A stretch of 64,000 bases of DNA, taken from NCBI GenBank assembly GCA_030145245.1, contig JAQYWC010000003.1, forward strand, positions 1-64,000. Reading direction: 5' to 3'. Position numbers and translations under genes: made by a program. Positions 1 to 64,000 of the stretch are shown here, piece by piece (position 1 is the first letter of the stretch; each line of letters starts with the position of its first letter). This stretch comes from Desulfobacterium sp. (GTDB taxonomy: Bacteria > Desulfobacterota > Desulfobacteria > Desulfobacterales > Desulfobacteraceae). The notes beneath the pieces are model-generated. The model was not told where the DNA came from, did not search any database, and saw nothing but the letters and a program-made list of their open reading frames with translations.

Positions 1-564
1 AAAGGCAGTGACATCTTTGCAAGGAACCATAACTTCATCATCGGAAGCAATATTGTCGCGGTCAGGGAAGCAGATGCCAAGGCCAGGGAGATGCAATTGA
101 ACACCGTTGTGTTGTCCTCCCAGATCATGGGGGAGGCAAAGGTTACAGCCGTCAATTATGCCGGCATCTGCATGGATATCAAAAGGAGCGAGTTGCTGGC
201 CCAACGGCCTGCCTGCATCATTGCCGGCGGAGAGACCACCGTCACCATAAAAGGAACCGGCAAGGGCGGTCGCAATCAGGAGATGGCCCTGGCCTTTTTA
301 AAGTATATCGCCGAAAACAAAAGCTACATGGAAGGGGTCTATTTTCTCTCCGCCGCAACCGACGGTAATGACGGCCCCACAGACGCGGCAGGAGGGTTTG
401 CCTGCCTGGAGCTGCTTGACCCTGCACCGGAAACCTAATCGGAAATCAACGATTGCCTGAAAAACAACGACTCCTACCATTATTTAAAGGAAAAGGGCCT
501 GCTCTATGTCACATGCCCGACAAACACCAATGTTTGTGATCTGCAGATCATGATCGTCGCCTGA
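1..564 (+). pseudogene. Glycerate 2-kinase (MOFRL type), 3' part, broken by a stop codon
   Basis: The frame is open from the first base, so the gene starts outside the window. The product resembles the C-terminal half of MOFRL-family glycerate 2-kinases, which phosphorylate D-glycerate in glyoxylate and serine metabolism. Visible family features are IIAGGETTVTIKGTGKGGRNQE and SAATDGNDGPTDAAGG. A TAA at 436-438 interrupts the frame just after DPAPET. The same frame then continues with the expected family C-terminus (NNDSYHYL, then TNTNVCDLQIMIV) to a TGA at 562-564. Both sides of the stop look native, so a single base change (for example CAA to TAA) is the simplest explanation. UAA is not a known recoding signal for selenocysteine or pyrrolysine. 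The truncated product would lack about 42 residues. A sequencing error cannot be excluded. Confidence 0.8.
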
Positions 565-581
565 TACCTCCCATGATATGC

Positions 582-610
582 TGGGTGAGTCCGCCTAAAA
601 GGCTCACCCA
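582..610 (+). terminator. Hairpin after the glycerate kinase
   Basis: An 8-bp perfect stem (TGGGTGAG at 582-589 with CTCACCCA at 603-610) sits 17 bases after the distal stop codon. The T-run is displaced (CTCTTTTTC about 8 bases downstream), so this is a plausible but imperfect intrinsic terminator. Confidence 0.5.
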
Positions 611-1410
611 CCCATACTCTTTTTCAATATCTATTCATTTAGTAATATAACAGTGTCAACGCTTTGATTTCGAGCAGACTATCTATCCTTTGATCAGCAC
701 TCATTTTCTTATGTGAATCCATGAGTATCTTGGGCATCCAGATGTATGCAAGTAAGTGCAACTGTCAGGTGGACCTAAAAGCGACTACTGGGAGATCAAA
801 TTATGGGGCAGAAACTATATTTTGTGGCCCTACAATCATAGACATAAAACTCTCTTTATTCAATTCCCAAAATTTATAAAAAACGCTTAACTGAATAACC
901 AATTTTCTGGGGTAGATCACACGTAGAACTACGTTTCGTTTGAAATCTCGATCATATTGTTTTTTTTGTCTTGAATTCATACTATTTCCTCCGTATTTTA
1001 CAATGTCGGGAGAGGGGCAGTACCCGGTTGTTATAAGAATGGTCTTGAGGAAGGTTTTTATATTGACAACCAAGAACAGGAGTGTTAATAGATTATACTA
1101 ATAATCTTTATTGTTTTAAAATCTCGATTGTATCTTCTTCTTTCATGTTCTAAGCAGCTAATCCTATTTTTGAAACTATATCTCTTTCTTCTACTCTCAA
1201 TTGGCTTTACATAGCACTCATTCCTATGAGAGGAGGGTATCTTATTATATAGGGAACGTGTGTTTACTGATAATGTTTCAGGATATCAAGAAAGGGACTT
1301 CTTGGTTAACATGTCTGTTTCATTTAACCTTGCGATTCTTTGAAACTCTATAACATAAAGTTCTGACATAGATCTCATTATTTAACGTCTTAGGAATAGG
1401 AAATATTTAA
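611..1410. other. AT-rich intergenic region with transposase remnant
   Basis: About 800 bases with no intact gene. It is visibly more AT-rich than the flanking metabolic genes. The only recognisable content is an IS3-type OrfA remnant on the minus strand (801-980). I see nothing else I can support. Confidence 0.6.
801..980 (-). pseudogene. IS3-family transposase OrfA N-terminal remnant
   Basis: Reading the minus strand from ATG at 980, with an upstream GGAGGAAAT ribosome-binding site, the product begins MNSRQKKQYDRDFKRNVV. This matches the start of IS3-type OrfA helix-turn-helix proteins (K-Y-D-x-E-F-K). After about 20 residues the similarity disappears. A neighbouring frame then gives a sequence resembling the helix-turn-helix LGI segment but with stops. 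This suggests frameshift and decay. No OrfB and no terminal repeats could be identified, so the element is a remnant. The family call rests on a short motif. Confidence 0.5.
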
Positions 1411-1899
1411 GTGAATAGAAAAACCTATGATTACGAAAGAAAAAAACATACAATGCATCTTTTTGTATTTGCAATGATATGTTTGCTATTCACAACTATC
1501 TATGGATGTCCGGCCCTAAAGGCCGTATTTGAAGACCAAAATGAAGAATATGGTTGCTGGTGTAAAAGTTATAGACTATCTAAAGTGGAAATCAATGGCG
1601 AGATAGAAGCCGTTGATGACTGGGATGAAATCTGTAAAAAACACGTTCAATGTTACATTAATAGTTCTGAAAGTACTTGGACTCTATGTGATTCTCAATT
1701 TTTAATAAATATATTTTTTACAGGGGCAAAAAATAAGATTATGCCCATCGGTGTTAAAAACGTCTTCGAATATTATTGGCAGGATCATTATCAATCTGAA
1801 ATCCCAGAGTCTTTTTATAACATTTCTGGAAGCAAAATATATTTTTATAACAAGACGAAAAAATGTGTTAGACAGGATGTTCCAGTATCAAGTCCATAA
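1411..1899 (+). CDS. Putative lipoprotein, unknown function
   Basis: A 162-residue protein starting at GTG 1411; an alternative ATG is at 1453. The N-terminus is positively charged (residues 1-14), followed by a hydrophobic segment and a possible lipobox ending at Cys33 (TTIYGC). This suggests an exported lipoprotein. The mature part is cysteine-rich (C33, a GCWC pair near residue 48, and several more), so disulfides in the periplasm are possible. I do not recognise a family. It is AT-rich, like the two genes that follow, and may belong to the same acquired cassette as the Trypco2-like protein and secreted protease. A gap of about 120 bases separates it from the next gene, so it may be transcribed separately. 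Confidence 0.55.
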   Translation: MNRKTYDYERKKHTMHLFVFAMICLLFTTIYGCPALKAVFEDQNEEYGCWCKSYRLSKVEINGEIEAVDDWDEICKKHVQCYINSSESTWTLCDSQFLINIFFTGAKNKIMPIGVKNVFEYYWQDHYQSEIPESFYNISGSKIYFYNKTKKCVRQDVPVSSP

Positions 1900-2020
1900 T
1901 CTCAAAAAAATATAGTTTTTTGTTGTTTGCCCAAGTTTTCAAGCCATTATTTATTTTACTTTCCTAAGTTTGTTTGTCCTGAAATGGACCCTGTCCATAG
2001 TCAATCGCAGGAGGTGAAAA

Positions 2021-2617
2021 ATGGAGAGGTCATTAATAGTCTTTTTTATTATTTTAGGTTTATCCTTTCAAACAATATTTCCTTCTATTGGAAATACTGA
2101 TGATAATTCAATCACTCTAAATGACTTTAAGAAAGAAATACAGGCGGCACTCTTCTTTGCACAAAAACAGGCAAACTCTCCCCCCTTTTTTTTAGTAAAA
2201 AAAATAGACCTTTCAATAGGGGTTACTGATGAAAAAAGCGGCGAAGCTGGAATAAAGATACCTGTCTTACCAATAGGTGGAAAGGTAAGTGGTGAATTTG
2301 CAAATAAAAGTTTTGAAAAAATTGCAGTGACAATGAAGCCTGTTACTAAAATTGCGGTATCAGGAGATTTAAAGGTAAGTTTTGTTGAAGCTTTAAAAAG
2401 TGTGAAAAAAGCCTTCAAAGAGGAGAAAGAGAATACAGGATTTATAGTGACTAATTTTGAATATAGGACAAAATTTCAAATTAGAAAAAAGATGGGAGCA
2501 ATGCTGGAAATTTTCATCATAGATGCCAGTGCTGAGGGTCTAAAAGAATATACTCATACAATTGTGATATCTATGTGTGAAACAAAAAATAAACTAAATT
2601 GTGCATCAGATGAATAA
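2021..2617 (+). CDS. Secreted protein with two tandem Trypco2-like domains
   Basis: A 198-residue protein with a strong ribosome-binding site (AGGAGGTG) and an N-terminal hydrophobic signal peptide (about residues 3-24). Residues about 31-107 follow the layout of the trypsin-co-occurring domain 2 family. There is an amphipathic helix (ITLNDFKKEIQAALFFA), a strand ending in IDLSIGV, then a GEAGIKIPVLPIGGKVSG segment and a final IAVTMKPV strand. Residues about 118-186 appear to repeat the same helix-strand plan (VSFVEALKSVKKAF, FEYRTKFQI, GAMLEIFIIDASAEG, THTIVISM). Known members sit beside trypsin-like peptidases in predicted conflict systems, and the next gene here is exactly such a peptidase. 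The domain call comes from pattern reading, not a profile search. The export signal is unusual for such a protein. Periplasmic location and partnership with the protease are inferences. Confidence 0.6.
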   Translation: MERSLIVFFIILGLSFQTIFPSIGNTDDNSITLNDFKKEIQAALFFAQKQANSPPFFLVKKIDLSIGVTDEKSGEAGIKIPVLPIGGKVSGEFANKSFEKIAVTMKPVTKIAVSGDLKVSFVEALKSVKKAFKEEKENTGFIVTNFEYRTKFQIRKKMGAMLEIFIIDASAEGLKEYTHTIVISMCETKNKLNCASDE

Positions 2618-2630
2618 TCATGGAGATCAA

Positions 2631-3881
2631 ATGTTTGATCTGAAAAATAAATATAAGTTTTTGATTCTGTTGATCATTTGCCTCTTGCCCTCTGAATTGT
2701 TGTCTTCATTTAGTGATATAGAGTTGGATTTAAAAGAAGCGATTGTAGTAATCGCTGATCAAAACAATAAGCCCATAGGTACGGGGACTTTCATAAACGA
2801 AAAAGGATTAATAATAACGGCTAAACATGTAGTGGAAGACTCTATTGAAAATACAAAAGCGGATTCATATTTGATCAGTACTCCCTATAGGCTCTCTAAT
2901 GATAATAAGTTTGATAATGCAGAATTAGTTGCCGTACATCCGTATTTTGATGTAGCAATTTTAAAGGCAATAGCACCAGGAGATAAAATAAAGTCAATAA
3001 AAATAGGGACTTCAAAGACTTTGGATAAAGAAAAAGATAAGCTTTATTTGTTTGGACACAAAATTATATCTTCACTTGAAGAAATTGATCTTTATAAGTC
3101 TTTAACTGCAAATATAAACGACTTAGATCACAACGGTTATATCAAAGTTAGTCAAGGGGGAGCATCCGGAATGAGCGGGGGGCCAGTTTTCAATTCTGAT
3201 GGGAAACTAGTTGGCATAATCAAGCATGTTGAAAGTTCGGAATCTACTGTAGTACCGATTGATTCTATAATAGATGGTTTTAAAATCCTTGGAATACATC
3301 TTAATTTTAATACCCACGCAAGAGAATCCGATACTATAGCTGAAATATATAATAAAATAAATGAGTTAGAAATAATGGCTCTTGATTTAAATAGTAATTT
3401 AATATGGTATGCAACTCCGAAGATGAACTGTAGGAATAATAAGAAATGTGATTTAGAACTTACATTCCATTACGGGAAAAATTTCATAACACAACCTGAT
3501 TTAGATAATACTCTCTTTAACTTAGAGATTAAACCGTATATAGAAGGACTTGATCATGTAGATCCAGATGAACTTTCTTTCAATGAAAGAGAATGGTTTT
3601 TACCTGAAGATAATTCAGTAACTTTTCGGAATATATTGTTGTCGATAGAAGATAAGATCAACAGCTGTAAAAAAACAAAAAAGATGGGTATTAATGTCGA
3701 AAAATCTTTAAAAATTATTTCAGTAACTATTTCTTTTAAAACATCTTTCAATAAATCGTTAAGTGGGGTTGAGGTAGAACGAAAAGTCTGTTTCACGATA
3801 CCCTTTGAGAGTTTAAAAAAGCTTAGCAAAAGTCCACCATATGTGGGTTTAAATTGTCATATGGATCAAATAAAAGAATGA
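2631..3881 (+). CDS. Secreted trypsin-like serine protease (S1/HtrA-like fold)
   Basis: A 416-residue protein. I chose ATG 2631 because GGAG at 2622-2625 precedes it and a signal peptide follows at once (FDLKNKYKFLILLIICLLP). A GTG at 2601 would overlap the upstream gene. The protease domain spans about residues 33-225. A complete catalytic triad is visible: His66 (TAKHVV), Asp107 (HPYFDVAI) and Ser182 (GMSGGPVF), with an oxyanion loop GGASGMSGG. About 190 residues follow with no recognised domain, including Cys pairs; I see no PDZ domain, unlike DegP. The gene begins 13 bases after the Trypco2-like gene and is likely co-transcribed. It shares that gene's AT-rich composition. Likely substrates are unknown. 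A housekeeping periplasmic protease is the alternative, but the missing PDZ and the neighbour argue for a specialised role. Confidence 0.75.
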   Translation: MFDLKNKYKFLILLIICLLPSELLSSFSDIELDLKEAIVVIADQNNKPIGTGTFINEKGLIITAKHVVEDSIENTKADSYLISTPYRLSNDNKFDNAELVAVHPYFDVAILKAIAPGDKIKSIKIGTSKTLDKEKDKLYLFGHKIISSLEEIDLYKSLTANINDLDHNGYIKVSQGGASGMSGGPVFNSDGKLVGIIKHVESSESTVVPIDSIIDGFKILGIHLNFNTHARESDTIAEIYNKINELEIMALDLNSNLIWYATPKMNCRNNKKCDLELTFHYGKNFITQPDLDNTLFNLEIKPYIEGLDHVDPDELSFNEREWFLPEDNSVTFRNILLSIEDKINSCKKTKKMGINVEKSLKIISVTISFKTSFNKSLSGVEVERKVCFTIPFESLKKLSKSPPYVGLNCHMDQIKE

Positions 3882-4089
3882 AAATTAACCAAAACCGTTC
3901 CTATAACTTTCGTTGTAAAAGCTATATTTGTTATTTAACTTTTTAAGTAGCCCTATTATTGTGATTTTTATCTAAACATATAGCTTTTTGAAAATCAATT
4001 TTGAAACATAAGTTGAAGCGTTCAATAAAGGTATCATCGGTGACTGTCAAATTTTTTAAAAGGGGCAGGACTAGTGGAAGCTGTTGCCC

Positions 4090-7000
4090 TTATTTTCCCT
4101 TGCTTGATATCCCGAGTTTTTCCATCCTGCTGTAAAGCGTGGTTCGTTTCATGTTCAGGATTTCTGCCGCACCCTTTGGGCCGCTGATCTTTCCACCGGT
4201 TTCTTTCAAGATATACTCAATATACCGACGCTGGAGGGTCTCCATGGTGGGGGTGTCGGAAAACGGATGGGTCATATCAGCGGCTGACCGGGATTTGAGA
4301 ACCAATTCCAATCGGTCCCCGCTGGACAGGATAACCCCGCGTTCAATGACATTGCTTAACTCCCTGACATTTCCAGGCCAATGGTAGTCCACCAGCCGTG
4401 CTTCATCCTCCGGGGACAGGTTCAACCCGGAAAATTGGTATTTCTTAGTATAACGGGCCAGAAAATGACGGGCCAGGATCAATATGTCTTTTTTTCTTTC
4501 CCGTAAAGGGGGCACATGGATCGGGACAATGCTGATCCGGTAAAACAGGTCTTCCCTGAAATCGCCTTTAGCGACCTCGGCGGCAAGATCCCGGTTGGTT
4601 GCCGCAACCAGTCGAAAATCGGAATGGATGGGACGACTGCCGCCGATGCGGATAAATGTTTTTTCCTGGAGTACCCGCAGCAGCTTGGCCTGGAGGGGTT
4701 TTGGCATTTCTCCGATTTCATCGATAAACAACGTACCCTGGTGGGCCAGCTCTATCCTTCCCTGTTTCTGTCTGTCCGCTCCGGTGAAAGATCCTTTTTC
4801 ATGACCGAAGAGTTCGCTTTCCACCAGGTTCTCCGGAATGGTCGTGGCATCAATTATAATGAAGGCTTTATTGCGCCGGGGGCTTAATTGATGAAGGCGC
4901 CGTGCCATTAACTCCTTGCCGACACCGGTTTCGCCATGGACCAGCACGGTGGAGTCGGAACCGGCCACCTGGTCGGCTTTTTTCAGGATCTTTGCCATTT
5001 GCCGGCTTTCTGCCAGCAGTTCCTGTACCGGGGAGGAGGCCCCGGAAGAGATGGCTTCCAGGGGCGATGTCCTGGCATTGGATATTAAGGTTTCTATTTT
5101 TTCAATGCGGTCGATATATAAGCTCAGGTGATCGGCCAGGCGTTCCAGAATGGATTCATTAAGAAAGCCGAAACTATCGTTTAAATATGAGTTGTCATAG
5201 TAAAGAACCCCTGTGGTTTTGCCCCTGAGCTTCAAGGGGATGCACAACAGGGAAAAGGCATTATAAGCGTTCAGTTTTCTGTTGGGGTTTTTTGACCGGA
5301 TAAGGATCGGTTTTTCTGCTTTGAAACACCGCCGTACGGCATTCATGTTATTGGAAAAAAACGGGCTTCCGGCTTCCGTTTGCGTTAAATTCCGGCCGGA
5401 CGCAAGGGACAGCGATTTTGTTTTCCGGTCTTCAGCCCAGAACAGTCCGCCTTTTTCGGCACAAAACAGCCGGTTCATGGTGGCGACCATTCGATGGAAA
5501 AAATCAGTCATTTCCAGGGACGGAACCAAGTCGGCCGTGGCCAGCAATAGTTGATGGATATCTATTGTGGAAGGGCTTGCCGGTGTTTTATCCGGGGTAG
5601 GGGATGTCTCCAAAAGCGCCCGGATGCCATCCGGGAAGTATTCCTCCCAAAGTCCGGATAACCCTTTTCGTGCTTTTCCAGCCAGATTGACGGCCTCTTG
5701 CCGGTTGCCGGCGTTTAACGCAAACCTGGCCAGCTCTATCCGGGTTTTGGCCAATTGAACCGGGTCCCCGGCAGACTTGAGCCAGGTTTCGCTCCGGATC
5801 AACAGGGCTTTGGTCATATTGGGTTCCGTACTTTTAATTTTCGTAAGATACGCTTTTATCTGTCTGGAATCCGTAGAATCAGGATATTGAGCGATCAGAC
5901 GCAGCATGACTCCCCGGATATGCACACTGGGATCATTGATCATGCGGTCAATGCTTTCCAGGTATTCTTTTTCCGAAAGAAAGGCATATCCCAGATGTTT
6001 CAGTTTAAATATCATTTCCAGGAACCATGGCGATGACAACTGATAGATGATGTTTGATTGTTTTGCTTTTTGGACCACCTCTTTAAACATGGTGCAGGCC
6101 TTTTCGTAATTTCCCTTCAGGAATTGCCGGTATGCCAGGTAGCCCTTTGCAAAATACCAGCCCAGGATATTGCCGTGGCTTTCTGCGTCTTCCAATGCCC
6201 CTTCAAGATGGAGCAAGGACTCTTTTTCCTTTTTGATCAGGAGAAGGATCATTCCCAGTGATGCCCTCAGTGTGGCGGCATAGCCATAGTTCTTTTCCCG
6301 GTGGGCGCTTCTCCAGGCGCTGTCGAAATTACCGATGGCCTTATGAAATTGTCCCAGGTAAGCCGCACAGTGTCCATAAAAAATAGGGGCGGAAGGATTG
6401 ACCACATGGCCTTGCTGTCGTGTTTCAAAAGAGGTGAATCCTGTCTCGAAATAGGTCATGGCTTCCGCAAAACGGCCCTGCATATAGTAATACAGCGCCA
6501 GGAATTCAGACGCCCGAACCCGGATATCCTCATCCCCCAGATCCTTGATGACGGCTTCTGCCTGCTTCATCAATTCCACCGCTTTTTGTCTCTGGTTGCC
6601 AATATAAAAAAGCCGGCCCAGGTGGAGATCTATTAAGGCCCTGACCCGGCGATCCCCCAGATGTTCAGCTGCGGAAGCGGCTTTTTCGAGAAACCGGCGG
6701 GCCGCGGCAAACTCTCTGCCCTGGGAAAATGTCAGATCCGAAAAGGTCAAAACATGATCTATCAACCCCCGGTTTTCTTTGGCATCCCCCCTTTTCGAGG
6801 TTAATCCGGCAAGCCCTTTTTTGTAAAACAGGAGCGCCTTTGCAGGCTGGTGGGTCCCAATGAATTTTTGGGCAAGGTCAATTTCAAGCTGTCCCCCTTT
6901 TTTGCGGGTCGAGCCACAGATCAGGTTGTAGTGAATGTCAAGGGAGAGCTGATCAATAAGCCCCAGCCGGTTTAACCGGGCCAGCAGGCTTGAAATTTGC

Positions 7001-7251
7001 TCTTCGGTGTTGATGCCTGAAAATTGCTCTTTAACCTTGGCCGGCAGTTGTTTTCCGATGCAATAGACATTGCTTTTTATTTTTTCAAGCAGACCGATAT
7101 TCTGGGCTCTTTCCAGGGCGTCCAGAAGCTGACTGGGTAAAAGGGGGGATACCTCTCCTGCAACATCCAGGGCAATAGGTGCCCCCATGGCATGGAAGAC
7201 AGACAGGAATTTCCATTGTTCCGGCGAAAAATCAAACCCTGTTTTCGACAT
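4090..7251 (-). CDS. Sigma-54-dependent activator with TPR-like and GAF sensory regions
   Basis: A 1053-residue regulator. About residues 130-560 are helical repeats resembling tetratricopeptide repeats. About 575-735 form a GAF-like domain. The AAA+ sigma-54 interaction domain covers about 750-985: Walker A GETGVGKE at 773-780, the sigma-54 contact loop GSFTGA at 820-825 (variant of GAFTGA), Walker B TLFIDEIGE near 840-848, and an arginine-finger region FREDLFYR. A Fis-type helix-turn-helix lies at about 1010-1050 (AEILNMKRTTLYSRM). There is no receiver domain, so control is presumably by ligand binding to the GAF or TPR part or by protein contact, not by phosphorylation. It is transcribed divergently from the acyl-CoA operon at 7580, whose upstream region carries a dyad and a GG-N10-GC promoter candidate. 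It most likely activates that operon; the ligand may be a pathway substrate or CoA ester. Confidence 0.9.
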   Translation of the reverse strand: MSKTGFDFSPEQWKFLSVFHAMGAPIALDVAGEVSPLLPSQLLDALERAQNIGLLEKIKSNVYCIGKQLPAKVKEQFSGINTEEQISSLLARLNRLGLIDQLSLDIHYNLICGSTRKKGGQLEIDLAQKFIGTHQPAKALLFYKKGLAGLTSKRGDAKENRGLIDHVLTFSDLTFSQGREFAAARRFLEKAASAAEHLGDRRVRALIDLHLGRLFYIGNQRQKAVELMKQAEAVIKDLGDEDIRVRASEFLALYYYMQGRFAEAMTYFETGFTSFETRQQGHVVNPSAPIFYGHCAAYLGQFHKAIGNFDSAWRSAHREKNYGYAATLRASLGMILLLIKKEKESLLHLEGALEDAESHGNILGWYFAKGYLAYRQFLKGNYEKACTMFKEVVQKAKQSNIIYQLSSPWFLEMIFKLKHLGYAFLSEKEYLESIDRMINDPSVHIRGVMLRLIAQYPDSTDSRQIKAYLTKIKSTEPNMTKALLIRSETWLKSAGDPVQLAKTRIELARFALNAGNRQEAVNLAGKARKGLSGLWEEYFPDGIRALLETSPTPDKTPASPSTIDIHQLLLATADLVPSLEMTDFFHRMVATMNRLFCAEKGGLFWAEDRKTKSLSLASGRNLTQTEAGSPFFSNNMNAVRRCFKAEKPILIRSKNPNRKLNAYNAFSLLCIPLKLRGKTTGVLYYDNSYLNDSFGFLNESILERLADHLSLYIDRIEKIETLISNARTSPLEAISSGASSPVQELLAESRQMAKILKKADQVAGSDSTVLVHGETGVGKELMARRLHQLSPRRNKAFIIIDATTIPENLVESELFGHEKGSFTGADRQKQGRIELAHQGTLFIDEIGEMPKPLQAKLLRVLQEKTFIRIGGSRPIHSDFRLVAATNRDLAAEVAKGDFREDLFYRISIVPIHVPPLRERKKDILILARHFLARYTKKYQFSGLNLSPEDEARLVDYHWPGNVRELSNVIERGVILSSGDRLELVLKSRSAADMTHPFSDTPTMETLQRRYIEYILKETGGKISGPKGAAEILNMKRTTLYSRMEKLGISSKGK

Positions 7252-7325
7252 CTCTTTTCCTTTGGGGATTATCCCCGGTGCTGAAGGTGTTAAGGCAGGC
7301 TATCCAGTCGGAAATCAGTTGTCAA

Positions 7326-7346
7326 GTCGAAATCCGGTATTTCGAC
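7326..7346. promoter_or_regulatory. Perfect 8-bp dyad, candidate activator binding site
   Basis: GTCGAAAT (7326-7333), a 5-base spacer and ATTTCGAC (7339-7346) form a perfect inverted repeat. It lies between the sigma-54 activator gene and the CoA ligase operon, about 150 bases upstream of the proposed sigma-54 promoter. That is a usual distance for an upstream activating sequence. A degenerate copy (GAAATCGCCGGTATT) occurs at about 7489-7503. Binding by the adjacent Fis-type regulator is inferred. Confidence 0.5.
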
Positions 7347-7496
7347 ATTGGGTGTCCGTATATGGGCATTTTTCATTGGGAAGAGATAAGTTTTTAACAA
7401 ATACTCGGTTTCTATGGAACCCGTAAAAAGTAATTGCCCAAAAATATCCTAGGGTATCAGCACGTTGTCGATGGTTTGCTTGTTTGTTGAAATCGC

Positions 7497-7513
7497 CGGT
7501 ATTGTTTTTGCGA
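7497..7513 (+). promoter_or_regulatory. Candidate sigma-54 (-24/-12) promoter
   Basis: GG at 7498-7499, exactly ten bases, then GC at 7510-7511, within CGGTATTGTTTTTGC. The -12 half (TTTGC) fits the sigma-54 consensus TTGC well. The -24 half (CGGTAT against TGGCAC) fits only in its GG. It lies 67 bases before the ATG at 7580 and beside a sigma-54 activator gene, which raises its plausibility. Confidence 0.45.
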
Positions 7514-7579
7514 TAGTGTATTGGAAATTAAAAATACGGTTTCAACAGAAGACTTAACCCGTGGACGGCAAGGGAAAAC

Positions 7580-9169
7580 ATGCTTAACAATGGACCCGAC
7601 ATCAATATTGCTTTTCAACTTTTTGCCATGGCGGAAAAGGCTCCGGATATTCCCATACTGACCTTTGAACAAAAGGGGCAGCCGGATGAGATATTGACCT
7701 ATGGAGACCTGGCCCGAAAAGGAAACCGGCTTGCCGGCGCCCTTCGGTCGGCGGGGATTGTTCCGGGGGATACCGTTGCCGTGGTCATGGGCAACAGGCC
7801 CGAGACCATTATTTCCCTCTACGCCGGTCTTGCCACAGGCGCTGTCATGTTGCCCCTTGATCCTGGGTTCGGCTGGGAAAAGCTGGCCTATCTTTTATGC
7901 CGTTGCCATGCCCGGGGAATCATCTTTTCAGAAGAGGGAACCGATACCCCGGGGGATATTCTACCGGCATTGGCGGACATAAAGATCCTGGGAGTAAAAC
8001 GAAGAAAAGGGCCCTCCATCTCCCTACGGTATCCGGACCTTGACGACATTTTTGAAAATGGACGGGAAAAAGAAGTTGTCCCGGAAAAAGAGGCGGCCCA
8101 CGACTTGGCCATGATACTCCACACATCCGGGACCACGGGGATTCCCAAGGGGGTCGGAATCAAAACCCGGTCCTTGCATCATTATGTGGTGATGGCCAGG
8201 GAGATTTTTAGATACACCGCCCAAGATCGTCTTTATACGGGGTTGCCCCTGACCCATGGGAATTCATATTCCGTCACCGTTATTCCGTCCCTGCTTCTGG
8301 GCATTCCCGCTGTGATTGGTCGATATTTCGACACTGACCGAATCTGGGATATTTGCAATCGGTATGGATGCACCAGTTTTTCCCTGCTCGGCGGATTGGC
8401 CGCCGACATCTGCAGGCGGCCGCGGCAACCCTTTGATGCCGACCATCCGGTAACCAAGGTTGTCAGCGCCGGTACCCCTCGCCATATATGGAAGGCCTTT
8501 GAGCAAAGATTCAATGTGACCATCCATGAATGGTACGCAACCCTTGAGGGGGGCTTTGCCCACAATCCTCCGGGTATCGGCCCTGTGGGATCATTCGGCA
8601 AACCCGTGGATGGTTTTTTTGAATTCAAAGTTGTGGGAGGGGGGGATCAGGAATGCGTGGCCGGTGAAATCGGAGAACTCTTGTTTCGCTGTGTGGATAA
8701 AAAAGCTGCCATGGCATATCAGGTTCCTCCACAGGATGCCGGAATTTCGGGTTCCGACGGATGGCACCGGACCGGGGATATGGTTCATCGGGATACCCAC
8801 GGATGGTATTTCTTTGATTTCAGAAAAGAACAGGAATTTCTGCGCCATGGGGAACATTTCGCAGCCCAGGAGGTGGAAAAGGTGCTCCTTGACCATCCGG
8901 AAATCGGAGAGGCCTGTGTTTACGGGGTTGATTCCATTTCCGGGGCCACCGGGGAACAGGACCTGGTGGCGGCCATTATTCCCTGTTCCGGCATAACGCC
9001 GGACGTCATCGGAATATTTGAATTTTGCTCAAATCGATTGCCGGCTTCGGCCCGTCCCACTTTTCTCCAACTGGTTAAGTCAATACCCAGGACCCCTACG
9101 GAAAAAGTGATTCGCCGTTTGCTAAAGGAAGGATTCGATCCGGCAAACCCCTATATCTATCAATTCTAA
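7580..9169 (+). CDS. AMP-dependent acyl-CoA ligase (CaiC-like), first copy
   Basis: A 529-residue adenylate-forming enzyme that would activate a carboxylic acid to its CoA thioester with ATP. The phosphate-binding motif HTSGTTGIPKG lies at about residues 180-191, the adenine motif region at IHEWYATLEGG, and the TGD motif at HRTGDMVHRD. The hinge reads DFRKEQEF in place of the usual DRxKD. The adenylation lysine is Lys509 (TPTEKVIR). It is the first gene of a same-strand operon of CoA-ester enzymes. It is clearly paralogous to the ligase at 10776 (shared IWDIC...CTSFSLLGG and GPVGSFGKP). Two ligases with different C-terminal hinges suggest two substrates or two steps. The substrate cannot be told from sequence; a carnitine-like or branched or cyclic acid is possible. 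Confidence 0.85.
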   Translation: MLNNGPDINIAFQLFAMAEKAPDIPILTFEQKGQPDEILTYGDLARKGNRLAGALRSAGIVPGDTVAVVMGNRPETIISLYAGLATGAVMLPLDPGFGWEKLAYLLCRCHARGIIFSEEGTDTPGDILPALADIKILGVKRRKGPSISLRYPDLDDIFENGREKEVVPEKEAAHDLAMILHTSGTTGIPKGVGIKTRSLHHYVVMAREIFRYTAQDRLYTGLPLTHGNSYSVTVIPSLLLGIPAVIGRYFDTDRIWDICNRYGCTSFSLLGGLAADICRRPRQPFDADHPVTKVVSAGTPRHIWKAFEQRFNVTIHEWYATLEGGFAHNPPGIGPVGSFGKPVDGFFEFKVVGGGDQECVAGEIGELLFRCVDKKAAMAYQVPPQDAGISGSDGWHRTGDMVHRDTHGWYFFDFRKEQEFLRHGEHFAAQEVEKVLLDHPEIGEACVYGVDSISGATGEQDLVAAIIPCSGITPDVIGIFEFCSNRLPASARPTFLQLVKSIPRTPTEKVIRRLLKEGFDPANPYIYQF

Positions 9170-9190
9170 TAAAAAGTGAAGGAGTCCGGG

Positions 9191-10705
9191 ATGATTTCAG
9201 CGTCGGAAAAGAGGCAATTATTAAACAGGGAACCCTGTTTTGAGGACATTACAAATAGTCTGCGGGCCACGGGATCCCAGCCAAAAGGGATTATCAAAGA
9301 AGCCCGGGACGTCATTGCCATTGCCAGAAAATTCGCTGATGAGGTGGTCAGGCCCCTGGTCCTGGACCTGGATCTGAAAATCACCCGGGACCATGATTAC
9401 CTGCCATGGGAATTTGTCCAACAGGCCAATGAGTGGGGGTTCTACACCATGTTTATTCCCCGGATTTTCGGTGGCCAGGGATATAACATCTCCACGGTGG
9501 GTTTTTTTGTCGAGGAAATTGCATCGGTCTGTCTTGCCATGGGCAATCTCATCGGAGTGCATTATCTGGGGTATATAAAACTGATCGCGTCATGGAATAT
9601 GAAAATGATCAACAGGCTTTCACGGGAGGTGGTTAAGGGCGAGAAAAGTAAAAAGCCCTGCCTGCTCTCCCTTGCCATGACCGAGCCCAATGCCGGTACG
9701 GATTCACAGAACTCCGAATTTATGAACACGGGAAACCTGGGATGCCATGCCCGGAAAGTGGATGGGGGGTATCTGATCAGCGGCACCAAAATTTTCATCT
9801 CCTGCGGCCACCTTTCCACCTGGCATCTTGTTCATGCCTATACCGACCTTGACCGGGCCGCGGAGAATACGGTCATGCTGGCGGTTAAAACCGGTACCAA
9901 AGGGTTTTCCTTCGGCCGAACGGAAAAGAAAATGGGACAGAAAGGAAGTATCGCAAGCGAATTGATTTTTGACGACTGCTTTGTGCCGGACAAGGATGTC
10001 TGTGTTGAGAATGAACAGACAAACCGGCTTTCACGCTCTTTTAAAGAAACCAATGCCCAGATCTTTGCCTATATCTGGTCCACTTCAAGGGCCGCCGGGG
10101 TTGGATATATGGGAGTGGCAGCTGCCAGGGGCGCATTTGAACAGGCCCTTGGGTTTGCATCCACCCAGAAAACAGACGGCACCCTTTTGATCAACCAGGA
10201 GTGGTGCCAAAGTATGCTGGCCCGGATGTACATGAATGTGGCCGTGGCCAGGACCGCCTGTTTCGAAGGGACCCAGGCCTGTGCCATGCACGGCCTGTGG
10301 CGAATCCTGAACATAAAACCCATTTACTATCTAATCCGCTACACTCCGGCTCCGGTGCTGGATATGATTTTTAACCGGTTGTGCGAAACGCCTTTCATGA
10401 CCTGGCTTTTCAGGAAACTCTGCTTTAATCTTCAAAAGAATGAAGAGATCGACCGCATCGACGGGTGGGGCTCCCTGGCCAAGGTGGCCGGCACCGATGC
10501 CGGTATAAAGAACTGTCATATGGCCCTGGAACTCATGGGCCAGGCCGGTCTCCGCCATGACCAGGGGATGGAAAAAATCCTGAGGGATGCCAAGCTGCTC
10601 CAGATCTATGAGGGAACCAATGAAATCAACCGGATCAACGTATTTAAGCGGCTGATTGCAAGATCCTGTGATCATGCCGTGGCTTTTTCTCCGTCAAATA
10701 TTTAG
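9191..10705 (+). CDS. Acyl-CoA dehydrogenase, first copy
   Basis: A 504-residue FAD enzyme of the acyl-CoA dehydrogenase family, which introduces a C2-C3 double bond and passes electrons to ETF. I chose ATG 9191 because AAGGAG at 9177-9182 sits eight bases before it. An in-frame GTG lies at 9176. Family signatures are LAMTEPNAGTDS (FAD region), GTKIFIS and the C-terminal IYEGTNEINR. The usual catalytic glutamate is present as Glu474. It is longer than typical members (about 380-400 residues) because of extra sequence at about 355-420 before the final helical region, which may shape the substrate pocket or an oligomer contact. It follows the first CoA ligase by 21 bases, so the two are probably translated from one message. 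Confidence 0.88.
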   Translation: MISASEKRQLLNREPCFEDITNSLRATGSQPKGIIKEARDVIAIARKFADEVVRPLVLDLDLKITRDHDYLPWEFVQQANEWGFYTMFIPRIFGGQGYNISTVGFFVEEIASVCLAMGNLIGVHYLGYIKLIASWNMKMINRLSREVVKGEKSKKPCLLSLAMTEPNAGTDSQNSEFMNTGNLGCHARKVDGGYLISGTKIFISCGHLSTWHLVHAYTDLDRAAENTVMLAVKTGTKGFSFGRTEKKMGQKGSIASELIFDDCFVPDKDVCVENEQTNRLSRSFKETNAQIFAYIWSTSRAAGVGYMGVAAARGAFEQALGFASTQKTDGTLLINQEWCQSMLARMYMNVAVARTACFEGTQACAMHGLWRILNIKPIYYLIRYTPAPVLDMIFNRLCETPFMTWLFRKLCFNLQKNEEIDRIDGWGSLAKVAGTDAGIKNCHMALELMGQAGLRHDQGMEKILRDAKLLQIYEGTNEINRINVFKRLIARSCDHAVAFSPSNI

Positions 10706-10775
10706 AAACTCGGAATTTAATTTATAGATCATTACTACATCATGCATCCGGCTGTTGCCGGGTATGGAGGAGATT

Positions 10776-12371
10776 ATGACCCATGAAGTCAATGCGCTTC
10801 CGGCTTTTAAGGCCATGGGGGCAACCATCAAGGAACCTGAAAAAACCGCTTTGGTATTTGTCAGCAAAGACGGCAGCCATGAAAACATTTCCTATGAAGA
10901 TATTTTTATCAATGTTAACCGGCTTTCCCATTCTTTGATACGGTCCGGCATTGGAAAAGGAGACCGGTTCGCGGTGGTGATGCGGAATCATCCGGAATTT
11001 ATTTACTCTCTTTTTGCCGCTCTTTCCGTGGGGGCCGCTGTCGTCCCTGTGGATCCGCGATCCAAGGGCCGAAAGCTTGCTTTTCAGATCAATAATACCC
11101 GGTCCAAAGGGATCATCCTGGAAGATGATTTCCTGGATAATTATGAACAGGTCAAAAACGAGATTAAAGATACCGCCGTCATCGGTGTCAGCTATAAATC
11201 CCACCATAAGGTTCCGGTGAGTCCGGATTATCCGGTTCTCAATGAACTCCTTGAATCCGGGTCCAGCAGTCTTGTGGGAGGCAATGAAGCCCCGGACCTG
11301 AATGCGCCGGCCCAGATCATCCACACATCCGGGACAACCGGAGATCCCAAAGGGGTGGTGCTCAAAGGGGATCGGTTTTTCATTTACGGGATGATGGCGG
11401 ATTTTATCTGGCAGTACCAGCCCGATGATATTCTGTATACCGGTCTTTCCATGACCCACGGCAATGCCCAGTCGGTTACGATTATACCGGCCCTGGCCAA
11501 AGGCATCAAAGCCGTGATCAGTGAGCAATTCACTAAAAGCGCCATCTGGGATATCTGCCGGGAATACAACTGCACCTCATTTTCTCTACTGGGGGGGATG
11601 ATGGCCGGTATTTACAATGAATCTCCTAAAGGGACGGACAAGGATAACCCGGTCCGGAAAGTGATCAGTGCCGGAACCCCACGGGCCATATGGAAAGATT
11701 TTGAAACCCGGTTTGATACCCGGATCCATGAGTGGTATGCGGCCGTGGAAGGGGGCCTGGCACATAATCCGCCGGGATTCGGGCCCGTCGGGTCATTTGG
11801 CAAGCCCCCGGAAGGGCTCATGGAGATCCGGGTGGTGGATGAACAGGACAATGACCTGGCACCCAATGAAAAGGGCGAACTGATCTCCAGGATGGTCTCA
11901 GGCAAGACGGAAGTCAATTATCTTGGAAAAGAGAAGGCCTCTGAGGAAAAAACCCGGGGCGGCTGGCTCAGGAGCGGAGATATCTGCCACCAGGACGAAG
12001 AGGGGTTTTTGTATTTTGATTTCCGAAAAGGCGGAGGCCTCCGCAGGCAGGGCGATTTTGTCCAGCCGGACCTTGTGGAAAAGATCATCGGATCCGACCC
12101 AACGGTTTCGGAAGTATGTGTATACGGTATCTCCGCATCCTCCGGGGCTCCGGGCGAAAGCGATCTGGTGGCGGCCCTTGCGCCCAGCCATGGCCATGAC
12201 ATTGCCATTGACGACATTAAAGGGACGTGCCGCAACGAACTGGAACGCAATTGTCAGCCGTCTTATTTCCAGCTTGTTGACGCCATACCCAAAACCATAT
12301 CTGAAAAACCCCTGGAAAGAGTACTCCGGGATCAGTTTGATCCAAATGGCGCCAATGTGATTCCTTTTTAA
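10776..12371 (+). CDS. AMP-dependent acyl-CoA ligase (CaiC-like), second copy
   Basis: A 531-residue paralogue of the ligase at 7580. I chose ATG 10776 because GGAGG at 10766-10770 precedes it. The TTG at 10755 would lack such a site. The phosphate-binding motif HTSGTTGDPKG lies at about residues 181-192, IHEWYAAVEGG follows, and the TGD motif is replaced by RSGDICHQD. The hinge reads DFRKGGGLRR and the catalytic lysine is Lys511 (ISEKPLER). The replacement of T by S in the GD motif and the odd hinge are shared or similar in both copies. They may mark a distinct subfamily. The position between the two acyl-CoA dehydrogenases suggests sequential pairs of ligase and dehydrogenase. Confidence 0.85.
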   Translation: MTHEVNALPAFKAMGATIKEPEKTALVFVSKDGSHENISYEDIFINVNRLSHSLIRSGIGKGDRFAVVMRNHPEFIYSLFAALSVGAAVVPVDPRSKGRKLAFQINNTRSKGIILEDDFLDNYEQVKNEIKDTAVIGVSYKSHHKVPVSPDYPVLNELLESGSSSLVGGNEAPDLNAPAQIIHTSGTTGDPKGVVLKGDRFFIYGMMADFIWQYQPDDILYTGLSMTHGNAQSVTIIPALAKGIKAVISEQFTKSAIWDICREYNCTSFSLLGGMMAGIYNESPKGTDKDNPVRKVISAGTPRAIWKDFETRFDTRIHEWYAAVEGGLAHNPPGFGPVGSFGKPPEGLMEIRVVDEQDNDLAPNEKGELISRMVSGKTEVNYLGKEKASEEKTRGGWLRSGDICHQDEEGFLYFDFRKGGGLRRQGDFVQPDLVEKIIGSDPTVSEVCVYGISASSGAPGESDLVAALAPSHGHDIAIDDIKGTCRNELERNCQPSYFQLVDAIPKTISEKPLERVLRDQFDPNGANVIPF

Positions 12372-12391
12372 TTAAAAAAACGGAGCAGGTC

Positions 12392-13510
12392 ATGATTACG
12401 AATAATGATAAGGAGCTGAAGCTTCTTGATAGAACAGCCCGCGAATTTGCACGAAAGGAACTGGCCGTTGCCCGGGAGGAAAACGACCGGTTTCCCCATG
12501 GCCCATTTTTTGAGTCTGTTCTGGAAAAAGCCTTTGATCTTGATTTTTTCCATTCCATCCTGCCTGAGGCACATGGCGGTATCGGCCAGGGGATCAGTTC
12601 CCTGTGCGTTCTGCTTGAAAATATCTGCCGGGAGGACGCAAGCCTTGGCGGTATCATGCTTACCAATTCAGTGGCCCATGAACTCTTTATTGCTTCAAAC
12701 GCTTCGGAATTACTTGGAACAATCATTGGCGATGGAACACGCGCCGAAGGGTTTCTCATTGCCGCACCCGTATTCAATGACCCAACCCGTCTTACCCCCC
12801 TGGTAACGGCCGGTAAAAACGGGGACGGCTACCGGTTGAAGGGTCGTCAGGACTATCTTGTTCTCGGTGGCCTCGCAGGCCATGCAATTGTGCCCGGAAT
12901 CCGGGAAGGAATCGACGGGATCTCCTTTTTCCTTGTGGATCTCAAAGAAAAGGGGGTGAAGATCAGTGAGCCCGTTGAAAGCCTGGGGCTCCATGCCTGT
13001 CCGGGGGTGGATCTGGTCCTGGAGAACGCCCGGGCAATTCTTGTTGGGGAGGAGGGGACGGGGAAGGCCTGTTTTGAGAAAATGGTGTCAAAACTGTCCG
13101 TTGCAGGGGCCGCCATGGCCCTGGGCATTATGAACGGGGCGTTTAAGGAAGCCATTGACTACACCCGGAAAAGATCCCAGGGCGGCAGACGAATCATCGA
13201 CTGGTCGGAAATGCGCATGATCCTGGCCAATATGGCCATCACCATTAAAACATCGGAAATGATCGTAGCCCGGGCCTGCCAGGCCATGGAGAACAATGAG
13301 TCCGGGTGGGAGGCGTGCTCCAGGGCCGGGGCCATCCAGGTCCATGATATGGCCTGCAACCTCACCACCGATGGTATTCAGGTCATGGGCGGGGTTGGTT
13401 ATATGAAAGATTTCGGCCAGGAAAAACGATTTCGGGACGCCAAGCAGATTCAGTCCCTGTTCGGCATCACCCCAATGAAGAAACTCAACTATCTGGAAAA
13501 TATTCTTTAA
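12392..13510 (+). CDS. Acyl-CoA dehydrogenase-like protein, second copy, atypical active site
   Basis: A 372-residue acyl-CoA dehydrogenase-family protein of ordinary length, with GGAGC upstream. The fold is recognisable: N-terminal helices, a central beta part, and the C-terminal pattern QVMGGVGYMKDFGQEKRFRDAK. Where most relatives have IYEGTSEIQ with the catalytic glutamate, this protein reads QSLFGITPMKKL, so that glutamate is absent. The protein may use a glutamate elsewhere, as isovaleryl-CoA dehydrogenase does. It may also catalyse another reaction, or be a structural partner of the longer dehydrogenase at 9191. Pairing of two such subunits in a heteromer is known for some steroid-degrading dehydrogenases. 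It lies 20 bases after the second ligase. Confidence 0.8.
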   Translation: MITNNDKELKLLDRTAREFARKELAVAREENDRFPHGPFFESVLEKAFDLDFFHSILPEAHGGIGQGISSLCVLLENICREDASLGGIMLTNSVAHELFIASNASELLGTIIGDGTRAEGFLIAAPVFNDPTRLTPLVTAGKNGDGYRLKGRQDYLVLGGLAGHAIVPGIREGIDGISFFLVDLKEKGVKISEPVESLGLHACPGVDLVLENARAILVGEEGTGKACFEKMVSKLSVAGAAMALGIMNGAFKEAIDYTRKRSQGGRRIIDWSEMRMILANMAITIKTSEMIVARACQAMENNESGWEACSRAGAIQVHDMACNLTTDGIQVMGGVGYMKDFGQEKRFRDAKQIQSLFGITPMKKLNYLENIL

Positions 13511-13529
13511 CCCATAAAGGAAGATAATC

Positions 13530-14768
13530 ATGGATAATATCTATATCGTCGGGCTGGGCATGATCCGGTTCAATAAATACCCTGACAAGGACGTCAGAAG
13601 CATGGCCCATGAGGTCACCCGGCTGGCCCTGAAAGACGCGGGCATGGAAAAAGAGTCGTTGCAGGCGGCCTTTTTTTCCAACACCTTCTGGGGCATGTTT
13701 GACAACCAGCACTCCATCCGGGGACAGGTGATCCTTCGTTCCATGGGCATCGGTTCCATTCCCGTTACCAATGTGGAAAATGCCTGTGCCGGCGGGTCAA
13801 CGGCCCTGCATCAGGCATACACCGGAATAAAAGCCGGCATGTACGATGTGGCCCTGGTGCTGGGTTCCGAAAAAATCACCCACCCGGACAAGACCCTTTC
13901 CCTGTCTGCCTATGCCACCTGTATGGATGTGGGCAATTTCCAGGCCCACCTGGATCAGATGGAAGCCTTTAACAAACAATTGAATTTCCAGATTCCCCCC
14001 GGACAGACGCCCCCCGGCCAGGGACGCAGTATTTTTATGGATGCCTATGCCATGGGAGCCCGTTGGCACATGGACAGGTTCGGTTCCACCCAGGAGCAGC
14101 TGGCGACAATCTGTGCCAAAAACCATTTTCACGGTTCCCTGAACCCCATGTCCCAGTACCAGCATGACATGACCCGGGAGGAAGTGCTGGCCGACAAACC
14201 CATTGCCTATCCCCTGACCCGCTCCATGTGTGCACCGGTGGGGGACGGGGCTGCCGCAGCCATTATCTGTTCGGAGAACTATTTGAAAAAACTGACCCAT
14301 GCAAGGCCGGTTAAAATCCGGGCCTCGGTTCTGGGGTCAGGCATGGACCGGCCCATGGACGGCGAGGATATCGGAGAGCGGCTTGTGAAACAGGCCTATG
14401 ATGTTGCAGGGGTGGGGCCAGGGGATATCAGCATGGCTGAACTCCACGACGCCACAGCCTATGGTGAACTCCATCAGACCGAAGCCATGGGGTTCTGCCC
14501 CATGGGTGAGGGCGGTCCCTATGCTGAGTCCGGGGCCACGAAACTGGGAGGGGCACAGCCGGTCAATACCAGCGGGGGACTGGAATGCCGCGGTCATCCC
14601 ATCGGCGCTTCGGGCCTTGCCCAGATATACGAGATCGGGCTGCAACTTAGGGGGGAGGGTGGCAGGCGTCAGGTGGAGGGCGCACGTTTAGGACTTGCCG
14701 AAAACGGGGGCGGCAATATCGGTGTGGAAGAGGCTGCCATGTGCATTCATATTCTTGAAAAAGTTTAA
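13530..14768 (+). CDS. Thiolase, SCP-x type
   Basis: A 412-residue thiolase-family protein, probably cleaving a 3-ketoacyl-CoA with CoA. The nucleophile is Cys86 in VENACAGGS. The C-terminal catalytic histidine is His356 in CRGHPIGASG. The HDATAYGELHQTEAMG and GEGG motifs are those of sterol-carrier-protein-x thiolases. The usual second cysteine motif (CxG) near the C-terminus is not present; the end reads ENGGGNIGVEEAAMC. This is normal in the SCP-x subgroup, which acts on branched or bulky acyl chains and often sits in steroid or branched-lipid pathways. It lies 19 bases after the second dehydrogenase, with AAGGAAG upstream. No separate SCP2 or DUF35 partner is visible nearby. Confidence 0.85.
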   Translation: MDNIYIVGLGMIRFNKYPDKDVRSMAHEVTRLALKDAGMEKESLQAAFFSNTFWGMFDNQHSIRGQVILRSMGIGSIPVTNVENACAGGSTALHQAYTGIKAGMYDVALVLGSEKITHPDKTLSLSAYATCMDVGNFQAHLDQMEAFNKQLNFQIPPGQTPPGQGRSIFMDAYAMGARWHMDRFGSTQEQLATICAKNHFHGSLNPMSQYQHDMTREEVLADKPIAYPLTRSMCAPVGDGAAAAIICSENYLKKLTHARPVKIRASVLGSGMDRPMDGEDIGERLVKQAYDVAGVGPGDISMAELHDATAYGELHQTEAMGFCPMGEGGPYAESGATKLGGAQPVNTSGGLECRGHPIGASGLAQIYEIGLQLRGEGGRRQVEGARLGLAENGGGNIGVEEAAMCIHILEKV

Positions 14769-14785
14769 GCGTTGGGGGAAGCAAA

Positions 14786-15586
14786 ATGGATCAGGGGACC
14801 GGAAAAACCATATTGATCACCGGAGCGGCCTCCGGGATCGGCAGGGCAACGGCACTGTTTTTTGCCCAAAAAGGGTGGTTTGTCGCCATGACAGACATCG
14901 CGGGACCGCCGCTGGAGGATCTGGCCGCTGAAATCGGGGATAATCGCTGTTGTTTCCATGTCATGGATGTGACCGATATCAAAAGCGTTTCCCAGGCAGT
15001 GGAGTTCCTGGGACCCAAATTGTCATATCAGCTGGATGTCTTGTTTAACTGTGCCGGGGTTTTAAAAATGGGGCCCCACTATGGCATGGACATTCAAGAA
15101 CAGCATTCAATGGTGGATGTCAACCTGAAAGGAATCCTCAACTGCATCCATGCAAGCTTCAGCATGCTCAGGCAGGCCAAGGGGGCCTGCATCATCAATA
15201 TGTCATCGGCCTCCTCGGTTTACGGTACCCCTGAGCTGGCGGTATATTCGGCCACAAAATTTGCAGTACGCGGGTTGACCGAGGCGTTAAACATTGAGTA
15301 TGAACCCCTGGGTATCACCGTTTGTGATGTGGCTGCGGCCTATGTGCGTACACCCATGATTCTGGACGCCGGCAACCGGGCCGTCAGCGTTGAAAAACTG
15401 GGTGTACGTATTGAACCCGGGGATGTTGCCCAAAGTGTCTGGAAATCCGCCCACGGCACAAAAGTACACCGGCAGGTTGGTTTGATGACACGAGCAAGTA
15501 CTTTTTTGATCTGGGCGTTTCCCTTTGCGGCCAAACAGATCACCAAATGGGTGGCATTTTCACCGGAGAAATCCGCCGGGATATGA
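14786..15586 (+). CDS. Short-chain dehydrogenase/reductase
   Basis: A 266-residue classical SDR. The cofactor motif TGAASGIG is near residues 12-19 and the NNAG-equivalent is NCAG. The catalytic Tyr154 and Lys158 appear in YSATK, with the serine in the NMSSASS segment. In this operon it most likely oxidises a 3-hydroxyacyl-CoA or a ring alcohol with NAD. It lies 17 bases after the thiolase. The end has a hydrophobic stretch (FLIWAFPFAAKQI) that could contact membrane. Other alcohol substrates remain possible, since SDRs are broad. Confidence 0.82.
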   Translation: MDQGTGKTILITGAASGIGRATALFFAQKGWFVAMTDIAGPPLEDLAAEIGDNRCCFHVMDVTDIKSVSQAVEFLGPKLSYQLDVLFNCAGVLKMGPHYGMDIQEQHSMVDVNLKGILNCIHASFSMLRQAKGACIINMSSASSVYGTPELAVYSATKFAVRGLTEALNIEYEPLGITVCDVAAAYVRTPMILDAGNRAVSVEKLGVRIEPGDVAQSVWKSAHGTKVHRQVGLMTRASTFLIWAFPFAAKQITKWVAFSPEKSAGI

Positions 15587-15616
15587 TCGTTGAAATTACT
15601 TATCAGGGATGAAAAT

Positions 15617-16579
15617 ATGGCTGAAAATGTTCTAATCACCGGCGTGTCGGGATACATTGGAAAGAAAATCGCCCGTGCCCTTGCTGGCCATCCCGGGGTG
15701 GCAGCCCTCGTGGGCATCGATATCCGCCATCCTGAAAATGGACCGGATAAACTGGTTTTTATTAAACACGACGTGCGAAACCCGTTAAGTGACCTGATGA
15801 AAGAATACAGGATAGACACCGTGATCCATGCGGCCTACGTCCTGGCACCCATCCATGACACGGGGCTCATGGAAGATATCAACGTGTCCGGGACCCGGAA
15901 TGTCCTGGAATCCTGTGTGGATGCGGGCATTTCTCATCTGGTTTACACAAGTTCCGCCACAGCCTATGGGTTCCACCCGGACAATGATGTGCCGTTGAGG
16001 GAAGACAGTCCCCTCCGGGGGAACCATGACTTTACCTATGCCAAAAACAAAAGGGAAATAGAAGGGATTTTCAAAAATTTCATTGAAAAAAATCCTGAAA
16101 TCACCGTAACGGTTTTACGCCCCTGTTTTGTTGTGGGGCCCGGGTTTGATAATCCCCTGGCCCGGTATCTTCAGAAAAAAATTGTCATTTTGCCCAGTGA
16201 AACATCACCCATGCAATTTGTCCATGAGGATGATCTGATCCGGGTCATGGTGCTGAGTATTGAAAAAAAGCTTACCGGAACGTTTAATGTGGCCGGTGCG
16301 GGAATTCTTGATCCGGACGAGATGGTTCGTATTCTGGGGCTCGGGATTTCGATCCGGTTACCCATCGGTCTCCTTTACCCCCTGAATCAGTTGTTCTGGA
16401 AAATGCGTCTGGGTTTTATCACCCGGTTCCCAAGTCCGGGTATGAATCTCATGCGCTATCCCTGGGTTGTTTCCCAGGATAAATTGATTGACCGAACCGG
16501 ATTCGCCTATGCATACTCCACCAGAACCGCGTGGGAGGATTTTGCTCAAAATGTCCGTAACAGACGGAGCCATGAGTGA
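15617..16579 (+). CDS. Extended SDR (NAD-dependent epimerase/dehydratase family)
   Basis: A 320-residue protein. ATG 15617 was chosen because AGGGA precedes it by about eight bases and TGVSGYIG follows at once; a TTG at 15590 is an alternative. The Rossmann motif TGVSGYIG lies at about residues 7-14. The catalytic Tyr141 and Lys145 are in YAKNK, after a TSSATAYG serine segment. The family includes sugar epimerases, but also 3-beta-hydroxysteroid-type dehydrogenases. Given the neighbours, oxidation or reduction of a CoA-linked or ring hydroxyl is more likely than sugar chemistry. It lies 30 bases after the classical SDR and is probably in the same operon. Confidence 0.75.
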   Translation: MAENVLITGVSGYIGKKIARALAGHPGVAALVGIDIRHPENGPDKLVFIKHDVRNPLSDLMKEYRIDTVIHAAYVLAPIHDTGLMEDINVSGTRNVLESCVDAGISHLVYTSSATAYGFHPDNDVPLREDSPLRGNHDFTYAKNKREIEGIFKNFIEKNPEITVTVLRPCFVVGPGFDNPLARYLQKKIVILPSETSPMQFVHEDDLIRVMVLSIEKKLTGTFNVAGAGILDPDEMVRILGLGISIRLPIGLLYPLNQLFWKMRLGFITRFPSPGMNLMRYPWVVSQDKLIDRTGFAYAYSTRTAWEDFAQNVRNRRSHE

Positions 16580-16710
16580 ATATCGGACCTGAATTGGTCG
16601 TATAGATGTCTGCACTCAAACTGATACCTGATCACCTATTGAAATAAGAAATGGGATCGGTTCATGTACGAGGAGCTATAACCTTTTTAAACTAAAAGAG
16701 AGTTTAAATA

Positions 16711-19194
16711 ATGGAAACGTCCTTTGAAAAATATACCCATGTGAATGATCCCCCGGTGGACGGGGCGCCTTTTCATATTCTTGTGGATGAAGACAAGTGC
16801 ATTGGCTGTGGACTCTGCGTAAAACAATGCCCCTGCCAAAGCATTGAACTTGTGGACCGGACCTATTCAAGCAAACAGCGTCCGGCATGCCAGACGGATT
16901 GCCCGGCCGGTGTGGATGTGAGGGCGTATATGGCGGTTCTGGCCCAGGATCGGGATTTTACCCGGGCATGGAAGATTATCACCCAGGCCAACCCCCTGCC
17001 GGCTGTTACCGGCCGGGTCTGCCCCCATACCTGTGAGGCTGCATGTAACAGGCAAGCCGTGGATACACCGGTGAACATAAACGGGCTGGAACGGGCCGTG
17101 GGGGACTTCGGTTTGGAACAAAACCTTGGGTTTGACAAGCCGTCCCTGTCCCTTGGAAAGAACGTTGCGGTTGTCGGTTCCGGGCCTTCCGGTATTTCAT
17201 GCGCCTATCACCTTGCCCGGACCGGATACAAAGTGACCGTGTTTGAGGCCAAGGATGTTCCTGGCGGGAAACTCAGGGATGCGATTCCCGCCTATCGCCT
17301 GCCCAAAGATATCCTGGACAGGGAAATTGGCAGGGTTTTGGATCTTGGCATTGATATCCGGTACAATACCAGGTTGGGGCAGGAGATCACCCTTGAAACC
17401 CTTCGGAAAGATTACCATGCCGTTTATGTGGCCGTGGGCGCCCAAAAGGATTCGCGTCTTGGGCTGGTTGCGGATACCGGTCCTGAAATCCTGGGCGGCC
17501 TTGACTTCCTGGACCGGGCGTCCAGGGGGAAAGCAACGTCCCCGGGGAAAAAGGTTGTGATCCTTGGGGGCGGCAACACGGCCGTGGATGCTGCCCGTAC
17601 GGCCCGTCGAATGGGTGCCGGGGTCACGGTGGCCTATCGCAGGGCCAGGGACCAGATGCCTGCCTATCCCCATGAAGTGTTACAGGCGGAGGAAGAGGGC
17701 GTGGAATTTAAATTTCTGGTGGCACCGGTGGGCATAAACCGGAATCAGGCGGGTCCCGGGATTGTTCTGACCTGCTCGGAAATGAAATTATGCCCGGATG
17801 ATTCCGGGGGACGGCCCAGGCCCGTGCCTGTCCCGGGCAGTGAGTTTACCATGGATGCCGATACCCTGATAACGGCTGTGGGACTGGAAGTGGATCCTGA
17901 CGGGATCTCATCCCTCATGGATGGACTTGGGTGGATCAAAACAGGTCCCCATGGCCAGACCTCCATAAGCGGTGTGTTTGCGGGTGGGGACGTGGGGACG
18001 GCCCCGGGAACGGTTTCCCAGGCCATTGGAATGGGCCGGATGTCGGCCATGGCCATTGATGCCTATCTTAACGACAAAGCGTTGGACCCGGATTCAAAGC
18101 TGAACATTTCTTACAAGGGCATGCCCATGGCGGATCTTGGGGCGATTGACCGGAATACGGCCAATCTGGTGCCGGTGGATGATCGGTTTGATCCCGTGGA
18201 CAGGGAAGTGGCCCTTTCCCTGACCCCGGACCAGGCCGGGGCTGAAAGCCGTCGGTGCCTGGCCTGTGGGAGTCAAAAGTCCAGTTTCACCGGTCTTCCC
18301 TATTTTGGAAAACTCTGTCTGGCCTGTCACAATTGTGAAGTCGTCTGCCCGAATCAGGCCTTGGAATTTCCCCATTTCTATCGGGTGAACAAAGGGCGGT
18401 GGTCCACCCATTTTGATTATCCGAAAAACGGGGTAACGGGTTTTCCCAATCCTTTCATGGAGGAAGACACCCCGGATTACGAATCCCTGGCATCCCGCAT
18501 CACCCCCACGGAAAAGGTGATTTATCGCCGCAGGTCAGTGCGCATGTACACAAAAGACCAGGTGCCCAGGGAAGATATTCACCGGATCCTGGAGGCGGGA
18601 CGGTTTGCGCCGTCTGCCGGTAACAGTCAGCCCTGGCGGTTTGTGGTTGTACGGGACAGGGACTTCATGGATGAAATGAACCGGGAGGTGGTGGCCTGGG
18701 CCCGGAAGATCACCCGGCTCTACCAGGGAAAGCACTTGATACACCGGCTGATCAAGGGGGCGCTGGGAATTTTCAGGCCCGGGGCCATCGACCAGCGGCC
18801 CATGGTCGCCATGCAGGCGTTGAACACCCCAAAATTTGGCAATGGGAAAATGGATGTTTTCTTCGGTGCCCAGACCAGTATTTTCCTGCTTCAGAACCGG
18901 TTGGGCATATCCAACCCCCATTTCGGGGCGGGGATCTGTGCCCAGAATATGGTCCTTGCGGCCCATGCCATGGGACTTGGCACCTGTTATGTGGGGTTTG
19001 TATCCACGGGGATGAACATGGACAGGACCATTGGGAAATTTAAAAATCGCCTGGGCGTTCAATGGCCTTTTGACTATGTTGCCACTGTCCTGACTGTGGG
19101 ATATCCGGCTGTCCAAACGGATAATGTGATCAGACGTGAATTTCCCCGGGTGACGTGGATGGAGAAGAACGATGAAGCTGCTTCAAAGAGATAG
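16711..19194 (+). CDS. Ferredoxin-GltD-ferredoxin-nitroreductase fusion, flavin/Fe-S oxidoreductase
   Basis: An 827-residue multidomain electron-transfer enzyme. Residues 24-45 hold a 4Fe-4S motif (Cys30, 33, 36, 40). About 55-510 form a GltD-like part: Cys60 and Cys64, the VTGRVCPHTCEAAC cluster motif, an FAD motif GSGPSG at about 156-161, and an NAD(P) motif GGGNTAVDAARTARR near 285-299. More cysteines follow (ACGS, then LACHNCEVVCP, about 520-548), consistent with another cluster. Residues about 600-820 are a nitroreductase-family FMN domain (RRSVRMYTKDQ, FAPSAGNSQPWRF). It likely carries electrons between NAD(P)H or ferredoxin and an FMN site that reduces an enoyl or other unsaturated compound. 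It closes the acyl-CoA operon, 131 bases after the SDR, and may be its reductive or electron-disposal step. This domain order is unusual; the substrate is unknown. Confidence 0.85.
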   Translation: METSFEKYTHVNDPPVDGAPFHILVDEDKCIGCGLCVKQCPCQSIELVDRTYSSKQRPACQTDCPAGVDVRAYMAVLAQDRDFTRAWKIITQANPLPAVTGRVCPHTCEAACNRQAVDTPVNINGLERAVGDFGLEQNLGFDKPSLSLGKNVAVVGSGPSGISCAYHLARTGYKVTVFEAKDVPGGKLRDAIPAYRLPKDILDREIGRVLDLGIDIRYNTRLGQEITLETLRKDYHAVYVAVGAQKDSRLGLVADTGPEILGGLDFLDRASRGKATSPGKKVVILGGGNTAVDAARTARRMGAGVTVAYRRARDQMPAYPHEVLQAEEEGVEFKFLVAPVGINRNQAGPGIVLTCSEMKLCPDDSGGRPRPVPVPGSEFTMDADTLITAVGLEVDPDGISSLMDGLGWIKTGPHGQTSISGVFAGGDVGTAPGTVSQAIGMGRMSAMAIDAYLNDKALDPDSKLNISYKGMPMADLGAIDRNTANLVPVDDRFDPVDREVALSLTPDQAGAESRRCLACGSQKSSFTGLPYFGKLCLACHNCEVVCPNQALEFPHFYRVNKGRWSTHFDYPKNGVTGFPNPFMEEDTPDYESLASRITPTEKVIYRRRSVRMYTKDQVPREDIHRILEAGRFAPSAGNSQPWRFVVVRDRDFMDEMNREVVAWARKITRLYQGKHLIHRLIKGALGIFRPGAIDQRPMVAMQALNTPKFGNGKMDVFFGAQTSIFLLQNRLGISNPHFGAGICAQNMVLAAHAMGLGTCYVGFVSTGMNMDRTIGKFKNRLGVQWPFDYVATVLTVGYPAVQTDNVIRREFPRVTWMEKNDEAASKR

Positions 19195-19238
19195 AACCGG
19201 GACCCTGGATCTAAAGAACAGAATGGCTTTCCCGCCGG

Positions 19239-19400
19239 TTACCACAGGGTTCGGCTCTGAAAAAGGTTGTTCCAGGGCCGGATCTTTTCATAGGCCCTGG
19301 CCGCCTGGAGCACCAGGGCGTCACCATGGCGGGGACCTATGATTTGAAGTCCGAGGGCCCCACCAGTGAGCCGCGCACTTCCGCAATCGATAAAAATAAA
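19239..19400 (-). pseudogene. Amidase C-terminal fragment
   Basis: On the minus strand the frame ending at TAA 19239-19241 reads GGALGLQIIGPRHGDALVLQ and ends WNNLFQSRTLW. This is the characteristic C-terminus of amidase-signature-family (GatA-like) enzymes. The frame has no start and amidase similarity stops near 19395-19400. The N-terminal end of an amidase gene lies at 24527-24871 on the same strand, directly after atoE. The two pieces were probably one gene. About 300 middle residues, including the Ser-Ser-Lys catalytic part, are missing. Confidence 0.7.
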
Positions 19401-20418
19401 GCCACTATTTTAAAAAAAACCAGGTTTGTTAACCTTTTTTACAGTTTTCTTTCTGAAAATATCAAGAAATAAATGGAACATTGTCGAGCCTATTGGGGGG
19501 CCACTTTTTGTGGTAACGGGTCAATCACGGGTCAGCGACTTGATTTTTGAATCAATAAGGTTGAGGGTCGGTTCCACTTCTCATCATGATTTTATACCGA
19601 TAATTTTGTTAACATCCTGGAATGATGTTTATTTGTTGGGATGATGTAATAAGAACGGTAAAGTTATATATTTTACTTTTGCAGAGGAGGCCCAGGTAAG
19701 AGGGGAGGGCTTTCAAGTCCTTCACTCTATCTGGGCCTCTCTTTCAATAATGACCCATAATTCCCATGACCATGGCGCTTACCCTGGAGTTTGTCTAAAT
19801 GGCCACCATTCCCTTTATAGTGGTTTTGGGATTGGTCGGATGTCCTGAAGTCTATGTTTAATGAATGCTGTCCGCTATGGATTGCCTGTATCTGTATTTT
19901 TGTAGCCTATTAAAGTGCTATAATGATGGAACTTCCTTTCGATGATGCGGTGAGGCCGATGTGTCTTTCCATTATTTAAGATGCCCGGGAAAAAGGTGGA
20001 GCTGGCTGTTAAGTCCTTTTTTTTTGGGTATCTTTGTCTGTAATAATCATGGTCATCAACGATAACATCAATCATGATCCTGACCGTCCTCTCTATGGAT
20101 CTGTCCTGAATGGTTGGTGTCCTAAACGTAATATCGATGTATTACGCATCTTTTAGCCCGTGTAAGATATTTTCCCTATACAAAATGTTATTTTTATGAG
20201 TAATAACTAAAAAAACCGTTTTATTGCAACGGATCGCTTGTGGTCTGGTAAAAAAAACGAATTTACATGGATTCAATTTTTGCCATGACCCATTGATGAT
20301 GGTTATGGAAAACCATCGAACCACGTTAAAAGACAGCTGACAATAAGCAGATGGATGGTTTGCATCCAGGGCGGAATTGGTTTGGCTGTTTGCTTGACAG
20401 CCAAAGGAGTTTTGAAAG
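19401..20418. other. Long intergenic region before the chemoreceptor gene
   Basis: About 1 kb, AT-rich, with no gene I can support. It holds a strong hairpin at 19683-19742 (listed separately). An open frame on the minus strand near 19875-20075 could not be matched to a family. It is the left part of the segment that splits the amidase gene. Confidence 0.55.
19683..19742 (+). other. Hairpin A with G-rich apical sequence
   Basis: GAGGCCCAG (19687-19695) pairs with CTGGGCCTC (19731-19739), and the stem extends with GTAAGAG against CTCTAT using a bulge. The apex reads GGGGAGGGC, a short spacer, then AAGTCCTTCACT. Hairpin B at 22578-22630 has nearly the same apex on a different stem. No T-run follows, so it is not a typical terminator. 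Confidence 0.5.
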
Positions 20419-22479
20419 TTGAAAAATTTAAATTTAAAAATGAAGATGCTTCTCTACATCGGCATGGTTGCATTTCTCTCGTTTGCAATAACGATAGGTG
20501 TTGTTGCTGAAAGGGCCACGAAAATGGCAAGGGAGGATGCAAATGAAAAGGCAACCGAGATAGCCTATCGGTATGGTGGCGTTGTGAAGGCAGAGATGGA
20601 AGTTGCCATGGACGCCGCCCGAAACCTATCCCAAACCTTTGAAGGGTTTAAAAAATCCGGACAGATGCCTGAGAGAGAGGTGCTGGATCAGGTCCTGAAG
20701 CAGATCCTTGAGTGTAATCCCTCTTTCCTTACTGTCTGGACGGCGTGGGAACCGAATGCCCTGGATGGACAGGATTCGGCCTTTGCCAATGCGCCGGGCT
20801 ATTATTCCACCGGGCGATATGTCCGATACGCAAGCCGGAGTGGAAACGGTATCTCTGTTGATCCCATTGAAGATAATGAGCTGGAGCGGGGTGCTTACTA
20901 TAGGATTCCTAAAAGAACAGGAACAGAGACTGTTATTGACCCTTTTCTCGAGACACTTGAAGTTGGTGGCAAAGAAATCATGATGACAACCCTTTGCGTA
21001 CCAATACATTACAATGGTAAATTCGTTGGTGTGGCAGGTGTAGACGTGGCCCTTGGTGATATTAATGAGCTGTTTTCAAAGATCAAAGTATTTGAAAATG
21101 GGTATCTGAGCGTTATTTCGAACAAGGGTCTCTATGTGACCCACCCGAAATCGGAACGGCTCGGCCAGACTGTTTTAAAGACAGATCCCTGGGCAGAGGA
21201 GTTTATGGGTAAGATAAAATCAGGCGAGGGTTTTATCACCCAAAACCATTCCGTTTCTCTGGGTGAGGGAGTTGGAAGGATCTGCAAGCCTATACAGATC
21301 GGCAATTGCAAGACCCCCTGGGCCATAATGGTGAGCATCCCCATGTCCAAGGTTCTTGAAAAGGCAAATAACATCAAGTACACAAGCATCGGCATCGGTA
21401 CCGTTGCCATGGCTTTATTGATGACAACCATCTTTTTTATTGTGAATAGCATCACAGGTCCCATTAAAAAAGGGGTGGAGTTTGCAGAGACCATGGCCTC
21501 CGGTGATTTTAGCCATTCCCTTGAGAACAAACAGAGCGATGAAGTGGGTAAGCTTGTGGACTCCCTGAACAACATGACATCAAACATTGGCGGGATGATA
21601 AAAGAGATCACATCCGGGGTTGATACCCTCTCATCCTCTTCCACCGATCTTGCGGCTATCTCCGAGCAGATGTCCCAGGGGGCGAACGAAACATCGGATA
21701 AATCGGGAACAGTTGCGGCTGCGGCTGAAGAGATGAGCGCCGGTATGGTCTCCATTGCCGCTGCTATGGAACAGGCGTCCACAAACGTCTCCATGGTTGC
21801 GAGCGCCTCTGAAGAGATGACCTCAACTATCAACGAGGTGGCCAAGAATGCGGAATCGGCGCGTTCCATAGCAGACACGGCAGTTTCTCAGGCCAAGACA
21901 GCTTCTGGCAAGATTGCCGAACTTGGAGCTGCAGCCCGGGAGATCGGGAATGTCACCGAGACCATCACCGATATTTCTGAGCAGACAAACCTTTTGGCCT
22001 TAAATGCCACCATCGAGGCTGCGAGAGCGGGTGAAGCCGGAAAGGGGTTTGCTGTTGTTGCAGCGGAGATTAAAGAGCTTGCCAGGCTGACCTCCGAAGC
22101 TACCAATGATATCCGGGGGAAAATAGTGGGCATTCAGCAGGCCACATCGGTTTCCGTTGAATCAATAGAGTCTATAACGAAGATTATCGATGATATCAAC
22201 GAGATCTCCGCAACCATAGCGACCGCCGTTGAAGAGCAGAGTGCCACCACCCGGGAGATCGCAGAAAATGTTGCCCAGGCGTCCCAGGGACTGACAGAGG
22301 TAAACGAGAGTGTGGCCCAGAGCTCCAGGGTCTCTGGAGAGATAACAACGGATATTTCAGAGGTTAGCAGCCAATCGATGGAGATGACAAACAGCAGCTC
22401 TACAGTCAGCCTGAACGCCCGCGAGCTGTTAAAACTTGCAGAAAATCTCAAGAAGATGGTGGGCAATTTCAAAGTTTGA
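20419..22479 (+). CDS. Methyl-accepting chemotaxis protein with Cache sensor
   Basis: A 686-residue membrane chemoreceptor. I chose TTG 20419 because AAAGGAG at 20403-20409 precedes it; the ATG at 20440 lacks a site of its own. It has an N-terminal membrane segment (about 8-29), then a periplasmic double-Cache domain of about 280 residues. The ligand side includes [23 protein letters not shown] and [12 protein letters not shown] second membrane segment lies at about 315-340, then HAMP and the signalling domain. The hairpin tip is [32 protein letters not shown]. No pentapeptide CheR tether is present at the C-terminus. It lies alone inside the segment that interrupts the amidase gene, with no chemotaxis operon around it. 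Small organic acids or amino acids are typical Cache ligands, but the ligand here is unknown. Confidence 0.93.
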
Positions 22480-23369
22480 AATTAAGATTTATTTCAAAAA
22501 GGGAAACCCGTTTACCGGAGATAAAATTAAATATATCTGCGATTTGGTTAACCTAACTTTTTAGGTCTGCTTTATATCAGGTGTTCAGCTGAAGGGGAGG
22601 ACAAGTTCTTCACTTCGGCTGTGCACCTTGATCAATCCTCCTCCTCCTTCTCATCATCATCATCAATCCTGCTATAGTTTGAATTAAGGTCCTTTTGCCA
22701 TGATCCCTTTTCGATTGGTGAGGGTTTTATTGATTGGCTGTTCCGATTGTATATCATGCCAGGACTCCTGAAAATGACTGTTTCTTAGGGCTTGTAGATA
22801 CTGAACGTTACATTTGCCTTGACTTGACCTGACCTATGGCCCCGGTGAGAAGGCTAAATAAGGGCAATGAGAATGGCAATGACTAATTTCATCACCCTAT
22901 GCTTAATCAACGGCGATATTGATGAGGTGTTTACGCTTTTAACGAGTTTCCAGACGTCTGGAAAGATTTTTCTCATTAACGAGTCAGTTTCCAATATGGC
23001 GATTTTCCCAAGTTTGGAGACGATATCTGGTAAGATCTCATGGCTTCATGTTTTGATTTTTTGGAATATATGGATATTGAAACTGGTGATGTGAATTTGA
23101 TTGCTCAGAAGATGGTTCATGGACGAGGTTGTCCACACTGACAGGTGCGGATTGACCGTGGAGGGCTTGTATGTAGCCTTATATGACGGATATGGGGTGG
23201 ATGAGGTGTAAGTCTCCCTGGTTGGGTGGAAGGTCCTGTAACACAACATGAGCCATCAAAAAAGAAATAGCCTTATAAGTATTTGCTCATTTGTAATGGT
23301 AGCCCGGATTCATTTTCATCGCTCGAAAATAGTTCTTTATCATATTTTTCTTGAAATAGGGGAGGGATC
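22480..23369. other. Intergenic region after the chemoreceptor gene
   Basis: About 890 bases without an intact recognisable gene. It holds hairpin B (22578-22630), a short low-complexity CTC/CAT tract (about 22636-22670), and an open frame at 22867-23094 coding for a 75-residue product that I do not recognise. Fragments of protein-like sequence in changing frames near 23040-23200 suggest decayed coding sequence. Confidence 0.5.
22578..22630 (+). other. Hairpin B with G-rich apical sequence
   Basis: GGTGTTCAGCTGAAG (22580-22594) pairs with CTTCGGCTGTGCACC (22613-22627), with one two-base mismatch and one G-U pair. The apex GGGGAGGACAAGTTCTTCACT resembles hairpin A (19683-19742), while the outer stems have different sequences. 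It lies about 100 bases after the chemoreceptor stop codon and has no T-run. Confidence 0.5.
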
Positions 23370-24453
23370 ATGGCAGGTGTTATCTCCGAAATAGTTGATT
23401 GGCAGGTTCGAAGTTAAAATATTGGGAACAATTAGCTCTTCACAAAATCATGTCAGGAGCCACTCTTGATGATCATGATTATGAAGAATTACTTCATAAT
23501 TTATACATAGATTTCAATTTGGAACCTGATCCAGGCGTAGGCCGGAAATCAATTTTGATGCATTTAAGAAAAAAGGAACTCAGGCACTATCTTCAAATAT
23601 TCAAATCTGTGAAATAAAGAATTTTCAGAATGTAAAAAGCGCCATGGGACTTTGAAGAAGATGATTGATATTAAGGATTCTAAAGTGGCGCTATCTGCTT
23701 TACCGGAAACAGGTGCAAAGCAAATTGAATCAGTTATTCAGGGACTGGATGCAGAAAATGAAGCTCTTAGGAAATCTGACCCTGCTAAAGAAATCGAGAT
23801 TCTTGAAAGTGAATTAAGAACCCTTAAGCACAAAAAGGTTCTGGGTACCCAATATGCTGACATTGAAAAGTATATTAGAAAGATAAAACAGATTCTGGCC
23901 CAATTCCACCTGGTGCTACACCTGATTCAGTATTGAGTGAAGGTGAAAAAAGAGCTGTTGCTCTTGCCGATTTCCTGACAGAGGTAAATTTGGATACCGG
24001 TAGTGGCGGTATTGTACTGGACGATCCGGAGACAAAAGTATCGACGTTCTGATGCACTGGATAAAAAGAGGGGAAAATGATGATCTTCCCGGATATGTAT
24101 ATGCCAACAATAGTCCCGCTTTGGAGTCTGATTACAAATCCACACATAAAGCCGATCAACACTACCAAAAGGCAAAAAAGCTCCCTCAGGTTGAGCAGGA
24201 AAGTGAACTGAAACAAGGTTTTGGTGCGCTTCGGACAACTTACGAAGCATTTATTATTTTCACGCTTCTTGCTGGTGTTGTTGTCCGAAAAATAATTCAT
24301 AAACACGAGTCCCTTTCAAAATACATTGAAGCTCATCTTCATAGTGATGCTTTTGTACCCATCAAGCCAACGCCTGAGCTGTTGATGCAAGAAATTGAAG
24401 CATTCAATGACATCAAAAAAGAGCATAGAAAACTCAAGAAAGCAGCGGCATAA
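23370..24453 (+). pseudogene. Decayed AAA-family ATPase gene
   Basis: A GGGGAGGG ribosome-binding site precedes ATG 23370, which opens MAGVISEIVDW and stops at 23415. Three other frames continue the protein: 23399-23617 (YWEQLALHKIMSGATLDDHD), 23652-23936 (a coiled-coil segment), then about 23903-24052 with an ABC-type signature LSEGEKRAVALADF and Walker B-like GGIVLDDP. The last frame, 24052-24453, resembles the C-terminal region of such ATPases (SDYKSTHKADQHYQKAKKLP, ESLSKYIEAHLHSDAF). The clear Walker A segment and most of the core are missing, so at least two frameshifts and internal deletions have occurred. Intact relatives are large RecF/SMC-like AAA ATPases, some found among phage-defence genes. 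That role is only inferred here. Confidence 0.65.
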
Positions 24454-24526
24454 AAGTATCTTTTTGATATTGGGTTATTATTTGTAACCTTATCAAGGTC
24501 CTAGTTCAGGGGGCTGATTCGATTGG

Positions 24527-24871
24527 TTGTGCCCTGAGCCGGGCCACCTGGACGGAATCCCGGGTGGCCACATTGTCTCTAAAGGGAACGGAGCCAAAGC
24601 TTGTGACCATTCCGTTCACATCTTCCAGATCTTTTACACCCAACGGAATACCAGCCAGGGGACCGGAGGGCCGGCCTGGGGCCATGGCTTCGGTCATGGA
24701 TCTTGCCTCGTCCATGGCCCTTTCCGGATCAAGGGCGACAAAGGCATTCAACCCGGGATTCACGGACTCCATCCGAAGGAGGGTGGCTTCCATCAATTCC
24801 AGGGGAGAGAGTTCCCTGGCTGCAATGCGTTGGGCAAGCTCCCATGCAGGTTTGTGACAGATGGAATCCAT
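24527..24871 (-). pseudogene. Amidase N-terminal fragment
   Basis: The minus-strand ATG at 24871 lies one base after the atoE stop, so translation was probably coupled. The product shows the amidase-signature N-terminus: ELAQRIAARELSPLELMEA, LNAFVAL, and GPLAGIPLGVKDLEDVNGM, which contains the first catalytic lysine region. Similarity ends after VARLRAQ near 24531, and a few unrelated codons lead to a stop at 24506. The C-terminal piece of an amidase lies at 19239-19400. The gene was broken by an insertion with deletion of its middle. Confidence 0.75.
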
Positions 24872-24872
24872 G

Positions 24873-26198
24873 TCAGAGAAACAGCAACACAAGGGAGATC
24901 ACACTGCCGCCCCAGAGCAGGGCAACCACGCAATAGCCCATGATGTCACGAATGCCAAGGCCGGCAATGCCGAGCAGGGGAAGGGCCCAGAAGGGCTGAA
25001 TCATGTTGGTCCAGGCATCTCCCCAGGCGATGGCCATGGCAGCTTTGCCCAGGGGAACCCCCAGGGCCTTTGCCGCCGGCATCACAATGGGGCCCTGGAT
25101 GGCCCATTGCCCGCCACCGGATGGAACAAAGAAGTTAACGATGCCTGCACTTAAAAAGGTGAAAAACGGAAAGGTCATGGGGGTGGAGATCTGGACAAAC
25201 CACTGGCTGATGGATGAGGCAAGACCCGAGTGAACCATCATGCCCATGATACCGGCATAGAGGGGAAACTGAAGCACGATGCCGCCGGTGTTCTTGATCG
25301 CTTCATTGGCTGCCTTTAGGAACTTGGCCGGGGTTTTGTGGAGCACAATGCCGGCAAAAAGAAAGATCATGTTCACGCTGTTGAGTCCCAGGGTGCCGCC
25401 ATTGGCAAAAAAGTAGACAATATAAGAGAAGCCAAACAGCCCCAAAAGCCATGAGACCATCCTGCTGTTCTCAAGGATTTCTGCCGGGGTGGCGGCTGGG
25501 TGATCCCCGGTTGGCTCTGCACTCTCCTCAAGAAGGGACGGATCTATCTCAACGATCTCCTCCTCGTTCGGGATCATCATCTTGTTAATGATGGGAAGGG
25601 TCAGCAGGAGAATCAGGCAGATCAGAAGATTCTGCCAGGTGAAAATCGTTTCGATCACCGGAATAATTTCCCCTCCGGTAATCTGTGACATGAAATTTTT
25701 AGATGTCTGGGCCACTTTCAGGGGAATGGAACCGGAAATCCCGGCGTGCCATACGATGAAGCCTGAATAGGCTGACGCCACCAGAAGACCGTAGTGGATG
25801 CCCTGGATCCTTTTTGCCATCTGCTTTGCAAGGAGGGCCCCCACAATCAGGCCAAACCCCCAGTTGAGCCAGCAGGCACCCATTGCAAAAAAGGTGGTCA
25901 CCATGATCGCCTGGGCCGGCGTGTAGGCAAGCTTTGAGAGGGATTCCAATATGGACTCCACCGCCTCTGTTTTGGCCAGGGTGTGGCCGGTGACCAGGAC
26001 CAGAACCATCTGCATGGCAAAGGCAAGCAGGTTCCAGAATCCCTGGCCCCAGAATTTCACCATATCAACCGGAGACTGGCCCTGGAATATGATGCCAAAA
26101 GCAAACACGACAAAGGTGAGAATCACGGCAAATAAAAAAGCATCCGGCAACCATTTTTTAACCACCTTACTAAAGGATTCAGCAATAGATTTTACCAC
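24873..26198 (-). CDS. atoE: Short-chain fatty acid transporter, AtoE family
   Basis: A 441-residue membrane protein with about ten or more hydrophobic segments. I chose GTG 26198 because CAGGAGG sits five bases upstream; the ATG at 26219 would place that site inside the gene. AtoE-family proteins import acetoacetate, butyrate and other short-chain fatty acids. Family-like segments are VTGHTLAKTE, NWGFGLIVGALLAKQ, and the C-terminal GGGQWAIQGPIVMPAAKALG with GDAWTNMIQPFWALPLLGIAG. It follows the porB gene in the minus-strand cluster, which suggests that a carried acid feeds the 2-oxoacid oxidoreductase or its neighbours. The exact substrate is inferred only at family level. Confidence 0.9.
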   Translation of the reverse strand: MVKSIAESFSKVVKKWLPDAFLFAVILTFVVFAFGIIFQGQSPVDMVKFWGQGFWNLLAFAMQMVLVLVTGHTLAKTEAVESILESLSKLAYTPAQAIMVTTFFAMGACWLNWGFGLIVGALLAKQMAKRIQGIHYGLLVASAYSGFIVWHAGISGSIPLKVAQTSKNFMSQITGGEIIPVIETIFTWQNLLICLILLLTLPIINKMMIPNEEEIVEIDPSLLEESAEPTGDHPAATPAEILENSRMVSWLLGLFGFSYIVYFFANGGTLGLNSVNMIFLFAGIVLHKTPAKFLKAANEAIKNTGGIVLQFPLYAGIMGMMVHSGLASSISQWFVQISTPMTFPFFTFLSAGIVNFFVPSGGGQWAIQGPIVMPAAKALGVPLGKAAMAIAWGDAWTNMIQPFWALPLLGIAGLGIRDIMGYCVVALLWGGSVISLVLLFL

Positions 26199-26240
26199 GG
26201 TAACCTCCTGATTTAGCATATTCGTTATAGCTTGTCCGGG

Positions 26241-27176
26241 TCAAGAAAGCTCCATTGATATGTGTGAATCCCGGGATGCCTGGTCCAAAGGGGTGCAGAC
26301 GGTGTGGGGCCTGGATTTAAGGCGGTTGAAATCGTTGTCCACCTGTTTTTGAATCTCCTTGATCTCATGTGTTTGAAGATGCTTGAACCGTCCCTGGAGG
26401 CCAAGGTACTCTTCCACCGGTTTTGAGCCGGATTCGTTCAGGACAAGGGTATCGCCGTTTTCTATCTCATAGAGGGGAAAGACGTTGGTCTGGGTGGCAA
26501 GCCGTGCGATCTTCACCCCGTATTCCGACGGTGCGCCCCAGCCCGTGGTGCAGGGGGCAAAGACATGGAGAAACCGGGTGCCGCCGGGCATGGATTTGGC
26601 CTTTTTGAACTTTTCAATGAAATCCCTGGGATAGGCGATGTTAGCTGTGGCGGCATAGGGGATGCGGTGGGCCGCCATGATCTCCATGATGTTCTTTTTG
26701 CGGGTTTTCTTCCATGCCTGGCCCGGGGTGGTGGTGGTGCGGGTGCCGTAGGGGGTGGAGGAGCTGCGCTGGACACCTGTGTTCATGTAGGCCTCGTTGT
26801 CGTAGCAGACAAAGATGATGTCATCGTTTCTTTCTGCCGCACCGGACAGGGACTGGAGGCCGATGTCAAAGGTGCCGCCGTCCCCGGCCCAGGCCATGAC
26901 CGTGGTTTTTGTGTCTCCCTTTATGTTGAGCCCGGCCCGGACGCCGCTGGCCGTGACCGCTGCCGATGCAAACGCGGTGTGCAGCACCGGCACTTTCAGG
27001 GATGAGATGGGGTAGGGGCCTGCAATGATGGCCCAGCAGCAGGCCGGGATCACGATGATGGTATCCCTTCCCAGGGCGTTCAGGGCCAGGTTCATGGCGA
27101 TGCTGGCGCCGCAGCCGGGACAGCTCATGTTGCCCGGTTCGGTCAGGCTGTTGTCCGGTATGTTGAGGTTAAGCAT
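26241..27176 (-). CDS. porB: 2-oxoacid:ferredoxin oxidoreductase, beta subunit (PorB-like)
   Basis: A 311-residue thiamine-diphosphate-binding subunit, with AAGGAGACGCCC before the ATG. It pairs with the alpha subunit at 27207 for oxidative decarboxylation of a 2-oxoacid to an acyl-CoA with reduced ferredoxin. The cofactor motif reads GDGGTFDIGLQ followed by YDNEAYMNTG. Conserved cysteines (SCPGCGAS near residue 18, ACCW near 45, and one near 210) are those that bind a 4Fe-4S cluster in this subunit. Substrate specificity (pyruvate, 2-oxoglutarate or branched 2-oxoacids) cannot be read reliably; the subunit layout is like pyruvate and 2-ketoisovalerate enzymes. Confidence 0.9.
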   Translation of the reverse strand: MLNLNIPDNSLTEPGNMSCPGCGASIAMNLALNALGRDTIIVIPACCWAIIAGPYPISSLKVPVLHTAFASAAVTASGVRAGLNIKGDTKTTVMAWAGDGGTFDIGLQSLSGAAERNDDIIFVCYDNEAYMNTGVQRSSSTPYGTRTTTTPGQAWKKTRKKNIMEIMAAHRIPYAATANIAYPRDFIEKFKKAKSMPGGTRFLHVFAPCTTGWGAPSEYGVKIARLATQTNVFPLYEIENGDTLVLNESGSKPVEEYLGLQGRFKHLQTHEIKEIQKQVDNDFNRLKSRPHTVCTPLDQASRDSHISMELS

Positions 27177-27206
27177 GGGCGTCTCCTTTCTGGTTATGGC
27201 AGAAGG

Positions 27207-28379
27207 TCAGCTGGGCTGGTGGTCATAGGGGTTTAACCCCACCCAGTCCCAGGCCGATTCCGGAGCCTGCCTTTCTTTTGTCTGTTCATAGAGGCTGATG
27301 ATGGTTTCGGTGGTGATGTCCCGCCCCCCAAGTCCTGCAATATAGTTGAACACCACGGGTGCGTTCTTAAGGGGTTGAAGCACGGACTTGATCTCCTGGG
27401 CAAAGATGCCGCCGGCCCCAAAGGAGAAATTCCTGTCCAGGACTGCAACTTTCTTTGCCCCGGAAAGTGCCCTTTGCACGGTTTGAACGGGGAAGGGCCG
27501 GAATGTCTTCATCTTCAGGATGCCCATCTGTTCTCCCCTGGCTTCAAGTTCCATCCTGGCCTGGCGTGCCGTGCTGGTGGCCGATCCTGAGGTGACAAGG
27601 ATGATGTCGGCATCCTCGCAGCCAATGGTTTCAATCAACCCGTACCGCCTGCCAAACTCAGCTTCAAATTCATCCTCCACCTGGTCATAGATGGCAAGGG
27701 CCTGGTCCATGCCCCTTTGGATGCTTTCCCTCATCTCCATGTAAAAGGCCGGGGGAACCATCTGGAAAAGGGCAAAGGGATTGTCCGTATCCAGGGCGAT
27801 CCGGGGCTCAAGGGGGGGCAGGAACCGGTCCACCGTTTCCTGGGAGGGGATGGAGACCGGTTCAAAGGTGTGGGAGATGAAAAAGGCGTCCATGATCACC
27901 ATGACCGGCAGGTTCACAAGTTCGGCCAGCCGGTAGGCGAAGATGGTCGTGTCCAGCGCCTCCTGTCCATCTTCGCAATAGAGCTGAAGCCAGCCGGTGT
28001 CCCGCTGGGCCAGGGAGTCGGTCTGGTCTGTCCAGATGTTCCAGCCCGGTCCCAGGGCCCGGTTCACCTCGCCCATCACCAGGGGCAGCCGGGCTGCCGA
28101 GGCCCAGTGGAGAAGTTCGTGCATCAGGGCCAGGCCGTGGGAGGAGGTGGCGGTAAAGGCCCTGACCCCGGTGCTGGCAGCCCCGATGATGGCGGCCATG
28201 GCCGAGTGCTCGCTCTCCACTGGAATAAAGGTGGCCTCCATGCGGCCGTCGGAGCAGAAGGCGGCAATCTCTTCAATGATATGGGTCTGGGGGGTGATGG
28301 GGTAGCCGGAAACCACCTGGACCCTGGAAAGTTTCACCCCCTCGGACATGGCGTGGCTTCCTTCAATGACCGTTTTCAT
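27207..28379 (-). CDS. porA: 2-oxoacid:ferredoxin oxidoreductase, alpha subunit (PorA-like)
   Basis: A 390-residue subunit. ATG 28379 was chosen because GGAGGAAAA precedes it and the family start MKTVIEGSHAMSEG follows; longer versions would run into the upstream gene. It carries the pyrophosphate-side and transketolase-like domains of the enzyme: VSGYPITPQTHIIEE near the N-terminus, TSSHGLALMHELLHWA, and the C-terminal domain starting near KTFRPFP. Its ATG overlaps the stop of the GltD-ferredoxin gene by four bases (ATGA), so the two are translationally coupled. Confidence 0.9.
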   Translation of the reverse strand: MKTVIEGSHAMSEGVKLSRVQVVSGYPITPQTHIIEEIAAFCSDGRMEATFIPVESEHSAMAAIIGAASTGVRAFTATSSHGLALMHELLHWASAARLPLVMGEVNRALGPGWNIWTDQTDSLAQRDTGWLQLYCEDGQEALDTTIFAYRLAELVNLPVMVIMDAFFISHTFEPVSIPSQETVDRFLPPLEPRIALDTDNPFALFQMVPPAFYMEMRESIQRGMDQALAIYDQVEDEFEAEFGRRYGLIETIGCEDADIILVTSGSATSTARQARMELEARGEQMGILKMKTFRPFPVQTVQRALSGAKKVAVLDRNFSFGAGGIFAQEIKSVLQPLKNAPVVFNYIAGLGGRDITTETIISLYEQTKERQAPESAWDWVGLNPYDHQPS

Positions 28380-30100
28380 TTTTCCTCCTCCATGGTGATG
28401 GCGCCCCGGGGGCATTCCACTGCACAGATGCCGCATCCCTTGCAATAGTCCAGGTCAATATTTCTGACCCCCTTTGCACGGAAAATGGAGATCTCGGGGC
28501 AGAAGATCCTGCAATTGTCACATTCGTTGCAATATCCGCACTGGTAGCACCGGGCTGCTTCGGCCTGGGCATCTTTTCTTGGAAAGGTTTTTTCTATCTC
28601 GTCAAAGGAAGACACGGCGCTGTTCAGGGGGGCTGTTTCAGGCATCTGCCTCAAAGCGGTCTCAAAATAATCCCGGTTGATCTCTTCCGGGCTTACCACC
28701 CGGCGGCTTCTTTCGCTTCTTGCGCCCAGGAGATAGATCTCCATGGAGAGATTGTTCCTGTTGCCTGTCCGGCAGGTTTCCAGGGTTTCTTTAATGGGCC
28801 CCCGACCACCTTCCATATAAGTGTGCAGGGCAATGGCTGCCTGTTTGCCTGAGGCAATGGCGTCGGCCACACTCTGGTTTTGGTTTACAGGATCACCGCC
28901 GAACAGCAGGAGTGGGTCCCTGAAACTAAGGGTGAGGTGGCTGAGTTTCATCTCCCGGACATTCTTCCGGGAGGTCCATTCTCCATGGACCCGGGCACCG
29001 ATGCCGGAATAGACCGCGGAAAATGTGTGGACAAATGGCCTGGCCTTGTCAGGCGTAACCCCTGGCCGTCCCCCTTTGTCTGATTCCAGGGAGATCATTT
29101 TTTGGAGGGTCAGCCGGCAGGCGGCCCCCTCCTGTTCAATGGCCATTGGGGCGGTAAGATTCATGATCTCGATCCCTTCGTTTTCAGCGGCATCGATTTC
29201 ATGGGCAAAGGCGGGCATGTCCTGGCGGCGTCTCCGGTAGATGATCACCGGGCGGCCCCCCAGGCGTATGAGTGACCTTGCCACGTCAATGGCGGTGTTG
29301 CCGCCCCCGATGACGGCGATTTTACCATCCGGGATAACCGGGGAACCGGTCTGAACCTTTCTCAGAAACTGGATGCCGTCCCTGATCAGTTCTTCTCCGG
29401 GAATTCCAAGGGGCCGGGGTTGGGAAAGTCCGGGGCTGATGAAAATCCCTTCATAGGTTCCCTGGGTCTCTTTTATGAACTCCGGTGTCAGGGCATGGTT
29501 GGTATGAAGGGTGATACCCATGGAGAGAATCCTGTGGATCTCCTGCTTCAGGATCTCCTTGGGAAGCCGGTAGGAGGGGATGCCCCACCTCAGGACCCCG
29601 CCCGCTTCCGCAGCCTGTTCAAAAATTTCGCAGGTAAACCCCAGAAGGGTGAGAAAATAGGCGGCGGAGAGCCCTGCCGGGCCGGCCCCCAGAATGGCCA
29701 CCTTTCGGGTGTTTGACGACAGGGGTTTGAGCCCTGGCTTTAACCCGAGTTCCAGGGCAGTATCTCCCACAAACCGCTCCAGGGAGCGGATGGCCACCGG
29801 GGAGTCCTGGAAAGCCCGGTTGCATGCCCCTTCACAGGGATGGAAACAGACCCTTCCGCAGGTGGAGGGGAAGGGCGTCTCCTGCATCAGGGTGGTGAAG
29901 GCGCCTGGGATATCACCCGATGCCACCTGGTGCTCGATTTTCGGGATATCGTTGCCGGCAGGGCAAAATGCGCTGCAGGGCGCGGTCCGGTCCTGGAACA
30001 CCGGCCTTGCAAACCGCCAGGAACCGGTTTTGTTGAGACGGGACGAGGCATTGGATTTTGGAATAAAAAGTGATACCGAATTTTCAAGTCTATCCTTCAT
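28376..30100 (-). CDS. GltD-like NAD(P)H/FAD oxidoreductase fused to POR delta-type ferredoxin
   Basis: A 574-residue protein with GAGGAGGAACC before the ATG. The N-terminal part (about residues 25-120) has the Fe-S and helical layout of glutamate synthase small subunits (CSAFCPAGNDIP, CGRVCFHPCEGACNR). An FAD motif GAGPAGLSAAYF lies near 138, and an NAD(P) motif GGGNTAIDVARSLIRLGG near 268. The end carries ferredoxin cysteines YQCGYCNECDNCRIFCPE and YCKGCGICAVECPRGA, which normally form the separate delta subunit of this oxidoreductase. The fusion places a ferredoxin wire and a NAD(P)H flavoprotein in one chain. It may exchange electrons from 2-oxoacid oxidation directly with NAD(P). It is related to the fusion protein at 16711 but lacks the nitroreductase part. 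Confidence 0.88.
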   Translation of the reverse strand: MKDRLENSVSLFIPKSNASSRLNKTGSWRFARPVFQDRTAPCSAFCPAGNDIPKIEHQVASGDIPGAFTTLMQETPFPSTCGRVCFHPCEGACNRAFQDSPVAIRSLERFVGDTALELGLKPGLKPLSSNTRKVAILGAGPAGLSAAYFLTLLGFTCEIFEQAAEAGGVLRWGIPSYRLPKEILKQEIHRILSMGITLHTNHALTPEFIKETQGTYEGIFISPGLSQPRPLGIPGEELIRDGIQFLRKVQTGSPVIPDGKIAVIGGGNTAIDVARSLIRLGGRPVIIYRRRRQDMPAFAHEIDAAENEGIEIMNLTAPMAIEQEGAACRLTLQKMISLESDKGGRPGVTPDKARPFVHTFSAVYSGIGARVHGEWTSRKNVREMKLSHLTLSFRDPLLLFGGDPVNQNQSVADAIASGKQAAIALHTYMEGGRGPIKETLETCRTGNRNNLSMEIYLLGARSERSRRVVSPEEINRDYFETALRQMPETAPLNSAVSSFDEIEKTFPRKDAQAEAARCYQCGYCNECDNCRIFCPEISIFRAKGVRNIDLDYCKGCGICAVECPRGAITMEEEK

Positions 30101-30109
30101 GGTTCCTCC

Positions 30110-30661
30110 TCAGACTGGCCGGACCGAATCATAGGCATCCAGGGCGGCCTGGACATTCTGGTCCTGTTTCACCGGAACTTCCTTGCGTATCGCTTTTTTG
30201 ATATGGGAGATATCCGGCATCTCCATGGTTTTTGAAAACGCGCCCAGCATGGCCGTGTTGATGATGGGCCGGGTTTTGCTGCCAAGGCCGTTGGCCAGTG
30301 CGATCTTTGCCGCATCAACGATGCTGAGGTGAAACCCGCTGTAAGTCTCAAGGTTGTCCGGCGGTAACGGGGAGTTGATCAGGATGGTGGCATCCTTTTT
30401 CAGCCCTTGGGTGACATCGGTGCTGTGAAGGAGCTTCGCGTCCATTACGACGAGGTGGTCAGGTTTGTGAACATTGTTCCGTATAAAAATTTTTTCCCGG
30501 GCAATCCTCAAATAGGCTTCAACCGGCGCGCCGCGCCGTTCCACACCAAACAGGGGAAAGGTTTGCACATGGAAACCTGAATCAAAAAAAGCTTTGGCCA
30601 GTGATATGGAGGCGAGGACCGTTCCCTGTCCCCCCCTGCCGTGGAATCGTATCTCAAGCAT
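30110..30661 (-). CDS. porC: 2-oxoacid:ferredoxin oxidoreductase, gamma subunit (PorC-like)
   Basis: A 183-residue gamma subunit, first gene of the minus-strand cluster. The family signature FHGRGGQGTV is at residues 5-14, followed by FPLFGVERRGAPVEAYLRI and HLVVMDAKLL. It is needed for CoA binding and assembly of the enzyme with porA and porB. The GltD-ferredoxin gene starts nine bases after its stop. The order gamma, delta-GltD, alpha, beta, atoE, amidase indicates one transcription unit. Confidence 0.9.
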   Translation of the reverse strand: MLEIRFHGRGGQGTVLASISLAKAFFDSGFHVQTFPLFGVERRGAPVEAYLRIAREKIFIRNNVHKPDHLVVMDAKLLHSTDVTQGLKKDATILINSPLPPDNLETYSGFHLSIVDAAKIALANGLGSKTRPIINTAMLGAFSKTMEMPDISHIKKAIRKEVPVKQDQNVQAALDAYDSVRPV

Positions 30662-31045
30662 GGTGCTGCTCCTGTGACAGGATCGCTGCCTGTTTACGGA
30701 CCTTTGTTCAGCGGTCGCGCAGTGTTTGATGATACTGAAAATAGTTTATTTAAACGGAACCTTATGGGGTGTAATTTGAAAAGTCAAGGAAAAAATCATA
30801 GGGGGCGATGGTCCTTTCTTTTAAACTCAAATGACTTGCTTTTTAACATGGCCATCTCCCCAAGACAATTGTTATGTCAGACCTTTTAAAAAAAAAAGGA
30901 AATCAGCACGTATGAGATGAGTCCCCGGGAATTTGACCCGCTTCAAATCACTTGTCCTGTATTTACTATTGTGCGACAATGCCGTCGGGATATGTGAAAA
31001 TGCGATTTCAAAACTCATATTGTTGAGCCAAAAGGAGAAACCGCC
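30662..31045. other. Divergent intergenic region between porC and the aldolase
   Basis: A 384-base, AT-rich spacer that must hold the promoters of the por cluster (minus) and the aldolase gene (plus). The only candidate I see is TTGTCC (30952-30957) and GACAAT (30975-30980), spaced by 17 bases, ahead of the aldolase. No obvious operator was found. Confidence 0.4.
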
Positions 31046-32101
31046 ATGACAGATTCTAATTTTTTAACCCGCGAAAAAATTCAAGCGCTTGAGTCCACAG
31101 CCACTGCAATGGTGGCCAAAGGCAAGGGGATCTTGGCAGCCGACGAAAGTTCGCCGACCATCAAGAAACGATTTGACACCATTAAAGTAGAGTCCACAGA
31201 GGAAAACCGACGGTTTTACAGGGAACTGTTATTCACCGCCCCGGAAATCGAAAATCACATCAGTGGTGTGATCCTGTTCGAAGAAACCCTCAGGCAATCC
31301 GCCGGGGACGGCACTCCATTTCCGAAACTGCTGTCCGACAGAGGAATTATTCCCGGCATCAAGGTGGACAAGGGGCTTGCCCTGATCCCTGAGACCCGGA
31401 ACGAAAAGATAACCCAGGGCCTGGACGGACTGGCCGCCAGACTGGATGAGTACCGGGAACTTGGCGCTAGGTTTGCCAAGTGGCGAGCGGTTTTGAGCAT
31501 CGGCGACCATCAACCCTCAAAATTATGCATTGCCCTGAATGCCCATGCCCTGGCCCGGTATTCGGCCCTGTCCCAGCGGGCCGGCCTGGTCCCCATCGTG
31601 GAACCGGAAATTCTGATCAACGGCACCCACGATATCGAGGCCTGCGAACGGGTCACCCAGCGGACCATGGCGTTACTGTTCAACGAACTTTTACTTCAAC
31701 GGGTCGTCCTCGAAGGCATGATCCTCAAGCCGAGCATGGTTACCCCTGGGGACGCCTGCCCGGACCGGGCGGATGTGGAAACCGTTGCCCGAAAGACCAT
31801 TAAAATATTCAAGCGAAGCGTTCCTGCTGCGGTCCCAGGTATCGCCTTCTTGTCCGGCGGGCAGACCTCCCAACAGGCTACTGCCAATTTGAACGCCATG
31901 AACCAGATCGGTCCCGCACCTTGGGAACTTAGTTTTTCCTACGGCCGGGCCCTGCAAGAACAACCACTTGGCGTATGGGAGGGAAAGCCGGAAAACAGGG
32001 CGACGGCCCAGGCCATGCTTCTGACCCGGGCCAAATGCAATGGGGCGGCCCGTTTCGGCTCTTACACCCCGGATATGGAACCGCATTGGGATATGGGATA
32101 G
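31046..32101 (+). CDS. Fructose-bisphosphate aldolase, class I
   Basis: A 351-residue class I aldolase of the animal-like type, which cleaves fructose 1,6-bisphosphate through a Schiff base. AAAGGAG precedes the ATG. The start GKGILAADESSPTIKKRF, the motif GVILFEETLRQ, and the Schiff-base lysine Lys228 in LEGMILKPSMV are all present; this corresponds closely to rabbit Lys229. The end lacks the C-terminal tyrosine typical of animal enzymes, which is common in bacterial forms. It is convergent with the XRE-cupin regulator, five bases apart. It could work in gluconeogenesis, as expected in an organism living on organic acids. Confidence 0.93.
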   Translation: MTDSNFLTREKIQALESTATAMVAKGKGILAADESSPTIKKRFDTIKVESTEENRRFYRELLFTAPEIENHISGVILFEETLRQSAGDGTPFPKLLSDRGIIPGIKVDKGLALIPETRNEKITQGLDGLAARLDEYRELGARFAKWRAVLSIGDHQPSKLCIALNAHALARYSALSQRAGLVPIVEPEILINGTHDIEACERVTQRTMALLFNELLLQRVVLEGMILKPSMVTPGDACPDRADVETVARKTIKIFKRSVPAAVPGIAFLSGGQTSQQATANLNAMNQIGPAPWELSFSYGRALQEQPLGVWEGKPENRATAQAMLLTRAKCNGAARFGSYTPDMEPHWDMG

Positions 32102-32105
32102 GAAT

Positions 32106-32705
32106 TTACTTGGGGGTAAATACGATGACAAGGGCTTTGGCAGGCTCTTTGATCGCCCCCAGGGCATGGGAGATGCTGGAATCAAAGTAGATACTGTCGC
32201 CCGCTTCCAGGATGTGTGAGGTTTTGCCTCCCCTGAACTCCAGCCGGCCTTCAAGGACAAAGAGAAATTCCTCTCCCTTGTGGTTGTTATAAAACCGTTT
32301 GCTCTTGTCATGGGGGGCGAATTCCGCGATAAAGGGCTCCATGTGTTTGTCGGTCATGGGGTAGGCCAGGGATTCGTAGCTATAACCGATGTTGGAATAG
32401 TCGTGGTCGTGGTGGGAGAGTTTCTTCAGCCCGTGGCGCTCGTCCTTTCTGACCACGACAATTCGCTCTTCACTTGTCTGGTCCTGGAAAAAATGGCTTA
32501 TTTTGACCCCCAGGGCGTTGGAGATTTTGATCAGGGTTGCAATGGGCGGGGCCGCAATATTGTTTTCAATCTGGGAGAGCAGGGGTTTGGAAAGACCGGT
32601 CCGATCGGAAATTGCCTGAAGGGTCAGGCCCTGGTGTGTTCTCAGGCCCCTGATCTTTTTCCCCAGGTTCAGTGCGGCCACCTCGTCTTTTATGTTCAGA
32701 TCCAT
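32106..32705 (-). CDS. XRE-type regulator with C-terminal cupin
   Basis: A 199-residue transcription factor. The XRE helix-turn-helix lies at about residues 15-70 (IRGLRTHQGLTLQAISDRTGLSK). A cupin_2 barrel follows at about 120-195 (HKGEEFLFVLEGRLEFRGG, EAGDSIYFDSSISHAL). Such proteins, of the PuuR type, bind a small effector in the cupin, often polyamines, amino acids or sugars. It is divergent from the SulP-type transporter at 32896, so it may regulate that gene or the aldolase next door. A 190-base spacer separates it from the transporter; I could not identify an operator. Confidence 0.88.
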   Translation of the reverse strand: MDLNIKDEVAALNLGKKIRGLRTHQGLTLQAISDRTGLSKPLLSQIENNIAAPPIATLIKISNALGVKISHFFQDQTSEERIVVVRKDERHGLKKLSHHDHDYSNIGYSYESLAYPMTDKHMEPFIAEFAPHDKSKRFYNNHKGEEFLFVLEGRLEFRGGKTSHILEAGDSIYFDSSISHALGAIKEPAKALVIVFTPK

Positions 32706-32895
32706 GTTGTGGGTCCTCTCATTTTATTATTGAACAGCTTGTTTTCTTAGCATGCCGTTGTTTCAAAGACAATACCCTTTAACAATCCCAAGGGCCGGCA
32801 GGCTTGTCCATGTGATTATCTGTTGAATATGGTTTAATATCCTGTACAATGCAGCCCGGATTAAAAAAAACAGATAAAAGGATGGTGGTCGTACA

Positions 32896-35127
32896 ATGCA
32901 TGCTCACATTACTCGGTGTACCAAGGAATTGCTCAGGGACATTCTGTCTCCAAAACTGATCCCGGGTCTCATCCAGGGACTGATCATCGGGGCTATCCTC
33001 GTTATTGTGGAAGTCTCTTTTGCAAATATTATTTTTTCCGGTCCCTTGTCATGTTATGCGCCAAGGGCCGCCGGGATGTGTATCTTCGGTGCTGGGGCCC
33101 TCTGTCTTGTGACCGGGATGTTCAGTCCTTTTTTAACCATGGTCAGCCTTCCCCAGGACACCCCCGTAGCCATCCTTTCCGTTGCCGCGGCTTCCATTGT
33201 GGCAGCTCTTCCTGCGGCTTCTTCGGAAATCATGTTTGCAACGGTTGCTGGAACGGTCATGGCCTCGGCCCTGGTAACGGCATTTTTCTTCTGGCTAATC
33301 GGAAAATTCAAACTGTCCAACTTTGCCCGTTTTCTCCCGTTTCCAGTCATCGGCGGATTCCTTGCCGGCAGCGGTGTCATGCTTGTCCTGGGAAGTTTCG
33401 GCGTGATGACCGATACCTCCCTCACCTTGTCCTCCCTCCCGCATTTCCTGACCATGGACATGTTCATCCACTGGGGACCCGGGGTGATGTTTGCGTTTAC
33501 AGTATTCATGCTCATGCGGTATAGTTCGCATTTTCTCATTCTTCCAGCCTCCATGCTTGCCGGGATGATTCTATTTTTTCTGATTGTGCTTGTTTTCGAC
33601 CTTTCCATTCCCGGGATACGTTCCCAGGGATGGCTGCCGGCAGCCATGCCATCCGGGCAACTTTGGCCCGGCTTTACTGCCGAAACAGCAGGAATGATCG
33701 ACTGGGCCATACTGTTTAAACAACTTCCCAATATTTTCACCGTTGCCCTGTTGTCCCTTGTGGGGATGATTCTCAACATCAACGGCATGGAACTGGGGGC
33801 CCGGCAGGATATCGATCTTGATCAAGAACTCAAAGTTGAGGCAGCCGGAAATATACTGGCCGGACTCGGAGGTGGATTTGCCGGGTATGGAACCCTTTCA
33901 TTGAGCATGTTAGGTCCCAGGAGCAACATATCCTCACGGATCATTCCCGTTACAGCGTCCCTTGTGTGTCTGGGAGTTCTCTTTTTCGGCACCCAGGCCC
34001 TCACTTTTATTCCTAAACCTTTGTTGGGAGGGCTGCTGTTCCTCCTTGGCCTGTTTTTTGTTGAGGAATGGATTTTTTCAGGCTGGAAGCGACTCACCCC
34101 TTCCGATTATATCATTGTCCTTGCCATTGTGCTGAGCATTGTCAGCCAGGGATTCCTCCTGGGGGTCTCCCTGGGGCTTGGCCTCACAATTGTCATCTTT
34201 ATGGTGAGGTTCACCCGTATTCCTGTCATACGAGACCAGGAAACACTGGCAACCCTGCACAGTCGCCGGGAACGGTCCATTCCGGATCAAACGTTGATTT
34301 CCCGGGATGGTCACGGCTGGGTTGTATTTAAACTTGTGGGTTATCTTTTTTTCGGGTCTACCTATTATCTGGGTAAACAGGTCAAAGAACTTTTTGAACA
34401 GGAGCCCCCCCCAGAGCATATTATTCTGGATCTTACAAAAATTCAGGGGGTTGACATATCTAGTGTGAACACCTTTCAACGTATTGCCCAGCAGGCTCTG
34501 GCCAAGGGGATTACCGTGTCCTTTGCCGCTGCCCCGGACCGCGTTATGGACCTTTTGAAACGTAATGCTGCCCCTGAAGTCATGGCGCAGGTGAGCACCC
34601 ATGAGAACCTGGACCATGCCCTGGAATCCGGGGAAAATAATTTGCTTGCGAAACACCGGGATATCCTCACCCGCAATTCGGCTGATGGAATTGAGGCCAG
34701 GGAGGAACTTTTTAATGCGGCTGTAGATGATCTCGATGCACGTCTGGAGGAGCAGGAACGTTTTGAGAAAATTATGGGACGCGTGAATTCCTATCTTGTA
34801 CAAAAAAAGGTGGTCCCTGGGGAGCTCCTGGTCAAAGAGGGAGAGGAGCATGATGGTGTCATCTTTGTTCTCTGGGGAAGCATATCTATTTTTGTAACGG
34901 ATACAGAGGAAAAACAATGCAGGCTGACCTCCCTTGGTCCTGGCAGAATCATTGTACCCAAGGCGGCCTGGGCCCCTTGGCGGTCCACATATACCGCACT
35001 GGCCGAACATCAAGCCATGGTGGCCGTGATTTCCCGCAAAGCCCTTGCAAGGATGGAAGCCGAAGCACCTGGCACAGCCATGGTCTTGTACAAATATATG
35101 TCGGAGATCCTTGCCCAGGCAAATTAA
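32896..35127 (+). CDS. SulP-family transporter with STAS and cNMP-binding domains
   Basis: A 743-residue protein. About ten to twelve membrane segments (residues 20-430) form a SulP/SLC26 anion transporter core. A STAS domain follows (about 470-570; IILDLTKIQGVDISSVNTF), then a cyclic-nucleotide-binding-like domain (about 625-740; GELLVKEGEEHDGVIFVLWG). The transported ion could be sulfate, bicarbonate or an organic anion; a sulfate role is attractive for a sulfate reducer but not shown. The cNMP-like domain lacks the clear PRAAT phosphate cassette; the corresponding part reads PKAAWAPWRSTYTALA. Binding of cAMP or cGMP is therefore doubtful. The gene is followed by adenine deaminase after 116 bases. 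Confidence 0.87.
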   Translation: MHAHITRCTKELLRDILSPKLIPGLIQGLIIGAILVIVEVSFANIIFSGPLSCYAPRAAGMCIFGAGALCLVTGMFSPFLTMVSLPQDTPVAILSVAAASIVAALPAASSEIMFATVAGTVMASALVTAFFFWLIGKFKLSNFARFLPFPVIGGFLAGSGVMLVLGSFGVMTDTSLTLSSLPHFLTMDMFIHWGPGVMFAFTVFMLMRYSSHFLILPASMLAGMILFFLIVLVFDLSIPGIRSQGWLPAAMPSGQLWPGFTAETAGMIDWAILFKQLPNIFTVALLSLVGMILNINGMELGARQDIDLDQELKVEAAGNILAGLGGGFAGYGTLSLSMLGPRSNISSRIIPVTASLVCLGVLFFGTQALTFIPKPLLGGLLFLLGLFFVEEWIFSGWKRLTPSDYIIVLAIVLSIVSQGFLLGVSLGLGLTIVIFMVRFTRIPVIRDQETLATLHSRRERSIPDQTLISRDGHGWVVFKLVGYLFFGSTYYLGKQVKELFEQEPPPEHIILDLTKIQGVDISSVNTFQRIAQQALAKGITVSFAAAPDRVMDLLKRNAAPEVMAQVSTHENLDHALESGENNLLAKHRDILTRNSADGIEAREELFNAAVDDLDARLEEQERFEKIMGRVNSYLVQKKVVPGELLVKEGEEHDGVIFVLWGSISIFVTDTEEKQCRLTSLGPGRIIVPKAAWAPWRSTYTALAEHQAMVAVISRKALARMEAEAPGTAMVLYKYMSEILAQAN

Positions 35128-35243
35128 GGGCAGTGGTTTCCCCTGCAATATCATTGATGTTGTCGTCGTTCTTCAAGTTTGGTAAAACGTAAAGATACCA
35201 CTTGAACACTGTGTTACTGAAAATATAAAAATGGAGTACCCAT

Positions 35244-37061
35244 ATGTCAGAAAAATATAAACGATTTGCCTATGATCAGGTTGCAAGGGAGCTTGCAGAC
35301 GTTGCCATGGGCCGCCGGCCGGCTGATCTTGTTATCAGGAACGGGCGCCTTGTCAATGTCATAACCGCCCAGATCCAGGCAAACACCGATGTTGCCGTAT
35401 ACAAGGGATTTATCGCCCTGGTGGGGGACGCCTCCCACATCATGACCGATGAAAACACCGAGATCATCGATGCCGAAAACCGGTATCTCGCACCCGGGCT
35501 CATCGATTCCCACATGCATGTTGAAAGCTCCATGGTGGACCTTCGCTCCTTTGCCGCAGGCGTCCTGGCCCATGGAACCACCACCATCTGCCCTGACAAC
35601 CATGAGATGACCAATGTGTTGGGCCTGAGGGCTGTGGAACTCTTTAAGCAGAGTTCCGAGGGCATCCCCATCAAGGTGCTCACGGCCATGCCGGTGTGTG
35701 TTCCCTCCCTTCCGGGGATGGAGGATGCCGGCGCCGTGATCGGACCACAGGAGGTGAAGACCGGGTATGAGAACGGATGGGCCCAGCTCCAGGGTGAGCA
35801 GATGAATTTCCCCGGGGTCATATTTGGAGATCCCACGGTCCATGATATCACAGGGGAGGGGATTCGTGCAGATCGTGTCCTCACAGGCCACTATGCCGGT
35901 GAAGACCTGAACGCCGGATTGAACGCCTTTATCGCCTCAGGCATGACCTCCTGCCATGAGAGCACCACCTCAGCCGGTGCCTTGAGGCGGGCCCAGCTCG
36001 GCATGTATGTTCAGCAGCGGTACGGCTCTGCATGGCTCGATCTTCCCAACCTGATCACTGCCGTCACCGATAACCCCGGAATCGACACACGGTTTTTCAC
36101 CCTGGTGACCGATGACGTGACCTCCGCCACCATCCGGGATGAAGGCCACCTGATCCGGGTATTGCGAAAGGCTGTATCCCTGGGCGTCAATCCCGTTCAG
36201 GCCATCCAGATGGTCACCATCAACCCGGCCCAGCTGTTGGAAAAATCCCGGTGGATCGGTTCCCTCACCCCTGGAAGGGCTGCGGACATTCTTCTCATGG
36301 ACGACCTTCAGTCCTTTAACATCCACAGGGTCATCAGCGACGGAGTCACCGTCGCAAAGGAGGGAACCCTCTCCTTTGACATGGCGAAATATGACTACCC
36401 TGAATGGGCGCTGAACACGGTGCATCTTTCCCCCCTCAACCCGGGGGACTTTTCCATCCCGGTTGCCGGCACCGCGCCCCAAACGGTGAGGGTGATGCGC
36501 ATCGTTCCGGGAATGGTTTTCACCAAGGCGGAAACAGCCGCCATGGTTCCCCAGGCAGGTGAACTCAAAGCAGATCCGGAGAAAGACCTTGCCAAGATCG
36601 GCATGTTCTATCGCCACGCAGACGAGATCACCCATCCCAAATCATTGGGGTTTGTCTCGGGTACGGGCATGAAACCGGGGGCAGCCTACGCCTCAACCGT
36701 GTCCCACGACTGCCACAATCTACTTGTGATCGGTACGGATGATGCGGCCATGGCCCTTGCAGCCAATACTGTTATTGAATCAAAGGGCGGAACCGCCGTT
36801 GTTGTGGACTACAAGGTGGCAGGGCACATGCCCCTTCCCCTGGCAGGGCTCATGAGCCTTGAATCCATTGACACAGCGGCAGATCAGGTGGATTCCGTTG
36901 AAGAGGCCATGGAACAGGCCGGATGCGTCCACCAATCCATGGAGATGACCCTGAGCCTTCTGGGTCTGGTGGTTCTGGGAGAACTCCACATCTCAAACCG
37001 GGGACTTGTGGAACTCAAGGATGGCCAGCCTCCCCGTTTTGTTGATCTCATCATCAGCTGA
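35244..37061 (+). CDS. ade: Adenine deaminase
   Basis: A 605-residue amidohydrolase converting adenine to hypoxanthine and ammonia, in purine salvage. The start ADLVIRNGRLVNV, the metal-binding APGLIDSHMHVESSM, and the FAAGVLAHGTTTICPDNHE motif are typical. The C-terminal section with VSHDCHNLLVIGTDD and GGTAVVVDYKVAGHMPLPLAGLMS is specific for adenine deaminases rather than other amidohydrolases. The usual length is 550-600 residues. It is preceded by TGGAG and stands alone with its own spacer; an inverted repeat at 37111-37142 follows it. Confidence 0.95.
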   Translation: MSEKYKRFAYDQVARELADVAMGRRPADLVIRNGRLVNVITAQIQANTDVAVYKGFIALVGDASHIMTDENTEIIDAENRYLAPGLIDSHMHVESSMVDLRSFAAGVLAHGTTTICPDNHEMTNVLGLRAVELFKQSSEGIPIKVLTAMPVCVPSLPGMEDAGAVIGPQEVKTGYENGWAQLQGEQMNFPGVIFGDPTVHDITGEGIRADRVLTGHYAGEDLNAGLNAFIASGMTSCHESTTSAGALRRAQLGMYVQQRYGSAWLDLPNLITAVTDNPGIDTRFFTLVTDDVTSATIRDEGHLIRVLRKAVSLGVNPVQAIQMVTINPAQLLEKSRWIGSLTPGRAADILLMDDLQSFNIHRVISDGVTVAKEGTLSFDMAKYDYPEWALNTVHLSPLNPGDFSIPVAGTAPQTVRVMRIVPGMVFTKAETAAMVPQAGELKADPEKDLAKIGMFYRHADEITHPKSLGFVSGTGMKPGAAYASTVSHDCHNLLVIGTDDAAMALAANTVIESKGGTAVVVDYKVAGHMPLPLAGLMSLESIDTAADQVDSVEEAMEQAGCVHQSMEMTLSLLGLVVLGELHISNRGLVELKDGQPPRFVDLIIS

Positions 37062-37110
37062 TTTATCTCACACGGGCCGATTCCCGATGATCTGATCGGA
37101 TATATACAGT

Positions 37111-37142
37111 GGCAGGCATTGGGCGTAAGTCAAATGCCTGCC
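37111..37142 (+). terminator. Hairpin after ade
   Basis: GGCAGGCATT (37111-37120) and AATGCCTGCC (37133-37142) form a perfect 10-bp stem with a 12-base loop, 50 bases after the ade stop codon. No strong T-run follows, so it may be a partial terminator or stabiliser of the mRNA 3' end. Confidence 0.5.
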
Positions 37143-37517
37143 TTGATCAGTAATTTAGGAGGTAATATGAATCTAAGAAATTAATTCCTCACAAATTTTC
37201 CGAACTGTTCCCGGGATTGGAACGACTGACATGGCTTATTATGCATACGGTTTCAAGGTGGATAAACGTATTCCAAAGGTCATATTTATAATAGGCGATA
37301 AAAGGATTGAAATACCTAACAGCGAATAATGACCGCCATATAAAATATAAGGGGAATTTTATGGAAATTAGTATGGATTTGTGTTTTACTGGAGTTCATT
37401 TTGGTAACGTGTTTCCCTTTATTCCAAAAACAGCTCATTGTTTTTCATAAAAAATCGTAACGAATTTGTTTTGATGTTTGTTTGCGCTCAATGACAAATA
37501 TAAAAAGGAGAGATGTT
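37143..37517. other. Spacer with two possible very small ORFs
   Basis: An AT-rich stretch. A strong AGGAGG before ATG 37167 leads only to MNLRN and a stop. Two further short frames are open: 37231-37329 (32 codons) and 37361-37450 (29 codons, with AGGGGA upstream). None resembles a family known to me. They may be remnants or small peptides. Confidence 0.3.
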
Positions 37518-37724
37518 ATGAAATCCGCTAGTGTATTGCTCGTGGCAGGCGTTATTCTGTTTGCAAGTTTTAATCTGACAGGCTGTGGAGGAGGGGGGGC
37601 TGAAATCAAAGCAAGCAGTACAACCCTTGGCCAGGAACTGATCGATCTTCAAGAGGCCTATAATAATGATGTTATTACAAAAGAGGAGTTTGAAAAGAGT
37701 AAAAAGAAACTGCTGAAAAAATAA
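37518..37724 (+). CDS. Small SHOCT-domain lipoprotein
   Basis: A 68-residue protein. ATG 37518 was chosen because AAGGAG precedes it and a lipoprotein signal peptide starts at once; the in-frame ATG at 37482 lacks a site. The signal peptide ends in a lipobox LTGC with Cys23, followed by a run of glycines. The C-terminus (LGQELIDLQEAYNNDVITKE, continuing to a lysine-rich end) matches the short C-terminal (SHOCT) domain, found on many unrelated proteins and thought to mediate oligomer contacts. Its role is unknown. A VgrG-like remnant follows directly. Confidence 0.75.
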   Translation: MKSASVLLVAGVILFASFNLTGCGGGGAEIKASSTTLGQELIDLQEAYNNDVITKEEFEKSKKKLLKK

Positions 37725-37740
37725 TTTATAATCTTTACTC

Positions 37741-38073
37741 TCCGGGCAGGAAGGCCTGTCGCAAAATTTTCACTTTCCTCTGGATCTGTTTTTCGAATAT
37801 TCTTCGGTTCCTTTTGACGATATCATCGGAAAGAACGTCACAATCTCTATTTACCTTGCCGATGGTAACAAACGATTTTTTAACGGTCTGATATCTTCTT
37901 TCGAACAAGTACACGGTAATAATTACCGTGCCTCCTATTATTCCGCCACCATGATTATTCGTTTGACATCTCCATGTGGGTTTTTAACCCACTCTAAGAA
38001 AGTGTCCACAAATACCCTACCAACTCAATGTCAGGAGTGGAACAGACTTGAGGCAGTTTGGCAAAGTTATTAA
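37741..38073 (+). pseudogene. VgrG/phage tail spike N-terminal remnant
   Basis: An open frame without a start codon, ending at TAA 38071. It reads SGQEGLSQNFHFPLDLF, IGKNVTISIYLADGNKRFFN and GLISSFEQVHGNNYRASYYS. This follows the N-terminal beta-barrel of type VI secretion VgrG or phage gpD proteins (an ALGxPVTV segment, RYFHGIV, FEQ and YRA). The frame then diverges and ends after about 105 residues, whereas VgrG proteins have 600 or more. The first strands and all of the gp5-like spike part are missing. It is probably a scar of a former VgrG or prophage gene. The match was recognised by eye. Confidence 0.5.
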
Positions 38074-38179
38074 TGGGTTGGGATTTAACAAAGGAGGCAG
38101 CCGAAAGTTATTTTGGGTGGGGGAGGGGATTTTGCTGAGGCAGGAACGGGCATGGCCCGGTCCTGCCTTGGAGAATTAT

Positions 38180-39496
38180 CTAGAAGTGGTAGCTCAGGGT
38201 CATGCCGCAGGTCCACACTTCGCCTTCTGCATTAAAACTTGCCAGGGCGGGATTGGTGGGGTCCATGGGATTGTCGTAGCTGTGGTTGAGGCTGTCGCTG
38301 TCTCCGTTGATATAGCGTTTCCCATCGGTCTTGGAGTAGGAAAACACCGAGTCGATGGTGTAGTTGCCAAATTCAAATCCGGCACCAAGGGACCATGTCT
38401 GCTTGTCAGCATCGGGCCAGGTGAAATCCATGGAGGAATCGGGTACGGGTGTGGGATCATAGAAATAGCCGAGTCTCAGGGCGAGACATTCCAGTGCCTG
38501 CCATTCGGCACCAAACCTGAACTGGGTGGTGTCGTCCCAGTTTCTGGGGACTGTGTCGTTCCAGTTCTTTGGCAGATGAACTGCCTGGTAGATGCCCTCT
38601 TTAAACGTCAGCTGCTGGGCCTGGCTGCGGTTGATGCTCCAGTTGGTCCATACCACATCGACTTCAAGGGAGAGGGTCTTGTTCTTGCCTGCAACATAGC
38701 AGATACCGGCCTGGACCTGTTCGGGATGGTCGTACTCAAGCTCCACCTTGGCGACTTTGCCCATGCCTTCGACCTTCAGGTCTCCTTCAAAGTCGGTTTC
38801 CGTTCTGCCCCGGTAGGTGAGGCCAAGGGTCAGCCTGTCCATGGGGGCGACCATGATGCCGAAGTTGAAGGAATAGTTGAAGTCATCCTCCAGGGCGGCC
38901 TCGTTTCTCAGGCCGCCGAAGCTTGCACCAAAACAGTCGTTGCCTGTTTTTGAGCGGCCAAGGGAGACGCCGGCACCGATGGAGATCATATCAGAAAACT
39001 TGTAGGCCAGGGACGGGGTGACCACCTCCCTGACATAATAGGAGTTAAACGAGTTGTATCCGCCGGGAGTGGTGGACAGATCATCCTCCCATTCGACTGC
39101 CATACCATAGGGGGCATAGGCTGCAATACCAAACGTGAATCGTTCGCTCACGGGCATGGCAAAACCCAGGTGGGGGCTGATAAGGGCCTTGGTCTTGTTG
39201 TCGAAATCCCTGGGTGCCTGGAGCCTTGGGTCCTGGGAGGAGATGCCGCCTTCGACTTTGAAATCCCTGACCGTCATGTCAGGAGAGACCACCAGGGTGC
39301 CTGCACTGATCATGGGTTTTTCGATCCGGGCAAGACCGGCCGGGTTATAGTAAACCGCAAACGGATCATCAGCCTTGGCTGAGAAGGCGCCACCCAGGGC
39401 GGTTGCCTTTGATCCTGTCCCATAATTGTCTACCATTCCCCCAAAGGCTGTGTGGGAGGTCATCACTAAAAAAAATACCAACAGTCGTTTCATCAT
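38180..39496 (-). CDS. FadL/OmpP1/TodX-family outer membrane transporter
   Basis: A 438-residue outer membrane protein. The signal peptide MMKRLLVFFLVMTSHTAFG is followed by the family start GTGSKATALGGAFSAKADDP, then FAVYYNPAGLAR. Two or three ATG codons follow each other; the one at 39496 has the best spacing to AGGA. The remaining alternating beta strands end in an aromatic residue (SYHF), as usual for outer membrane barrels. FadL-type porins let long-chain fatty acids or hydrocarbons cross the outer membrane. This fits the acyl-CoA cluster earlier in the window. The NPA motif and hydrophobic plug region are present. Confidence 0.9.
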   Translation of the reverse strand: MMKRLLVFFLVMTSHTAFGGMVDNYGTGSKATALGGAFSAKADDPFAVYYNPAGLARIEKPMISAGTLVVSPDMTVRDFKVEGGISSQDPRLQAPRDFDNKTKALISPHLGFAMPVSERFTFGIAAYAPYGMAVEWEDDLSTTPGGYNSFNSYYVREVVTPSLAYKFSDMISIGAGVSLGRSKTGNDCFGASFGGLRNEAALEDDFNYSFNFGIMVAPMDRLTLGLTYRGRTETDFEGDLKVEGMGKVAKVELEYDHPEQVQAGICYVAGKNKTLSLEVDVVWTNWSINRSQAQQLTFKEGIYQAVHLPKNWNDTVPRNWDDTTQFRFGAEWQALECLALRLGYFYDPTPVPDSSMDFTWPDADKQTWSLGAGFEFGNYTIDSVFSYSKTDGKRYINGDSDSLNHSYDNPMDPTNPALASFNAEGEVWTCGMTLSYHF

Positions 39497-39666
39497 CATC
39501 CGTTCCTGCAAAAGTTTGAATAGTCGTCATTTTTTTCTACCTGTACGTGTTCTAGTCGGTACAGGTAGAGAAAGCAGAGAATGTCATAAATGGGGAAAAA
39601 GACAATACAGGAAGAGTATAGGGGGAATATGGGGAAAAACCCTATATTCTGTCTTGGCGCTCTGGA

Positions 39667-40974
39667 TCAGGAGAGGGAAAGCAGATGAGTCCTCAGGTTG
39701 ACTTTTTGATTCTTGATGCCGGTTTTTGTCCGGAGGTTGTCCCGGTGGAAATCGATGGTGCCCTTGGATAGGTTGAGGATTTCTGCAATCTCCTTTGTGG
39801 TCTTTCCCTGTCTCACAAGACCTGCCACCCGCATCTCCATGGGGGTCAGGTTGTGAAGCTTGGAGGCAAGATTCCTTGCAAAGGGAGATACGATCTCGTT
39901 GAGGGTCGTTCTGGCCGCCCCCAGATAGGCGGACTGTTTCTCGGTAAGGGGCTGGGAAACGATTTTATCCAGATAGGGAAGCACCAGTTCCTTGACGTTG
40001 GAGACCACGTTATCGGAAAGTTCCTTGCGGTCGTGTTCCCGCTGTTTCAGGAGCACCCTCAGGGCCGTGTTGGACTCTTCAAGGTGAAGGGCATTTTGCT
40101 GGAGCTCTGCCTGGCGTTTTCGAAGGGCGTTCTCCATCTGAATCCGGTAGGAGATGTCATGGTAGGTGCCGGCCATGTGCAAGGCGTTTCCCGATTCGTC
40201 CGTTTCAACGATCCTGCCACGGCTGGTGACCCAGATCCAGTTGTCGTCACAGGCCCTGAGCCGGTGCTCCACCTGAAAGGTGTTTGATTCTCCTTTCAAA
40301 TGGGTGATGAATCCCTGCTTTACGAGTTTCCGGTCTTCCGGGTGAATCCACTCTTCCCAGGTATCGAAGTTGATGGTCTGGGTGGCGGAAAGACCCATTT
40401 TTTCTCCCCACTCCTTTTCCATGGACAAGGTGCCGGTTTTTATGTTCCAGTGCCAGACGCCCAGGTCCGCGCCGTTCAGGGCAAGCTTGAGGTCGTCTTC
40501 CTGTTTCTTCAGTTCGTTTTCACGTTTTTTACGCTGGGTGATGTCAACGGCAATGCCGTGGATCTCAACGGGGATGTCGGCTTCAAAGACGATCCTTGCC
40601 TTTGTTTCGATCCAGATGTGGGTTCCGTCTTTTCGCTGGACTGAAAAATCAATGGACTCGGTGAATTCGTTCATCTTGTTCCTGTCCATGAGAATGTCCT
40701 TGGCAAAGGTCATCTGCTCCTTTGGGATGAGATCGAAAAAGTTGAGGGAGTTGAGCTCCTCCCTTGAGAATCCGAGCATCCTCAGTGCGGAACGGTTTGC
40801 ATCGATGAAATTTCCTGAATAATCAAGGATGTAAACGGCGTCCAGGATTCTGTTGAAAAGGCCTGAATAGCGCTGGGAATCGGGCGTTGTCAGGTCTGTC
40901 TGCCTGGGGTGGGTCTTGAGTTCCGCTTCAAGGGCGTGGATTTTTTCTTTAAGCTCACTGATTGTGTCGGTCAT
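39667..40974 (-). CDS. PAS-PAS-LuxR transcriptional regulator
   Basis: A 435-residue protein. ATG 40974 was chosen because GAGG lies upstream and the TTG at 41013 has no visible site. A coiled-coil start is followed by two PAS domains (about residues 35-150 and 165-290, each with a PAC-type ending such as VEIHGIAVDITQRKK). A helical linker follows (about 290-370), and a LuxR-type helix-turn-helix ends the protein (TPMEMRVAGLVRQGKTTKEI and GTIDFHRDNLR). No kinase or receiver domain is present. PAS sensing is therefore directly linked to DNA binding. It lies next to the fadL-type gene, 170 bases away on the same strand, and may regulate it. Confidence 0.85.
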   Translation of the reverse strand: MTDTISELKEKIHALEAELKTHPRQTDLTTPDSQRYSGLFNRILDAVYILDYSGNFIDANRSALRMLGFSREELNSLNFFDLIPKEQMTFAKDILMDRNKMNEFTESIDFSVQRKDGTHIWIETKARIVFEADIPVEIHGIAVDITQRKKRENELKKQEDDLKLALNGADLGVWHWNIKTGTLSMEKEWGEKMGLSATQTINFDTWEEWIHPEDRKLVKQGFITHLKGESNTFQVEHRLRACDDNWIWVTSRGRIVETDESGNALHMAGTYHDISYRIQMENALRKRQAELQQNALHLEESNTALRVLLKQREHDRKELSDNVVSNVKELVLPYLDKIVSQPLTEKQSAYLGAARTTLNEIVSPFARNLASKLHNLTPMEMRVAGLVRQGKTTKEIAEILNLSKGTIDFHRDNLRTKTGIKNQKVNLRTHLLSLS

Positions 40975-41162
40975 GTAAAGGGGGTTACCTCGTTCTGTTG
41001 TTTTAAGCCGCAAAAATGGGACTATAAAGGTATAGCTGCAAAAGTCAACGTTTGAATCAACATTAAAGCGGGTTTTTCCATGACTCTTCTCCTTGCATAA
41101 ACCTTGAAAGTGTAATATCTAAAATGACGTTTACCCCCATTTACAAGGAGATAAGGACAGAT

Positions 41163-42584
41163 ATGATAACACCCGTAATACTTGCAGGCGGTTCCGGAAC
41201 AAGGCTCTGGCCACTATCCCGGCAGCTTTACCCGAAACAGATGCTGTGTCTTACCGATAAACACACCATGCTTCAGAATACGGTGCTGAGACTGGAACAG
41301 CATGATGCCGTCTCAGACCCCCTTATCGTCTGCAACGAAGAGCACCGGTTCATGGCCGCCGAACAGCTCAGGCAGATAGATGTAAAACCATGCTCCATCC
41401 TGCTTGAACCTGTTGGCCGGAATACGGCGCCGGCCATCTGTGTCGCTGCTCTCAAGGCCCTTGCCCATGACCGGGATCCGGTGCTCCTTGTGCTGCCGGC
41501 CGACCATGTCATCGAAAATATTTCAAACTTTCACCAGGCCATCACCCATGGAAAGATCCATGCCGACAACGGCGGTCTTGTAACCTTCGGCATTGTTCCT
41601 GACTCCCCGGAAACAGGCTATGGTTACATTAAGAAAGGCCCCCAGGTGGAAGGCTCCTCCCATGCCTGGTCCCTCCAGGCCTTTGTTGAGAAGCCGGATC
41701 TTGAAACAGCACAGGAGTACCTGGCTTCAGGAGATTACTGCTGGAACAGCGGGATGTTCATGTTCAAGGCGTCAGCCATCATCAAGGAGTTGGAGCTTTT
41801 TGTTCCGGATATCGTTCAAAGCTGCAGGACCTCCATTGAAAAGGGTGTGGAAGACCTTGATTTTTTCAGGCTTGACAAGGAGAGTTTTGCCTGGTCACCC
41901 TCGGATTCAATCGATTATGCCGTGATGGAGCATACGGAAAAAGGGGTGATGATTCCCTTTGAGGCCGGTTGGAACGATCTTGGTTCCTGGAATGCCCTGT
42001 GGAAGACCGGGGACAAGGATGAGAACAATAACGTGGTCAAGGGAGATGTGCTGCTCTCTGATGTGAAAAACTCCTACCTCTATTCCGAGAGCCGGCTGGT
42101 TGCGGCTGTGGGCCTTGAAGATCATGTGGTGGTTGAGACAAAGGATGCCGTGCTGGTGGCTTCCAGGAGCAAGGTCAAGGATGTTAAAACCCTTGTCCAG
42201 GCCCTGAAGAAGGAAGGCCGGTCCGAGGCTATAAATCACAGAACGGTCTATCGTCCCTGGGGATGCTACGAGACCGTGGACTGTTCCGAACGGTTCCAGG
42301 TCAAGCGGATCACGGTAAAGCCCGGAGCCAAGTTGTCCTTGCAGAAACACTATCACCGGGCAGAGCACTGGACCGTTGTTTCCGGTACGGCCATCATTAC
42401 AAAGGATGAAGAGGAGATTCTGCTGAAAGAGGATGAGTCCATCTATATTCCCCTGGGCGTGATGCACAGGATGGAAAATCCCGGACGGGTTCCCCTGGAA
42501 CTCATCGAGGTCCAGTCCGGCACCTATCTTGGGGAGGATGATATTGTCCGGTTTGAGGATGTCTATGGAAGGCTAAAACAGTGA
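41163..42584 (+). CDS. manC: Mannose-1-phosphate guanylyltransferase / mannose-6-phosphate isomerase
   Basis: A 473-residue bifunctional enzyme of the ManC/AlgA type, making GDP-mannose for polysaccharides. ATG 41163 has AAGGAG and AGGACAG upstream. The nucleotidyltransferase motif GGSGTRLWPLSRQLYPKQ is at residues 8-25. FVEKPDLETAQ and NSGMFMFKA follow. The C-terminal cupin isomerase domain starts near NHRTVYRPWGCYE and has the metal-binding pattern KLSLQKHYHRAEHWTVVSG. It stands alone here, without other capsule or O-antigen genes, so it probably serves as a general GDP-mannose source. Confidence 0.94.
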   Translation: MITPVILAGGSGTRLWPLSRQLYPKQMLCLTDKHTMLQNTVLRLEQHDAVSDPLIVCNEEHRFMAAEQLRQIDVKPCSILLEPVGRNTAPAICVAALKALAHDRDPVLLVLPADHVIENISNFHQAITHGKIHADNGGLVTFGIVPDSPETGYGYIKKGPQVEGSSHAWSLQAFVEKPDLETAQEYLASGDYCWNSGMFMFKASAIIKELELFVPDIVQSCRTSIEKGVEDLDFFRLDKESFAWSPSDSIDYAVMEHTEKGVMIPFEAGWNDLGSWNALWKTGDKDENNNVVKGDVLLSDVKNSYLYSESRLVAAVGLEDHVVVETKDAVLVASRSKVKDVKTLVQALKKEGRSEAINHRTVYRPWGCYETVDCSERFQVKRITVKPGAKLSLQKHYHRAEHWTVVSGTAIITKDEEEILLKEDESIYIPLGVMHRMENPGRVPLELIEVQSGTYLGEDDIVRFEDVYGRLKQ

Positions 42585-42637
42585 TTTTAGCTTCGACTCA
42601 GGAAACTTTTTTGGTTCTGGTTTGTCCGGGTTAGGCT

Positions 42638-43129
42638 TTAACGATCAGAGTAATCGCCCCGTTCCATTTTGAACTGTTCAAGGGTGGCCGTTGAAAGCAT
42701 ATGATCAATGATGGCCGTAAGACGGTTGTCCGTTGAAGGAGCGGTCTGAACCTGTTCTGCCAGCCGCTGGGCCTGTTGGGTCAGGTCCGTGAGAACGGGA
42801 GCGATATCCCTGAGGCTCTTTGATGCATCACCGAGAAGTTCGGTGTAGCGTTCGAACAGGTCCAGGGCTGTGTCGATCCCGGTTGGAATGTCAATGTCAG
42901 TGTCGTCCACAAGGGAGGCCGGCGCTGGGGTGAAGATCTCCCCAAGGGGGGACAGTTCGACCTTATTTGCGTCTGTGAGCGCCTCGCCGGGATCGTTGTT
43001 GGTGAGGGTATTGGAGAGAATGGTGTCAAAACCGACGGCGGGTTTGGCTTTCCTCCCACCTTCCTTGGCTTCTGGTGTTCTGTTGGAGATCCTGTGTAAA
43101 TCCCCGGTGTTAAACTTGGTCTCTTTCAT
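42638..43129 (-). CDS. Hypothetical protein
   Basis: A 163-residue hydrophilic, acidic protein with no signal peptide or membrane segment. ATG 43129 is preceded by GGGAC and is preferred to the in-frame ATG at 43180. The first half looks unstructured. The second half (about residues 80-155) is helical with heptad-like leucines (LDLFERYTELLGDASKSLRD). I do not recognise a family. It is convergent with manC and divergent from the YqgE gene. Confidence 0.55.
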   Translation of the reverse strand: MKETKFNTGDLHRISNRTPEAKEGGRKAKPAVGFDTILSNTLTNNDPGEALTDANKVELSPLGEIFTPAPASLVDDTDIDIPTGIDTALDLFERYTELLGDASKSLRDIAPVLTDLTQQAQRLAEQVQTAPSTDNRLTAIIDHMLSTATLEQFKMERGDYSDR

Positions 43130-43251
43130 GGTTGATCCCGTCCCTGTAACTTCAGGGGGCATAAATAAGATAAAAAACATTGATAATTACTTTGCTATTT
43201 AATAATCTGATACAAAGGGGTTCATGTCAAGATTAAATACGGAGCAAACAG

Positions 43252-43809
43252 ATGTCTGATAAAACTACAGGATATTTAAAAGGTCATTTTCTTATGGCCA
43301 TGCCTGGACTTCCCGATCCGAATTTTGCTCAGACTGTAACCTGCATGTGTGAGCATAACGAAACCGGGGCTCTGGGATTCATCATCAACCGGATACACCC
43401 GCTTTTGACGGGCCGGGAACTGTTTGAGGATCTTAAAATTGACTTCGACGACTCTATTGACTCGATTCAGATCCATCTGGGGGGGCCGGTTCAACCGAGC
43501 GGGGTTTTTGTTCTCCATGGCCCTCCGTTTCACTGGCACGGGTGCATGAATGTAACGCCCTGGCTGGGATTGAGCAACACCCGGGACATCCTCGAAGCTG
43601 TGGCAATGAGCAAGGGGCCGGAAAATTTCATAATTCTGCTCGGATGCGCAGGCTGGGGCCCTATGCAGCTTGACAGCGAAATCAAGGACAACGCCTGGTT
43701 GTCCCTTGCCATCTCCGAGGAGATTCTTTTTAAAACCGACATTAGTATGAGATGGGAACAGACCATGATGCAAATCGGAACTCTTTCTGACTCTGCTGGA
43801 CAGGCTTGA
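43252..43809 (+). CDS. YqgE/AlgH family protein (UPF0301)
   Basis: A 185-residue protein of the YqgE/AlgH family, whose biochemical role is not settled; AlgH was first linked to alginate regulation in Pseudomonas. Family features are FLMAMPGLPDPNF, ALGFIINR, HLGGPVQPSGVFVLH and the C-terminal GCAGWGPMQLDSEI. It lies ten bases before the dynamin-like GTPase gene and is probably co-transcribed with it. Confidence 0.9.
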   Translation: MSDKTTGYLKGHFLMAMPGLPDPNFAQTVTCMCEHNETGALGFIINRIHPLLTGRELFEDLKIDFDDSIDSIQIHLGGPVQPSGVFVLHGPPFHWHGCMNVTPWLGLSNTRDILEAVAMSKGPENFIILLGCAGWGPMQLDSEIKDNAWLSLAISEEILFKTDISMRWEQTMMQIGTLSDSAGQA

Positions 43810-43819
43810 TAATTAGTTT

Positions 43820-46048
43820 ATGACGATCAATGAAAAAATTATAGACAACATCGAGACAATAGCTTCGGACCTCGCTTTGACCCTTGAGACCATGCGAGGA
43901 ATTCCCGGAATGTATGACGACAATGCTGACGACGCAGTAAGCCTTTGTTGCGCCCTTCCGGAAAGGATCCGATCAGGAAGATTGAGGATAGCGGTGGTGG
44001 GCGCCATAAAGTCCGGCAAAACCACCTTTGTCAACTCCTGGCTTAAGGATGATCTGTTGAAGCGTGGGGCAGGGGTGGTCACCTCCATTGTAACCCGGGT
44101 CAGGAAGGGCGAGGACCTGAAGGCGCGGATCTTCCTGAAATCATGGGACGAGATCAACCGGGAGATCGAGCAGGCGCTTCTTCTGTTTCCTGAAAAGAAC
44201 CGTGCGGTAACCGGTGATGTTCCCGGGTTTGATTTGAGGCGGGAGAAGGACCGGACGTTTTTGTCCGCCTTTAACCAGGAGATCTTTTCCAACATATCGG
44301 TTACTGACGCCGGAATCCGTCCGGAATCCGTCACCATCACCCGGGCTGTGGACGGATATGAAACCGTGAAGGACCTTGTAAAGGCCGACCGTGCCAGCCT
44401 CGAATTTTCAGGTTCCCACTTTGAAGAGCACAAGCGGTTTACCGGCGATGACGCCGTTGCCTTTTTTGTGAGGGATGTAGAACTTGAGGTGACCTCAGAG
44501 GGGCTTGATCCCAAGATCGAAATTGCCGATTGCCAGGGCAGCGATTCAACCAATCCCGTGCATATGGCCCAGATCCAGGACTACCTTACATCGGCCAACA
44601 TGATCATCTATCTTGTCAGCAGCCGGTCCGGGCTGAGGCAGGCTGACATTAACTTTCTCAGGATCATTCAGACCATGGGGCTGATGGAGAATATCGTCTT
44701 TGTCGTTAACGCCGACCTGAACGAGCATGAGAATCTGGATGATCTTCTGGGGGTTGAAGCACGGATCAAACGAGAGCTGACCTATATTAAAAAAGATCCC
44801 GAGCTTTATACGTTCTCTTCCCTCTACAACCTGTTCAGCATGGCCAAAGCAAGCTTGTCCCGGAAAGGCAGGACCACCCTAAAGTTCTGGAACGAGTATC
44901 CTGAGTTTGTCGAGTATACCACTACCATGACCGAAGGTTTCAATCGCAGGCTTGCCCAGAGACTCGACACCGAGGGGTTTTACCTTGCCGTTGCCAACCC
45001 CATGGAGCGGATCCGGCAGATTGCCGGCAATGCCCAACAGAGGCTGTCCATTTTTACGGATCTTCTTTCTTCCGACCTTTCCAAGGCTGTGACGGCAATG
45101 GACAGACTAAAGGAGATGCTCGAGCGGACCCGGAAGCTTGAGGCCATCATGGACAACTCCATGGAGGGTGCGGTGGATGTTCTTGAAAAGGAGATCAAAG
45201 CCGGGGCTGAAACCCTTTTTGATCCCCAAAGGGGCACCGTTGCCAAGGCGGTCACACGCTTCATCCAAGGGTACGGAATGGATCTGTCACGGTATGAAAC
45301 CAATCTCATGGAACAGGGGTTTGAAAACACCCTCTACCTTATGTTCCAGGAGTTCAAAGCGGCCCTTGATACATTCATGACCCAGACCGTTAACGCTGAG
45401 ATCGTGGGGTTTGCCCGGGACCAGGAGCAGGCCATTGAAAGTTATTTCAAGGCCCTCTATCGCTCCTATGACATCAACCCCTGTGAGATTTCAATGGAGT
45501 TCGCCTCCATTGTCGAACAGATGCCGGAAACAGCGCTTTTCACGGAGGCAGCCACGGATCCCATCGATATCCGGTCCATCCGGGGCATCCTCGGACTGAG
45601 CCTGCCAAAGGCCGGGTTTGCAACCCGGTACAGTGCCAGGATCCGGTTTGACTCCATGGCGCGGTTCGGATTCTTTTCCCTGGCAGAAATCCTTGCAAGG
45701 GTGTTGAAAAAGAGAGTTCCCCGATCCGGCCCCATCGCCTTGAACGCAGCAGAAGCAAGGATCAAGAGGGAAGCGCTCCGATCAGTGCTTGCCCACCTTT
45801 CCGACTACAGTGACACGGTTACCGGCGACTACCTCATACCGCTTTCAAGGGCAATTTCACGGGATTTCCGTGACAAGCTTCTGGCAAGGTTCAAGGTGTG
45901 TGATGTTGAGATCGAAACCATTGAAGGGCTGGTGGCTTCCGGGCAGGAGAGCAAGAACGCCCAGAGCCGCACCCTGGAATCCATGGAGGCAAACCTTGAG
46001 GATGTGACAAGGAGGATTGCGGACCTGCCCATCCACTACCTTAACTGA
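43820..46048 (+). CDS. Dynamin-like GTPase
   Basis: A 742-residue large GTPase. The P-loop GAIKSGKTT is at residues 61-69, the switch threonine region at GVVTSIVTRVRKG, the DxxG equivalent at DCQGSD, and a G4-like NADLNEHEN after FVV. Long helical stretches follow (about residues 370-560 and 640-742) that may form the stalk. A hydrophobic segment near 590-640 (FGFFSLAEILARVL) could serve membrane contact. Bacterial dynamin-like proteins remodel or protect membranes. Several family members occur as pairs, but no second GTPase is found here. It follows the YqgE gene with a ten-base gap, and UspA follows after 58 bases. Confidence 0.82.
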   Translation: MTINEKIIDNIETIASDLALTLETMRGIPGMYDDNADDAVSLCCALPERIRSGRLRIAVVGAIKSGKTTFVNSWLKDDLLKRGAGVVTSIVTRVRKGEDLKARIFLKSWDEINREIEQALLLFPEKNRAVTGDVPGFDLRREKDRTFLSAFNQEIFSNISVTDAGIRPESVTITRAVDGYETVKDLVKADRASLEFSGSHFEEHKRFTGDDAVAFFVRDVELEVTSEGLDPKIEIADCQGSDSTNPVHMAQIQDYLTSANMIIYLVSSRSGLRQADINFLRIIQTMGLMENIVFVVNADLNEHENLDDLLGVEARIKRELTYIKKDPELYTFSSLYNLFSMAKASLSRKGRTTLKFWNEYPEFVEYTTTMTEGFNRRLAQRLDTEGFYLAVANPMERIRQIAGNAQQRLSIFTDLLSSDLSKAVTAMDRLKEMLERTRKLEAIMDNSMEGAVDVLEKEIKAGAETLFDPQRGTVAKAVTRFIQGYGMDLSRYETNLMEQGFENTLYLMFQEFKAALDTFMTQTVNAEIVGFARDQEQAIESYFKALYRSYDINPCEISMEFASIVEQMPETALFTEAATDPIDIRSIRGILGLSLPKAGFATRYSARIRFDSMARFGFFSLAEILARVLKKRVPRSGPIALNAAEARIKREALRSVLAHLSDYSDTVTGDYLIPLSRAISRDFRDKLLARFKVCDVEIETIEGLVASGQESKNAQSRTLESMEANLEDVTRRIADLPIHYLN

Positions 46049-46106
46049 ACCATCTTGCAACACCAGCTTGTTGTCAATTAATGCTTTATTATAGGGAGGC
46101 TATTTA

Positions 46107-46550
46107 ATGACGATCAAGAGAATATTATGTTGTGTGGATTTTTCATCAAATGCAGACGATGCATTTAAAACATCCGTGGATATGGCAGAAAAGTACCACG
46201 CCCAACTCCACCTTCTCCATGTGCTTCCTCCGGTTGTCAACCCGCTGGTCACGGATATCGACATCGCAATTCCGGAAGAATCCTCCAAGGCACTTGTCCA
46301 GAAGCTTGAAGACCAGATGGTCGAAGAGTACGCAAATAAGATCGATTCCAGCATCGACCTTGTCATAGCCGTCAAGGACGGCCATGTCTCTTCGGAGATC
46401 CTCAACTACCTTTTGGATGAAACCATCGATCTTGTCGTCCTCGGGGCCTACGGCCTTTCCGGAGTGGAACTGGTCCTTTTTGGGAGTGTGGCAAAACGAA
46501 TTGCCCATAAAGCGCCCTGTTCCGTTATGATCGTCCGGAAACGGGATTAA
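46107..46550 (+). CDS. Universal stress protein, UspA family
   Basis: A 147-residue single-domain UspA protein with GGGAGG before the ATG. The family start RILCCVDFSSNADDAFK and the ATP-binding ending GAYGLSGVELVLFGSVAKRI (pattern G-2x-G-9x-G-S/T), then ITHKAPCSVMIV-like residues, are present. The first glycine spacing agrees with ATP-binding members. It is probably expressed under stress or starvation. Confidence 0.9.
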   Translation: MTIKRILCCVDFSSNADDAFKTSVDMAEKYHAQLHLLHVLPPVVNPLVTDIDIAIPEESSKALVQKLEDQMVEEYANKIDSSIDLVIAVKDGHVSSEILNYLLDETIDLVVLGAYGLSGVELVLFGSVAKRIAHKAPCSVMIVRKRD

Positions 46551-46651
46551 GCTTTATTGCTCTGGTCAGGCCAATTGATACCGATACTTATAAATAATGG
46601 TAAGGTCGGCATCATGTCATTTGACCGGCACTATAACCGCCGGAAAGAGTG

Positions 46652-47146
46652 CTATCTTTTTAACATTGATGTATAGGCCTCTTTGATCTCGATGAATTTC
46701 TGGTTGGCAAGCTCCTGGAGTTCTTTTCCCAGGTGGGCAACCCTGTCGGGATGGTATTGTTTTACCATGCTTCTGTATGCTGCCTGGATCTCTTCCCGGG
46801 TTGCGTTTTTGTCGATTTCAAGGATCTCGTGGGGCGACTGTTTGGGCTTTTGTTGGGATTGCGAGGCCTTTGCATCAGAGGACGAGTCTGCCTGGTTGTC
46901 GGTGGAAGTCCCTGAGTGCTCCGTGGAAGAGCCGGTCTGTTGCGTATGACCGGCCCGTTGGCCTGAACCCCTGTAAAAGAAATTAGGAAGCCTGCCAAAC
47001 CTCAGATAATAGATGACAAGACCGATGAGAAAGGTGTCATCGATCCATCCCAGAAACGGTATAAAAAGATCCGGGATGAGATCGATGGGGCTGGCCAGAT
47101 AGGCCAGGGCAATCAGTATCAACAGGAATTTATAGTAGGTGCTCAA
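46652..47146 (-). CDS. DUF1232 membrane domain fused to a DnaJ domain
   Basis: A 164-residue protein with a TTG start (47146) after GGGACG. The N-terminus is a DUF1232-like membrane hairpin (YLASPIDLIPDLFIPFLGWIDD). A low-complexity, Gln/Ser-rich linker (about residues 60-100) leads to a J domain with the HPD motif at residues 132-134. It should recruit DnaK to the membrane. The gene is the last of a minus-strand cluster beginning with plsB. Confidence 0.85.
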   Translation of the reverse strand: MSTYYKFLLILIALAYLASPIDLIPDLFIPFLGWIDDTFLIGLVIYYLRFGRLPNFFYRGSGQRAGHTQQTGSSTEHSGTSTDNQADSSSDAKASQSQQKPKQSPHEILEIDKNATREEIQAAYRSMVKQYHPDRVAHLGKELQELANQKFIEIKEAYTSMLKR

Positions 47147-47160
47147 GGGACGTCCCGCTG

Positions 47161-48012
47161 TTAAGACTGGGTTGAGAGCTTGAGAACATCGATCATGGTA
47201 TAGACCCTGGCAGAGGTTTCCTCCGGGGTTCCGTGCATCAGCCGATCGTTCAGAAACAGGGCGCCGTCCAGGGTGCCGTCAATGTAAATCTTTCTGCCGT
47301 TGATGTTATGCTTGAACTGAAAACAGGCCGACCCGTCCTTGGAGGTAAGGGTGTAGGTGTGCCATGCATGGCCTGAGAGATGCTCTTCCGGAATCTTCCA
47401 GAGGTTCTTTTGGATTTCAGGATCCCTTACCCTTTCGATCTCATCTTCTGAAAAGGGGGTACCCAGGCGGTTGTAGTAGCCGACCATTGCCTTGGCGGTT
47501 CCGCTGGTGTCTGCCTTGGCCTGCTGGTGGCTCTCCTCCACGGTGAGGGAGTAGTCCTTGAACAGGTCAGGAAAGGTTGTGGCTGCATATTCCATCATGG
47601 CCTGGAATCCAACAATCTGCTTTGCCATGTTTGGAGCGATCAGGGCCGGGATTTTACCCTTGCTTACGGTGTCTGACAGCTTATCCCTGTCTCCGCCCGT
47701 GGTTCCCATGACAAAGGGAAGACCGTTGTCCACGTAAAATTCGGCATTGGCATTCACTGCCATGGGGTGGGTGTAATCGATGGTGATGAACCGCGGATGG
47801 GCTTCAAGGATCTCCTTGATCAGTGCGTCACGCTCCTGGGGCTTTACAAGCCTTACTTCGACCCCGTCGATGGTGTGGGTGTCAGCCTCAATTTCAGGTC
47901 CTGTCAGGGAGAAGGGGACAAGGGTGAACCTGTCGTCGTTGACGACGTGGGTTGCGATTGTCATTGCCAGGTTTCCCGGGATTCCATTTATCATCAATTC
48001 TAATTTTTCCAT
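47161..48012 (-). CDS. dapB: 4-Hydroxy-tetrahydrodipicolinate reductase, plant-type
   Basis: A 283-residue reductase in lysine and peptidoglycan-precursor synthesis. AAGGAG precedes the ATG. It differs from the E. coli type and matches the plant branch: the NAD(P) loop reads NGIPGNLAM, followed by IDYTHPMAVNANAEFY, PFVMGTTGGDRD, the catalytic ESHQQAKADTSGTAKA, and VPEEHLSGHA-like KIPEEHLSGHAW. Plant-type DapB often occurs with the LL-diaminopimelate aminotransferase (DapL) route; no dapL is present here. It lies nine bases after the AmgK-MurU-like gene. Confidence 0.88.
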   Translation of the reverse strand: MEKLELMINGIPGNLAMTIATHVVNDDRFTLVPFSLTGPEIEADTHTIDGVEVRLVKPQERDALIKEILEAHPRFITIDYTHPMAVNANAEFYVDNGLPFVMGTTGGDRDKLSDTVSKGKIPALIAPNMAKQIVGFQAMMEYAATTFPDLFKDYSLTVEESHQQAKADTSGTAKAMVGYYNRLGTPFSEDEIERVRDPEIQKNLWKIPEEHLSGHAWHTYTLTSKDGSACFQFKHNINGRKIYIDGTLDGALFLNDRLMHGTPEETSARVYTMIDVLKLSTQS

Positions 48013-48021
48013 TGAAACTCC

Positions 48022-49701
48022 TTATAGTGTTGCTATCACGCCATTCAGCGTTGGTATTTTTTCTTTTTCCAGGTAACCGATGGAGGCTTTCAGGGTTGAA
48101 AGGGCTGCCGGGATGTACTCCGTGAACTGGTGTTTTCCTTTTACCATGCTTAAGTAACTGAATGCACCAAGTATCTGAAGATTCCTTGTGATGCAGCAGT
48201 GGCGATAGCATCGGATGAACCCTTCGGCATCAATGTCCATGTGGTGGGCCAGGGCACGGATACAATAATTGAGCAACTCCTCCCTGATCTCCGGGTCAAG
48301 ATTCACATAGGGATCGATCAGCAGGGAGGCGAGGTCGTACTGGAGGGGGCCTTGTCTTGCGGATTGAAAGTCGATGAAAAAGATCTCTCCATCCTTTACC
48401 ATGATGTTCCTGGATTGAAAGTCACGGTGCATCAATCCCCGGACAGCGCCTTTAAGGGCCTGGTCTGCAATATACTCAAACTCGGATGCCAAAAGTGCCA
48501 TGGGGGGGGATTGATTCAAATATCCTTTTAAGAAGGCATCTGCAAAATAGTTGCACTCCTTATCCAGGATCAGCTCCCGGGAATAGGTGGGGGTCTGGAA
48601 TGCCCAGGCCGGATCAAACCCCTCTATCCCCTTGAGGGAAAAGTCAATGAGGCGGTCAACCACCCGGCAATACCATTTCGCCTTTTCATCTTTTGAGGTC
48701 AGGGAGTGTATTACTGTTGCAAGGTGGGTGTCGCCCAGATCCTCCAGGGCCACCATGCCTGAGAACCGGTCACGGGCCAGGATTTTTGGTACGGGGACCC
48801 CTTTTGAATAAAGGTGGTTGCCCAGGGTGATAAAGGAATCGATTTCACAGACAGGGTCATCTGTGCAGATACCGTGGTCCGAAACCACAAGGGAGCTGTC
48901 CCCTTTTTTCGCACGGAACCATTTTCTGTCAGATCCGTCCCCGGCAAGGGTTTCGACATTGACGCTTTCCGGATCCTGATTCCCATTGCTAAACCCTGCC
49001 AGGGCTATAAAGCTGAGGGCGGTTCGCTGGTAGGCGTCGGTTGTGCCCATATCCTCCCAAAAGGGGGCGTCTGCCACATGGGCCCGCACAGAGCCATGTT
49101 TCCGGGCAAGGCTGTCAAACACCTCGATGCTGGAGAAGACTTCTTTGTCCGGCATGTGGTCAAAGATTTCCGGGCTGAGCACCTGGATGCCGGTGAAGGC
49201 GAGTAAGGGCGTCCCGGTTACGGGGGGGGCGGGTTCGCTGTTGGAAATGAATCCAGTGACAAATCCCTGGTTGTCGATCTTAACCTTATTGAATTCCCGG
49301 CGGTCGTGGAGAACAAGGGTGACCGGCCAGTTGCCACTGCAATGGAACTGCCACACCGATTTAAGATCAATGTCCGTGACAATGTCGGCATTGATCACCA
49401 TGAAGTCCGAGGAGCCCATGAAATCACGTACGTTCTTTATGGCTCCCCCGGTATCGAGGATGCACGGTTCATAACGGGTCAGAACCGGCACCCGGAAACC
49501 TGTTTTCTCAATGAACGCCTCGATCTGCCCGTGGAGGTGATGGGTGTTGACAATGATCTCGGTGCAGCCGATCCCGATGAGCTTTTCAATGGTGATTCCA
49601 AGGACTGAGGTGCCTGCCAGGGTAAAGAGCGGTTTTGGCCGTGTCCGGGTGTAGGGCAGAAGCCTGGTTCCAAAACCTGCCGCAAGAATCAGCGCTTTCA
49701 T
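48022..49701 (-). CDS. MurU-like nucleotidyltransferase fused to AmgK-like sugar kinase
   Basis: A 559-residue bifunctional protein. Residues 1-230 are a sugar-1-phosphate nucleotidyltransferase (AAGFGTRLLPYTRTRPKPL) resembling the MurNAc-1-phosphate uridylyltransferase MurU. Residues about 240-540 are an aminoglycoside-phosphotransferase-fold kinase (GDGSDRKWFRAKKG, catalytic HRDFQSRNIMVK, metal-binding FIDFQ) resembling the anomeric kinase AmgK. In Pseudomonas these are adjacent separate genes that convert MurNAc to UDP-MurNAc, bypassing fosfomycin-sensitive steps. Here they form one chain. Its ATG overlaps the plsB stop (ATGA). A NamZ muramidase, which releases MurNAc, is encoded 3.9 kb away. 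The activity on MurNAc is inferred by family. Confidence 0.8.
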   Translation of the reverse strand: MKALILAAGFGTRLLPYTRTRPKPLFTLAGTSVLGITIEKLIGIGCTEIIVNTHHLHGQIEAFIEKTGFRVPVLTRYEPCILDTGGAIKNVRDFMGSSDFMVINADIVTDIDLKSVWQFHCSGNWPVTLVLHDRREFNKVKIDNQGFVTGFISNSEPAPPVTGTPLLAFTGIQVLSPEIFDHMPDKEVFSSIEVFDSLARKHGSVRAHVADAPFWEDMGTTDAYQRTALSFIALAGFSNGNQDPESVNVETLAGDGSDRKWFRAKKGDSSLVVSDHGICTDDPVCEIDSFITLGNHLYSKGVPVPKILARDRFSGMVALEDLGDTHLATVIHSLTSKDEKAKWYCRVVDRLIDFSLKGIEGFDPAWAFQTPTYSRELILDKECNYFADAFLKGYLNQSPPMALLASEFEYIADQALKGAVRGLMHRDFQSRNIMVKDGEIFFIDFQSARQGPLQYDLASLLIDPYVNLDPEIREELLNYCIRALAHHMDIDAEGFIRCYRHCCITRNLQILGAFSYLSMVKGKHQFTEYIPAALSTLKASIGYLEKEKIPTLNGVIATL

Positions 49702-52352
49702 GGACGGTTCACCGCTGCTAGCTCGAGGAACTGGTCAATGACCTTTTTGAATGATTCGATCTGCTCCATGTTTTCAGACCCCTCAATGCCCTTGTTCGTA
49801 AAACAGGTGCAGGCGTTTACGTAGTTGACCTTGGACAGGGACTCCTTGAGAACGATATCCTGGCGTTTGTACATCTTTACTCCCATGGACTGGATCTTCT
49901 TGATTCTGTCCTTTGCATCGAATTTCTCCCTGGGATAGCTTTCGAAAAAGACCAGGGCCACCTTATATGACTCAAGGAAGGGGTTCAAGAGGCTTGAAAA
50001 GAGCTTCAGTTTCCTGAACCCTTCGCTGGTCATGTTAAAGGCGTCGGGCAGTGCCTGGTTGGGAACGATGATGCCGTCTTCCACAAAAGCCTTGAGGCAG
50101 TGGTTGATATGATCCTCACAGCTCTTCTCCTCATCAAAGGAGAACTCATCCACAAACAGGTCCTGGAGAAAGCCATAGGTTGCGGCAAGGTCCTGGGATG
50201 AAAACTGGAAGGTGTCCGTCCTCAGAATGGCAATGGCCGTATACGCCGCAGGGACGAAAAACGAGATGGCATTGTTCTTGTAATATTCGAGGATCGGTCG
50301 TTTGTTGTCCTTGACAATGAACCGGGTGGTCTCGTTGATATCTGTATCTGATTCATCGGCAAGCTCGATGAATTTTCTGGACAAAAAGCTGTGGACCACA
50401 TGGTTGAAAGCAAGGTCCGGGTCAATGGTCAGCGTGTCGGCAAGCTCTGCACCAAAGAAGGTCAGCAGGTTCATGTAGGCATCGACCCTGAACATAAGAT
50501 CCTTGTAGGAGAACCTGTTGCCCGGGGAGTTGAGGATACTGCTTGCGATGATGCCGTGGGGGGTCACAATGGAGATGGAGTTGATGGAGTTGATAAGCTT
50601 ATACCCCATGCCCTGGCATACCTGCTTGTGCTCGGCCTCGTTCAGGTTTTTCTGGCCGAATCCGCTCTCCTCGATATAGTCCTTCAGGGAGATGGGTTCG
50701 TCAAAATTGATATAGACCTTGCCGTATTTTTTCTTGAGAAACTTTCGTGCCCGGATGAGCTGGGAGAGATTCTCAGGGTTCTTTTTTCCCCCCTCGATCT
50801 CATGGAGATAGGCATCCTCTTCAAGCACCCGGTCGTAGCCAACATAGATGGGAACAAAGAGCAGGTCATCGCAGGTCTTGCTCTGCTGGGCCTTGAGGAG
50901 CATGGAAAGAAATCCGAGCTTGGGGGAGAGGAGTTTTCCGGTCCTGGAGCGTCCCCCCTCGATGAAAAACTCGAGGTTAAAGCCCTCGGAGAGCATTTTT
51001 TCAATGTAGGCTGAAAATATCTTTGAGTAGAGAACAGCCCCCTTAAAGGTGCGCCTCAGGAAAAAGGCACCACCCCCACGGAAGATGGGGCCCAGGGGCC
51101 AGAACGACAGGTTCTTTCCCGCTGCGATATGGGGGCAGGGCATGGCGTTTTTGAACATGAGATAGGAGAGCAGCAGGTAGTCGAGATGGCTTTTGTGGCA
51201 GGGAACAAGGATGAGGGGGGCTTTCTTGGACGCCTCCTTGATCTTGTCCAGCCCGTCCTGGTCCACCACAAGTCCCTCGAATATGTTGTTGAAGGTCCAG
51301 GTCAGCACTTTTGCAAACATGTAGATGGTGTTGAGGTTGTAGCTTGCTGCAATCTCCTTAAGGTAGGCCGTGGCTCTTTTTCGGGTGTTGACCAGGCGCT
51401 CCTCCTTTGAAATTGCATGATCTTTCATGAATTCCTGGAGATCCTTGTCGGTCAGGATATCCTGGAAGAGTTCGTCCCGGGTTTTCAATACAGGGCCTGT
51501 AACGCATCGCTTCTCGCGATTCGTGAGATCTGTCAGGTGGTTCCGAAGGGGTTGAACCTGGAATTCCGAGGAAAGCATTCGAATGTCCCGGCGATCAAGG
51601 AACTCTTTCAGGTTAACCGGATCGGATACCTCGACGCTGATATTTTTCGGGCTCTTGGTCAGGGCGATCAGCCGTCGTATTTTTCCGGGCTTTTCATTGC
51701 TGCCAAGGAAGATGTCGAACAGGGTCGGGGTTCTCCTGATGGGCGTTGCACTGAATACAATGGTCTGGGGAACAAAAAAGATCGGGGTTGACTGTTGTTT
51801 CTGGAGTTCAATCAGAACCAGGAGGGGGTCGGGTTTTGACTTGAGAAACTGCCGGTAAAACGCTTCTCTTTCAATAAGGTAAAGAAATCCGGAACGCCCT
51901 TTGGAGAGTTCGGTCGCAATGTAACCCGAATCGTAGGGATCCTTCAATTTAAAGGTGTGGAGGAAGTGGTCCAGCTGGGAAACTAAGGTTTGAATCAACC
52001 GTTTCAACGGGGTGAGAAAAAGGAAGCCGATGTCCAGCCCGATTTCGGGATAGGGGAGGCCAGCCCGCTTCAATGCCCAATGAAAGTAAAGAAACTCAAA
52101 ACGGGTTTTGTATTTTCCCGAATAAACGACAATTCCTTTTTCGTTGAGTTTCCGGAGCTTGTCCATCTTTTTATGATCAAAGCGAATCCGTGAAAATGTT
52201 TTATCCAAAAAAAACGAGGCCACCGGGCTCTTGCAACCCGGATAAAAACAGGCAAAATAATCGTTTTTGTGTTCGAGAAAGGCGTCAATACGATTGCGTA
52301 GGGCTTTTCTTGTCGTGGTGACGGCTTGGTTGAGGGGTGAGGCAAGTTTCAT
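49698..52352 (-). CDS. plsB: Glycerol-3-phosphate acyltransferase (PlsB family)
   Basis: An 884-residue membrane-associated acyltransferase for the first step of phospholipid synthesis. AAGGAAG precedes the ATG. The catalytic HX4D motif is His386 to Asp391 (CHKSHLDY), followed by GGGAFFLRRTF, and the FIEGGRSRTGK block. The length fits PlsB (about 800-900). The N-terminal 280 residues are typical extra sequence. It starts a minus-strand gene cluster with the AmgK-MurU fusion, dapB and the DnaJ gene, mixing membrane and envelope functions. Confidence 0.92.
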   Translation of the reverse strand: MKLASPLNQAVTTTRKALRNRIDAFLEHKNDYFACFYPGCKSPVASFFLDKTFSRIRFDHKKMDKLRKLNEKGIVVYSGKYKTRFEFLYFHWALKRAGLPYPEIGLDIGFLFLTPLKRLIQTLVSQLDHFLHTFKLKDPYDSGYIATELSKGRSGFLYLIEREAFYRQFLKSKPDPLLVLIELQKQQSTPIFFVPQTIVFSATPIRRTPTLFDIFLGSNEKPGKIRRLIALTKSPKNISVEVSDPVNLKEFLDRRDIRMLSSEFQVQPLRNHLTDLTNREKRCVTGPVLKTRDELFQDILTDKDLQEFMKDHAISKEERLVNTRKRATAYLKEIAASYNLNTIYMFAKVLTWTFNNIFEGLVVDQDGLDKIKEASKKAPLILVPCHKSHLDYLLLSYLMFKNAMPCPHIAAGKNLSFWPLGPIFRGGGAFFLRRTFKGAVLYSKIFSAYIEKMLSEGFNLEFFIEGGRSRTGKLLSPKLGFLSMLLKAQQSKTCDDLLFVPIYVGYDRVLEEDAYLHEIEGGKKNPENLSQLIRARKFLKKKYGKVYINFDEPISLKDYIEESGFGQKNLNEAEHKQVCQGMGYKLINSINSISIVTPHGIIASSILNSPGNRFSYKDLMFRVDAYMNLLTFFGAELADTLTIDPDLAFNHVVHSFLSRKFIELADESDTDINETTRFIVKDNKRPILEYYKNNAISFFVPAAYTAIAILRTDTFQFSSQDLAATYGFLQDLFVDEFSFDEEKSCEDHINHCLKAFVEDGIIVPNQALPDAFNMTSEGFRKLKLFSSLLNPFLESYKVALVFFESYPREKFDAKDRIKKIQSMGVKMYKRQDIVLKESLSKVNYVNACTCFTNKGIEGSENMEQIESFKKVIDQFLELAAVNRP

Positions 52353-52465
52353 TATTATCTTCCTTTGACCTTCCCATCAAGGTCTGGAATGGCAGTTGTT
52401 TAAAATAAGTTATCATCTTTAACAGAGGTTGTTTTCGATGGCAACAGAATAGTTGTGTATAAAAA

Positions 52466-52494
52466 TTGCCTTGATTTACTCGGATTCATATGAT
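52466..52494 (+). promoter_or_regulatory. Candidate sigma-70 promoter
   Basis: TTGCCT (52466-52471) and TATGAT (52489-52494) are separated by 17 bases, upstream of the small membrane protein gene at 52590. The -10 is close to consensus. Confidence 0.4.
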
Positions 52495-52589
52495 AGTTGG
52501 AAACACTTAAAAGATGTAAAAAGGTAGTGTCAAATTATTATCATCGATCTATATAAAGTACTTTCACTAAAGCTGTAAGGAGGACAGGT

Positions 52590-52847
52590 ATGAAGACATT
52601 GATTGGCGGTGCTGTTGCAGTACTTCTCGGTATTATTGGTATAGCGGTTTGGTTTGGTGCATTTTTGCAGCTCCTGGCTGGTGCTCTACCTCCCGTGCTT
52701 CTGCTGGGCGGAGGATTGGCTCTCTATCTTGGGTTCGACGAGCTCAAAGATAGCTGGAAAAAAGACGAAGGTGTAGAGGCTCCTGTAGCAGATGATAAAG
52801 GCAGGATCGAGGAGCTTGAGAAGGAGCTTGCAGAGCTTAAAAAATAA
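52590..52847 (+). CDS. Small membrane protein
   Basis: An 85-residue protein with a strong AAGGAGGAC site. It has two hydrophobic segments (about residues 4-27 and 30-48) and a charged C-terminal helix (KDEGVEAPVADDKGRIEELE, then lysines). This suggests a membrane hairpin with a cytoplasmic coiled-coil. I do not recognise a family. It has its own promoter candidate and an intrinsic terminator downstream, so it appears monocistronic. Confidence 0.65.
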   Translation: MKTLIGGAVAVLLGIIGIAVWFGAFLQLLAGALPPVLLLGGGLALYLGFDELKDSWKKDEGVEAPVADDKGRIEELEKELAELKK

Positions 52848-52873
52848 CTGCACTCTTTTTTAGCGTTAAAATT

Positions 52874-52909
52874 AAAGAACCGGTCTGACTAAGGCCGGTT
52901 CTTTTTTTT
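52874..52909 (+). terminator. Intrinsic terminator
   Basis: AAAGAACCGG (52874-52883) pairs with CCGGTTCTTT (52895-52904), and a T-run follows (52902-52909). It ends the small membrane protein gene and lies at the 3' end of the RNase HI gene on the other strand. Confidence 0.8.
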
Positions 52910-53582
52910 ATTTTTTGACAGCGCCGGTGGCAAGACTGTCAGCCCTTTCATTGCCTGGAATGCCGGAATGGCCTTTGATCTTGATGAATCTGATACAGCC
53001 AAACCGTTGCATCAGGGCTTGTATTTCATGGATCAGTTCGCTGTTCATGTTCGGCTTCCATCCCTTTGTAAGAACCCCGATGCAATAGGATGAATCCGTA
53101 TGGATCTCAACGGGAAGATCCGTTCTCTTCAGCTCTTCAAGGGCACGCTTTATGGCTGTAAGCTCTGCAATGTTGTTGGTGGCGACACCTATGGATTCGC
53201 TGAGCTCCTTTTCATGGCCGCCGAATAAGAGCAGTGCTCCAATGCCAGCCGGGCCAGGGTTGCCGGATGATGCCCCGTCCGTATAGATCACGATGACCCC
53301 GGGCGGTACTTCCACGGCAGGGGGCGCGGGGTCTTTTTTGGGGAGAAAAGACCGCGGTTCACTGGCTTTATCTTTTTTGGATTTATTCTTTGCCACAGCC
53401 TCGCTTACCGGACCCAGGCTGTCCGGGCTTACCCGGTATTCATATTCCTGGTCAAGGCTGTATTTGATCTGAACCTTCCCCTGCTCGACCCGTAGTTCTT
53501 CCGTATCTGAAACAGAGGCCCACACCTTGTTTCCCTTGAAACTCATCCGTTTCCAGGACCCTTTGTCATTGCTATCTCCCAT
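52908..53582 (-). CDS. rnhA: Ribonuclease HI with N-terminal extension
   Basis: A 224-residue RNase H. The catalytic acids are visible: Asp102 (YTDGASSGNPG), Glu140 (NIAELTAI), Asp163 (HTDSSY) and Asp215 (ERADSLA), with His205 nearby (KGHSG). The first 60 residues form a separate small domain that I do not recognise; it lacks the usual hybrid-binding motif. A basic linker (about 65-85) joins the two. The enzyme removes RNA from RNA-DNA hybrids. The ATG overlaps the end of the NamZ gene by 11 bases. Confidence 0.9.
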   Translation of the reverse strand: MGDSNDKGSWKRMSFKGNKVWASVSDTEELRVEQGKVQIKYSLDQEYEYRVSPDSLGPVSEAVAKNKSKKDKASEPRSFLPKKDPAPPAVEVPPGVIVIYTDGASSGNPGPAGIGALLLFGGHEKELSESIGVATNNIAELTAIKRALEELKRTDLPVEIHTDSSYCIGVLTKGWKPNMNSELIHEIQALMQRFGCIRFIKIKGHSGIPGNERADSLATGAVKK

Positions 53583-54750
53583 ATAGCTGGAACTCCATGG
53601 ATATTCCTTTAAACTCGGCTGCCGGCCCTTTCCATGCGTTTTCTAAGGCATCGATTCCGTCCATCTCTCCCAGCTGGTCTGCAAGGGACTCATTCCCAAG
53701 GATGAGATCTATGGGGCGCTTGTGGAATTCATACTCGTAGGGGGGCTCTTTCCATTGGAATTTGTCGGGATGGAGTTGCAGGATCTGCTGGAGGAGCATC
53801 AGGGATGTTTTATAGGGTCTGTATGTTTCCGGATCGGTGACGTGGATTTGAAATCCCTGGCACACTTGGTTCTGCCACTTGCCAGAGCAGGGCTGAAAGC
53901 ATACCGGCCTTAACACGGCTCCTGAAATTTGGCCTTCCAGATTGGCAAGAACAGCGTCAGTATCTACAAAGGGGGCTCCGAACAGCTCAAAAGGCTGGGT
54001 TGTTCCCCGGCCTTCGCTGAGGTTCGTTCCCTCAAAGATCACCTGCCCCGGGTAAACCATGGCTGAAGCCGGGGTGGGGAGGTTGGGGGAAGGGGGGATC
54101 CACGGCAGTTGGGTATCGTCAAAGAGCATGTCCCGGGTCCAGTTCTCCATGGGAATCACTTTGAGGTCGGCGTTGATGTCATATTTTGCGTTAAACAAAA
54201 GGGCGATCTCGCCAACGGTGAGGCCGTGGCGCATGGGGATCGGATATCGTCCCACAAAGGAGGTGCAGTTGTCTTCAAGGATGTTGCCCTCCACCTGGAC
54301 GCCGCCCACAGGGTTGGGCCGGTCCAGGATAACCACGGACTTCCCATACTGGGCAGCGGCCTCAAGACAGTAGGAGATGGTATAAATAAAGGTGTAGACC
54401 CGGGTTCCCACATCCTGGATGTCGATCATCAAAAGATCGATGGAGTCCATCATCTCCTTTGTTGGCTTTCGGGTGCTGCTGTAAAGGCTGAATACAGGAA
54501 TGTCAAGTTCCGGATCCATGGTGTGGTCAGACTCGATCATGTTGTCCTGTTTTTCAGCATAAAAGCCGTGCTGGGGAGAGAAAAGCGCCTTGAGCTGGCC
54601 CGGATAAAGGTTGTTGATCAGGCGCGAGGCGTGCCGGAACTTACTGTCCACAGACGCAGGATTGGCAAGCAGTCCTATTCTGCGGTTTTTGGGAAGCGGA
54701 AGTTTCGTGCGGCAAAGGCTTTCAAGGCCTGTTAACGTGATGGGTTTCAT
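53572..54750 (-). CDS. Exo-beta-N-acetylmuramidase, NamZ/DUF1343 family
   Basis: A 392-residue protein. ATG 54750 was chosen because CAGGAGGACC precedes it; upstream in-frame starts lack such a site. DUF1343 features are RIGLLANPASVD, FSPQHGFYAEKQDN, LLMIDIQDVGTRVYTF, LDRPNPVGG and the FEGTNLSEGRGTT motif. A Bacillus member (NamZ) releases MurNAc from the non-reducing end of muropeptide glycans. There is no clear signal peptide, so the enzyme would act in the cytoplasm or by another export route. Its presence with the AmgK-MurU-like fusion supports a MurNAc recycling pathway in this organism. Confidence 0.85.
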   Translation of the reverse strand: MKPITLTGLESLCRTKLPLPKNRRIGLLANPASVDSKFRHASRLINNLYPGQLKALFSPQHGFYAEKQDNMIESDHTMDPELDIPVFSLYSSTRKPTKEMMDSIDLLMIDIQDVGTRVYTFIYTISYCLEAAAQYGKSVVILDRPNPVGGVQVEGNILEDNCTSFVGRYPIPMRHGLTVGEIALLFNAKYDINADLKVIPMENWTRDMLFDDTQLPWIPPSPNLPTPASAMVYPGQVIFEGTNLSEGRGTTQPFELFGAPFVDTDAVLANLEGQISGAVLRPVCFQPCSGKWQNQVCQGFQIHVTDPETYRPYKTSLMLLQQILQLHPDKFQWKEPPYEYEFHKRPIDLILGNESLADQLGEMDGIDALENAWKGPAAEFKGISMEFQLYGR

Positions 54751-54865
54751 TGGTCCTCCTGTTATAGTATTGCGCATTTCAGGGCGCATATTTACCATAA
54801 AAGTTGACAAAACAGCAAATCCAAACTACTTAAGGGGCTTAAAAAAAGGAGACAACTTCAGAATC

Positions 54866-55972
54866 ATGAAACTCAGCATACCGGAACAGATACTGTCCAT
54901 TGCCCCCTATGAGCCCGGGAAACCCATTGAAGAGATTGAACGGGAGTATGGGATTAAAAAAAGCGTTAAACTGGCTTCCAACGAAAATCCCCTTGGCCCG
55001 TCTCCCATGGCCGCTGCCGCGGTCCTGGAAAATATCGGCAATATGCACAGGTACCCCGACGGGGCCTGGCATCAGCTCAGGTCCAAGCTTGCCGAAAAGT
55101 ACGGGGTAAGCACTGATACCATTATAATAGGAAACGGGTCCGACGATATTATCGCCATCCTCTGCCATGCATTTCTGGCTCCCGGAGACAATGCTGTGAT
55201 GCCGTTTCCTTCTTTCCTCATGTACGATATATCGGTGAGGGCCGCGGGTGGAATCCCGGTCAGGGCACCGCTCAACGGCATGGCCATTGATCTTGATGCT
55301 GTGGCTGGGGCGATTACCCCCGGGACGCGCATGGTTTTTCTAACCAATCCCAATAACCCCACGGGCAGCCATTTCTCCAGGAACGATTTTCAGCGGTTTC
55401 TTAAGGCTGTTCCGGAGAATGTTCTGGTTGTCGTAGACGAGGCATATGCTGAATTTGTCAGGGATCCCGACGCTTACAACGCCCTTGAAACGCCTTTGGC
55501 AGACCCCAGGATCGTCTGCCTGAGGACCTTTTCAAAGGCGTACGGTCTTGCCGGCTTCAGGGTTGGCTACGGCATTATGGATCCATCTGTTGCCGATGTC
55601 CTCCACCGGGTCAGGCAGCCGTTCAATGTGAATTCCCTGGCCCAGGTCGCTGCAGCTGCAGCCCTTGATGATGTGGCGTTTCTTGAAAAGAGCGTCTCTG
55701 TCATGCTCCAGGGGGTGGATTTCCTGGAGGCAGAGCTCACGGCCATGGGGCTTGTGGTTCATCCCACCCAGGCCAACTTTTTCCTTGTGGATGTTAAGGC
55801 TGACGCCTCACGGGTGTTTCAGGAGCTCCTTAAATACGGCGTTATTGTCCGGGCCATGGGGGCCTATGGGTTTGACACCTGCCTCAGGGTGAATGCAGGC
55901 CTTGAGTCGGAAAACAAAACCTTTATCGCGGCCCTCAAGCAGGTGCTTAACGACTCAGATATCAACGGTTAA
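54866..55972 (+). CDS. hisC: Histidinol-phosphate aminotransferase
   Basis: A 368-residue PLP-dependent aminotransferase. ATG 54866 fits the family start (LSIPEQILSIAPYEPGKPIE); the AAGGAG site is about 12 bases upstream. SNENPLGPSP, FLTNPNNPTGS, VVVDEAYAEF and the Schiff-base TFSKAYGLAGFRVGY are present. It acts in histidine synthesis but may also accept aromatic amino acids. It starts the operon-like block hisC-cmk-rpsA-sppA. Confidence 0.93.
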   Translation: MKLSIPEQILSIAPYEPGKPIEEIEREYGIKKSVKLASNENPLGPSPMAAAAVLENIGNMHRYPDGAWHQLRSKLAEKYGVSTDTIIIGNGSDDIIAILCHAFLAPGDNAVMPFPSFLMYDISVRAAGGIPVRAPLNGMAIDLDAVAGAITPGTRMVFLTNPNNPTGSHFSRNDFQRFLKAVPENVLVVVDEAYAEFVRDPDAYNALETPLADPRIVCLRTFSKAYGLAGFRVGYGIMDPSVADVLHRVRQPFNVNSLAQVAAAAALDDVAFLEKSVSVMLQGVDFLEAELTAMGLVVHPTQANFFLVDVKADASRVFQELLKYGVIVRAMGAYGFDTCLRVNAGLESENKTFIAALKQVLNDSDING

Positions 55973-55989
55973 GGAGAAAATCCCATAAA

Positions 55990-56640
55990 ATGGCAGTACA
56001 GATTATCACCATTGACGGACCTGCGGGGTCTGGTAAAACAACGGTCAGCAAGGCCCTGGCAAAGCGCCTGGGGTGGATATACGTGGATACGGGCGCTCTT
56101 TACAGGGGGGTCGCCTTTGAAGTAAAACGCACCGGAACCGATTACAATAACGATATTGCGCTGGGGGCCCTGCTGGCAACCCTTTCCCTGGAACTGGCGA
56201 CTGAAGAAGGGGTGTTGAGGCTCATAAGTTCCGGGTGCGATATCACCGATCAGATACGAACCCCTGAGATCTCCATGCTGGCCTCGTCCGTCAGTGCTAA
56301 GCCCCGGGTCAGGGCGGCGCTCCTGGAGATGCAGCGGGTTATCGCAACAAAAAACGATGCTGTGTTTGAAGGAAGGGACATGGGTACGGTTGTGTTTCCA
56401 AAGGCCGATCATAAGTTTTTCCTGTCGGCTGATCTTCTTACCCGGGCCAAACGGCGTCATAGCGAAAGTGCCGGTCAGTCCCTTTGTGAGGTTGAAAAAG
56501 ATATCGCAAAACGGGATAAAAACGATTCGGAACGTAAACAGGCACCGCTGAAAGCGGCCGATGATGCTGTCTTGATTGATTCCACAGATCTTACAGTCGA
56601 AGAGGTCGTCAGCCGAATTCTCCATGAAATTGGCCAATAA
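55990..56640 (+). CDS. cmk: Cytidylate kinase
   Basis: A 216-residue kinase phosphorylating CMP and dCMP. The P-loop GPAGSGKTTVSKALAKRL is at about residues 10-27, followed by YVDTGALYRGVA. EGRDMGTVVFP and the LID region with KRDKNDSERKQAPL are also present. It lies 17 bases after hisC, with AAGGAG upstream. Confidence 0.95.
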   Translation: MAVQIITIDGPAGSGKTTVSKALAKRLGWIYVDTGALYRGVAFEVKRTGTDYNNDIALGALLATLSLELATEEGVLRLISSGCDITDQIRTPEISMLASSVSAKPRVRAALLEMQRVIATKNDAVFEGRDMGTVVFPKADHKFFLSADLLTRAKRRHSESAGQSLCEVEKDIAKRDKNDSERKQAPLKAADDAVLIDSTDLTVEEVVSRILHEIGQ

Positions 56641-56765
56641 ATAGTTGGTTTTCCCCAGTTTTTTTTGCAATTTATGTTGTTTTTTATTTTCACTTCTGCT
56701 ATAAAGGCGTAATTATCCTTATCCTAACGGGAAGGGTAAAATTTGTTTAGGGGGAATTTTTATTA

Positions 56766-58625
56766 ATGAATAACACTGCTGAAACAGGCGAGAACAACGA
56801 AATGAACAGTGAAGAATTAGAGACAGCCCAAGACCAAGAGTCTAACACAGACGAGGAATCCATGGAAACACCGGTAGCCAAAGTAGATCCGCTGGCGAAT
56901 CTAACAGGCGAAGAGACCATGGAAGAGCTGATGGGCATTTACGACGAAAGCTATAGCAGCTTCGAAGAAGGCCAGGTTGTAACTGGTACCATTATAGCGG
57001 TTGATAAGGATCATGTCCTTGTTGATGTAGGTTACAAGTCCGAAGGTCAGATCTCTATTCACGAGTTCAGGGACGAAGAAGGCAATATCGATGTCAACCT
57101 GAACGACCAGGTTGAAGTCATGGTCGAAGTGTGGGACGAGGAAGCGGAAACCGTTATCCTCTCCAAAGAGAAAGCTGCCAAAGTCAAGGTTTGGGATGCC
57201 ATCAAGGACATCTACGAGGATGACGGCACCATTGAGGGTGTTATCACAAGCCGGGTTAAGGGCGGATTCTCTGTTGACATTGGTTTACCTGCATTCTTGC
57301 CGGGTTCCCAGGCTGACCTGAGACCCATCCGAAACATGGATGAGATGGTCGGTCAGACCTATACATTCAAGGTTCTGAAGTACAACAGAAAGAGAAGCAA
57401 TATTGTCCTTTCAAGGCGTGTCATCCTTGAGGTTGAGCGCGAAAAGGCAAGAACTGAGACACTCAGTGCCATCGAAAACGACAAGGTTATGGAAGGTGTT
57501 GTCAAGAACATCACCGAGTACGGTGTCTTTGTCGACCTTGGCGGCGTGGATGGTCTCCTTCATATCACCGATATCTCCTGGGGTAGGGTTAAGCATCCGT
57601 CAGAGCTCTTCTCAGTTGCAGATAAGATCAATGTTAAGATCCTTTCCTACGATCTTGAGAAAGAGCGTGTATCCCTCGGTCTCAAACAGCTGACACCTGA
57701 CCCCTGGACGACTGCCCAGGATAAGTACCCAATGGGTTCCAAGGTGATCGGTAAGGTTGTAAGCCTCACAGACTACGGCGCATTTGTAGAGCTTGAAGAG
57801 GGTGTTGAGGGTCTTATCCATGTATCTGAGATGTCCTGGACCAGAAAGGTTCGTCATCCTTCCAAGATTGTCTCCGTAGGCGAAGAGGTTGAGGCGGTTG
57901 TACTTGATCTCAAACCCGATAACCGGAGAATCTCTCTGGGTATCAAGCAGACTGTTGAGAATCCCTGGGAAGTTATCAGCGAGAAATATCCCGTTGGTAC
58001 CGTTATCGAGGGTAAGATCAAGAACATCACAGACTTCGGTCTTTTCATCGGAATTGACGATGACATCGACGGTCTCGTTCATATCTCAGACATCTCATGG
58101 ACAAAACGAATCAAACACCCCTCTGAAGTCTACAAGAAGAACGACACAGTTCAGGCGGTTGTCCTCGATATCGACAAATCCAGCGAGCGTTTCTCACTCG
58201 GTATCAAGCAGATTCAGCCTGATCCCTGGGAGACTGTTGAAGACCGTTACCAGGTCGGAACTGAGATCAGCGGTGTTGTAACCAACATCACAGACTTCGG
58301 TGTTTTTGTTGAGCTTGAAGAGGGTATCGAAGGTCTTGTCCATGTTTCAGAGATCAGCAAGGAGAAGATCAAGACTCCTGCAGGTGTTTACAACATGGGT
58401 GACACAATCACTGCCAGGGTGATGAACATCAATAGTGACGAACGTCGTATCGGACTCTCCATCAAGCGTTTGGATGAGGACGAGGACGAGGCGGTCTTCA
58501 AGGACTTTACAAAGAACATGAAGCCTGCCACCTCATCTTTTGGTGAGCTCCTGAGGGACAATATCCAGGAGCAGATCGCTTCCCAGCAGGATAATGGCAG
58601 CGACGGCACAAAAGAAGAAGAGTAG
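56766..58625 (+). CDS. rpsA: 30S ribosomal protein S1
   Basis: A 619-residue protein with six S1 domains, at about residues 68-140, 150-220, 240-310, 325-395, 410-485 and 495-570. Each of the last four has a pattern like ITEYGVFVDLGGVDGLLHIT. The N-terminal 65 residues are strongly acidic (NNTAETGENNEMNSEELETA), longer than in E. coli S1. The gene has its own 125-base spacer from cmk and an intrinsic terminator, in agreement with strong, separately controlled expression. S1 helps mRNA bind to the 30S subunit. Confidence 0.95.
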   Translation: MNNTAETGENNEMNSEELETAQDQESNTDEESMETPVAKVDPLANLTGEETMEELMGIYDESYSSFEEGQVVTGTIIAVDKDHVLVDVGYKSEGQISIHEFRDEEGNIDVNLNDQVEVMVEVWDEEAETVILSKEKAAKVKVWDAIKDIYEDDGTIEGVITSRVKGGFSVDIGLPAFLPGSQADLRPIRNMDEMVGQTYTFKVLKYNRKRSNIVLSRRVILEVEREKARTETLSAIENDKVMEGVVKNITEYGVFVDLGGVDGLLHITDISWGRVKHPSELFSVADKINVKILSYDLEKERVSLGLKQLTPDPWTTAQDKYPMGSKVIGKVVSLTDYGAFVELEEGVEGLIHVSEMSWTRKVRHPSKIVSVGEEVEAVVLDLKPDNRRISLGIKQTVENPWEVISEKYPVGTVIEGKIKNITDFGLFIGIDDDIDGLVHISDISWTKRIKHPSEVYKKNDTVQAVVLDIDKSSERFSLGIKQIQPDPWETVEDRYQVGTEISGVVTNITDFGVFVELEEGIEGLVHVSEISKEKIKTPAGVYNMGDTITARVMNINSDERRIGLSIKRLDEDEDEAVFKDFTKNMKPATSSFGELLRDNIQEQIASQQDNGSDGTKEEE

Positions 58626-58675
58626 ATATAATTCTTGACCATCGCTCTTAACGGGCGGCAATCAAGATAGAGTAT

Positions 58676-58716
58676 AGGCCGGTTTCGGGATGTTTCCTGA
58701 AACCGGCCTTTTTTAT
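58676..58716 (+). terminator. Intrinsic terminator after rpsA
   Basis: AGGCCGGTTTC (58676-58686) pairs perfectly with GAAACCGGCCT (58699-58709), followed by a T-run. It lies about 50 bases after the rpsA stop and 26 bases before sppA. Confidence 0.88.
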
Positions 58717-58741
58717 TATCCGCAGCCATCAAGGAAATGCC

Positions 58742-59644
58742 ATGTTTTCAAGACGACATCCGTTTATGTTTTTCACCCTGGCCCTCTCATCCATCGCTGC
58801 TGTTTCCCTTGTTCTTCTCGTGGCCATGGTAATGGGAAGCTCGGTTCTGTTTCGCTCTGCCATGCCTTCGGCGTTTACGCAATCCAGGGGCAACGTCGGC
58901 ATCGTTGAAATCTCCGGTGTTATTGTCTCGTCAAAAAAAGCGATTGAACAGATAAAGACTTTCAGAAACAAGCCGTCCATCAAAGCGATTGTTCTGAGAA
59001 TCGACTCCCCCGGGGGTGGTGTCGGGCCGTCCCAGGAAATCTACAGGGAGGTTATAAAGACCAGGAAGACTAAAAAGGTGGTTGCCTCCCTGGGGTCGGT
59101 GGCGGCCTCCGGCGGTTATTACGTGGCGTCTGCCTCGGACGGCATCGTTGCCAATCCCGGCACCATTACCGGAAGCATCGGGGTGATCATGGAGTATGCC
59201 AATTTCCAGAAAATCATGGAAAAGATCGGTCTTGCCCCTGTGGTTATCAAGAGCGGCGAATTCAAGGATATGGGATCCCCGGTGCGTGAATTAAGCACAA
59301 AGGAGAGGACGATTCTCCAAGGGGTTGCCGACGAGATTCATCAGCAGTTTGTCAGGGATGTTGCAACGGGCCGGCGCATACAGCGGGATCGGATCAACAA
59401 GCTTGCCGACGGCAGAATCTACACCGGAGAAAAGGCTGTTGATCTCCACATGGTGGACCGGCTTGGTAACCTGGACGACGCAGTCAACTGGGCTGGAGAG
59501 TTGGCCGAAATCAAGGGAAAGATAGAGCCCGTCTACCCCAGGGAGGACAAGATGGGCTTTATCCGGGAGATTGTCCAGACCTTATTCAAACAAGCTTACA
59601 TCGCCGGCTCCATGACGGATTATTTCAGGTATGTCGTCAATTAA
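58742..59644 (+). CDS. sppA: Signal peptide peptidase SppA
   Basis: A 300-residue membrane protease that degrades cleaved signal peptides. The N-terminal membrane anchor lies at about residues 8-32. RIDSPGGGVGPSQEIYREV, the catalytic Ser123 in VAASGGYYVAS, and the general base Lys170 in KSGEFKDMGSP are present. It is the short (single-domain) form. Its last 63 bases overlap the end of the convergent Sua5/YciO gene. Confidence 0.93.
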   Translation: MFSRRHPFMFFTLALSSIAAVSLVLLVAMVMGSSVLFRSAMPSAFTQSRGNVGIVEISGVIVSSKKAIEQIKTFRNKPSIKAIVLRIDSPGGGVGPSQEIYREVIKTRKTKKVVASLGSVAASGGYYVASASDGIVANPGTITGSIGVIMEYANFQKIMEKIGLAPVVIKSGEFKDMGSPVRELSTKERTILQGVADEIHQQFVRDVATGRRIQRDRINKLADGRIYTGEKAVDLHMVDRLGNLDDAVNWAGELAEIKGKIEPVYPREDKMGFIREIVQTLFKQAYIAGSMTDYFRYVVN

Positions 59645-60190
59645 GGAGATGACGCTGGAGGCCCTTCCCGCGACGGGGCCTCCGTCGATAACCATGTCGA
59701 TCCTGTTTCCAAACCAGTCGTGGAGCAGGGACGGATCTTCAAAGACGTTTCCATCCGGGTCGGTTGCGCTGGTGGAGAGCACAGGGTTGCCAAGCTCATT
59801 TGCGATGGCAAGGGCGATGGTGTTGTCAGGCACCCGGATTCCTGCTGTTTTTCGTTTTGTCAGCATTATTTTGGGTACCATCTTTGATCCGGGCAGAATA
59901 AAGGTATACGGGCCGGGCAGGAGGCGTTTCATGTTTCTGTATGCGAAGGTGGTCACCTTTGCATAGTCGCTGATGTATTTCAGGTCTGAGCAGATAAAGC
60001 TGAAGGGTTGATTTTTGCTGCGTTGCTTGAGCTGATAGATCTTTTCTATGGCCTTTTTGTTCATGATGTCGCAGCCGATACCGTAATTGGTGTCGGTTGG
60101 ATAAGCGATGACACCTCCCCGTTTCAGTGTGTCTGTAATCTGACTGATGAGCCGTGGTTGCGGATTGTCAGAATTTATTCGTATTAGCAT
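59582..60190 (-). CDS. L-threonylcarbamoyladenylate synthase-type protein (Sua5/YciO/YrdC)
   Basis: A 202-residue protein of the Sua5/YciO/YrdC family. GGVIAYPTDTNYGIGC, the KQRSKNQPFSFICSD motif (the KxR(S/N) pattern that binds nucleotide), and the FILPGSK region are present. The family makes threonylcarbamoyl-AMP for tRNA modification. The sequence looks nearer to the YciO branch, whose activity is weaker or different; this is not certain. GGAAAC precedes the ATG. It overlaps the sppA end by 63 bases. Confidence 0.85.
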   Translation of the reverse strand: MLIRINSDNPQPRLISQITDTLKRGGVIAYPTDTNYGIGCDIMNKKAIEKIYQLKQRSKNQPFSFICSDLKYISDYAKVTTFAYRNMKRLLPGPYTFILPGSKMVPKIMLTKRKTAGIRVPDNTIALAIANELGNPVLSTSATDPDGNVFEDPSLLHDWFGNRIDMVIDGGPVAGRASSVISLIDDIPEIIRHGAGDVSLFE

Positions 60191-60441
60191 TTTTCGTTTC
60201 CATCTCTGGTATGGTTGATCCGGACCTCCTGCCGCTTAGGGCTCAAAGGTCGTGTTTGTCGGTAAAAAAGACTCTATTTCCATATTAGCAAAATGTCAAC
60301 AAGATAACCATTGCTTTGAAGTGGTTAATCTGATATTTAACTCTGTTTATAATCCAGATGACGCGACCGGCTTTTCAGGAATGAGATCAACCGGGCCGGC
60401 ACCACATACACTTTTAAAAAAATCCCGGCGGGAGGTAGTTT

Positions 60442-61917
60442 ATGGCTAATATAATTTACACTGATGGTTTATCCTTTGATGATGTTCTGCTTGTGCCTGA
60501 ATTTTCAGCAATTTTACCCGATGAGGTCGGAACCAAAACACGGCTCTCCAAAAATCTTGAGTTGAATATTCCCATCGTGAGTGCGGCCATGGATACGGTA
60601 ACTGAGGCGCTTACCGCCATCAGCATGGCCAGGGCCGGCGGAATGGGATTCATCCACAGGAACCTCTCCATTGACGAGCAGGTGATCGAGGTGGACCGGG
60701 TCAAGAAATCGGAAAGCGGGATGATTGTCGACCCCATCACCATCTCCCCTGACGCAACGATTTCAGAGGTACTCAACATCATGGCAAAATACCGGATCTC
60801 CGGTATCCCTGTCACCGAGGGAGACAAGCTTGTGGGTATTGTGACCAACAGGGATCTGAGATTTGAGTCCCAGCTTGATAAACCTGCAAGCGAGGTGATG
60901 ACCAAGGAGAACCTGGTGACCGTTCCCGAGGGTGTCTCCCTGGAAGAGTCGAAAAAAATGCTGCACAAGCACAGGATCGAAAAGCTGCTTGTAGTTGATA
61001 AGGTGGGTAAGCTCAAAGGACTCATCACCATTAAGGATATCGAGAAAATCCGTAAATATCCCAATGCCTGCAAGGACTCCATGGGTCGCCTCCGGACTGG
61101 TGCCGCCATCGGTGTGGGATCGGACATGATGGCTCGGACCGAGGCCCTGTTAAGGGCTGGGGCAGACGCCCTGGTCATCGACACTTCCCATGGTCACTCC
61201 CAGAATGTCATCTCTGCCGTTGAGGCCATTAAGCATGCGTTTCCCGACTGCCAGATTATCGCAGGCAACGTGGCCACGGCCAAGGGCGCCAAGGCGCTTA
61301 TCGATGCAGGTTCTGACGGTGTGAAGATCGGAATCGGACCCGGTTCCATCTGTACCACAAGGATAGTTGCCGGCGTGGGTGTACCCCAGTTGACTGCCAT
61401 CCAGAACTGCAGGGAGGTCTCTGACGAAACAGGGGTTCCCATCATTGCAGACGGTGGTATTAAATTCTCAGGAGACGTTGCAAAGGCCATCGGAGCAGGT
61501 GCCCATACGGTAATGCTGGGCAGCCTCCTTGCCGGTACCAGCGAGAGTCCCGGCGAGATTGTCATCTTCCAGGGAAGAAGCTACAAGGCTTACAGGGGCA
61601 TGGGTTCGGTGGAAGCCATGAAACAGGGTTCAAGCGACCGCTACTACCAGCGGGACAGCAAAGAAGATGAGACCCTTGTTCCCGAAGGCATTGTTGGAAG
61701 GATTCCCTACAGAGGAACCGTCAAGGATAATATCGTCCAGATGATCGGAGGCCTCAAGGCCGGCATGGGTTACCTTGGCGCCTCAACCGTGGAAGAGCTC
61801 AGACAAAAGGCGAGTTTTGTCAAGATCACGGCTGCAGGTCTCAGGGAGAGCCACGTCCATGATGTTATCATCACCAAGGAGGCGCCCAACTACAGCGTCG
61901 ACAGTTTGAATCAGTAG
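60442..61917 (+). CDS. guaB: IMP dehydrogenase
   Basis: A 491-residue IMP dehydrogenase, the entry to guanine nucleotide synthesis. CGGGAGG precedes the ATG. Two CBS domains lie at about residues 92-205 ([20 protein letters not shown]). The catalytic loop has Cys304 in [15 protein letters not shown], followed by [17 protein letters not shown], and a flap with [15 protein letters not shown]. The length is standard. An intrinsic terminator with a UUCG loop follows. Confidence 0.97.
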
Positions 61918-61948
61918 CAGTAGCGGTAGCATAAATATTCAGTGAATC

Positions 61949-61979
61949 GAATCCGGAGCTTCGGCTCCGGATTCTTTTT
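61949..61979 (+). terminator. Intrinsic terminator with UUCG loop
   Basis: GAATCCGGAGC (61949-61959) and GCTCCGGATTC (61964-61974) form a perfect 11-bp stem closed by TTCG, followed by TTTTT. It lies between guaB and dnaE. Confidence 0.92.
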
Positions 61980-61993
61980 AGGATTTGGATTTA

Positions 61994-64000
61994 ATGACAG
62001 AACAGTCAACACCATTTTATCACCTCCACGTTCATACGGAGTTTTCACTTCTTGACGGAGCCATCCGGCTCGATGCCCTTCTTGACCGATGCAAGGACTT
62101 TAACATGGATGCGGTGGCCATGACCGACCACGGCGTCATGTTCGGCGCAGCCATGTTCAACGAAAAGGCAAGAAAGGCCGGCATCAAACCGATCCTGGGC
62201 TGCGAAGTCTATGTTGCGCCAAGGAGTATCAAACACAAAACAGCCGAAGACAACAAGGGGCTCAACCACCTGGTTCTCCTGGCAAAGGACCTGGAGGGCT
62301 ACTCCAACCTGTGCAAGCTTGTCTCCATTGCCCAGTTCCAGGGATTTTACTATAAGCCCAGGGTGGACCGGGAACTCCTGACCCAGTACAGCAAAGGCCT
62401 CATCGCCACCTCCGCCTGTCTCAAGGGAGATGTTCCCCAGCGGATCATCAACGGCAAAATGGACGAGGCCGATGATGCGGCCCGTTTCTATCTCAAGACT
62501 TTTGGTGAGGGTAACTTCTTTCTGGAAGTGCAGCAGAACGGGATGATGATCCAGGAAAAGGTCAATCAGGGCCTTGTTGATATCAGCCAGCGGCTCTCCA
62601 TTCCCCTGGTTGCCACAAACGACTGTCATTATCTTTCAAAAGATCACGTCCGGGCCCACGAGGCCCTGCTCTGCATTCAGACCGGAAACACCCTGAACGA
62701 CACCTCCCGGTTTAAGTTTGATTCGGACCAGCTCTACTTCAAATCCCCGGACGAGATGATCGCCGATTTCAAGGGGTATGACAACGCCATCGAAAACACC
62801 CGGCTCATTGCCGGTCAGTGCAATGTGGAGTTTGGTGAAAAGGTCTACCACTTTCCCCAGTACACCCCGGAGAACCATGAAGATCCTGAGGAAAGCGCGG
62901 GCGATATCTTTGATCGCCAGGCCCGTGAAGGGTTTGCAAAGCGCATGGAAATGCTCAGGCGGATCAATCCGGATATAGACGAAAAACTCTACCAGGAGCG
63001 GCTGGATTATGAGATCGGCGTTATCCTTGACATGGGCTTTCCCGGGTATTTTCTCATTGTGGCGGATTTTATCCGCTACTCCAGGGAACACAACATTCCT
63101 GTGGGGCCGGGCAGGGGCTCTGCTGCCGGCAGCATGGTGGCCTATGCAATGGAGATCACCGCCCTTGATCCCATTGAGCACGGCCTGATTTTTGAACGGT
63201 TCCTCAACCCCTCCCGAATCTCCATGCCGGATATTGATGTGGATTTCTGCATCGAAGGCCGGGAGGAGGTTTACAAGTATGTAATCAACCGATACGGCGG
63301 CCCCGACTATGTTTCCCAGATCATCACCTTTGGCAAGCTCAAGGCCAAGGCGGTCATAAGGGACGTTGGCAGGGCGCTGAGCATCCCCCTGCCCGAAGTG
63401 GATGTCATTGCCAAGCTGATTCCTGACACAGCAAAGAATCTCCAGCAGGCCCTGGATGACGTGCCCCAGATCATGGATCTGGTGGGGGAGGATCCTGTCA
63501 AAAAGGACCTCCTTGAGATCGCACTCACCCTCGAAGGTCTTCCACGTCAGGCATCGACCCATGCCTGCGGCGTCGTGATTTCGGACAAGCCCCTGGTGGA
63601 ATACCTGCCCACCTACAAGGGAAAAGAGGGCGAGGTGGTGACCCAGTTTGACATGAACTTTGTCGAAAAACAGGGTCTTGTCAAGTTCGATTTCCTGGGT
63701 CTTCGTAACCTTACCGTAATTAAGAACACCCTTGATCTCCTGGAAAAGCAGAAAAGGGAGGTACCCGACCTCCTTGAGATCGACATGGCGGACAAGCTCA
63801 CCTTTGAGCTGCTGTGCCGGGCCGACACAACAGGGGTTTTCCAGCTGGAAAGCTCGGGCATGAAGGAGTTGATCGCAAGGCTCCAGCCCGCAGCCTTCAG
63901 TGACATTGTGGCCCTGGTGGCCCTCTATCGACCTGGCCCCCTGGACAGCGGCATGGCGGACTCCTATGTGGAAAGAAAACAAGGCCGTGAAGAGGTCGTT
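61994..64000 (+). CDS. dnaE: DNA polymerase III alpha subunit (partial, 5' part)
   Basis: The frame is open from ATG 61994 to the end of the window (669 codons). Full-length DnaE has about 1150 residues, so about 40 percent is missing. The PHP domain starts FYHLHVHTEFSLLDGAIRLD, followed by MTDHGVMFGA. The polymerase palm has GPGRGSAAGSMVAYA and the metal-binding aspartates in MPDIDVDFC near residues 412-416. HACGVVISDKPL and TGVFQLESSGMK follow as expected. AGGAT lies about ten bases upstream. It is the replicative polymerase; the type is the DnaE1 form without the PolC exonuclease insertion. Confidence 0.96.
   Translation, partial: MTEQSTPFYHLHVHTEFSLLDGAIRLDALLDRCKDFNMDAVAMTDHGVMFGAAMFNEKARKAGIKPILGCEVYVAPRSIKHKTAEDNKGLNHLVLLAKDLEGYSNLCKLVSIAQFQGFYYKPRVDRELLTQYSKGLIATSACLKGDVPQRIINGKMDEADDAARFYLKTFGEGNFFLEVQQNGMMIQEKVNQGLVDISQRLSIPLVATNDCHYLSKDHVRAHEALLCIQTGNTLNDTSRFKFDSDQLYFKSPDEMIADFKGYDNAIENTRLIAGQCNVEFGEKVYHFPQYTPENHEDPEESAGDIFDRQAREGFAKRMEMLRRINPDIDEKLYQERLDYEIGVILDMGFPGYFLIVADFIRYSREHNIPVGPGRGSAAGSMVAYAMEITALDPIEHGLIFERFLNPSRISMPDIDVDFCIEGREEVYKYVINRYGGPDYVSQIITFGKLKAKAVIRDVGRALSIPLPEVDVIAKLIPDTAKNLQQALDDVPQIMDLVGEDPVKKDLLEIALTLEGLPRQASTHACGVVISDKPLVEYLPTYKGKEGEVVTQFDMNFVEKQGLVKFDFLGLRNLTVIKNTLDLLEKQKREVPDLLEIDMADKLTFELLCRADTTGVFQLESSGMKELIARLQPAAFSDIVALVALYRPGPLDSGMADSYVERKQGREEVV

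Follow-up and report, generated by a model that had tools for sequence, protein, structure and literature searches.

An exported-looking Trypco2 protein and an adjoining trypsin-fold protease in an accessory slot of a Desulfobacterium genome

Three AT-rich genes near one end of a 64,000-nucleotide stretch of Desulfobacterium sp. DNA (hereafter the window) raise the question of whether a Trypco2 protein and a trypsin-like protease form a unit that resides outside of the cytoplasm, and how many of the clustered genes belong to it. The G+C content is 0.32 over positions 1411-3881, compared to 0.50 for the whole window. The three plus-strand open reading frames (ORFs) reported in an initial annotation of this DNA are indeed present, and they span 1411-1899 (162 amino acids), 2021-2617 (198 amino acids) and 2601 or 2631 to 3881 (426 or 416 amino acids, respectively). 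The features relevant to the analysis are the following.

565-4088, no strand: accessory cargo slot, from a glycerate kinase (MOFRL) gene to a sigma-54 regulator gene, delimited by blastn against contig L093
1411-1899, plus strand: 162-amino-acid exported-looking, Cys-rich protein (P0001) with a weak, sub-threshold resemblance to phospholipase A2 (PF00068)
2009-2016, plus strand: Shine-Dalgarno-like AGGAGGTG, 4 bases upstream of the Trypco2 ATG, read from the sequence
2021-2617, plus strand: 198-amino-acid exported-looking Trypco2 protein (P0002; PF19631, 33.2 bits)
2622-2625, plus strand: GGAG ahead of the protease ATG at 2631, read from the sequence
2631-3881, plus strand: 416-amino-acid exported-looking trypsin-fold (HtrA/S1C-like) protease (P0003; PF13365, 70.6 bits)
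4090-7251, minus strand: TPR-GAF-sigma-54 regulator (Pfam), the right border of the slot, outside the cassette and conserved in the same-genus genome G002

When positions 1-9000 of the window are compared by blastn with contig L093 of G002, the two sequences are 87.8% identical over 1-564 and 92.7% identical over 4089-6116, and nothing aligns between 564 and 4089 at an E-value of 1e-3. The borders are sharp and fall where the flanking genes end. In G002 the slot measures about 1.8 kb and carries a different ORF, encoding an exported-looking protein of 249 amino acids with no Pfam match. Because the same flanks enclose another gene in G002, the cassette is accessory DNA in a variable slot that was either gained here or lost in G002. 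The best matches to the flanking genes in G001, another genome of the genus, are 43-44% identical and lie about 80 kb apart, and therefore the arrangement is not common to G001. The C-terminus of the G002 slot protein (L093:2413-3162, minus strand) has a tail that we take to resemble a PEP-CTERM-type sorting signal.

No additional ORF of at least 120 codons is found in the slot besides those of the cassette, and scans for promoters and terminators return no more candidates than do shuffled sequences. The annotated insertion sequence (IS) remnant to the left of the cassette did not hold up. The 90-codon ORF at 801-1073 (minus strand) has no Pfam match at E-values up to 0.1, and neither of its two weak plasmid matches is a transposase. 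An IS origin for positions 565-1410 was likewise unsupported, since the region is single-copy in its own genome and missing from two genomes of the same genus. The left neighbor was assigned as glycerate kinase from its G002 homologue. That homologue is open throughout, whereas the window gene carries an in-frame stop at 436-438 and looks broken.

Simple hydropathy analysis reveals a strongly hydrophobic segment at the N-terminus of all three ORF products, ahead of each domain, and the earlier claim that all parts are exported is kept as a prediction from these signal-like N-termini. The Trypco2 and protease genes are separated by a 13-nt gap, or they overlap, depending on the protease start codon that is used. 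Two alternative in-frame starts upstream of ATG 2631, GTG 2601 and ATG 2610, both overlap the Trypco2 stop codon.

The 198-residue protein matches the Pfam Trypco2 family (PF19631) over residues 33-107 with 33.2 bits against a curated cut-off of 24.2, which settles an identity previously proposed from pattern reading. The remainder of the protein probably represents a second, degenerate copy of the domain, judging from its sequence. This putative copy (residues about 113-190) scores 13.3 bits with a local Trypco2 profile, a value reached by none of 2000 shuffled sequences (best 11.9), where the training set of the profile was chosen by us and shuffling is a lenient control. An earlier profile made without any second copies gave this half of the window protein only 9.3 bits, which is under the HMMER inclusion threshold, and Pfam returns no match of its own for it. 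PADLOC finds no match for this protein or for the product of the first gene. A structure model of the Trypco2 protein, built from only two input sequences, has a mean pLDDT of 30 and was not used for fold searches.

The assignment of the third product as a trypsin-fold protease with a full His-Asp-Ser triad is borne out by a Trypsin_2 (PF13365) match of 70.6 bits over residues 50-196, by a Trypsin match of 33.7 bits, and by the presence of H66, D107 and S182. The annotation also described a protease that lacks PDZ domains and ends in a domain of about 190 residues belonging to no known family, and both statements are supported by our searches. No PDZ family is detected by Pfam at E-values up to 1 with either the whole protease or its C-terminal part, and the C-terminal region (about residues 225-416) has no match in Pfam or PHROGs at the same limit. 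Sequence matches of this domain to PDB entries, among them a designed repeat protein (1e-5) and acetylcholine receptors (at least 0.03), were read as chance. The possibility that the domain is itself Trypco2-like gained no support, with an hhalign probability of 0.2%.

A model of the protease has a mean pLDDT of 57, with block means of 73-87 across residues 261-370 except for one block at 50. The modelled catalytic region is similar to HtrA1 (3tjn_B; Z 10.6, rmsd 2.3, 89 aligned residues) and DegQ, in comparisons that mostly covered residues 55-227. The top Foldseek match is the S1C-NTF2 bidomain of Clostridium thermocellum RsgI9 (7sjy), with an E-value of 6.3e-11 but a TM-score of 0.24 and an rmsd of 16.

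The strongest evidence that the two genes belong together comes from a second locus. In genome G444 of the same order (contig L049), the gene for an exported-looking Trypco2 protein runs into a downstream protease gene by a 4-nt ATGA overlap, and identical proteins are encoded in CP070697.1 (L053), from the Desulfobacterales bin589 metagenome-assembled genome. Gene order and close spacing are thus the same at both loci. Each L053 protein exceeds its Pfam cut-off in its own right, with 34.5 bits for Trypco2 and 43.3 bits for Trypsin_2. Aligned end to end, the window and L053 proteases show 31% identity, and the similarity extends through the C-terminal domain (22% identity if that domain is compared by itself); the catalytic triad is invariant in their alignment. 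The two Trypco2 proteins are 26% identical and have a common C-terminal CET-N-C tail. The second half of the L053 Trypco2 protein again scores above all 2000 shuffles with the local profile (10.2 bits) and reaches 13.6 bits in Pfam, which is below the cut-off. Paired cysteines in the window Trypco2 protein (C186/C194) and in the protease C-terminal domain (C387/C409) also have counterparts at the second locus. However, an argument for disulfides from these pairs is soft, because three of the five cysteines of the mature window protease have no counterpart in L053. The second cassette lies between IS21-type genes (Mu-transpos_C_2 and IstB) and a TRAP solute-binding protein gene (DctP).

This second locus was picked by a Trypco2 search alone, and its protease neighbor emerged independently. 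Moreover, G444 has nine Trypsin_2 places in 6.8 Mb, so that adjacency to a Trypco2 gene by chance would be unlikely. Because the two genes recur side by side in a second genome, with an exported-looking Trypco2 product and a protease that ends in the same C-terminal domain, the Trypco2-protease pair is a real unit. Both findings on which the initial annotation had staked this pairing, a profile match of the 198-residue protein to Trypco2 and a homologous exported-looking pair in another genome, are at hand.

The unit is rare. When 389 genomes of the order were searched with a profile of the two proteases, 154 gave a match, but the alignment spans the whole protein in only 2 (775 and 795 bits), and the next-best match, at 43.6 bits, covers the protease domain only. 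Both full-length proteases adjoin Trypco2, and because the profile was built from these same two proteins the result shows rarity rather than independent confirmation. With P0003 as the query, 54 of 395 genomes of the phylum match, and the match extends beyond the protease domain solely in the genome from which the query came.

A scan of genome contigs with the profile A1 recovered six loci, of which L053 is full-length and the other five match in the protease domain alone; the same type of scan with P0002 found no relative, and such pattern scans miss relatives that lack the two motifs used. Viral contigs yielded nothing for P0003, A1 or A2, and a 36-residue match between P0002 and the phage-like contig L005 was read as chance. 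Plasmid searches gave two weak matches to P0003, in the protease domain, and none to P0001. The query P0002 recovered one Trypco2 gene, from Nostoc, which used as a query returned only itself, and the L002 Trypco2 query returned none. The exported pair is absent among these plasmid matches. On the Nostoc plasmid, the Trypco2 gene (L004:1125-1508) lies between genes for an alpha/beta hydrolase and a CHAT-domain protein.

Trypco2 itself is more widely distributed than the pair. Among the 389 sampled genomes of the order, 8 contain a Trypco2 match at E-values up to 0.001 (6 over the cut-off), and the protein is exported-looking by hydropathy in all of these but G728 and G557. Two Pfam Trypco2 stretches are present in each of the exported-looking proteins of G473, G506 and G672, and the protein of G539 (L045), exported-looking by eye, has a stop inside its second copy. 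Across the phylum, 3 of 395 sampled genomes have a match at E-values up to 0.001 (2 over the cut-off), and the other two, G201 and G338, likewise encode hydrophobic N-termini. A Trypsin_2 gene is nearby in G000, G444 and G557. The remaining five of the eight genomes have none nearby, and four of these carry an exported-looking Trypco2. Contig ends limit the view 177 bases downstream of the Trypco2 gene in G672, where a protease would be possible, and about 1 kb upstream in G539; the downstream side is visible in all of the five genomes other than G672. A protease neighbor is therefore not required, given that exported-looking Trypco2 proteins lack one in several genomes.

Other neighborhoods of these genes vary. 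Two genomes of one genus encode tandem-domain Trypco2 proteins that look exported and have no protease neighbor (L046:7792-8364 and L048:7812-8384), and the former gene adjoins a large gene (L046:8627-12826) with matches to SpvB and FG-GAP repeats in its first 658 codons. The Trypco2 gene of G728 has no signal-like start and sits beside a pentapeptide-repeat ion-channel gene (L047:8168-8542 and 9063-10091).

What might the pair do? One explanation is that it represents an envelope quality-control or nutrient protease, in essence an HtrA-like enzyme with a regulatory subunit that was gained as ordinary accessory metabolism. The nearest solved catalytic domains, by sequence and by model, are those of MucD, DegS, DegQ and HtrA1, and the window protein shares with this S1C group both an exported trypsin fold and the triad. 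The DctP gene next to the second locus is also consistent with such a role. However, the window protease differs from HtrA, DegP, DegS and MucD in that it has no PDZ match, carries its own C-terminal domain, and has a dedicated Trypco2 neighbor. This C-terminal domain is unmatched in the other proteases of the 389 order genomes and of the 395 phylum genomes, and the HtrA-type and MamO models of NCBIfam score at most 32.9 bits, well short of their cut-offs. We know of no HtrA system with a Trypco2 partner. On balance we regard this explanation as somewhat unlikely.

A second explanation is an exported conflict or surveillance system, as the initial annotation proposed. In this scheme, the pair would detect a phage, a toxin or a rival at the envelope, and the protease would in turn act against either the invader or a protein of the host. 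Trypco2 was named from its occurrence beside trypsin-like peptidases in predicted VMAP conflict systems (PMC7159879), and Trypco1 and Trypco2 have been called adapters in loci with diversity-generating retroelements, where some sensor proteins of related loci are predicted to be secreted or periplasmic (PMC10907252). The protease domain matches the last third of the PADLOC profile RT-Protease_XI (333-505 of 510) with 66 bits, exceeding the best HtrA-type score in NCBIfam, and also matches PDC-M35A with 32.4 bits. The sharp borders of the AT-rich slot and the sporadic distribution of Trypco2 point in the same direction. Yet the PADLOC matches involve the protease part only, with no reverse transcriptase as in RT-Protease_XI, P0002 has no match in phages, the plasmid matches include no exported pair, and the scans of viral contigs gave no true relative. 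Furthermore, accessory status is no proof of defense.

In the literature, Trypco2 belongs to loci that have MoxR, vWA, VMAP or a comparable component at their core (PMC7159879, PMC10907252). The VMAP (vWA-MoxR) ternary systems resemble the window locus in that a Trypco2 domain adjoins a trypsin-like peptidase (PMC7159879), and differ from it in that here both proteins have signal-like N-termini, Trypco2 is apparently tandem, and the protease has another C-terminal domain. No MoxR, vWA or VMAP gene occurs among slot ORFs of at least 120 codons or as an immediate neighbor, the gene to the right included, and no ternary core is seen within that range. A genome-wide search with the VMAP-C profile found nothing in two genomes, and likewise nothing in 14 control genomes. 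The G557 locus (L051) also has a Trypsin_2 gene, about 2.4 kb from a Trypco2-like gene, but the product of the latter has no signal-like N-terminus and scores 22.9 bits, below the cut-off. The relevant passages of PMC7159879 and PMC10907252 describe no exported Trypco2 and no stand-alone exported pair, and their supplementary tables may hold some. The best reading is that the window pair is an exported variant of the known Trypco2-trypsin pairing. A defense or surveillance role is a possibility, and one that we consider unlikely.

The first gene is probably not a core part of the cassette. Its product scores 21.4 bits against the phospholipase A2 family (PF00068; E-value 3.7e-4), where the cut-off of 32.1 excludes it from membership, and phospholipase A2 chains in the PDB match it at E-values of 0.25-0.31, hardly better than unrelated arrestins at 0.35. 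This protein had been annotated as a Cys-rich lipoprotein. The cysteines and the exported-looking N-terminus are evident, and lipidation is doubtful because the lipobox, IYGC, is one that we presume to be poor. Matches to the first gene occur in three of the 389 order genomes, namely its own and two that are marginal (E-values of 0.001 and 0.004) and that sit inside frames of 519 and 482 codons without the cysteines of the first gene. Very improbable, then, is a three-gene effector cassette in which the protease releases or activates a phospholipase A2-like payload, a scheme suggested by the shared strand and base composition and by the YGCWC...DDWDEICKKHVQCY pattern of the sub-threshold match, and opposed by Val in place of the Asp that follows His in phospholipase A2 chains (HV for HD), by the 121-nt gap between the first gene and the Trypco2 gene, and by failure to find the first gene in G444. 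The proposed cassette of three genes is accordingly reduced to the Trypco2-protease pair, which recurs at the second locus, while the first gene is missing there. Our best explanation, held with slightly more confidence than doubt when taken as a whole, is that the core unit consists of two tightly spaced genes for predicted exported proteins and not of three.

For the pair itself, we narrowly favor an envelope HtrA-like protease without PDZ domains, acting with a dedicated partner in which one Trypco2 domain is clear and a second is probable; against this reading, no more than two loci carry the pair. Other HtrA-like proteases stay restrained until a problem is signaled by a partner or a ligand. 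By hydropathy, both proteins would be translocated across the inner membrane. The Trypco2 protein may then bind its neighbor, the contact probably lying in the C-terminal domain seen only in the two paired proteases, and might either set the activity of the protease or deliver its substrate. As the product of accessory DNA, the protease would most likely cut foreign or damaged envelope proteins under some condition.

The occurrence of an exported tandem form suggests that the Trypco2 family also extends beyond the cytoplasm. A stand-alone exported pair, free of the remaining machinery of larger loci, offers a small system in which to test directly what Trypco2 does for trypsin-like proteases. 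More speculatively, and with the odds well against it in our estimation, the exported tandem Trypco2 branch and its protease could constitute a minimal, two-gene envelope sensor-protease, in which the paired Trypco2 domains would perceive intruders or damage beyond the cytoplasm and release the protease into action. If true, the logic of cytoplasmic conflict systems would have been carried into the periplasm without ATP.
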